Origin: Cytophagaceae bacterium
Lineage (GTDB): Bacteria; Bacteroidota; Bacteroidia; Cytophagales; Flexibacteraceae
Assembly: GCA_027485575.1 (NCBI GenBank)
Contig: JAIXQU010000073.1
Coordinates: 1 to 32,691, forward strand
DNA length: 32,691 nt
Reading direction: 5' to 3'
The translations under genes and the position numbers were made by a program. This document shows positions 1 to 32,691 of the stretch, in pieces (the first letter of the stretch is position 1; each line of letters opens with the position of its first letter). Under the pieces are notes generated by a model. It worked only from the letters and a program-made list of their open reading frames with translations. It did not search any database and was not told the origin of the DNA.

Positions 1-182
1 AAAAAATGGCAGCGAATGCAGCGGAATCAGCGGCACTGGAACTGGAAAACCAAAGCTCAAAACCAAATGGGCGGCAGGAAAAAAGCACTTTTCAGGAAGT
101 TTTATCTTCCCCAATTGCCAAACAGATTGGCCGTGAAATCGTTCGCGGAGTTTTTGGAATGCTGTTTGGCAAAAAGCGCTAA
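1..182 (+). CDS. C-terminal end of HerA-like/DUF853 NTPase (partial)
   Basis: This is an open frame running in from the left edge and ending at TAA 180-182, with no start in the window. About 59 residues are visible: an Ala/Glu/Gln-rich linker followed by a tail with SPIAKQIGREIVRGVFGMLF and a basic end (GKKR). That tail, with its IGR-(Q/E)-I-(I/V)-RG(V/I)-(L/F)G pattern, is what I know from the C-terminus of DUF853 proteins, which are HerA/FtsK-type ATPases annotated as helicase HerA-like. The ATPase core lies outside the window, so the assignment rests on the tail only. The gene is convergent with the enoyl-CoA hydratase, with only 9 bases between the stops and no terminator hairpin in the gap. 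Confidence 0.6.
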   Translation, partial: KMAANAAESAALELENQSSKPNGRQEKSTFQEVLSSPIAKQIGREIVRGVFGMLFGKKR

Positions 183-191
183 AATTTCTTT

Positions 192-950
192 TTAGGCTTT
201 AGCTGCAAAACCGGCAAGCGCCTTTTTGGTAAAATCAGATAAAACCAATTTTCCACTCATGCCTGCCCTTTCAAAAAGCAAAGTGTCCCAATGTTCTGTT
301 CCTTCCCAAAAAACTCTTTTAAGTAAGCTTAATGCTTCAGGATTGGAATCTGCAAGTTTATGGGCCAGTGTCATAACAGATTTATCCATTTCTTCAATGG
401 AATCATAAACTTCTGCATACAGGCCATTTTCCCTGGCCCACTGTGCAGAATATAGTTCTGTTGCATTCAATGTAAGTTGGCTAAAAGCGGACAAACCCAC
501 TTTTCTTTGAACCGCCGGACCCACTACAAATGGACCAATTCCAACTGCAAGTTCACTAAGCTTAACAGAAGCTTGTGTGGTTGCAAAGCAATAATCAACA
601 GCCGAAGCCAGACCAACACCACCTCCAATTGCTTTTCCCTGGACCCTGCCAATTACCATTTTTCCGCATGTCCGAATGGCATTGATTACATGGGCAAAGC
701 CAGAAAAGAATTTTTGACCTGATTCAAAATCATGGATGGCAACCAGTTCAGTGAAACTTGCACCAGCACAAAAAGTACGATCTCCCCCACTTTTGAGCAG
801 AATAACTTTGCAATCAGAGGCAAGTCCGGCGTCCCGAATGGCCCAGGAAATTTGATTGAGGATTTCCGATGGAAGCGAATTTTGAGCTTCGTGAAAAAAG
901 GTTATTTCAAAAATACCTTTTTCTAATTTTTCAGTTTTTACGTAGGCCAT
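192..950 (-). CDS. Enoyl-CoA hydratase/isomerase family protein (crotonase fold)
   Basis: This 252-residue protein has the full length of a single-domain crotonase. It should be cytosolic and act on acyl-CoA thioesters, by hydration, isomerisation or a related reaction. Visible family marks are the first oxyanion-loop motif CAGASF (about residue 62), the second oxyanion motif QGKAIGGGVGLASA (about 104-117), and SELAVGIGPFVVGPAVQRKVG about 20 residues later. In classical enoyl-CoA hydratase two glutamates catalyse the reaction. Here the first position (GGGxE) is Gly, while the Glu of SEL is kept. That pattern occurs in divergent hydratases such as methylglutaconyl-CoA hydratase-like proteins, so the substrate is left open. 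The start is ATG at 948-950, with a -7-like motif and a short hairpin just upstream. Confidence 0.88.
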   Translation of the reverse strand: MAYVKTEKLEKGIFEITFFHEAQNSLPSEILNQISWAIRDAGLASDCKVILLKSGGDRTFCAGASFTELVAIHDFESGQKFFSGFAHVINAIRTCGKMVIGRVQGKAIGGGVGLASAVDYCFATTQASVKLSELAVGIGPFVVGPAVQRKVGLSAFSQLTLNATELYSAQWARENGLYAEVYDSIEEMDKSVMTLAHKLADSNPEALSLLKRVFWEGTEHWDTLLFERAGMSGKLVLSDFTKKALAGFAAKA

Positions 951-960
951 GGTGTATTTT

Positions 961-998
961 TCAGGAAAAAAAACCTGATTTTTGGTTGGGCAAATATA
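961..998 (-). promoter_or_regulatory. Promoter -7 motif and leader hairpin of the enoyl-CoA hydratase gene
   Basis: Read on the minus strand, 998-991 is TATATTTG, an exact match to the Bacteroidota -7 consensus TAnnTTTG, about 40 bases before the ATG. No convincing TTTG was seen at -33. Between the motif and the start, 961-978 forms a 5-bp stem (TCAGG/CCTGA) with an all-A/all-T loop of 8, which would lie in the leader RNA. Transcription probably starts close to 985. Confidence 0.4.
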
Positions 999-1037
999 GG
1001 GTCAACTATTAAATTTTCAGACTTCTAAGTCAACATC

Positions 1038-1261
1038 ATGCGTCAGAGTTTTGTTCCGATCATTTTTTGAGACTTCAAGTGGAGAACGCAGCAGCTGAAT
1101 TTGAAAAACTAAAGGCAATGGAGTCGAAATTTTCATATGATTTACATCAGGAGCCCTGGGGTCAAAAGCGTTTTTCGATTTTGGACCCAAATAGGTTATT
1201 TATTGACATTGTTCAACAAGTTGAACCACAGGCACATTGGTGGGATCAATACATGAATTAG
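1038..1261 (+). pseudogene. Decayed VOC/glyoxalase-like protein remnant
   Basis: Positions 1067-1261 are open and encode about 64 residues that read as the C-terminal half of a VOC (glyoxalase/bleomycin-resistance) protein. The stretch LRLQVENAAAEFEKLKAM is followed by EPWGQKRFSILDPN, the usual WGQRxFxxxDPNG metal-site strand, then a typical end with VQQVEPQAHWWDQYM. A normal member is about 120-130 residues, so the N-terminal half is missing. The frame could only start at a TTG (1067) inside the conserved strand. An ATG at 1038 gives MRQSFVPIIF and then a stop at 1068-1070 in another frame; this could be what is left of the N-terminus after an internal deletion. The conserved DPNG is DPNR here. 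I read this as a pseudogene. Confidence 0.6.
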
Positions 1262-1388
1262 GACCAGGATTTTTTGCAACCAGGTTCTTTTAAAGACCAT
1301 GGTTAGTTTTTTTTTTATTGCACCTCTTCAGTCTGGCAATTCAAAAAAATAATTCAGTATTGCCAGTTAAACAGCACGATACCAATTT

Positions 1389-3650
1389 ATGCCAAAAAAA
1401 TTAGCTTTCTATCTACTGACTTTTGCCGTTAGTTTTGTTGCCCTGGCCCAGACCAAACCAATTCTACCTTATAAAAATCCAAAGCTTTCTGTTGAGGAAA
1501 GGGTGAAGGATTTGATTTCCAGAATGACAATCGAAGAAAAAGCTGGCCAGCTCAACCAACTCAATGGAGGAGAATTTACAGGTCCTGCCAAAAATGATCC
1601 AGGTCAAATGGCAAAGATGAAACAAGTAAAGGAAGGCAAAGTCGGTTCTATGTTGAATGTAACCGGAGTTGTAGAAACCAGTGCCATTCAAAAAATAGCC
1701 ATGGAAGAAAGCCGACTTGGTATTCCTATGTTATTTGCTTTGGATGTTATCCATGGGTACAGCACTATTTTTCCGATTCCATTGGCTGAAGCATGCAGTT
1801 GGGATTTACCTGCTATTGAGAAAAATTCTTCCATTGCCGCCAAAGAAGCCGCAGCGGCAGGCATCCATTGGACCTTTGCTCCAATGTGTGATATTGGAAA
1901 CGATATTCGCTGGGGTAGGGTGATGGAAGGTGCTGGTGAAGACCCGTATTATGGGGGTTTAGTAGCCGCCTCAAGAGTTAGAGGATTTCAGGGAAAACTG
2001 GACGATGATGCGCATTTATTGGCTTGCATCAAACATTTTGCAGGATATGGTGCCGTAGAAAGTGGAAGGGAATATAACCTTACTGATTTTTCCAGGCCAG
2101 CACTTTGGAATAAATATTTGCCACCTTACAAAGCTGCTGTTGATGCAGGGGCTGCCACACTGATGAATGGTTTTAATGTTTTAGATGGTGTTCCCGTAAG
2201 TGGAAGTTCGTTTTTAATCAATGATATTTTGAAAGCAAGATGGGGTTTCAAAGGATTGTTGGTGAGCGATTGGGGGTCTTTTTCTGAGATGATTTCCTGG
2301 GGTCATGCCGAAGATGATAAAGATGCAGCCATGAAAGCGTTAAACGCTGGTAGTATGATGGATATGCAATCTCAAACTGTTATCCGATTTTTGCCTGAAT
2401 TGGTTAAAGAAGGAAAAGTATCTATGCAGGCTGTAGACGAGGCAGTGATGAGAACACTCGAGATTAAATTCAGACTTGGTCTTTTTGATCAGCCCTACAA
2501 ATTTTCAAATCCTGAAAGAGAGAAAAAAATGCTTTTCACTCAGGAAAACAGAAGCATTGCAAGAGATGCTGCCCGGAAATCCATTGTATTATTAAAGAAC
2601 GAGAAGCAGACACTTCCCATTTTACCAACTGTTAAAAAGCTGGCTTTGATAGGGGCCTTTGCGGATAGCAAAGACGATATGTTTGATTTCTGGATTGCCA
2701 AAGGAGAAAGCAAAAATGCTGTTTCTGTTCTTGAAGGAATCAAGGCTGGTTTTGAGCCAAATGCAGTGGTGAGCTTTTCAAAAGGATACAATATCGACGG
2801 CACTACAAGCGAAATTCTTATCAAAGAGGCCGTTGAAAAGGCCAGTCTTGCAGAGGTTATCCTTGTAAATATTGGTATCAGTGGAAAAATGGCGGGAGAG
2901 GATCGTGCATTAGCCAATCCGGCTATTCCAGAGGCCCAGATTCAGCTTTTGAAAGCGCTTCAAAAAACAGGAAAACCAATAGTTGCAATTGTTACAAGCG
3001 GAAGGCCATTAATTTTAACGGAAGTTCAGCCATTGGTTTCTTCTATAGTTCAATGCTGGATACTTGGGACAGAAACGGGAAGTGCAATTGCTGATGTTCT
3101 CAGTGGTCAATTTAACCCAAGTGGAAAAACCGTTATGACCTTTCCTTATGCGGTTGGACAGATTCCGGTTTATTACAATCATTTCAAAACAGGCAGGCCA
3201 TTACCCTCAGAACCAGATGGAGATATGAGCTGGAAAAGCAGGTACCGCGATATTCCTAACGAACCTTTATATCCATTTGGATACGGGTTGAGCTACACTA
3301 ATTTCACGTATTCCGATTTTAAATTGAGTTCCTCTTCCGGGTCAAAAGGTGGGACTTTGATTGCCAGTGTTAACATTACCAATTCCGGTAATTTTGATGG
3401 CGAAGAAGTAGTTCAGCTTTACATCAGAGATTTGGCAGCTTCCATCATCCGCCCCGTGAAAGAATTAAAAGGTTTCCAAAAGATAAAACTTAAGAAAGGA
3501 GAAAAATCTACCGTTCAGTTTACCCTTACAGACAATGAATTTTCCTTTTTCAATGCAGATGGAATGACAAAGCTTGAACCAGGCAGGTTTCATATTTTTG
3601 TAGGTACCGACTCTAAAAACACCCAAAAGCTTGATTTTGACTTGAAGTAG
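1389..3650 (+). CDS. bglX: Secreted GH3 beta-glucosidase (BglX-type)
   Basis: The 753-residue protein starts with a signal peptide (about residues 1-21, ending VALAQT) and should act in the periplasm or outside the cell on beta-glucosides. The order is GH3 N-terminal barrel, GH3 C-terminal sandwich, and a fibronectin III-like C-terminal domain (about 640-745). The barrel shows DVIHGYSTIFPIPLAEACSW, the KHFAGYGAVESGREYN segment typical of BglX, and LVSDWGS with the catalytic nucleophile Asp294. The likely acid/base is Glu504 in the AGEDR segment. The C-terminal part shows LYPFGYGLSYTNFTYSD, a standard GH3 feature. Length and motif order are those of complete enzymes. It stands alone: the VOC remnant lies upstream and the M13 peptidase is 158 bases downstream. 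Confidence 0.95.
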   Translation: MPKKLAFYLLTFAVSFVALAQTKPILPYKNPKLSVEERVKDLISRMTIEEKAGQLNQLNGGEFTGPAKNDPGQMAKMKQVKEGKVGSMLNVTGVVETSAIQKIAMEESRLGIPMLFALDVIHGYSTIFPIPLAEACSWDLPAIEKNSSIAAKEAAAAGIHWTFAPMCDIGNDIRWGRVMEGAGEDPYYGGLVAASRVRGFQGKLDDDAHLLACIKHFAGYGAVESGREYNLTDFSRPALWNKYLPPYKAAVDAGAATLMNGFNVLDGVPVSGSSFLINDILKARWGFKGLLVSDWGSFSEMISWGHAEDDKDAAMKALNAGSMMDMQSQTVIRFLPELVKEGKVSMQAVDEAVMRTLEIKFRLGLFDQPYKFSNPEREKKMLFTQENRSIARDAARKSIVLLKNEKQTLPILPTVKKLALIGAFADSKDDMFDFWIAKGESKNAVSVLEGIKAGFEPNAVVSFSKGYNIDGTTSEILIKEAVEKASLAEVILVNIGISGKMAGEDRALANPAIPEAQIQLLKALQKTGKPIVAIVTSGRPLILTEVQPLVSSIVQCWILGTETGSAIADVLSGQFNPSGKTVMTFPYAVGQIPVYYNHFKTGRPLPSEPDGDMSWKSRYRDIPNEPLYPFGYGLSYTNFTYSDFKLSSSSGSKGGTLIASVNITNSGNFDGEEVVQLYIRDLAASIIRPVKELKGFQKIKLKKGEKSTVQFTLTDNEFSFFNADGMTKLEPGRFHIFVGTDSKNTQKLDFDLK

Positions 3651-3671
3651 ATTTTGGGTAAATTAAATCTG

Positions 3672-3690
3672 AAACCTTTATCAGAGGTTT
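3672..3690 (+). terminator. Weak hairpin after the GH3 gene
   Basis: AAACCT (3672-3677) and AGGTTT (3685-3690) form a perfect 6-bp stem with a 7-base loop, 22 bases after the GH3 stop. It is followed by GTTG rather than a T-run, so it is only a possible transcript end. Confidence 0.25.
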
Positions 3691-3781
3691 GTTGAATAGT
3701 AACAACTCAAAATTCAAAATCGGATTTTTTGCAAGGACAAAGGTTTGAAAAACTAAAGCCCATTGCCTGTTGAAAAAATTA

Positions 3782-3789
3782 TAATTTTG
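3782..3789 (+). promoter_or_regulatory. -7-like promoter motif upstream of the M13 peptidase gene
   Basis: TAATTTTG matches the Bacteroidota TAnnTTTG -7 consensus, 19 bases before the ATG at 3809. A TTG at 3763-3765 lies 16 bases upstream, a little closer than the usual -33 spacing. The leader would be very short. Confidence 0.35.
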
Positions 3790-3808
3790 GCCTTTCGAAA
3801 AAATTATA

Positions 3809-5848
3809 ATGCACCAAAAAAGACTTTCTGTTTCTATTTTATTTTTGGCCTTTCTGGGTCTCAATGCCATTGTAAAAGCCCAGCTGAGGCCTGTATTATT
3901 TATTGATCAGGCCAATATGGATTTATCGGTTAAGCCTGGAGACGATTTCTATAACTATGCCAGTGGAAAGTGGATTAAAAATAATCCGGTCCCCCCAAAA
4001 GAAACCCGTTGGGGTAGTTTTAATCAATTGAGGGAATTTAACATTCAGGCGGTAAAAAAAATTCTTGAAAATGCTGCTGCAGATAAAAACGCCTTACCAG
4101 GTTCAACAACCAAAAGAGTAGGCGATTTTTATGCATCAGGTATGGATAGCAATCTGATAGACAAACTGGGCAAAACACCTGTTTTGCCCTATCTTGAAAG
4201 GGTTGATAAAATCACAACGCGACAAGGTATTATCGAAGAGGCCAATTATTTAAGAATCATGGGTTTGGCGAGTCCAATGTTTGGTTTTTACATAGGCCAG
4301 GACCGTAAGAATATTGAAAAAATGGTGCCTCAGCTTGGACAAGGTGGTACTTCTTTGCCTGACAGAGATTATTACCTCAAATCAGAAGGGCGGAATCTTA
4401 CCATTCAGGAGGCATTCAAAAAATACATCACTACCCTTTTTATGTTGGTAGATGAACCAGCTGCCAAAGCAGAAAAGTATGCGACCCAGATTTATGACAT
4501 TGAAAAAAAGCTGGCTACCGCTCAAATGTCAAGGGTTGAAATGCGGGATCCATACAAAACCTATAATAAATTTTGGATATCAGATTTTAACAAAACAACT
4601 CCTGGTCTGAACTGGAATCAAATTTTGACGCAGCTCAAGGTAAAAGGAGAGGACACCCTTTTAGTTGGAAACCCTTCCTTTTTTGTTTCGGTAGATAATC
4701 TATTGACAACCCTTCCTTTGGAAGACTGGAAGGTTTATTTAAAATGGAATATTTTAAAGGGCTCAGCATCAATGCTCAGCAAGCCTTTTAATGACGCTTC
4801 ATTTGCTTTTAGTCAGGTCATTTCCGGCCAAAAAGTGCAAACTCCAAGATGGCAAAGAATGTCTTCTGGTACGGATGGGGCTCTTGGAGATCTTTTAGGT
4901 GAATTATATGTAAAAGAGCATTTTAAGCCTGAAGCCAAAGCAAGGATGGACATTCTCGTTGAAAACCTGAGGAAAGCATTTGGAAAAAGGATTGATCAAT
5001 TGGATTGGATGAGCCCGGAAACAAAGAAAAGAGCGCAGGCAAAACTTGCCGCTTTCCGGCCTAAGGTTGGCTATGCCAATAAATGGAAAGATTATAAAGG
5101 ACTTGCAATTGATAGAAGCAAATATTTCGAGAACCAAATCAATGTGGGAAAATGGTCTTATGATTTTATGATAAACCAATTGGGCAAGCCTGTTGACAGA
5201 GAAAGATGGGGAATGACACCACCAACAGTAAATGCATATTACAGCCCGACGCTCAACGAAATTGTATTTCCAGCGGGTATCCTTCAGTTTCCATTTTTTG
5301 ATCCTAAAGCCGATGATGCCGTTAATTATGGAGGTATCGGTGCTGTCATTGGTCATGAAATGTCCCATGGTTTTGACGATAGTGGTTCTAAATATGATGC
5401 CGATGGTACCCTTAGAAACTGGTGGACAGAGGCAGATAAAACAAAATTTGAAGCCAAAACGGTAGCCCTTGTCAAGCAATTTGATGAATATACCATTTTA
5501 GATACCGTTCACGTCAATGGAAAATTAACGATCGGTGAAAATATTGGAGATCTTGGCGGACTCAATGTGGCCTATGAAGCCTTTAAAATGACAAACCAGG
5601 GTCAGTCTAAGGAAAAAATGGATGGTTTTACCCCTGATCAAAGGTTTTTTCTTTCCTGGGCCCAGGTTTGGAGAGGCAATATCTTACCTGAAACGGCAAA
5701 CCAGCTCATCGTGACAGACAACCATTCACCTGGCGAATTCAGAACCATTGGGGCCCCTGTCAATATGGATGCCTGGTACGACGCCTTCGATGTAAAGCCT
5801 GGGGATAAGTTGTACAAAAAGCCGGAAGATAGAATCCGGATTTGGTAA
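3809..5848 (+). CDS. Exported M13-family zinc metallopeptidase (neprilysin/PepO-like)
   Basis: The 679-residue protein has the standard M13 layout: an N-terminal hydrophobic signal (residues 7-24), a large helical M13_N domain starting with DLSVKPGDDFYNYASGKWI, and a C-terminal catalytic domain. The zinc motif HEMSH carries His516, Glu517 and His520. GENIGDLGG supplies the third ligand Glu577 and Asp581. NAYYSPTLNEIVFPAGILQ is the substrate-edge motif. It should degrade peptides in the periplasm or at the surface. All catalytic residues are present and the length is typical. The start at 3809 places the signal peptide directly at the N-terminus. It appears monocistronic. Confidence 0.95.
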   Translation: MHQKRLSVSILFLAFLGLNAIVKAQLRPVLFIDQANMDLSVKPGDDFYNYASGKWIKNNPVPPKETRWGSFNQLREFNIQAVKKILENAAADKNALPGSTTKRVGDFYASGMDSNLIDKLGKTPVLPYLERVDKITTRQGIIEEANYLRIMGLASPMFGFYIGQDRKNIEKMVPQLGQGGTSLPDRDYYLKSEGRNLTIQEAFKKYITTLFMLVDEPAAKAEKYATQIYDIEKKLATAQMSRVEMRDPYKTYNKFWISDFNKTTPGLNWNQILTQLKVKGEDTLLVGNPSFFVSVDNLLTTLPLEDWKVYLKWNILKGSASMLSKPFNDASFAFSQVISGQKVQTPRWQRMSSGTDGALGDLLGELYVKEHFKPEAKARMDILVENLRKAFGKRIDQLDWMSPETKKRAQAKLAAFRPKVGYANKWKDYKGLAIDRSKYFENQINVGKWSYDFMINQLGKPVDRERWGMTPPTVNAYYSPTLNEIVFPAGILQFPFFDPKADDAVNYGGIGAVIGHEMSHGFDDSGSKYDADGTLRNWWTEADKTKFEAKTVALVKQFDEYTILDTVHVNGKLTIGENIGDLGGLNVAYEAFKMTNQGQSKEKMDGFTPDQRFFLSWAQVWRGNILPETANQLIVTDNHSPGEFRTIGAPVNMDAWYDAFDVKPGDKLYKKPEDRIRIW

Positions 5849-5873
5849 GTTTTCCAGACTATCCCTTTTGGAT

Positions 5874-5983
5874 GTTGTTAATTTAAAGTTAACAGCCACC
5901 AAATTGATAATCATTTCTTTATATTAAGGAAATGAATAGCTTAATCCGTTTAATTTTATTTGGGTCCGAAATCAACTTTCGGA
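5874..5983. other. Two small hairpins between the M13 and metallophosphoesterase genes
   Basis: The 216-base gap holds a stem of 8 pairs with one G-T wobble (5874-5881 with 5889-5896, loop TTTAAAG). It also holds a perfect 7-bp stem TCCGAAA/TTTCGGA (5965-5971 with 5977-5983). Neither has a T-run after it. Their role, such as RNA end protection or leader structure, is open. Confidence 0.3.
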
Positions 5984-6064
5984 ATCAGTGAAATCAATTT
6001 TTGAAAACTTTCTTATTTATCTGTTTCTCCACAAGTTTAAATTTTAACTGAAGAGAACGCAGAA

Positions 6065-6922
6065 ATGAAAGGAACAAAGCGCAGAAAACTGGATGTAGTC
6101 GTTATTTCTGACGTCCACCTGGGAACATACGGTTGCAGGGCAAAAGCCTTGGAAAGTTATCTCAAGACAATTCAACCCAAGACATTGATTCTCAACGGAG
6201 ATATCTTTGACATGTGGCAATTTTCAAAACGATATTGGCCCAAAAGTCATATGAAGGTGGTAAAAAGGATTTTCACCTTCCTGAGCAAAAAAACAGAAGT
6301 TATTTACATTCCAGGCAACCATGATGAATTGGTTAGGAAATTTAGTGGAATGAAACTTGGTCGGCTATCCATCCAAAACAAAGCGGTTCTTGAATTTGAA
6401 AATGAGCGGGTATGGATTTTTCATGGTGATGCATTTGATGTAACCATGCAGCATTCCCGGTGGTTGGTAAAATTGGGTGCCATCGGCTACGATACACTGA
6501 TTCTGATAAATGCTGCCTTGAATGGCATTCTCGAATTTTTTGGAAAAAGCAGAATTTCATTTTCAGGAAGAATAAAGGCATCTGTTAAAAAAGCGGTCTC
6601 ATATATCAATTCATTTGAAGAAACTGTGGCTCAAATCGCAATAGATCAGGGGTTTGATACGGTTATATGTGGACATATCCACCAACCATCTGATAAAATA
6701 ATAACCATTGGAAATAAATCTGTAAGGTATTTAAACTCAGGAGACTGGATTGAAAATCTGACAGCATTAGAATATAATAATGGAGAGTGGAAATTGCAGG
6801 TACATCCCGATAATGAGGAAGCTTCCATTGAGGATGACGCCATCCCAGATAAAAATGAACTCTTTCAACTCCTTCAGGTTGAGCTCCAATCCATTGGTTT
6901 CAACCAAAAAAGAGCCAGTTAA
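6065..6922 (+). CDS. LpxH-like metallophosphoesterase (UDP-2,3-diacylglucosamine diphosphatase family)
   Basis: This is a 285-residue calcineurin-like phosphoesterase with all five metal motifs in order: SDVHLG (Asp16, His18), LNGDIFDMW, PGNHDE, FHGDAFD and CGHIHQP, followed by NSGDW. The GDIFDMW and GNHD context is that of the LpxH/YbbF group. LpxH splits UDP-2,3-diacylglucosamine to lipid X at the inner membrane in lipid A synthesis. This protein is longer than enterobacterial LpxH (~240 residues) because of an insert around residues 140-190 (IGYDTLILINAALNGILEFF). That insert is common in the Bacteroidota homologs often annotated as UDP-2,3-diacylglucosamine diphosphatases. The next gene is a glycosyltransferase 47 bases on, which supports a glycolipid role. 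Strict LpxH activity is inferred, not shown. Confidence 0.82.
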   Translation: MKGTKRRKLDVVVISDVHLGTYGCRAKALESYLKTIQPKTLILNGDIFDMWQFSKRYWPKSHMKVVKRIFTFLSKKTEVIYIPGNHDELVRKFSGMKLGRLSIQNKAVLEFENERVWIFHGDAFDVTMQHSRWLVKLGAIGYDTLILINAALNGILEFFGKSRISFSGRIKASVKKAVSYINSFEETVAQIAIDQGFDTVICGHIHQPSDKIITIGNKSVRYLNSGDWIENLTALEYNNGEWKLQVHPDNEEASIEDDAIPDKNELFQLLQVELQSIGFNQKRAS

Positions 6923-6969
6923 TTATTTTGAAATCAACTTTTTTATAATTCGAACCCCAATCAGGAAAA

Positions 6970-8019
6970 ATGAAAATCTTATATGCAATACAGGGAACCG
7001 GGAACGGCCACATCTCAAGGGCGAGAGATATTATTCCGGAATTGAAAAAATATGCAAACGTTGACGTGCTTATTTCCGGTATTCAAGCCGATGTTCCACT
7101 GGGTTTTGATGTGAAATTCAGATTAAATGGAATGGGTTTTATTTTTGGCAAAAAAGGCAATGTAGACTTGTTGCAAACTTTCAAAAAGTGCATAACAAGA
7201 AAATTTCTGAAGGAGGTTAAAGAACTACCCGTCAAAGATTATGATTTGATCGTTAACGATTTTGAACCTGTTTCAGCCTGGGCAGCACGGTTAAAAGGAG
7301 TTCATTGTATTTCTTTGAGCCATCAGTTTGCTGTTTTGCATCCAAAATCCCCAAAACCGGCAAAATCTGACTGGATAGGAAAAATGGTTTTGGCACATTA
7401 TGCACCTGTCGAATATGGATTTGGATTTCATTTTAAAGGATTTGCCAAAGGAATATTTACACCGGTGATTCGCCAGCAAGTAAGAGAGTTGTTAGTGTCA
7501 GATGAAAATCACATTACTGTTTACCTCCCTGCGTATGACAATGAAAAGCTCATCAAAGTGCTTTCACAATTACCCAATGAGGAGTGGCATGTGTTTTCCA
7601 AGCATACAAACAGGGCATTCAAAATTGCCAATATTTGGATTAGGCCAATTGAAAATGAAGCTTTTATGAAAAGTATGGCCAGTAGTAAAGCTGTACTTTG
7701 CGGTGCGGGGTTTGAAACACCTGCGGAAGCCATTTTTATGGGAAAAAAGTTGATGGTCATTCCTATGAAAAATCAATATGAACAACAATGCAATGCTGCG
7801 GCATTGGCCGAATTGGGCATCAGAACCCTTAAGAGTTTAAAGCGGAAATATGTGGATCAGATTGAAGATTGGTTGGAATTCAGCAAGCCCATCCAAATGG
7901 AATTTCCAAATGAAACTGAATCGATAGTAAAAACTATTTTGCAAACAGTGAAGGTAAAGCACCAGGAAATAAATTTTTCAAGGGCAGTTTATCCGGTTCA
8001 AACTGTTTTGGCATCTTGA
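6970..8019 (+). CDS. Glycosyltransferase (GT-B, Glyco_trans_1_3-like)
   Basis: The 349-residue protein has a GT-B shape. The N-terminus is ILYAIQGTGNGHISRARDI, the glycine-rich loop of MGT/UGT-like transferases. The C-terminal half carries CGAGFETPAEAIFMGKKLM and VIPMKNQYEQQCNAAALAELG, the usual nucleotide-sugar binding site. There is no signal peptide and no membrane segment, so it should act on the cytosolic face of the membrane. I read it as the PF13528-type family; donor and acceptor are unknown. It follows the LpxH-like phosphatase by 47 bases and precedes the GH1 gene by 10 bases, so all three are probably one transcript. Confidence 0.85.
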   Translation: MKILYAIQGTGNGHISRARDIIPELKKYANVDVLISGIQADVPLGFDVKFRLNGMGFIFGKKGNVDLLQTFKKCITRKFLKEVKELPVKDYDLIVNDFEPVSAWAARLKGVHCISLSHQFAVLHPKSPKPAKSDWIGKMVLAHYAPVEYGFGFHFKGFAKGIFTPVIRQQVRELLVSDENHITVYLPAYDNEKLIKVLSQLPNEEWHVFSKHTNRAFKIANIWIRPIENEAFMKSMASSKAVLCGAGFETPAEAIFMGKKLMVIPMKNQYEQQCNAAALAELGIRTLKSLKRKYVDQIEDWLEFSKPIQMEFPNETESIVKTILQTVKVKHQEINFSRAVYPVQTVLAS

Positions 8020-8029
8020 TTACAAGCAT

Positions 8030-9433
8030 TTGTCTGAAATACAAATAGATAAGTTCAATAGGAAAAACTTCGGTCCTGATTTTATCTGGGGAGTTTCTAC
8101 TGCAGCCCCTCAAACCGAAGGTGCATGGAATGAAGATGGAAAATCTCCTTCCATCTGGGATACTTTTTCAATGAAAAAGGGTAAAATATTCCAGGGACAA
8201 AATCCAAAAATCGCATGCGATTTTTACCACCGATACAGGGAAGACATCCAATTGATAAAAAATCTTGGAATAAAAAATTTCAGGTTTTCCCTTTCCTGGA
8301 GTAGAATTTTGCCAAACGGAACCGGGCCCATCAACCATAAAGGGCTTGATTTTTATAAATCACTTTGTGATGAGTTGTTAGAACATGGAATTGAACCATG
8401 GCCGACACTTTACCATTGGGACCTTCCGCAGGTTCTGGAAGACAAAGGGGGTTGGACCAATCGGGAGGTCTTGAATTGGTTTGAATATTATTCTGAAACG
8501 ATTGGGAAGCATCTTGGAAACAGGGGAATTCAAAACTGGATGGTGCTCAATGAGCCAATGGTTTTTACGGGGGCAGGTCATTTTCTCGGTTATCATGCGC
8601 CAGGAAGGCGGGGATTTTCAAATTTCATTCCTGCCATGCTCCATGCCGCTTTGTGCACTGGAAAAAAAAAAAAAAAATTAAGGAGTCATCAATCCAGCAT
8701 AAATATTGGGTCTACCTATTCATGTTCATTTATTACCCCCAGAACAAACTCAGAAGCCGACCTAATTGCTGCAAAAAAGGCCGATGCATTGCTTAATCGA
8801 TTGTTTATAGAACCTGCTTGTGGTTTGGGATTTCCGCTTTCTGACCTCAATGTGCTGAACAAAGTAGAAAAGCTGATGAGGCCAGAGGATGAAAAGAACT
8901 TAAAAGTTGATCTGGATTTCATTGGTGTTCAAAACTATACCAGAGAAATCGTTGAATCTTGCTGGTATGTTCCTTATTTAAAGGCACGGTTGGTCAATGC
9001 CAAAAAGCGAGGTGTTCCGCATACGGAAATGGAGTGGGAGGTTTATCCGGAATCCATTTATGAAATGTTGAAAAAATTCTCCCGTTACAGACCGGAAATC
9101 CCTTTACTGGTTACTGAAAACGGAGCGGCTTTCAAGGATAATTGGGACGGTAGCAATGAGTTAAAAGATCCCTTACGAGTTGAATATCTGCAATCTCATA
9201 TTTCACAAGTTTTAAGAGCAAAAAATGAAGGAATAGATGTGCGGGGATATTTTGTTTGGACTTTGATGGATAATTTTGAATGGGCAGAAGGATACAGACC
9301 CCGATTTGGTTTGGTTTACCTTGATTTTGAGACCCAAAAAAGAGTTATTAAAGACTCGGGAAAGTGGTTTTCATCCTTTATTTCTGAAAATTTCGAGGGT
9401 GTAGAAAAAAAAATTGTGGCGCTGGAAAATTAG
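8030..9433 (+). CDS. GH1 beta-glucosidase (cytosolic)
   Basis: This is a 467-residue TIM-barrel GH1 enzyme. The start is FIWGVSTAAPQTEGAWNEDG. The acid/base lies in VLNEP (Glu175) and the nucleophile in LVTENGAAF (Glu363). WTLMDNFEWAEGY and RFGLVYLDF near the end are also standard. It lacks a signal peptide and should hydrolyse beta-glucosides in the cytosol. The start is a TTG at 8030; no in-frame ATG exists before the conserved core. A run of 16 A (8662-8677) encodes Lys212-216 where relatives have a Glu-Gly-Gly-Arg type helix segment (CQAEGGRILR). The frame is intact across it, but one A fewer would create Asn-stop at once. Confidence 0.93.
   Translation: MSEIQIDKFNRKNFGPDFIWGVSTAAPQTEGAWNEDGKSPSIWDTFSMKKGKIFQGQNPKIACDFYHRYREDIQLIKNLGIKNFRFSLSWSRILPNGTGPINHKGLDFYKSLCDELLEHGIEPWPTLYHWDLPQVLEDKGGWTNREVLNWFEYYSETIGKHLGNRGIQNWMVLNEPMVFTGAGHFLGYHAPGRRGFSNFIPAMLHAALCTGKKKKKLRSHQSSINIGSTYSCSFITPRTNSEADLIAAKKADALLNRLFIEPACGLGFPLSDLNVLNKVEKLMRPEDEKNLKVDLDFIGVQNYTREIVESCWYVPYLKARLVNAKKRGVPHTEMEWEVYPESIYEMLKKFSRYRPEIPLLVTENGAAFKDNWDGSNELKDPLRVEYLQSHISQVLRAKNEGIDVRGYFVWTLMDNFEWAEGYRPRFGLVYLDFETQKRVIKDSGKWFSSFISENFEGVEKKIVALEN
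8662..8677 (+). repeat. A16 homopolymer tract inside the GH1 coding region
   Basis: Sixteen consecutive A lie between GG (8660-8661) and TTAAGG. With 16 A the downstream GH1 frame is read. With 15 A the frame reads AAT TAA and stops. With 17 A it runs about 35-40 codons out of frame before a stop. Such tracts are prone to replication or transcriptional slippage. Confidence 0.9.
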
Positions 9434-9594
9434 CGTGCTTTTTGTTTTTGGAGATTTGAAGCATTTTTCACAACTGCATATCAATATTTGACGTAATTAT
9501 TCAAAATTAAATCAAATATTTTTCACAAAAAGAATGTAATTTTTATTGGAAATTTCATACATTTACCCAATAAAAAAAACACGCTGGCCTGCTT

Positions 9595-11589
9595 ATGGTT
9601 AAACTCTACCAAATTGTTAAAAATTTCTGGTCTTTTCTTCTTCTTCTTTCTTTAACCAATGCTTTTTCATTGGAGGGTCTGGCTAAAGGAATTGTAAAAA
9701 AAGAAAGTCATTTAAAGAATCAGGAACTCAGAAAAACCTCCAGGCAATTTTCAGGTCTGGAAAAATCTGAAAACCAGTTTACCGGCAAGGTTTTGGCCGA
9801 TGATAAATTGGATGTTTCATTTAACAACAGCGACAATCACTTTTCTGACCTGTTGCTAACTCCGACAGTTACAATCTGGAATGGTTCTGCTTGGGATCAA
9901 GGTGAACCTAATCAAAATATTGATGTGGTTATTGCCCAGAACTATGCCGGTGCAGGGTTTGTTGCAAAAAATTTCACATTAGAACCAGGAAAAAGTTTTT
10001 CGGCATTTTCTTCCGTAGAGCTTTTTGGAAATGGGGAAAATCTTTCAAATTCTTCTGTTTTAGCAACTGTTGTTTTGAAAGGCAGCTCCTCTCAAACCTG
10101 GAAAGGCAAAATCCAGAATTTGACCATTGATAATTCAGTTGGGGCGAATTTATCAGGCCAAACTGAACTGACAGGAACGTTAAAACTTCAAAATGGACCT
10201 TTCAATACCAATGGAAATCTGATTTTGGTTTCAAATTCATTGGGTACGGCAAGGGTAGCTACAATTGAATCTGGAGCTTCTATTATTGGTAATGCCACAG
10301 TTCAACGGTATGTTTCTGGCAATCAACCAGGTTGGCATTATGTTGGAACTCCTGTTTTAGGACAAACCCAGGCAGAATGGGTAGATGACTTTACCATAAC
10401 AAATAATTTTCTTTTTTTACACAACGAGGCAGGTACTCTGAATGTAGGTGAACAAATCAATGGTTGGGAATTTGTTCCACAAAATCTCGAAGTTGGAAGA
10501 GGATACAGGGCTTATTTGAATCAAGGATTTTTTAACAATGGAGCTGTTTTTGATAACGATGGTTCTATTTATACCGGACCTAAAACTTTTAACATTACCT
10601 TCACACCTGGAGGTTATGGCGGAGGAGGCTGGAACTATATAGCAAACCCTTATCCTTGTGAAATTGATTGGCACATTCTGAATAAGTCTTCTGTTGATGG
10701 CCAATACCATATTTGGAACCATGATGTTGGTAATTATGGGACTTATACCCAGGGAACTGGTTTGTCTACGTTTGGACTTGGAAGATACATACCTTCGGGG
10801 CAGGGATTTTTTGTAAAGGCATCAACAACAGGAGCTTCTTTGTCTATTGACGAAAATGCAAAGCCTTTGGTACCACAGGCCAATACCTTTGTCAGAACCA
10901 ATGCGGCAGAAGGTGATGTCGCAAGGTTTACTTTAAGGGCTCCTGATGGTAAATATGATGAATCTGCAGTCAGATGGATGGAGGAAAGTACTCCTGGATT
11001 TGATGCCTATTATGATGCCAATAAGCTTTATGTTTCCGCAGGGACCAATTTGTTTTCTTTGACTTCTGAAGGAATAAAAGCATCTATTCAGGCAAGGCCG
11101 TTCGATCAGGCGGATAGTATAACTTTAGGTTTTGATCTTTCGTTGACCGGCAGTTATTTCTTACAAATAAAAATTGGTTCAGAAATATTTGAAGGTAAGA
11201 CATGGTATTTCAAGGACCTTGCCACCGGATTTAGTCAATTGATTCAGGAAGATTTTCTTTTCCCTTTTCAAATTCAGGAAAGTGATTTGAATATAAACAG
11301 CCGTTTCCGTTTGGTTGGAAGTTCACCTGTTTTGTCAACCAAAGCAGGAATCTCTAAAGATAAAATTGAGGTTTTTCCAAACCCAACCAATGACAAGTTT
11401 TTTGTTTTTGGAGCTTCAGAGGTTTCTGAGATTCAAATTGCTGACTTGAATGGCAAGCAATTGAAGAAAATTGTGAACCAGGAAAATTCAACAATTGAAA
11501 TTTCTACAGATGGCTTATCTCAAGGAATTTACATTCTTAAATTGATTTCACCTCAAGGTATTAAGACTCAAAAATTAGTAAAGAACTAA
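9595..11589 (+). CDS. T9SS-secreted surface protein with C-terminal sorting domain
   Basis: The 664-residue protein has a hydrophobic signal segment at residues 12-25 and a C-terminal domain of about 75 residues. That domain opens with VFPNPTNDKFFVFG, then LNGKQLKK and LSQGIYILKL, and closes with TQKLVKN, which is a type A T9SS sorting domain (TIGR04183-like). It should cross the outer membrane by the Por/T9SS machinery and stay attached to the surface. The middle is Asn/Ser/Gly-rich beta structure with PGWHYVGTPVL (about 245-255) and GWNYIANPYP (about 344-353). Both are recurrent in large Bacteroidota surface proteins of unknown role. No enzymatic motif was found. It is followed by a strong terminator, so it is probably its own transcription unit. 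Confidence 0.88.
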   Translation: MVKLYQIVKNFWSFLLLLSLTNAFSLEGLAKGIVKKESHLKNQELRKTSRQFSGLEKSENQFTGKVLADDKLDVSFNNSDNHFSDLLLTPTVTIWNGSAWDQGEPNQNIDVVIAQNYAGAGFVAKNFTLEPGKSFSAFSSVELFGNGENLSNSSVLATVVLKGSSSQTWKGKIQNLTIDNSVGANLSGQTELTGTLKLQNGPFNTNGNLILVSNSLGTARVATIESGASIIGNATVQRYVSGNQPGWHYVGTPVLGQTQAEWVDDFTITNNFLFLHNEAGTLNVGEQINGWEFVPQNLEVGRGYRAYLNQGFFNNGAVFDNDGSIYTGPKTFNITFTPGGYGGGGWNYIANPYPCEIDWHILNKSSVDGQYHIWNHDVGNYGTYTQGTGLSTFGLGRYIPSGQGFFVKASTTGASLSIDENAKPLVPQANTFVRTNAAEGDVARFTLRAPDGKYDESAVRWMEESTPGFDAYYDANKLYVSAGTNLFSLTSEGIKASIQARPFDQADSITLGFDLSLTGSYFLQIKIGSEIFEGKTWYFKDLATGFSQLIQEDFLFPFQIQESDLNINSRFRLVGSSPVLSTKAGISKDKIEVFPNPTNDKFFVFGASEVSEIQIADLNGKQLKKIVNQENSTIEISTDGLSQGIYILKLISPQGIKTQKLVKN

Positions 11590-11646
11590 ACAGATTTTAT
11601 AAATTCAGATTGCGTAATCCCTTTCGTCATTCTATTTTAACCCAAG

Positions 11647-11680
11647 GCGACCGGAACTAAGTTTCGGTCGCTTATTTTTT
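11647..11680 (+). terminator. Intrinsic terminator after the T9SS surface protein gene
   Basis: The stem GCGACCG (11647-11653) pairs with CGGTCGC (11665-11671). It is extended by GAAC/GTTT (one G-T wobble), leaving a TAA loop: 11 pairs in total. TTATTTTTT follows directly (11672-11680). This is a textbook Rho-independent terminator, 58 bases after the stop codon and before radA. Confidence 0.9.
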
Positions 11681-11718
11681 ACTTCTATGGTAAACTCCAC
11701 AACAACCAGTTTCTAAAA

Positions 11719-13092
11719 ATGGCAAAATCAAAAACAGCTTTTTTTTGCCAGAATTGTGGGTATGAATCTCCCAAATGGCAGGGGAAATGTCCCTCCTGTA
11801 ACGAATGGAATACTTTGGTGGAAGAATTGGTCCAAAAAGAGGTGTCATCAGGGTGGTCGCCAGTTCACCAAACCAACCCAGGCCAAAAGCTAAAAAAGAT
11901 AGAAGAGATTACCTCTGAAAGTCAAGCAAGAATGGAAACCATTGACCCGGAATTGTCAAGGGTTTTAGGCGGAGGAATTGTACCCGCCAGTTTTGTGTTA
12001 ATTGGAGGCGAGCCAGGAATTGGAAAATCAACATTGATGCTTCAGGAAGCTTTGGCCCTACCTGGAAGAAAAGTTTTGTATGTAAGTGGGGAAGAAAGTC
12101 ATCAACAAATAAAAATGAGGGCTGATCGCTTGGGGATTTCCAATGAAAATTGTTATGTCCTTAATGAAACAGAGCTAGGCCAAATCCTTGGATATGCAGT
12201 TGATTTACAGCCTGATTTGTTAATAATAGACTCAATCCAAACCCTATATACCTCCAGGTTGGAAGGCTCACCGGGCTCAGTTTCCCAGGTTAGAGAATGT
12301 GCCGGAACTTTGCTCAGGTTTGCAAAAGAGTCCTTGGTAACTACTTTTATTATTGGCCATATAACTAAAGATGGAACCATTGCCGGTCCCAAATTATTGG
12401 AACATATGGTTGATACCGTTTTAATGTTTGAAGGAGAAAAGCACATGAATTTCAGAATCCTGAGAACCATAAAAAACAGGTTTGGATCCTCTTCAGAACT
12501 AGGAATTTATGAAATGATGGGAGAGGGCTTGAAACCCGTTTTAAATCCATCAGAAATATTGCTTAGCCATAAAGAAGATGAATTAAGTGGGGTTGCCATT
12601 GGTTCGATGTTGGAGGGAAACCGGCCCTTGATGATTGAAATTCAATCTCTTGTTACCCAGAGTGGATACCCGACTCCTCAAAGATCCGGGACCGGATTTG
12701 ATGGTAAAAGGTTATCTATGTTGCTGGCTGTTTTAGAAAAAAGAGGCGGATTTCGCCTTGGAAATCAGGACGTTTTTCTAAATATTGCTGGTGGGCTAAA
12801 GGTAGAAGATCCAGCCATTGACCTTGCTGTTTGCGTTTCACTCATTTCCTCTATGGAAAACCGAATCATTCCTGCATCGGTATGCTTTGCGGGTGAAGTA
12901 GGGCTTGGGGGAGAAGTAAGGGCTGTAACCCGGATTGAAAGCCGGCTTGCAGAGGCAGATAGATTGGGCTTCAAAAAAATATTTGTTTCCACATATAATT
13001 TTTCAAAAATAAGTACGGACAAATTCAAGCTCGAAATTGTTGGGGTAAAACGGTTGGATGAACTTATTATCCAACTATTTTTAAAGGCCTGA
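11719..13092 (+). CDS. radA: DNA repair protein RadA (Sms)
   Basis: The 457-residue protein shows every RadA part in order: the four-Cys zinc finger (Cys10, Cys13, Cys24, Cys27, in FFCQNCGYESPKWQGKCPSC), the Walker A GGEPGIGKST (Lys103), the Walker B-like DLLIIDSIQTLY, the RadA-specific KNRFG motif (252-256), and a C-terminal Lon-like domain (about 280-457). RadA is a hexameric DnaB-like helicase that extends recombination intermediates during repair and transformation. It is complete. It converges with ccmF, with 37 bases between the two ends. Confidence 0.98.
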   Translation: MAKSKTAFFCQNCGYESPKWQGKCPSCNEWNTLVEELVQKEVSSGWSPVHQTNPGQKLKKIEEITSESQARMETIDPELSRVLGGGIVPASFVLIGGEPGIGKSTLMLQEALALPGRKVLYVSGEESHQQIKMRADRLGISNENCYVLNETELGQILGYAVDLQPDLLIIDSIQTLYTSRLEGSPGSVSQVRECAGTLLRFAKESLVTTFIIGHITKDGTIAGPKLLEHMVDTVLMFEGEKHMNFRILRTIKNRFGSSSELGIYEMMGEGLKPVLNPSEILLSHKEDELSGVAIGSMLEGNRPLMIEIQSLVTQSGYPTPQRSGTGFDGKRLSMLLAVLEKRGGFRLGNQDVFLNIAGGLKVEDPAIDLAVCVSLISSMENRIIPASVCFAGEVGLGGEVRAVTRIESRLAEADRLGFKKIFVSTYNFSKISTDKFKLEIVGVKRLDELIIQLFLKA

Positions 13093-13129
13093 TCAATTGA
13101 CTTTGTCTTTCAGGAGGCTTTCACCCAAA

Positions 13130-15652
13130 TTAAAGTGATTTGGCCAATCTTGGTTTATCTTCAGAAAACCGGCGATAAACGCTCATCATAAATCCAAAGG
13201 TCATTACAAGGACGCCTATCCATAAAATATTGATTCCTGGTTTTTCAACAGCCTTTAATATTATCCAATCTGTTTTTGCAGTTTCAACGGAAATGGTAAA
13301 AGTCTGGTCGGTTGGATTTATTTCTGCCAAAGCGATTCTTGCCCCAACATCTTCTACTACATCCGGTAAAATTCCAATTTCCTGATTTCGGATTAAAAAT
13401 ATTGGTTTAGCCACAAATACCTGATTTTCATTTCCATATATTTTTATTACGGCCTCCACAGCAGCATCTGTTGGTCCTATTGAGGCTTGCAATGCCGGAC
13501 TGAGTTTCTGAACTTTTTGCAATACAGCTACATGGTCAGCAATAAAGAAAGTATCGCCGGCGTGAATGGTAACAGGCGCTGGCGCTGAATATTTTATTTC
13601 TTCATCAGGGCTTGGTATCGAAGTGACGTGGGTATATAAATCTTTTCCCGCAAATTTCATAATGTCTGGTGAAGCGATGAGACCCATATTGGGATTAACC
13701 TGTGCTCTGGGGTATAGCGTAAATTTCTTGCCGGTAGAATCATTATATTCAATTTGATAGTAAGTATTTTCCGGATAAAATTCCAGCGTGTCTCCTGGAT
13801 TTTTCCAGTTACCTGCCAACAAAACTGAATCAGTCAGAATTCCTTTGTGCGGTTCATCTGATTGAACGAGAATATCTTTGTTCACATACCCCAATCCATT
13901 TTTTAATTCCAACCTTGGGCCTTTATAAAAGATGGTGTATTGCCCCATTTTTTGAGGTGTATGCCGCCACATAAGGATATTATCCCTGTTCATCTCCGTT
14001 GAAAAATCTTTTCTATAAACTGAACCGGTAGTGTTGAGACTCACAACCTTGCTATAGCCTGCTGAGAAAAGGATTCCAATTAAACATAAAGCCACCCCAA
14101 GGTGGGCAAATGCACCTCCTGTTAAGGTAGTTTTGGCTTTCATTAACCGAATGAGCATTTGAATGTTAGCCACGGCTCCAAACAAGGCCATTGCCAGAAA
14201 AAGGATCCACTTCCAATTGTCCATTCCTACAAATAGAATCAGGCAAGTGCTTGCTGCAAGTGCGATATTTAAAGGTAACCCAAGGCTTTTGAGAATAGAT
14301 TTAGGACTTTCGTTTTTCCAAAAAAAGAATTGACCAATTCCAGTCAAAATGGTGATGAACATAAAAAATGCCATTTGCCATTGGGTGTAGTGCATGATGG
14401 GGTCTGCTGGAGGCGCAAGATTTAGTTCAAATCCAAAAGATTTCGAAATGGAATTATAAACCGGAATGGAAGTTGAAGCCAGCACCTGAAAAGAAGCCAA
14501 AGCCAGTACCAATACCCCGCCCGAAACCCAAAACTCTTTGGAATAGATTTCCATTTCTTTAGGGCTATGGGGTAAATGGCGCCACCTGTATGAAAGCAAA
14601 ATAATAGACAAGGCGCTGTAAACCAGTAAATAGACCAGTAACTGCCCGGAAAGGCCGAGGTCAGTAAATGAATGAACAGAAGCATTACCTAAAATGCCAC
14701 TTCTGGTTAGGAAAGTAGCATACAAGACGAGGGTAAAACTCATGATGACCAAAACAAAGGCGGCACCCAATCCGGATTTTCGGCTTTGAAAAATCATGAG
14801 CATGTGGAGTGCAGCCACCATAATCAACCAAGGAATATAAACTGCATTTTCTACGGGGTCCCAATTCCAATATCCCCCAAAATTAAGCGTCTCATATGCC
14901 CAATAAGCACCCATCGCAATGCCAATTCCCAGAACTCCAGCCCCTAGACTTGTCCAGGCAATGGCAGGCCTAATCCATTCAGTATATCTTTTTGTCCATA
15001 ATGCAGCAATGGCATAACAGAATGGAACCAGCGTAAGGGCAAAACCAAGGAACAAAGTTGGGGGATGAATGACCATCCAATAGTTTTGAAGCAAAGGATT
15101 TAAGCCTCTTCCATCCTCAGGAACATATTGGGGGTTTATGGCAAAAACGGGAGCATCTGGCTGAACTTCACGCAATAAAATGAATGGCGAACTACCTAAT
15201 TTCCAATCTAATCCCGGAATGATGACACCAATCAACATGGAAACCAGAAAAGCCTGAACAGAAAAATAGACAATCCAAATCTGACTTCGCCATTTTGGTG
15301 AGGCATTTAAAAGGAAAAATCCAATCACAATATGCCAAAAAATCCAAAGAAGAAAGCTTCCTTCCTGTCCTTCCCAAAAACAGGAAATCATGTAATAGAC
15401 AGGCAATAACCTACTGGAGTGGCTCCAGGCATAATGGTATTGGTACTGGTGGCTGTAAATAATATAAAATAAACTGGATATTATCCCGAATACGGACATT
15501 GCATGAATCCCAAATGCCCACTTTGAAGCCTTGGTATAAGTTTCAAACTGAGGATTTTCAGGTTTTTGAGCAAAGAAAAGAACGTAAACCCCGTAAAGGG
15601 CTGAGATAAAGGCAATAATTACTGAGGCATGACCAATATGGCCGATTTCCAT
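13130..15652 (-). CDS. ccmF: Cytochrome c biogenesis heme lyase, CcmF/CcsA type
   Basis: The 840-residue polytopic membrane protein carries the heme-handling tryptophan-rich signature NFGGYWNWDPVENAVYIPWL (about residues 256-275) and YMISCFWEGQEGSFLLWIFW near residue 90. Both are typical of CcmF. About 14-15 hydrophobic segments can be counted. A large soluble domain (about residues 545-800) precedes the last membrane helix near the C-terminus. It should work in the inner membrane and attach heme to apocytochromes c. Bacteroidota versions are often annotated CcsA. No other ccm gene lies in the window. The -7 motif sits just upstream. Confidence 0.93.
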   Translation of the reverse strand: MEIGHIGHASVIIAFISALYGVYVLFFAQKPENPQFETYTKASKWAFGIHAMSVFGIISSLFYIIYSHQYQYHYAWSHSSRLLPVYYMISCFWEGQEGSFLLWIFWHIVIGFFLLNASPKWRSQIWIVYFSVQAFLVSMLIGVIIPGLDWKLGSSPFILLREVQPDAPVFAINPQYVPEDGRGLNPLLQNYWMVIHPPTLFLGFALTLVPFCYAIAALWTKRYTEWIRPAIAWTSLGAGVLGIGIAMGAYWAYETLNFGGYWNWDPVENAVYIPWLIMVAALHMLMIFQSRKSGLGAAFVLVIMSFTLVLYATFLTRSGILGNASVHSFTDLGLSGQLLVYLLVYSALSIILLSYRWRHLPHSPKEMEIYSKEFWVSGGVLVLALASFQVLASTSIPVYNSISKSFGFELNLAPPADPIMHYTQWQMAFFMFITILTGIGQFFFWKNESPKSILKSLGLPLNIALAASTCLILFVGMDNWKWILFLAMALFGAVANIQMLIRLMKAKTTLTGGAFAHLGVALCLIGILFSAGYSKVVSLNTTGSVYRKDFSTEMNRDNILMWRHTPQKMGQYTIFYKGPRLELKNGLGYVNKDILVQSDEPHKGILTDSVLLAGNWKNPGDTLEFYPENTYYQIEYNDSTGKKFTLYPRAQVNPNMGLIASPDIMKFAGKDLYTHVTSIPSPDEEIKYSAPAPVTIHAGDTFFIADHVAVLQKVQKLSPALQASIGPTDAAVEAVIKIYGNENQVFVAKPIFLIRNQEIGILPDVVEDVGARIALAEINPTDQTFTISVETAKTDWIILKAVEKPGINILWIGVLVMTFGFMMSVYRRFSEDKPRLAKSL

Positions 15653-15674
15653 TTTGTATTGTTTTAAGAGGTGG

Positions 15675-15682
15675 CAAAAATA
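15675..15682 (-). promoter_or_regulatory. -7 promoter motif of ccmF
   Basis: On the minus strand the bases are TATTTTTG, an exact TAnnTTTG match, 23 bases before the ATG of ccmF. No clear -33 TTTG was seen. The predicted leader is short (about 15-20 bases). Confidence 0.4.
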
Positions 15683-15785
15683 GCCCTGATTTTTAAGGAA
15701 CGGGGCGGAAAAAATTAAAATTTCCTATTTATAAAACAGAAAGCACCTCGGATGTTTCTGGTTTTTAGTGGCAACCGTTTTTAAT

Positions 15786-15977
15786 GTTTAACCTGGATTT
15801 ATCGCTAGAACATCGTTACGAGATGCTAAAGCGCAAAAAACAGTACCCTTTATTCGAAATTCCTGCCAGCGCTACCGATTTAGAAGAAAAGGCAGCAAAG
15901 CCTCAAATTTTAAGAAGTTTAGACTCGGAATACATGTCTGCCTGCAGGTTTTTCCTAATTGCAATTCCGGGTTAAAC
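15786..15977 (+). repeat. MITE-like dispersed repeat, copy A
   Basis: This is a 192-bp non-coding unit in the gap between ccmF and folA (15653-15993), related along its length to copy B at 17863-18052. It is bounded by imperfect terminal inverted repeats: GTTTAACCTGGATTT at the left, and AATTCCGGGTTAAAC at the right (12 of 15 positions match after reverse complement). A further internal arm (about 15925-15936, ACTCGGAAT) pairs with the right end as ATTCCGGGT, with one G-U pair. It encodes no plausible protein; a 63-codon open frame through it is chance. Confidence 0.7.
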
Positions 15978-15993
15978 CTTCAATTAATCCTGA

Positions 15994-16512
15994 TTACAAA
16001 TTTTCCTTTGAAGTGGGTTTTATCCTTTCCAAAACCAGAAACTCCATTTCAAGACTATTTTTCTCGTCCTTAGGGTGGTTTTGGTCAGATACGATTTTCC
16101 ATTCAGTGGACTTGATAGGAGGAAAAAAAGCAGTTCCGTTTTCAATTTTTGTTCGGACATGGGTGAGATAAATGCGGTCTGCCAATGGCAAAGTGTGGGC
16201 ATAAATTTCTCCACCCCCGATTACCATTAACTCTTTTTCTCCACTATTTTTTGCAAATAAAACTGCCTCTGAAATGGATAGAAAACCGAATGTATTGTCT
16301 GGTAAAACCTGTTTTTTTCCGGACACAACCAATGAAGTTCTCCCGGGGAGTGCTTTCCCTAAAATATTCCAGGTTTTTCTGCCCATCAAAATACAATGGC
16401 CTGTAGTTTTTTCTTTAAAAAATTTCATATCGGCCGGAAGACTCCATGGCAAATCGTTGCCAACTCCAATAACCCGGTTGGTTGACGCGGCAGCAATCAA
16501 AGAGATAATCAT
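15994..16512 (-). CDS. folA: Dihydrofolate reductase
   Basis: The 172-residue protein reduces dihydrofolate to tetrahydrofolate with NADPH in the cytosol. The family marks are IAAASTNRVIGVGNDLPWSLPADMKFF with the catalytic acid Asp28, ILMGRKTWNILGKALPGR in the NADPH site, VIGGGEIYAHTLPLADRIYL, and the FFPP segment (Phe-Pro-Pro where many have FP). Length is normal, with a slightly longer C-terminal tail. It starts 20 bases after the stop of the MFS transporter gene on the same strand, so the two are probably co-transcribed. The MITE-like copy A begins just after its stop. Confidence 0.97.
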   Translation of the reverse strand: MIISLIAAASTNRVIGVGNDLPWSLPADMKFFKEKTTGHCILMGRKTWNILGKALPGRTSLVVSGKKQVLPDNTFGFLSISEAVLFAKNSGEKELMVIGGGEIYAHTLPLADRIYLTHVRTKIENGTAFFPPIKSTEWKIVSDQNHPKDEKNSLEMEFLVLERIKPTSKENL

Positions 16513-16532
16513 AATTGAACTATCGTAAATTT

Positions 16533-17759
16533 TTATTCTTCAATGTAATCCAGGTCTTTTCCAAAGGTTTCATGAACCCTGTATGTTCCCCAGGCAGCCA
16601 GGGCAAGGCAAATAAACCCAACAATTAAAGCAGCACCGACTGGATCGAAAAGTGCACTTTCAAAATATTTGTATCCCAAAGTAATTGGAACAACTGCGCC
16701 CCTGACAAAATTTGGAACAGTATTGGCAACAGTAGAACGAAGATTTGTTCCAAATTGTTCTGCAGCAACCGTTACAAACAAAGCCCAATAACCTGTTGCG
16801 GCCCCTAAAAGGAAACACAATAAGGAAAACATGTTGGCAGAAATTTCTCTGGAAAATAGAAATACGAGCACCAGAATCAGGTTGGCGATGAGGTACCCAA
16901 AAATAATTTTACGTCGGTTTTTGAAAATCTGGCTAAAAAAACCAGAAATTAAATCGCCAAAACTTAGTCCTAAATAAGCAAAAAGAACAGAATCAGCAAC
17001 CGTTACCTGCCCTTCTGTAATTCCTATCTGGTATGCAAAACGTTCTGAGAGATTTATTAAAATGCCAATAACAAACCAAACCGGAAGGCCGATCACAATG
17101 CAGCCCAGATATCTGAAAATTCTATCCTTGGAACTGAATAAAACCAAAAGGTTTCCTTGCTTCAGGGCTTTACCTTTCATGTTTTTGAACATTCCTGATT
17201 CCAGACTGGAAACCCGAAGGAGCAAAATCAACAGACCCATTACTCCACCTGTAATATATGCCAACTGCCAATCTATTCTGCCAACAAAACTTGCCACAAC
17301 CGCACCCAATGCGCCAAGAGTTACAATTATCATTGTGCCATAGCCTCGTTTTTCTTTATCCATAGATTCAAGAACCAGCGTAATACCCGCACCCAACTCT
17401 CCAGCCAAACCTACACCCGCTACAAACCTGCAAAGCCCATACATTTCGATGTTGGTTACAAAAGCATTGGCAATGTTGGCCAGGGAATACATCAGAATAG
17501 ACCCAAACAATACCGATGCTCTGCCCTTTTTATCTCCTAAAATTCCCCATAATATTCCTCCCAGCAACATACCAATCATTTGAAGGTTGAATAGGAAAAT
17601 TTCCTGCGTTTTGAAAGCTTCACCTACATATCCGATTGCTTCCAGACTTCGTTTTTTTACAACGTTAAAGATGATAAGGTCATAGATATCAACAAAATAG
17701 CCAATTGCAGAAATAATAACTGCTGCATTGAATACACCTTTTTTGAGAGGTTCTGACAT
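16533..17759 (-). CDS. MFS transporter (metabolite:H+ symporter-like)
   Basis: The 408-residue inner-membrane protein has about 12 hydrophobic segments. The MFS motif A appears as GDKKGRASV after the second segment. RFVAGVGLAGELGAGITLV in the fourth segment is the pattern of the sugar/metabolite-proton symporter branch (relatives of ShiA, ProP and KgtP). AEQFGTNLRSTVANTVPNFVRG in the second half agrees with that branch. The substrate cannot be told. It is the first gene of a probable two-gene unit with folA. Confidence 0.87.
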   Translation of the reverse strand: MSEPLKKGVFNAAVIISAIGYFVDIYDLIIFNVVKKRSLEAIGYVGEAFKTQEIFLFNLQMIGMLLGGILWGILGDKKGRASVLFGSILMYSLANIANAFVTNIEMYGLCRFVAGVGLAGELGAGITLVLESMDKEKRGYGTMIIVTLGALGAVVASFVGRIDWQLAYITGGVMGLLILLLRVSSLESGMFKNMKGKALKQGNLLVLFSSKDRIFRYLGCIVIGLPVWFVIGILINLSERFAYQIGITEGQVTVADSVLFAYLGLSFGDLISGFFSQIFKNRRKIIFGYLIANLILVLVFLFSREISANMFSLLCFLLGAATGYWALFVTVAAEQFGTNLRSTVANTVPNFVRGAVVPITLGYKYFESALFDPVGAALIVGFICLALAAWGTYRVHETFGKDLDYIEE

Positions 17760-17862
17760 TCGGTTGTTTTGGAATGATTTAAAATATGAGAATTTTTCTA
17801 AAACAGAAGTGGGTGCAATGATAAGGATACCTTTTGAAGAATCTGAACTTGAATTTTATTGT

Positions 17863-18052
17863 GCTTAATCCGGATTTGTCATTATGACTTCGTTTTGATA
17901 GGCTAATAAGCAAAAAATCAGGACTCCAAATTCGGAGCAGCGCTAAGGATACAGATGGAAAGGTGGCAAAGATTCTGATTTGAAGCAGTTTAGACCCGGA
18001 ATTCCTGCCCGTCGGCAGATGGGGATTTCCTAATGGCAATTCCGGGTTCAAA
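17863..18052 (+). repeat. MITE-like dispersed repeat, copy B
   Basis: This is a 190-bp relative of copy A in the 288-bp gap between the MFS gene and the serine hydrolase gene. Shared landmarks in the same order are GGATTT near the left end, GCAAAAAA, CAGCGCTA, the AAGG and GGCAAAG blocks, GTTTAGAC-CGGAAT, TTTCCTAAT and GCAATTCCGGGTT. Its ends are less well paired than in copy A (10 of 15). The internal arm ACCCGGAATT (17994-18003) pairs perfectly with AATTCCGGGT (18038-18047), giving a 10-bp stem around a 34-base loop. Its right end covers the stop codon of the neighbouring hydrolase gene. Confidence 0.7.
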
Positions 18053-19280
18053 TCAAATCATAAACCAGGCGGAGGATGGTTTTGTAGCCTGCCTTTCTTT
18101 TAAATGTAGAGCCTTTGTCTTTTGGATAGGTTACATTTGTTAAAAATATGATTACCAAATCTTTTTTTGGGTCAACCCAGAATAATGTACCAGTGTAACC
18201 CGTGTGACCAAAAGAGGTTATGGATGCTTTCGGTGGTGCAATTGTCTTTATTCTTTTGCTGGAAGCTGGTTTTTGCCATCCCAAAGCCCGCACATGGCCA
18301 GGTTCTACAAACCATGCAAATTTCTTGATCGTCGCTAATTTTAAAAACCTTTGACCTTTATAAATTCCGCCATCTGAAAGCATTTCTCCAATATTGGAAA
18401 GGTCAGAGGCAGTAGAAAATAAACCAGAAGCCCCGCAAATTCCTGCAAGCTTGGCGGCTTCATCATCATTTACCCATCCATGGTAAATGGGATTTTCTTT
18501 CGTAGGAACAATTCTATCCATTGAAAATCCGTTCACCAGTGGATTAAATGAGGTTGACTTTAAGTTCATTGGATCTAAAAGCCAGTTTTTTAAATAAACA
18601 TCTAAGCGCTTTTTTGTAACTTCTTCAATCAAACATCCCAGTAAAATATAGTTTAGATCCGAATAAATTGTTTTCGGCCTACCTGTGAAAGGTAACTGGC
18701 AAAGGTCATTCAGCATGATTTGCCGATACCCTTTGGGTAGGAATTTTCCGCGGTAAGGGTCTGGAAAAGCTGGTGTTGCAATTGGAGAAAATGTCTTTTC
18801 GTTCCATAAGTTGGTGCAAATCAACCAGTAGTTGCTGAAATAGTAAGGAGGTAATCCAGTTTTGTGGGAAAGCAAACGTTCTATTGGGAGTTTTCCCAAG
18901 GGAAATCCTCTTGTGGCCTTTACATATTTACCAAGTGTATCATAAATGTTGACTTTTCCAGTTTCAGCCAGGTGCATGATGGTGGTCGAAACGGCAATGG
19001 CCTTTGTTACAGACGCAAGGTCATACATACTTTTATTGATATCGGGTCGCTTTTTTGAGCCATAATAGGTTTCTCCCCAACTTTTGTAAATAAAATTCTT
19101 GTTCCCTTTTCTAACATACAAGACAGCTCCGGGAAAATCCCTGTTTTTGATATATCTCAAAATTCTGGCATCCAAAGCAGAGGCGGAAGTCACTTTTTTT
19201 GGCTTTTCTGCAAGAGACCTAAGTCCGGAAAAAAGGCAAAACGCCAGACAAATCAGAAAAAAACGGAAATAAAAAATCAA
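18048..19280 (-). CDS. Exported class C beta-lactamase-like serine hydrolase
   Basis: The 410-residue protein of the beta-lactamase/PBP4*/esterase family shows SVTK as the SxxK motif (Ser90, Lys93), IYSDLNYILLG with YSD in the YxN position (Tyr206), and HTG (359-361) in the KTG position. YSD and HTG are common in the esterase/transpeptidase-like members, so true beta-lactamase activity is unlikely. A signal segment covers residues 3-22. The start is a TTG at 19278-19280; no ATG fits, and a -7 motif 27 bases upstream supports this start. The TGA stop and the bases after it lie in the end of MITE-like copy B. Confidence 0.88.
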   Translation of the reverse strand: MIFYFRFFLICLAFCLFSGLRSLAEKPKKVTSASALDARILRYIKNRDFPGAVLYVRKGNKNFIYKSWGETYYGSKKRPDINKSMYDLASVTKAIAVSTTIMHLAETGKVNIYDTLGKYVKATRGFPLGKLPIERLLSHKTGLPPYYFSNYWLICTNLWNEKTFSPIATPAFPDPYRGKFLPKGYRQIMLNDLCQLPFTGRPKTIYSDLNYILLGCLIEEVTKKRLDVYLKNWLLDPMNLKSTSFNPLVNGFSMDRIVPTKENPIYHGWVNDDEAAKLAGICGASGLFSTASDLSNIGEMLSDGGIYKGQRFLKLATIKKFAWFVEPGHVRALGWQKPASSKRIKTIAPPKASITSFGHTGYTGTLFWVDPKKDLVIIFLTNVTYPKDKGSTFKRKAGYKTILRLVYDLI

Positions 19281-19306
19281 ATGTAAATTGACGAATTTAT
19301 GCTCCG

Positions 19307-19314
19307 CAAAGCTA
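19307..19314 (-). promoter_or_regulatory. -7 promoter motif of the serine hydrolase gene
   Basis: On the minus strand the bases read TAGCTTTG, an exact TAnnTTTG match. Transcription would begin near 19300, about 20 bases before the TTG start, which argues against a start further upstream. Confidence 0.45.
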
Positions 19315-19386
19315 ATCCAAGATGGTGTGGAAAAGGGAAGAAAATTGATTGTTAACTACATTTTTCAAAACTTAATTTTCGCAATC

Positions 19387-19420
19387 TTTGACCTGGATTT
19401 ACAAAGAGCTGGTATTTTTT
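19387..19420 (+). promoter_or_regulatory. Candidate promoter of the T9SS subtilisin gene
   Basis: TTTG (19387-19390) is followed after 22 bases by TATTTTTT (19413-19420), a 7-of-8 match to TAnnTTTG with near-standard spacing to the -33 element. The leader would be about 85 bases. Confidence 0.35.
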
Positions 19421-19512
19421 ATACGTTAAGATGGTGTTTCTATTCACTCCTCTAAAATCCTTAAACAATAAAAATATAATAGAGTTAATTCGATTTCGTT
19501 GAACCAGAGAAC

Positions 19513-22500
19513 ATGCAAAAATATTTTACCGCGTTTGTCTTATATCTATTTTGTAGTTTCCTAAGCTTTAGTCAAAATAATACTGATTTTACATTGCTGT
19601 TAAAATCGGGCAACCAAATACCGATATCGAATAGCGCAAGTTTTAATCCGGATAGAGAAACCATTGAAATAAAATCGTTTGAAGGCAAGTGTTATTTGCT
19701 GGCTCAGTTCCTGGAAATGCCCAATGATGCAGCCAAACAAAAGCTAAGTACGGAACTTGGCGTGGAATTTCTGGATTACATTCCAAACAACGCCTTCATA
19801 ATTTCCATTCCAAGCCAAAATGCAATTTCCAGCCTCAAAGGATATGGAATCAGGTATTTGGAATTCGTTTCTGAAAACATAAAACTAAACCAGGCCCTTT
19901 TGTTTGTTTCAGATGTACCCGCTTACGCAAAGCAAGGGAGTGATGTAATCGTTAATATTTCCGTTTATTCGAAAACAGAGGTAAAAAAGATTGTTGCTGA
20001 ACTTTCCCAAAAAGGATTAAAAAACATAAAGCAAAGGCCAAATGCCAACACTTTTACTGGAGAAACTGCATTTGAAAATATTAAAAACATAGCCAAAATT
20101 CCAGCAGTTCAGTGGATTGAACCCGGTGGACAAAAAGATGAAATCAACAATTATGCAGGCGTGGCCACCCACAGAGACAATGTATTAAACAACAGCTTAG
20201 GCAGAAATTTACGAGGTCAAAATATTTGTGGAGGGGTTGGAGATGGTGGTTTTGTGAGGCCACACCTCGATTTTGGAACAAGACTAATCAACGTAAATCC
20301 AAATACGATAGTTTCTTTTGGCGACCATGGTGACCACGTTTCCGGCACTGTTGGGGGAGCAGGCGTTATCAATCCGGACAACAGAGGAATGGCACCTGAA
20401 TGCTCCCTTGTGACAGAGCAAACCAGCGCCATTGTTTGGGGAGCGCCAACTTTTTACAGTACCTATAAAATGGTGGTTACCAATAATTCTTACGGATTTG
20501 CCATTGCATGTCCTGCAACTGGAACCTATGGAAGCTATGGAACTACTTCAAGGGATATTGACCAGCAACTTCTGGCCAACCCAAAAATCATGCATTGCTT
20601 TGCAGCTTCCAATGATGGAGGTATAACACCTTGCGGAAGTTATACTGGAGGATTTGGAACCATTTCAAATGGCTATGGAAATTCAAAAAATGCCCTTATT
20701 GTAGGTGCCGCAAGTTCAGATGATGTCCTGGCAGGATTTAGCAGTCGGGGGCCTTGTGGAGACGGACGGGTAAAGCCGGAAATTGTGGCTGTTGGAACTT
20801 CTGTAAATTCCACCATTCCAACAAATGCATATGGTTTAAAACAAGGAACGAGTATGGCCACTCCCGGAGTAACGGGTTCGCTATTATTGCTTTATCAAAG
20901 GTTCAGACAGTTAAATTCTGGCCAGGACCCAGATGGTGCGTTGATAAAAGCTGTAACCTGTAACACTGCTGATGATGTTGGAAATGCCAACGTAGATTAC
21001 CGTCATGGCTTTGGAAGAATCAACATGCTAAGGGCAGTAACTGCTTTAGAGGAAAGCCGATACATCACCAATTCGATAAGCCAGGGAGGTACTTTGGATT
21101 ACACCTTAACAGTTCCTGCCGGTGTTTCTCAGGTTAGGGTTTTGTTGTATTGGGCAGATAAAGAAGCCTCCGCTTCAGCTTCCCCGGCTTTGGTTAACAA
21201 TTTGAATCTTCAGGTAATTGACCCATCGGCCGTAGCCTGGAATCCTTGGACTTTAGACCCAACACCAGCCATTGTTAATGCCAATACTGTGGCAACAAGA
21301 GGTGTAGATAACCTCAATAATATTGAACAAGTAACATTAAATACCCCTGTTGCCGGAAATTATACCATGCGGATAACTGGACCAAGTATTCCATTTGGTC
21401 CTCAGAAATTTTATCTGGTGTATGAAAATTTGAGTCCATCTGTAACGGTTACGCATCCTTTTGGAGGTGAGCTTTTCACACCGGGAACCACACAAACCAT
21501 CCGTTGGGATGCCTTTGGATTGACCACCGGAACATTTACACTTCAATATTCCACAGATGAAGGTACAAACTGGACCAATATCACCACCGCTCAAAACATA
21601 GCAAACAGAAGATTTAACTGGACTGTTCCTGCCATTGCTTCTGACAAAATGAGGGTTCGGGTTTTACAGGTTGGCGGTGCAGGTTTAAGCGATTTAAGTG
21701 ACTATAATTTTACCGTCCTGGGAACTCCGGTTCCAGTTGCTACAGTTTGCGACAGGCATGTTTACTTATCCTGGCCAGCCGTAGCAAATACTTCCTCTTA
21801 TGAAGTTTATAGATGGAACGGCAGCAGTTTCGATTTGGCTGCGACGACTTCAGGCACAAGTTTTAGCTTTTCTAATCTTGTAAATGGGCAACAGTATTGG
21901 TATGCCGTAAGGGGCGTTCATTCTTCAGGATATTTTAGTCGGAGAAGCACTGCAATTTCTGGAACTCCTTCTGCATTAACCGCTTGCCCTATTACCAATG
22001 ACATTGGGATTTATGCCATTGTGGCCCCGATTGATGGAAGAGAGTCAACATCGAATTCAAGAACAGCGGCTGAATCAATCCAGGTAACTTTGAAAAACTA
22101 CGGAAATAACAACCTGAATCTGGTTTCTGTTCCTCTCAATTACACTCTGAATGGAGGGCCTACCCAAACAACGTTTTTTACAGGATTACTTAATGCCAAT
22201 ACTTTAACTAGTACTTTGACTTTTTCATCTCCAGCAAATATGGCAAGCCCGGGAAGCTATAATTTTGTTATCTGGTCAGATCTGGCTGGTGACAACAATG
22301 CCAGCAACAATGCCATTTCGTTAACGGTGCGACAACTCGCAAATTCGGCCATAACACTTCCGCTTACTGAAAATTTTGAATCAGCAACGCCAGCAACCTA
22401 TTTAAATACAGCTTTTGGCATTCCAGGAATTACCAGATTTGATTTCAGCGGAAATAACGCCAGCTCCAGGTTAAGGACCAATTTTCTACCAGCCATTGAA

Positions 22501-24831
22501 GGTATCACAAGCACAAGAACCATTACAATGGACCGCTCCACTTCGGGTGTAAATGTGCAGAACTCGCTCATTTACACTGTTAATATGAGTGGATATAGCA
22601 CCACGTCAAGCATTTTAATTGATTTTGACTACATGCACCATGGGGAATTAAACAACACATGGGAAAGAGTCTGGGCAAGAGGAACAGATGCGCAGGCCTG
22701 GGTCCAGGTGTATGATTTGTTTGCCAACCAGGGCGTAGCCGGAACGGTAAATAAAGTGCGAGGATTGGACATCAAATCTGCCTTGGGGGCACAAACCATT
22801 GGAACAAGCTTTCAAATTCGTTTTGGCAGCGAACCAGGAAATACAGCTACCAGCACCACATTAAATCAGGGTTATACTTTTGATAATGTGCGGCTTTCTG
22901 AAGGTGGAAATGATTTGGCCCTGGTTTCTGTTTTAAATCCGGTTTCGTCTTGTGGCGCAAGTGGCGCACAAAATCTGACGGTGCGGGTTAGGAATAATTC
23001 AAGTGCTGTCCTTTCAAATATCCCCATTCAATATCGGATTAACAATCAGTCAGTGGTAACAGCCTCTATTCCGGGCTTAACACCCGGCCAAACCCTTGAT
23101 TTTACCTTTCCTGACCAAATAACGCTAACCGGAAGTCCAACATATAACATTTCAGTTTGGGTTGATTGGACGGGGCCAAGTCCACAGGCAGATTTGTATA
23201 AAATCAATGATTCAATCAAAAATTTTGTAGTAGTACCAACTGTGGTTAGCTATCCTTATCTGGAAGGGTTTGAAGCGGGCAATTCTGGCTGGATAGCTGG
23301 AGGAACCAATTCAACCTGGGTAGCAACCATCCCTACACCCGCGAAGAGTCAAATCAAAAATGCTGCCAATGGAAGTATTTGTTGGGTAACGAATGCTTTT
23401 GGCAACTATGCTGACAATTCAGATTCCTGGGTAGAATCACCATGTTTTAATCTAACAGGTTTAAGTAATGGCATGGTTTCTTTCTCTTATGCTTCGGTTA
23501 CTGAGAAGGATTGGGATTTTGTTTGGGTAGAATATTCTGCCAATGGTGGCGCATGGACCAAATTGGGCACTTCCGGACAGCTGGGATCAACCAACTGGTA
23601 TAATAGAACTGCGAATAATACCTGGCATGATGGCCAAACTCCATGGAGAGGTGTTTCCTGCCCGATTCCTGCTGGCGCAGTTTCGGTGAGTACAAAATTC
23701 AGAATCCGCTTTACTTCAGATGGTTCTGTAAACCAGGACGGTGTCGCTTTTGATGATTTTCATATTTATTCTTCAACTGCCATTCACAGTACAGCAGGTG
23801 ATTTATTTAACAGAACCGCCACATCCAATAATTCCGGTAACTGGGTTTTTGTGAACAATGCCTCCGGCCACAGGATTTTTGGGTTTTTAGACAATCAGAA
23901 TTTGGGAACCGTTTCTGTAAATGTTCAGGTAAATAACGGCCCGGTTCGTGAAAATGAAGGTCTTTACTACCTGGATAGAAATTGGGTGGTGAATCCGGCC
24001 AATGGCCTGACTTCCAGCCTTCCTGTTCGGTTTTTTGTGCGTCATCAGGAAATATTGAATCTGATTAACTTTTCTTCCGTTGTAAAATCTTTTCAACAGC
24101 TTGGCTTGCATAAATATTCGGGTCCCATTGAGAACTTTGATTTGTTTGACAACATAGCCGGACCGGGTAGCAGCTTGTTTACCAAAGCAGGAACGTGGGT
24201 GCCTTTTATGGATGGTTATTATTTTGAAACCAGCTTTAATTCAATGTCGGAGTTTCGGTTTGCAGAAGCAGCATTTACTGAGAATACCCCATTAAGCCTA
24301 AGTCAGATTTGGTTGTCTGGAAGAAAAGAAACGAATGGAAATCATGTTCTCAGATACAAATTGGATGATGTTGAAAGTGCCGAAAGCTTAAAACTACAAA
24401 GGAGTTTTGATGGCCACCATTTTGATGAAATATCAGAAATAGGCATTTCCAAGGAAGGCCTTCATATTGAAAAAATAACCAAAGCAGAAGCCAGAAAACT
24501 GGTTTACTATAAACTTGTTGGAAAAGAAAAGGGAGGTAAGCTGCTTTCGTCCAACGTAGTGATGATGGGAAATCTGTATGAGGGACGAATAACCATGCGG
24601 CCAAATCCGGCAATGGATCAAATTACATTTTCTTCGTTTTCGGGTGCTGAAGATGATTTTGAATTGTTAATGACCGATGTAACAGGAAAACAGGTTTACA
24701 GAGGTGTGGAGCAAATGTCGGATGGCAATTTTCAATTGAACCTTAAATCGCTTGGACTGCCAAAAGGATTGTATTACATACGGTTGCGGTCGGATTCAGA
24801 AAATAGTACCCACAAGTTGATATTGGAATAA
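19513..24831 (+). CDS. Giant T9SS-secreted subtilisin-like protease (S8)
   Basis: The 1772-residue protein has a signal peptide (1-20), then an inhibitor-like prodomain (about 50-130). The S8 catalytic domain (about 215-505) has the likely triad Asp244 (GVGDGGF), His272 (DHGDHVSGT) and Ser447 (GTSMATPG), with the oxyanion Asn367 (AASNDGG). After it come a jelly-roll segment (about 515-640), Ig-like repeats (Ser/Thr-rich, about 645-735), a fibronectin III module (about 737-817), CARDB-like segments (for example about 830-940 and 1140-1240), a MAM/jelly-roll-like module (about 1250-1420), and a C-terminal T9SS type A sorting domain (last ~75 residues: RPNPAMDQITFSS, LPKGLYYIRL, HKLILE). It should be exported through T9SS and cut external proteins. 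The His motif is HGDH instead of HGTH. Confidence 0.92.
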   Translation: MQKYFTAFVLYLFCSFLSFSQNNTDFTLLLKSGNQIPISNSASFNPDRETIEIKSFEGKCYLLAQFLEMPNDAAKQKLSTELGVEFLDYIPNNAFIISIPSQNAISSLKGYGIRYLEFVSENIKLNQALLFVSDVPAYAKQGSDVIVNISVYSKTEVKKIVAELSQKGLKNIKQRPNANTFTGETAFENIKNIAKIPAVQWIEPGGQKDEINNYAGVATHRDNVLNNSLGRNLRGQNICGGVGDGGFVRPHLDFGTRLINVNPNTIVSFGDHGDHVSGTVGGAGVINPDNRGMAPECSLVTEQTSAIVWGAPTFYSTYKMVVTNNSYGFAIACPATGTYGSYGTTSRDIDQQLLANPKIMHCFAASNDGGITPCGSYTGGFGTISNGYGNSKNALIVGAASSDDVLAGFSSRGPCGDGRVKPEIVAVGTSVNSTIPTNAYGLKQGTSMATPGVTGSLLLLYQRFRQLNSGQDPDGALIKAVTCNTADDVGNANVDYRHGFGRINMLRAVTALEESRYITNSISQGGTLDYTLTVPAGVSQVRVLLYWADKEASASASPALVNNLNLQVIDPSAVAWNPWTLDPTPAIVNANTVATRGVDNLNNIEQVTLNTPVAGNYTMRITGPSIPFGPQKFYLVYENLSPSVTVTHPFGGELFTPGTTQTIRWDAFGLTTGTFTLQYSTDEGTNWTNITTAQNIANRRFNWTVPAIASDKMRVRVLQVGGAGLSDLSDYNFTVLGTPVPVATVCDRHVYLSWPAVANTSSYEVYRWNGSSFDLAATTSGTSFSFSNLVNGQQYWYAVRGVHSSGYFSRRSTAISGTPSALTACPITNDIGIYAIVAPIDGRESTSNSRTAAESIQVTLKNYGNNNLNLVSVPLNYTLNGGPTQTTFFTGLLNANTLTSTLTFSSPANMASPGSYNFVIWSDLAGDNNASNNAISLTVRQLANSAITLPLTENFESATPATYLNTAFGIPGITRFDFSGNNASSRLRTNFLPAIEGITSTRTITMDRSTSGVNVQNSLIYTVNMSGYSTTSSILIDFDYMHHGELNNTWERVWARGTDAQAWVQVYDLFANQGVAGTVNKVRGLDIKSALGAQTIGTSFQIRFGSEPGNTATSTTLNQGYTFDNVRLSEGGNDLALVSVLNPVSSCGASGAQNLTVRVRNNSSAVLSNIPIQYRINNQSVVTASIPGLTPGQTLDFTFPDQITLTGSPTYNISVWVDWTGPSPQADLYKINDSIKNFVVVPTVVSYPYLEGFEAGNSGWIAGGTNSTWVATIPTPAKSQIKNAANGSICWVTNAFGNYADNSDSWVESPCFNLTGLSNGMVSFSYASVTEKDWDFVWVEYSANGGAWTKLGTSGQLGSTNWYNRTANNTWHDGQTPWRGVSCPIPAGAVSVSTKFRIRFTSDGSVNQDGVAFDDFHIYSSTAIHSTAGDLFNRTATSNNSGNWVFVNNASGHRIFGFLDNQNLGTVSVNVQVNNGPVRENEGLYYLDRNWVVNPANGLTSSLPVRFFVRHQEILNLINFSSVVKSFQQLGLHKYSGPIENFDLFDNIAGPGSSLFTKAGTWVPFMDGYYFETSFNSMSEFRFAEAAFTENTPLSLSQIWLSGRKETNGNHVLRYKLDDVESAESLKLQRSFDGHHFDEISEIGISKEGLHIEKITKAEARKLVYYKLVGKEKGGKLLSSNVVMMGNLYEGRITMRPNPAMDQITFSSFSGAEDDFELLMTDVTGKQVYRGVEQMSDGNFQLNLKSLGLPKGLYYIRLRSDSENSTHKLILE

Positions 24832-24848
24832 AATTTATCCCAAAATCC

Positions 24849-24939
24849 GCAATAGAAAATCAATCATTTAAATCCTATTGCTTAGTTCGGGTTTATCAAC
24901 CAGACCTGTTTAGGCCACTCCCATTTTGAGTTAAACAGG
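24849..24939. other. Two hairpins between the subtilisin and thiolase genes
   Basis: GCAATAG (24849-24855) pairs with CTATTGC (24875-24881), and CCTGTTTA (24905-24912) pairs with TAAACAGG (24932-24939). Both stems are perfect and both loops are 19 bases. Neither is followed by a strong T-run. They may mark the transcript end or a leader structure of the thiolase gene. Confidence 0.35.
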
Positions 24940-25024
24940 AGACTTCTGTTGTGAATAAATCCGTTTAATAATTCTGGAAAATCCTTCAGATTTGTGGGAT
25001 TAAAATACACCAATCAAATTTGAC

Positions 25025-26233
25025 ATGAACGACGCTTTTATCGTAGATGGAGCCCGCACACCAATAGGAAATTTTGGAGGAACACTTTCCACAGTCAGGG
25101 CAGATGACCTGTCCGCCTTTTCAATTAAAGCCATGATGGACAGACATCCGGAAATTCCTGGAGACGCCATCGCAGAGGTGATTCTGGGTTGCGCCAACCA
25201 GGCTGGAGAAGACAACCGGAATGTTGCAAGGATGAGTTTGTTGCTTGCAGGTTTGCCGGTTTCAGTGCCAGGGGAAACGGTCAACAGGCTATGTGCTTCC
25301 GGTTTATCTGCTGTGGTTCAAGCTTCGAGGGCCATAAAACTTGGAGACGGTGATTTGATAATTGCCGGTGGTGTGGAGCAAATGACCCGTTCTCCATGGG
25401 TGATTTCGAAAACTTCCACGCCTTTTGGTAGAGATGCCGAGATGTTTGATTCCAGTTTTGGCTGGCGGTTTGTGAACCGAAAAATGAAAGATATGTATGG
25501 CACAGATGCCATGGGAGAAACAGCTGAAAACCTGGCCGATATGTACAAAATCAATCGGGAGGACCAGGATGCATTTGCATATCGTTCCCAAATGAAAGCA
25601 AGTGAAGCCTCAAAGGCAGGCCGATTTGCAAAGGAAATTGCTCCCGTTTCCATTCCCCAGAAAAAAGGTGATGCACTGATTTTTGACAAAGATGAATTTA
25701 TAAAACCAGGTTCCAGCCTTGAAGGTCTAGCCAAATTAAAACCCGCATTCCGAACCAATGGAGGAACTGTTACAGCAGGAAATGCCTCCGGCTTGAATGA
25801 TGGTTCGGCTGCCGTTTTGATTTCATCAGAATCGGCCATCAAAACCTATAACCTAAAACCGCTGGCCAGAATTGTAAGTTCGGCTGTAGTTGGCGTGGAA
25901 CCACGAATAATGGGCATTGGTCCGGTTGAAGCCAGCAATCAGGCATTGAAAAAAGCGGGACTTTCTATGAAGGACATAAATTTGATTGAGCTCAATGAAG
26001 CCTTTGCAGCCCAAAGTCTGGCCTGCATTCGTGCCTGGGGTTTGGCGGATGACGATGCCAGAATTAACCCAAATGGAGGCGCCATAGCCCTTGGCCATCC
26101 GCTCGGCATGTCAGGTGCCAGAATTGCTTACTCCGCTGCATTGGAATTGGCTTTGACTGGTAAAAAATACGCTTTGGTTACGATGTGCATTGGTGTGGGT
26201 CAGGGTTTTGCGGTGGTTTTGGAGGCGGTTTAG
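25025..26233 (+). CDS. pcaF: 3-oxoadipyl-CoA thiolase-like acetyl-CoA acyltransferase (PcaF/PaaJ type)
   Basis: The 402-residue thiolase has the nucleophile Cys90 (NRLCASG), the catalytic His358 (LGHPLGMSG) and Cys388 (MCIGVGQG). Several segments are those I know from PcaF rather than from short-chain acetoacetyl-CoA thiolases: [28 protein letters not shown], the WRFVN and [15 protein letters not shown] region, and [19 protein letters not shown]. PcaF/PaaJ splits 3-oxoadipyl-CoA into succinyl-CoA and acetyl-CoA at the end of beta-ketoadipate or phenylacetate breakdown. No other pca or paa gene lies in the window, so the protein may also act as a general thiolase. It is complete and appears to be a lone gene at the edge of the AT-rich accessory region. 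Confidence 0.88.
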
Positions 26234-26561
26234 AACAGCTTCAATTCCAGAAAATATCTTTCAGTTGCTTTGTTTTATTATGATTACAGGAATTCCACTT
26301 CATTTTGAAGGTGATAACCATCAGGAGAGCACTTCGTAAATTTCGGGATATTTGGGAAATTTAGAAGATAGGTGAGGATAAATGCCACGTTTTAGAATAT
26401 GAAATTGCATGTGAAACCGGTTCGGAGAGCCTTCAAGTCATTGGAAATCCTTAGAGTCCGTTTGAACCTTAGGATGAACATAGTATGGTACATGATTTAA
26501 AAGCCAAAATTTAATTGCGTAAATTCATATTTGAAACTATAGCTTTATCCATTTTCCTACA

Positions 26562-26577
26562 AGATTAGGACTAATCT
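26562..26577. promoter_or_regulatory. Operator-like perfect palindrome
   Basis: AGATTAGGACTAATCT has 7-base arms (AGATTAG/CTAATCT) that are exact reverse complements around a 2-base centre. It lies in non-coding DNA 461 bases before the accessory operon. Its size fits a binding site for a dimeric regulator. No regulator gene is in the window. Confidence 0.35.
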
Positions 26578-26900
26578 CAAAAACTGTATCTTAACCATTA
26601 TGAAAATTATTTTTATACCTTAATTCAATAAAATACCATGATATAAGAATATTTGAGTAAATTTTTTAAATCGAGAAAGAAGAAACATAGATTTTAGCGG
26701 TAAGAGTTTGGAATTCAAAAAATCTAGTTTTTTATTTGCTAATTGATAACTTCATAATTTAATCAAGAATACGTTTCGATAAAGTTCTGTTTTGTTTAAT
26801 TGACTACTGCAAGGGCAATTAGTTTGTTTTATATTTTTATAATCATAATCTATTAAGTGTATTCTTATAAAGTAATCTAAAGCCATTATAGCTCAGGGCG

Positions 26901-26980
26901 TGAAAGAAATTTTTTGCAGTTTTTTTAACCTTTCAATTTTCGAACAAATCAAAGAATTTCTTTCATATCCAATAGTTTTG
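26901..26980 (+). promoter_or_regulatory. Inverted repeat plus -7 motif: likely promoter/operator of the six-gene operon
   Basis: TGAAAGAAATT (26901-26911) and AATTTCTTTCA (26955-26965) are exact 11-base reverse complements with 43 bases between. Seven bases after the second arm lies TAGTTTTG (26973-26980), an exact TAnnTTTG -7 match, 57 bases before the ATG of the protease gene. The second arm would overlap the -33 to -10 region, so a bound regulator could block or loop the promoter. No good TTTG was found at -33, which would fit an activator-dependent promoter. Confidence 0.5.
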
Positions 26981-27037
26981 CTATAAATTATATTCAGTTA
27001 CAATTCTTTCTTAGGCATAAGAAAAAATAAAATAAAT

Positions 27038-27919
27038 ATGAAATCGTTGTCTTTTTTATTTGCATTCATTACACTTCAAAGTGTAGCCCAGAATAAATTG
27101 TCGACTCAAGACCTATTTTCAAAAGCTTCACCATCCGTTATTTTAATAGAAGGTAATAATTCGATTGGTTCAGGTTTTTTTATTACGGCCTATTTAGTCC
27201 TTACAAATTATCACGTTGTTCAAAACTTCGGTCAATCATATACATATCGTCTATCTTATAATAATATTAAAATGCCTATCCGAAAAGTTGTTTGTTTTAA
27301 CAGTACACTTGACCTTGCCATCCTGGAAGTAGAGGAGGCTGGAATTCCACTGAAGTTCGCATTTACAGAATTAACTAGTGGATCTAAAGTGTATTCAATA
27401 GGAAACCCTATGGGACTTAAAAGTATAATTTCCGAAGGATTATTTAGCGGAAATTTCATAATAAACGGAACAGAAAGGATGCAATTCAATGCAGCCATTA
27501 GTCCTGGGTCGAGTGGAGGGCCTATTATGAATGAAAGTGGAGATGTGGTCGGCATAAATGTAAGCTCACTTAAAAATGGGCAAAGTATTAATTTCGGAGT
27601 TCCGATGAATTCAGTTTGTGCTTTTCTAAAAGAGAATAAAATTTTAAGTAGCTGCTATATTACAGATGATGTTAAGGAAATTTCAATTTATAAGCTTAGG
27701 TCCAAAAATTCAAAAGATGAAATCGGACTACTTTCTTTTGATGGAAAGTTTAAAAACTGTATTATAAAAATGATAGGATATAAAAAAATGTTGACAGGAA
27801 AACTTGACGATACAGGTAAATTAATTCAGCTAGAAACCAATGAGACAATTCCATTCCCTATTATTAATAATTCTGATGTATCTATATTTAGTAGGTCTGT
27901 AATACTTAGTAGTAAATAA
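27038..27919 (+). CDS. Exported trypsin-like serine protease (S1C, DegP-type catalytic domain, no PDZ)
   Basis: The 293-residue protein starts with a signal peptide (1-17, ending SVAQ). The chymotrypsin-fold domain has the complete triad: His59 (LTNYHVV), Asp92 (STLDLAIL) and Ser159 (SPGSSGGPI), with VYSIGNPMGLKSIISEG between, as in DegP/HtrA. Unlike HtrA it has no PDZ domain. Residues from about 210 on form a short beta-rich tail without known motifs. It should act in the periplasm. It is the first gene of the six-gene set and the next start is 2 bases after its stop. A+T content is visibly higher than in the left part of the window. Confidence 0.87.
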   Translation: MKSLSFLFAFITLQSVAQNKLSTQDLFSKASPSVILIEGNNSIGSGFFITAYLVLTNYHVVQNFGQSYTYRLSYNNIKMPIRKVVCFNSTLDLAILEVEEAGIPLKFAFTELTSGSKVYSIGNPMGLKSIISEGLFSGNFIINGTERMQFNAAISPGSSGGPIMNESGDVVGINVSSLKNGQSINFGVPMNSVCAFLKENKILSSCYITDDVKEISIYKLRSKNSKDEIGLLSFDGKFKNCIIKMIGYKKMLTGKLDDTGKLIQLETNETIPFPIINNSDVSIFSRSVILSSK

Positions 27920-27921
27920 GT

Positions 27922-28737
27922 ATGAGGTTAATTACGTTTTTAGTGATTATAAGTTTTGCTCCAACAATAGACGCTCAAGATAATCGCATACATTTATATC
28001 TATCTTCATCATTACCAGAGATGAAAATTTTAGACATTACAAAGAAAAATACGGGAGTTTTTTTTCAATGTGATTCTATTGAGGAAAATAGGAATACAAG
28101 AAAAGTTAGTTTATCTATCATTGATACCACAAAAAAAATGACATCTTGCGTACCACTTCTAAAAATAAAAAATGGTAAAATAAGCTTATATGAAACGCCA
28201 CAAGTGCCGACTAGTCTTTTGATATTTTATGAAAAGGATAAACAAAGGGGTGGATTAGTGGTTGAAGAGGGAAATACTATAAGACTATTTAATAAGGATG
28301 GATATGAAACCTATGATAGAATTAATGAAAGGGGAAGACTTAAAATATTACATTTTTTATCCTACTATAAAGGAACAGCAATTGAATTGCCTAGCCTAAA
28401 AATAAACATGGGAGATATAACTAATAAAGATACAATATCAAAAGATTTTGTAATTTTGGTGATAAGTAGGGATGTTAATAAAGACATTCACCACACATTT
28501 ATTTTCCCTAAAGACCCTATAAAGTCAGACCAGTACTATTATTCTACCAATTTACTTTCAACGATGCTAAGCAAATTTTTGAGCGAAAAAAATCTTCATG
28601 TTATTTCAAGTTTACTTATACCCGGAATTTTAGTTACTAAAGATCCATCTCTTTCAAATTGGGTGTTAAATGATAAATCTATAATGTCTTTAAAAAATGA
28701 TTCGAATGAGATTAACCTTAATTATTATTTTTGGTAG
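27922..28737 (+). CDS. Unrecognised secreted protein
   Basis: The 271-residue protein has an N-terminal signal peptide (about 1-18, ending TIDAQ) and no other membrane segment. I do not recognise a family. The composition is Lys/Ile/Asn-rich with many predicted strands. Two cysteines (CDSI near residue 50 and SCVP near residue 75) could form a disulfide in the periplasm. A helix-like stretch (LSTMLSKFLSEKNL) lies near the C-terminus. It starts 2 bases after the protease stop, and its last 41 bases overlap the start of the next gene, so co-translation is likely. Its position suggests a partner or substrate of the protease; that is inference from position only. Confidence 0.7.
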   Translation: MRLITFLVIISFAPTIDAQDNRIHLYLSSSLPEMKILDITKKNTGVFFQCDSIEENRNTRKVSLSIIDTTKKMTSCVPLLKIKNGKISLYETPQVPTSLLIFYEKDKQRGGLVVEEGNTIRLFNKDGYETYDRINERGRLKILHFLSYYKGTAIELPSLKINMGDITNKDTISKDFVILVISRDVNKDIHHTFIFPKDPIKSDQYYYSTNLLSTMLSKFLSEKNLHVISSLLIPGILVTKDPSLSNWVLNDKSIMSLKNDSNEINLNYYFW

Positions 28738-29236
28738 TACTCTATTTAGCTGCAATTCCCCTTTACCAGAATTTAATTTAACTCCTGGTACACAAGATGC
28801 TTTGAAGATATTAGAACCCGATTTTGAAAAGAATTTAAATCTAAAAAGGCACTTTCAAAAAAATTCCATCTGTGAGTTCCTTGCTTTTGTTAACTATTTG
28901 GATACAAGTTCAATTATAATTAAATCTCAATACTCTGCCGATATTAAGAGCCTTATTCTTTCTGATGTTAAACATTATTTTTCTCTAGAGGAATCATGCA
29001 GTGATCAAGAATGTTACCCAGAATTGGAGAAATTGATGGCATTAAAAAAAGCTTATATTTTTCCTAGAGTAACAAAAAATGATAAAATTTTTTATCATGT
29101 AAAAAATGGTAATTGGGAATATTTAACAAAGAAAGCTTTAGAGCCTGGCACAATTGAGTATGTAAGGGGGCTAGGTATTGTTTTAGTCAGTTTAATTGTA
29201 TTTTTAACACTCTATTTTAAATGGAAAAAAAAGTAA
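28697..29236 (+). CDS. Small lipoprotein with C-terminal membrane segment
   Basis: The 179-residue protein has an N-terminal signal ending in a lipobox-like GSTLFSC (Cys19), which should be lipidated by the Lgt/Lsp pathway. The C-terminus has a clear hydrophobic helix (about residues 155-172, GLGIVLVSLIVFLTLYF) followed by KWKKK. So it would be anchored at both ends, with the ~130-residue middle in the periplasm and the basic tail in the cytosol. The middle carries Cys residues, including CSDQEC. I do not recognise a family. Two start codons are possible, ATG 28697 and ATG 28706; the second gives the cleaner signal. It overlaps the gene before by 41 bases (or 32) and the gene after by 16. Confidence 0.7.
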   Translation: MIRMRLTLIIIFGSTLFSCNSPLPEFNLTPGTQDALKILEPDFEKNLNLKRHFQKNSICEFLAFVNYLDTSSIIIKSQYSADIKSLILSDVKHYFSLEESCSDQECYPELEKLMALKKAYIFPRVTKNDKIFYHVKNGNWEYLTKKALEPGTIEYVRGLGIVLVSLIVFLTLYFKWKKK

Positions 29237-30159
29237 TAGTAGGTCTATATATTTTCATGTTTATAGGTCATTTTAATCTGTCTTTTTCTCAATTATCTTC
29301 AGGGCCTATTAATGGTATCACTCAAGAATTTGGCAAGGACGTTAACACTGAGATCCTTGAAGAATATGGAAGTCCAATAGGTACAATTACATATTTAAGA
29401 AGAGCCTCAAGAAAGGTGAAAGCCAAGTTTTTTGCTTATAATCCTAATGTAAGAACATCTGCATACACAAGATTTCTTGATTGGAAAAAAAATAAAAATG
29501 TAATTTTATTAACAAGTGCAGGTTTTAGCCAATCATTAGATTACCCCATATGCAAAGGATTATGTGTTGAAGAAGGCGAAATTATTGGGTCATCTGTTGA
29601 TAATGATTTAGATGGTTTGGTATTTATTTATGGTTATGGTGCTGATGCAGGAGGAGTAGTTCTTGTCGATCTAGATAAAGACTATGGGAAGATGACACTT
29701 AATAGTACAGAATATAGACCTAGGCTGACACCGTCTAGTTTTGTTAATGCTTGTGGAAGTGCCGGAGCTTTTGCTTTTCAGACACAGTTATTCTATTTTA
29801 CAGATAAGGAAAGATTTTCATGGACTAAGTCTCAACCCGAAAAAAGGTCAAGGCGTTACTTTGCGGTAGTAAAAAAGAATGGTGAAGTTAGTCACGTGGT
29901 ATTCCATATTCCAAGGGAAGTAGCGCTTACCGATTATGCTGTAAAGGCTTACAACCTCTTAAAAAGTAAAAATTATGAGGTCATCGGATTACTAAATTTT
30001 GACACCGGCTGGTACGATTACTTTAGGTTATACTATGATAGTTCGGATGAATACTACGGGTCACTAACAGGGAATGATGGGCAAAAAATCTCACTTATAG
30101 GAAATAGAGATTATGAGATCGAGAAAGCAACAAATTTTATTGTTTACTACTATGAGTAA
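29221..30159 (+). CDS. Secreted protein, putative diverged phosphodiester-glycosidase relative (copy 1)
   Basis: The 312-residue protein has a signal peptide (about 1-24). It is clearly paralogous to the gene at 31026, sharing for example LLTSAGFS-SLDYPIC-GLC, DTGWY and the ASRKV/NSRKV segment. By itself it matches no family I know. Placed beside the phosphodiester glycosidase encoded next door, the same landmarks come in the same order. TSAGF (98-102) stands in place of NGGMY, and GLCVEEGEII (113-122) beside GLFVSNGKII. FQTQLF (186-191) stands in place of TQSGPI, RRYFAVV (211-217) beside RNAVGLS, and FDTGWY (260-265) beside LDGVVS. The catalytic-type motifs are therefore replaced. Cys111, Cys115 and Cys178 are shared with the paralog and absent from the enzyme. 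The TATGAGTAA end contains the start of the next gene. Confidence 0.7.
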   Translation: MEKKVIVGLYIFMFIGHFNLSFSQLSSGPINGITQEFGKDVNTEILEEYGSPIGTITYLRRASRKVKAKFFAYNPNVRTSAYTRFLDWKKNKNVILLTSAGFSQSLDYPICKGLCVEEGEIIGSSVDNDLDGLVFIYGYGADAGGVVLVDLDKDYGKMTLNSTEYRPRLTPSSFVNACGSAGAFAFQTQLFYFTDKERFSWTKSQPEKRSRRYFAVVKKNGEVSHVVFHIPREVALTDYAVKAYNLLKSKNYEVIGLLNFDTGWYDYFRLYYDSSDEYYGSLTGNDGQKISLIGNRDYEIEKATNFIVYYYE

Positions 30160-31033
30160 TCTATTTTTTATTTCACTTTTATTCGGTTTTTCAAATATTT
30201 CTATTTGTCAAACTATTGATTCTACTTCTTTTAACGATATCTCAAAACCCTTATTCGATATTTATTCTCCAAGTTTTTTGGACCCTGAAGAGCAAAATGA
30301 AAACTTGTCTTTTGAAGAAAAGACTCCACTTGGATATTCATTTGTTAATTTTAAAGGCTTCAAGTTTTATATCTATAAGATTAGAAAAACCAGTAGAAAT
30401 ATTCATCTTGAAGGTTATGACAACACTGGTCGACCTAAGTACAGCACACTTAAGAATTTTGTTTCATCGGTAGGGCGAGAAAATTCTGTAGATTTAGACT
30501 TTGCCATGAATGGTGGAATGTATGAAGGAAATGGAAGACCTGTAGGGCTTTTCGTTTCAAACGGAAAAATCATTCAACAACTCGATACTCAATATACCAA
30601 TCCTAATGAGGTTAATTTTTATATGCAGCCCAATGGTGTTTTTTACAGCTACTATGATAGAAGTGGAAAATTATATTGGAATGTAGCTACAACTAAAAGT
30701 TATAATATTTTAAGTAAATCTTGCAAGATTAAAGATGCCACTCAATCAGGCCCAATATTGATTGATGATTGTTTAATAAATAAAGCATTTGGTACTAGAT
30801 CTTCAAATAAAAAAATAAGAAATGCAGTGGGGTTAAGCGATGAATTTATTTATTTTGTAATGTCTTATTCTGAAACAAATTTTTATGATATGGCATATTT
30901 CATGCAAACTTACTTACGAGTTCAAAATGCATTATACTTGGATGGTGTAGTTTCACAATTTTATTATCATCCAAAAAGGAAATTTTTTGGAAGTAGCGTG
31001 CCCATAGGTCCAATTATCTCTGTTTATGAATAG
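30152..31033 (+). CDS. Exported phosphodiester glycosidase family protein (NAGPA/DUF2233)
   Basis: From the chosen start the protein has 293 residues. Family marks in order are FAMNGGMYEGNGRPVGLFVS (about 117-136), MQPNGVFYS, ATQSGPILID (about 196-205), KIRNAVGLS, SETNFYDMAYFM and NALYLDGVVSQFY with Asp264, ending VPIGPIISVYE. This is the NAGPA-like domain (PF09992) of enzymes that remove GlcNAc or other sugars from phosphodiester-linked glycans. The frame is also open from an ATG at 30113. The ATG at 30152 was chosen because it puts a signal peptide (MSNLFFISLLFGFSNISICQ) at the N-terminus and overlaps the upstream stop as ATGAGTAA. It should be periplasmic or surface-exposed. Its own stop overlaps the next gene by 8 bases. 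Confidence 0.88.
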   Translation: MSNLFFISLLFGFSNISICQTIDSTSFNDISKPLFDIYSPSFLDPEEQNENLSFEEKTPLGYSFVNFKGFKFYIYKIRKTSRNIHLEGYDNTGRPKYSTLKNFVSSVGRENSVDLDFAMNGGMYEGNGRPVGLFVSNGKIIQQLDTQYTNPNEVNFYMQPNGVFYSYYDRSGKLYWNVATTKSYNILSKSCKIKDATQSGPILIDDCLINKAFGTRSSNKKIRNAVGLSDEFIYFVMSYSETNFYDMAYFMQTYLRVQNALYLDGVVSQFYYHPKRKFFGSSVPIGPIISVYE

Positions 31034-31943
31034 GCTTTTATTTGCATTTTTTTTGGTTCCAGCTTTACTTCAAGCTCAGTTCAGTGAAGAAAGTATTGAA
31101 GGGTTAACCACAGAATTTGGAAGTGAGGTTAGAACGAACTTATTGGTAGAAAATGATGAAGCTCTTGGAATAATTACTTATTTCAGAAGAAATTCAAGAA
31201 AGGTTATGACTCAGTTTTTTTCTTATGAACCGGGTTCAAGAATATCTGCATATGACAAGTTCAACTCTTGGCGTGGAAATAAAAAAATCATTTTACTTAC
31301 TAGTGCTGGATTCAGTAAAAGTTTAGACTATCCCATTTGTAGTGGCTTGTGTATTGACGATGGAAAAGTTATTAGTAGTTCGTTGGATTATGATAAAGAT
31401 GGTTTGTTTTTTATTACTTCATATCTTAATGAGCATGGCGATATTATTAATGTTAATTTAAAGGATGAGAATGGAAAAATGACTATTGATGACAAAATTT
31501 ATTATCCTCGAATTACTCCATATACCTTTGTTAGAGAATGCTCTGCAGTTCGGGCAACAGTTTTTCAATCTCAACTATTTTATCATAATGATAAAGCATA
31601 TTATGATTGGCCTGATACAGAGAAATATGCCCAGAGAAGATTTTTTGTTGCTTGTTATAAAAACTCTATTAGGTATGATATAATTATTAATATTCCATTT
31701 GAAGCCCCTTTAACTAGTTATGTTTATAAGACATATAAGTATTTAAATAGTTTGGGGTATTATATTCATTCATTGTTTAATTTAGATACAGGATGGTATA
31801 ATTTTTATAGATTGTTTTGCGATAAAGGAGATAAAAACTATACTAAATTAACCGATAGACGGGGTCATACTCTTAGTATGATGGGTGAACGAGATGCTGA
31901 TATTAGCCGGGCTTCCAATTTTTTAGTTTTTTATTGTGAGTAA
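31026..31943 (+). CDS. Secreted protein, putative diverged phosphodiester-glycosidase relative (copy 2)
   Basis: The 305-residue protein has a signal peptide (1-17, ending LLQAQ) and is similar along its whole length to the product of the gene at 29221, roughly 45% identical by eye. It has the same TSAGF (92-96), GLCIDDGKVI (108-117), FQSQLF (180-185), RRFFVAC and LDTGWY (253-258). Cys105, Cys109 and Cys172 match the three cysteines of copy 1. Compared with the glycosidase between them, NGG and QSGP are lost while the probable structural landmarks and the Asp of LDG are kept. It is the last gene of the operon as it stands; the IS begins a few bases after its stop. Confidence 0.7.
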   Translation: MNRLLFAFFLVPALLQAQFSEESIEGLTTEFGSEVRTNLLVENDEALGIITYFRRNSRKVMTQFFSYEPGSRISAYDKFNSWRGNKKIILLTSAGFSKSLDYPICSGLCIDDGKVISSSLDYDKDGLFFITSYLNEHGDIINVNLKDENGKMTIDDKIYYPRITPYTFVRECSAVRATVFQSQLFYHNDKAYYDWPDTEKYAQRRFFVACYKNSIRYDIIINIPFEAPLTSYVYKTYKYLNSLGYYIHSLFNLDTGWYNFYRLFCDKGDKNYTKLTDRRGHTLSMMGERDADISRASNFLVFYCE

Positions 31944-32082
31944 TCTCGGTTATCAAGGAAAAACCTGTGCGGAAGTCAAAGAATGGACTGCTATCATAGG
32001 CCGAGGTATAGCGGTATATTACTGGGTCACCGGAAATTTCTGGGGATCGGAATAAAAAAGTGGTTTGTTTTGGGCGAAAAAA

Positions 32083-32445
32083 ATGGAGATGTTAGAGACA
32101 CTTTTAAGCCTGTTTTTTCCTAAGGAATTAACCCAATATTTCGACCTCAAATCGCATAGGGAGTTCAAGGATGAACGCAGTAGTGCTATGATTCTGGAGA
32201 TGACTTTTGAGGAGAAGAATGAACTTCCACCTGGATATTCAGCCGCTGACTATCAGGCAAAGGACTTTCTTGAGAAAACCATTTTAGATGTCCCGATTCG
32301 AACCCGGCCCGTCCAATTTGTAATAAGAAGGCGAAGGTGGAGACATAAAATCACAGGAGAGATAATTAAAAGAGATCTTTCCTTCATTGCCCAGGACGGG
32401 AAATACACCTCAGATTTGGTGACTTTTTTAAAAGGAGGAGATTGA
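32083..32445 (+). CDS. ISAon1-family transposase N-terminal region protein
   Basis: From ATG 32083 the protein has 120 residues; a TTG at 32065 would add six. The pattern is an N-terminal hydrophobic LLSLFFPKELTQYFDL, then ELPPGYSAADYQAKDFLEKT, the basic strand FVIRRRRWRHKITGEII and a C-terminal DLVTFLKGGD. This matches the short proteins annotated as ISAon1 family transposase N-terminal region, which precede an ISL3-like transposase in Bacteroidota and probably bind DNA. The stop TGA at 32443-32445 follows a strong AAGGAGG. The transposase frame begins in overlap with this end. Confidence 0.8.
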   Translation: MEMLETLLSLFFPKELTQYFDLKSHREFKDERSSAMILEMTFEEKNELPPGYSAADYQAKDFLEKTILDVPIRTRPVQFVIRRRRWRHKITGEIIKRDLSFIAQDGKYTSDLVTFLKGGD

Positions 32446-32691
32446 AACACAAGTTCTTCCCATATCTACAATCTGTTATTTCTTCAGAGTAGACCCAGAT
32501 TCGGTGAGGAAGAACTATAAAAATTCATGGTCCAACTATCGAACCCGGGAAAAGAAAGAGCATGCCACCGAGCACATGATTTATCCTGACAACATCACCG
32601 AATCTATTGCCATTGATGAGTTAACACTTTCAAAAGGAGAACTTTACACATACGTCACAGCCAAAGACAAAAAACAAAAAAATGGCACTTT
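32432..32691 (+). CDS. ISL3-type DDE transposase, N-terminal part (cut by window edge)
   Basis: The frame is open from 32432 (just after an in-frame TAA at 32429) to the end of the window, about 86 residues. It reads through VDPDSVRKNYKNSWSNYR to ITESIAIDELTLSKGELYT. The IDE-(x)-S-x-G-ELYT pattern is the first catalytic Asp region of ISL3/ISAon1-like transposases. The frame is +1 relative to the preceding ORF. There is no ATG or GTG close to its beginning: an ATT at 32441 directly follows AAGGAGGAG, and the first in-frame ATG is inside the conserved part. It is therefore made either by frameshifting from the upstream ORF or from an unusual start. Confidence 0.75.

Follow-up and report, generated by a model that had tools for sequence, protein, structure and literature searches.

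Two members of an unnamed protein family, encoded by the genes here called A and C, flank the gene of a NAGPA-type phosphodiester glycosidase (B) within the window, which is the whole 32,691-nucleotide stretch of DNA that was analysed. We give an even chance to the reading that the family adopts the NAGPA fold, is a partner of the NAGPA glycosidase in a cell-envelope module of Bacteroidota, and is a candidate for binding or cutting sugar phosphodiesters. A and C are divergent members of this family. The recurrent general unit is X-A-NAGPA, where X is a putative membrane protein, and not an enzyme flanked by two sisters, which was the arrangement emphasized in the preliminary description.

Gene organization of the window

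Between positions 27038 and 31943, six tightly packed genes follow one another head-to-tail on the + strand:

27038..27919, + strand: gene 1 of the run, trypsin-like protease (PF13365, E 1.6e-21), whose membership of the module is uncertain
27922..28737, + strand: gene 2, 271-aa protein of unassigned fold without a family match in Pfam, PHROGs or NCBIfam
28697..29236, + strand: gene 3 (X), 179 aa, matching the X-family HMM, with a start that looks lipoprotein-like by eye and a hydrophobic C-terminal segment
29221..30159, + strand: gene 4 (A), 312 aa, predicted NAGPA fold without the Asn and Gly-Pro landmarks of NAGPA
30152..31033, + strand: B, phosphodiester glycosidase (PF09992, E 3.1e-17), likely 293 aa
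31026..31943, + strand: C, 305 aa, faster-evolving paralog of A

The first two genes are separated by 2 bases. The following ones overlap, gene 2 with X by 41 bases, X with A by 16, the A gene with the B ORF by 47, and B with C by 8. The ORF of B (306 aa) opens at 30113, and an ATG at 30152 overlaps the stop codon of A within ATGAGTAA. Because of this overlap, the start at 30152 is considered more likely than that at 30113, and the overlap between A and B is then 8 bases. The positions of A, B, and C given previously, with ORFs of 312, 306, and 305 aa, were reproduced. The X gene lies almost wholly beyond the coordinates 29221-31943 covered by that description. The GC content of the run is 31%, against 40% before it and 41% after it, and that of the 800 bases upstream is 28%. 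Promoter and terminator scans returned scores near the shuffle level.

Inspection by eye had suggested gene 2 (27922-28737) as a fourth copy of the NAGPA fold, which is not claimed here. HMM comparison gave E values of 7 to 12, the single-sequence AF2 model had a pLDDT of 32, and alignment to the profiles gave Z of -0.3 to 0.7 against shuffles. The alignment test is weak, since B itself scored only Z 2.1 (local) and -0.1 (semiglobal) against the A profile.

The glycosidase B and the duplicate pair A and C

The assignment of B to the NAGPA/DUF2233 glycosidases was verified. B scored 63.7 bits with PF09992, for which the curated cut-off is 25, and MNGGMY, ATQSGPIL, IRNAVG, and LDGVVS are kept in its sequence, so that the N[GA]G, SGP, RxxVG, and LDGxxS patterns are all present. 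B is the only PF09992 gene found in the 3.9 Mb genome, and it is sited between the two A-family genes of that genome.

A and C are clear paralogs, as had been proposed, with 46% identity over 290 aa (BLAST E 8e-95). No significant BLAST match was obtained between A and B or between C and B (best E 2.5 and 0.96, respectively). A search of the whole genome returned only two A-type genes, A and C. In the phylogenetic tree the two are sisters with a support of 100/100 on a long branch, which indicates that the placement of an enzyme between two sisters is the product of a local duplication. The branch length of C is 1.06, compared with 0.25 for A. The duplication that gave rise to A and C is specific to this lineage, and the copy, C, sits after B.

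Predicted fold and its relation to NAGPA

AlphaFold2 was used to predict the structure of A, the copy chosen for modelling, from an alignment of 36 A-family sequences; the model reached a pLDDT of 89.7 and a pTM of 0.90. Its best match in the PDB is the DUF2233 protein 3ohg (BACOVA_00430), with a Foldseek E of 6.8e-9, Z 17.9, and rmsd 3.6 over 238 aligned residues at 11% identity. Slr0280 of Synechocystis (5h3k), the mannose-6-phosphate uncovering enzymes (6pkg, 6pki, 6pku, 6pky, and 6u11; Z 14.6 to 15.6), and 6ozd come next, after which the next row falls to Z 3.9. The structure prediction thus places A in the same fold as the PF09992 structures. The claim of a common fold for the three proteins is upheld as a prediction, together with the five landmarks, which occur in the claimed order.

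PF09992 points weakly in the same direction. Eleven A-family proteins were scanned with it, and five matched below the cut-off: L060 (E 7.7e-4), L054 (0.0022), L052 (0.0071), L018 (0.0081), and L019 (0.043). The highest-scoring of them, L060, reached 20.1 bits. A and C themselves gave no PF09992 match at E up to 10. When the A profile was aligned with NAGPA by hhalign, E was 6.7e-4 at a probability of 27%. Within the window, sequence comparison alone points only weakly to kinship, with E 0.33 for the A3 HMM on B and 1.8 and 3.1 for the A4 HMM on A and C. Stronger cross matches were found outside the window, namely the nag0 HMM on L054 (3e-5) and on L022 (1.6e-5), and the A2 HMM on a NAGPA protein of L016 (1.2e-5). 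Neither the A1 profile nor B retrieved a NAGPA protein from the PDB sequences, and A4 matched NAGPA chains weakly (best E 0.018).

Conserved residues and sequence constraint

Residues were counted in an alignment of 36 A-family rows in A numbering and compared with 36 linked NAGPA proteins, the correspondence being set by motif order and not by superposition. R211, N259, D261, G263, and N305, as well as G119 and F186, are invariant over the 36 rows. D131, Q187, R212, and T262 are present in 33 to 35 of them, and R61 in 33 of 35. Both A and C keep F186, Q187, R211, R212, N259, D261, T262, G263, and N305. Among the residues common in the family, T184 is missing in A, G140 in C, and W177 and N123 in both. 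The conserved residues may line a single pocket.

The loss of NGG and QSGP that had been noted for A and C extends to the whole family. The Asn of N[GA]G is present in 33/36 linked NAGPA rows and the Gly-Pro of [Q]SGP in 36/36, and both are absent from all 36 A-family rows. The counterparts of the Arg of RxxVG and of the Asp of LDG are kept in 36/36 A-family rows. Three shared cysteines had been proposed as a further mark of the outer proteins; this was not borne out, as C111 occurs in 2/36 rows (A and C only), C115 in 16/36, and C178 in 7/36. The terminal Glu described for all three proteins is frequent in the A family (30/36), but it occupies the last position of B in only 6/36 rows of the NAGPA alignment.

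Three pairs of related loci were compared gene by gene, and in each of them A shows the strongest conservation among the genes compared, although by a narrow margin in one. The identities for L038/L039 are 92 and 90% for A, against 70 and 79% for NAGPA, 72% for X, and 82% for LamG; for L041/L043, 83% for A against 71% and 51% for the other genes compared; and for L059/L066, 99% for A against 96 and 98% for NAGPA. The two computable pairs gave dN/dS values of 0.028 (dS 1.92, near saturation) and 0.037 for A; one X gave 0.118, and two NAGPA genes gave 0.161 and 0.046. Between A and C of the window dN/dS is 0.217 (dS 2.34), and the remaining pairs were saturated. The near-invariant polar residues and the low dN/dS of A argue against a decaying pseudoenzyme. 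The description of A and C as inactivated thus holds for the lost Asn and Gly-Pro landmarks of NAGPA, but the proteins carry a near-invariant polar set of their own.

Distribution and genomic neighbourhood

A scan of genome_contigs with the A2 profile yielded 36 loci. A alone as query gave no match in genome_contigs or viral_contigs, the A2 profile gave none in viral_contigs, and one A-family query each gave none in phage records and plasmid records. In another search, L011 to L015 (5 of 13 genomes) were taken to be chance matches, as judged by eye for those shown and by the lack of an A1-profile match at E 1e-4 in their genomes. L010 (the same as L022) is a true distant A member, and L009 is a fragment at a contig end. 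The 36 loci are mostly from Bacteroidota, including Flammeovirga, Roseivirga, Aureispira, Hymenobacter, Adhaeribacter, Dokdonia, Saprospiraceae, Chitinophagaceae, and others; single MAGs labelled Chlorobi, Verrucomicrobia, Neomegalonema, and Campylobacteraceae also carry the family.

NAGPA genes in these loci were called with our own HMM, built from 9 seed proteins. A NAGPA gene on the same strand at most one gene away from A was found in 29/36 loci, in 21 directly and in 8 with one intervening gene, which in L060 is a LamG gene. Anywhere in the locus, NAGPA was found in 30/36. The loci are partly redundant: L059, L063, and L066 are nearly identical, L038/L039 and L041/L043 are close, and L044 and L064 come from one MAG. 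With the first three of these groups counted once each, NAGPA adjacency is 25/32. In seven loci (L048, L054, L061, L064, L067, L070, and L071, some near contig ends), A has no NAGPA gene as its neighbour or next-but-one neighbour. Homologs of A are thus usually, but not always, neighbours of a DUF2233 gene.

The family was found in 1/395 genomes of the phylum sample, the window's own, and in 9/390 of the order sample. PF09992 occurs in six of the nine A-bearing genomes, always with a copy at the A locus, compared with 97 of the 381 genomes without A (Fisher p 0.012). Among the other three, G085 carries only a contig-end fragment, and PF09992 gave no match in G061 and G129. These two genomes, together with the seven loci without a near NAGPA, indicate that A is not strictly dependent on NAGPA.

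The X model is an HMM from 28 stand-alone X proteins, with the X of the window excluded. The window X (28697-29236) matched it with E 4.2e-6 and was the only window ORF to match at E up to 10. X is present in 35/36 loci: it precedes A in 28, is fused with it in 6, and follows it in 1. This count is partly by construction, because 28 of the counted X proteins went into the model; only the fused X proteins and those of L063, L064, and the window lay outside it. X-family matches within A-family proteins also occur in the genomes G008 and G129. The A protein of G061 aligns with that of G008 over 429 columns, yet without an X match. No X-NAGPA or A-NAGPA fusion was found in the mapped loci. The existence of X-A fusions suggests a joint action of the two proteins.

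A LamG-cluster protein is present in 19/36 loci, and LamG was confirmed by Pfam in the five loci scanned: L017, L018, L019 (= L037, L053, L046), L045, and L049. Neighbours with LamG, Ig, HYR, OmpA, and kelch domains were found in some loci, and proteases (trypsin, retropepsin-like, metalloprotease) lie near some. The run of the window has no LamG gene.

Proposed function and alternatives

Signal-peptide-like starts, judged by eye, and the LamG, Ig, HYR, OmpA, and kelch neighbours point to a module sited in the envelope, with its proteins probably exported. In the proposed mechanism, X, with its hydrophobic C-terminal segment, would hold A at the membrane. The predicted, re-equipped pocket of A would bind, and possibly cut, a sugar-phosphodiester substrate or product, and may recognize phosphorylated sugars. 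B would perform the classic phosphodiester-glycosidase step, presumably on a substrate shared with A, and the LamG lectin-like proteins, present in about half of the loci, would bind or present the glycan.

Alternatively, A and C could themselves be active, representing a new type of catalysis in the NAGPA fold. They would then use D131, Q187, R211-R212, N259, and D261 to cut another kind of phosphodiester or glycosidic bond, in a pathway where they precede or follow NAGPA. The invariant or near-invariant polar residues, the conservation of A, which exceeds that of X and NAGPA in the three pairs of loci, and the retained Arg and Asp counterparts of RxxVG and LDG speak for this view; however, the Asn and Gly-Pro landmarks of NAGPA are gone, and a binding site would show equal conservation. 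We regard this strictly enzymatic version as possible yet unlikely. Of the suggestions in the preliminary description, that of a new branch using other residues fits best, the enzymatic nature of this branch being putative.

It is improbable that A and C serve only to stabilize B, as scaffolds or dimer partners devoid of catalysis, their fold being kept for structure alone. The lost landmarks and the tight coupling of A genes to B would agree with such a role, but a purely structural role gives no reason for Arg, Asp, Asn, and Gln to be near-invariant at the motif loops, and A lacks a nearby NAGPA in 7/36 loci. We give very little credence to the cluster being a mobile conflict system for defence or inter-bacterial competition, with A as sensor or effector. 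Low GC of the region, patchy occurrence within the order, and the various proteases near some loci are compatible with it; against it are the failure to match phage records or plasmid records with one A-family query each, or viral contigs, the apparent signal peptides, which make the proteins probably extracytoplasmic, and the lack of any recognized toxin or immunity gene. The preferred reading remains that of a NAGPA partner family that binds or possibly cuts sugar phosphodiesters. Its fullest form, given somewhat less than an even chance, is an undescribed envelope machine of Bacteroidota, in which an X-tethered and NAGPA-paired protein of the NAGPA fold, with a new, near-invariant set of active-site-like residues, would bind or cut phosphodiester-linked surface glycans in a new step.

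To our knowledge, no clear physiological role has been established for most bacterial NAGPA proteins. A conserved partner family sharing the fold, with an altered set of residues and a fused membrane partner, would offer a genetic handle on the envelope glycan targeted by NAGPA enzymes, and A and NAGPA would make a natural comparison of two predicted pockets in one fold.

Relation to known families

A and C had no match in Pfam, PHROGs, and NCBIfam, save one noise match of A, and no curated family reached its cut-off with any of the A or X proteins scanned. The earlier statement that no described family has such a signature stands in this sense for A, C, and the relatives scanned. The family is undescribed in the open-licence literature searched, including excerpts of PMC12024695, PMC12419801, and PMC11188070. 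Phosphodiester-linked sugars are released by NAGPA, as stated in an excerpt of PMC12419801. The data suggest that the A family is separate and apparently undescribed, that it adopts the NAGPA fold, and that its genomic partnership is conserved.

A shares with NAGPA/DUF2233 the predicted fold, the landmark order, and the common Arg and Asp counterparts, whereas identity to the NAGPA structures is only 10 to 14%. A also differs in lacking the NGG Asn, the Gly-Pro, and the Ser of LDGxxS, in having its own conserved set, and in the absence of a PF09992 match. Two further proteins resemble A. BPSS2145, a putative exported protein (6ozd), aligns over 239 residues with Z 15.6 and rmsd 4.2, but its Foldseek E is only 0.011 to 0.015 and it has 520 to 523 residues. 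The NAGPA-type domain of Slr0280 aligns over 225 residues with Z 16.1 and rmsd 4.3; Slr0280 differs from A in its length of 535 residues and in its NAGPA-type NALNLDG motif.

Base composition of the gene run

The GC content was 28% in 26234-27037 and 31% in 27038-31943, against 40-41% in the flanks on both sides. The GC3 of the six genes within the AT-rich stretch was 21-26%, compared with 29-43% for 13 other genes of the window. On this base composition, the stretch 26234-31943, with its low GC3, looks like an acquired island. An open reading frame lies directly 3' of the run, close to the end of the window.

32065-32445, 126-aa ORF

Its matches to transposase families were weak (PF14690, E 0.34; PHROGs transposase, E 0.056).

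Within the run, one gene upstream of A was considered as possibly A-like, since the order of its short stretches looks similar to that of A.

27922-28737 (+), 271-aa protein

This likeness, seen by eye, was not supported by profiles, shuffles or the single-sequence model.

Fusions in other lineages

Proteins in which X, the putative membrane protein, is fused to A were found at L058, L069 and L070, in metagenome-assembled genomes labeled as Verrucomicrobia, Neomegalonema and Campylobacteraceae. These may reflect either mis-binned contigs or inter-phylum transfer.

Proteases

Secreted-type proteases of differing kinds lie near some A loci, that of the window being trypsin-like.

L017:6305-7186, retropepsin-like
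L072:2182-3195, trypsin-like
L047:12520-13857, astacin/matrixin-like

A large protein of the window was also inspected by eye.

19513-24831, 1772-aa protein

Its sequence resembles that of a secreted, subtilisin-like protease carrying a type IX secretion C-terminus.
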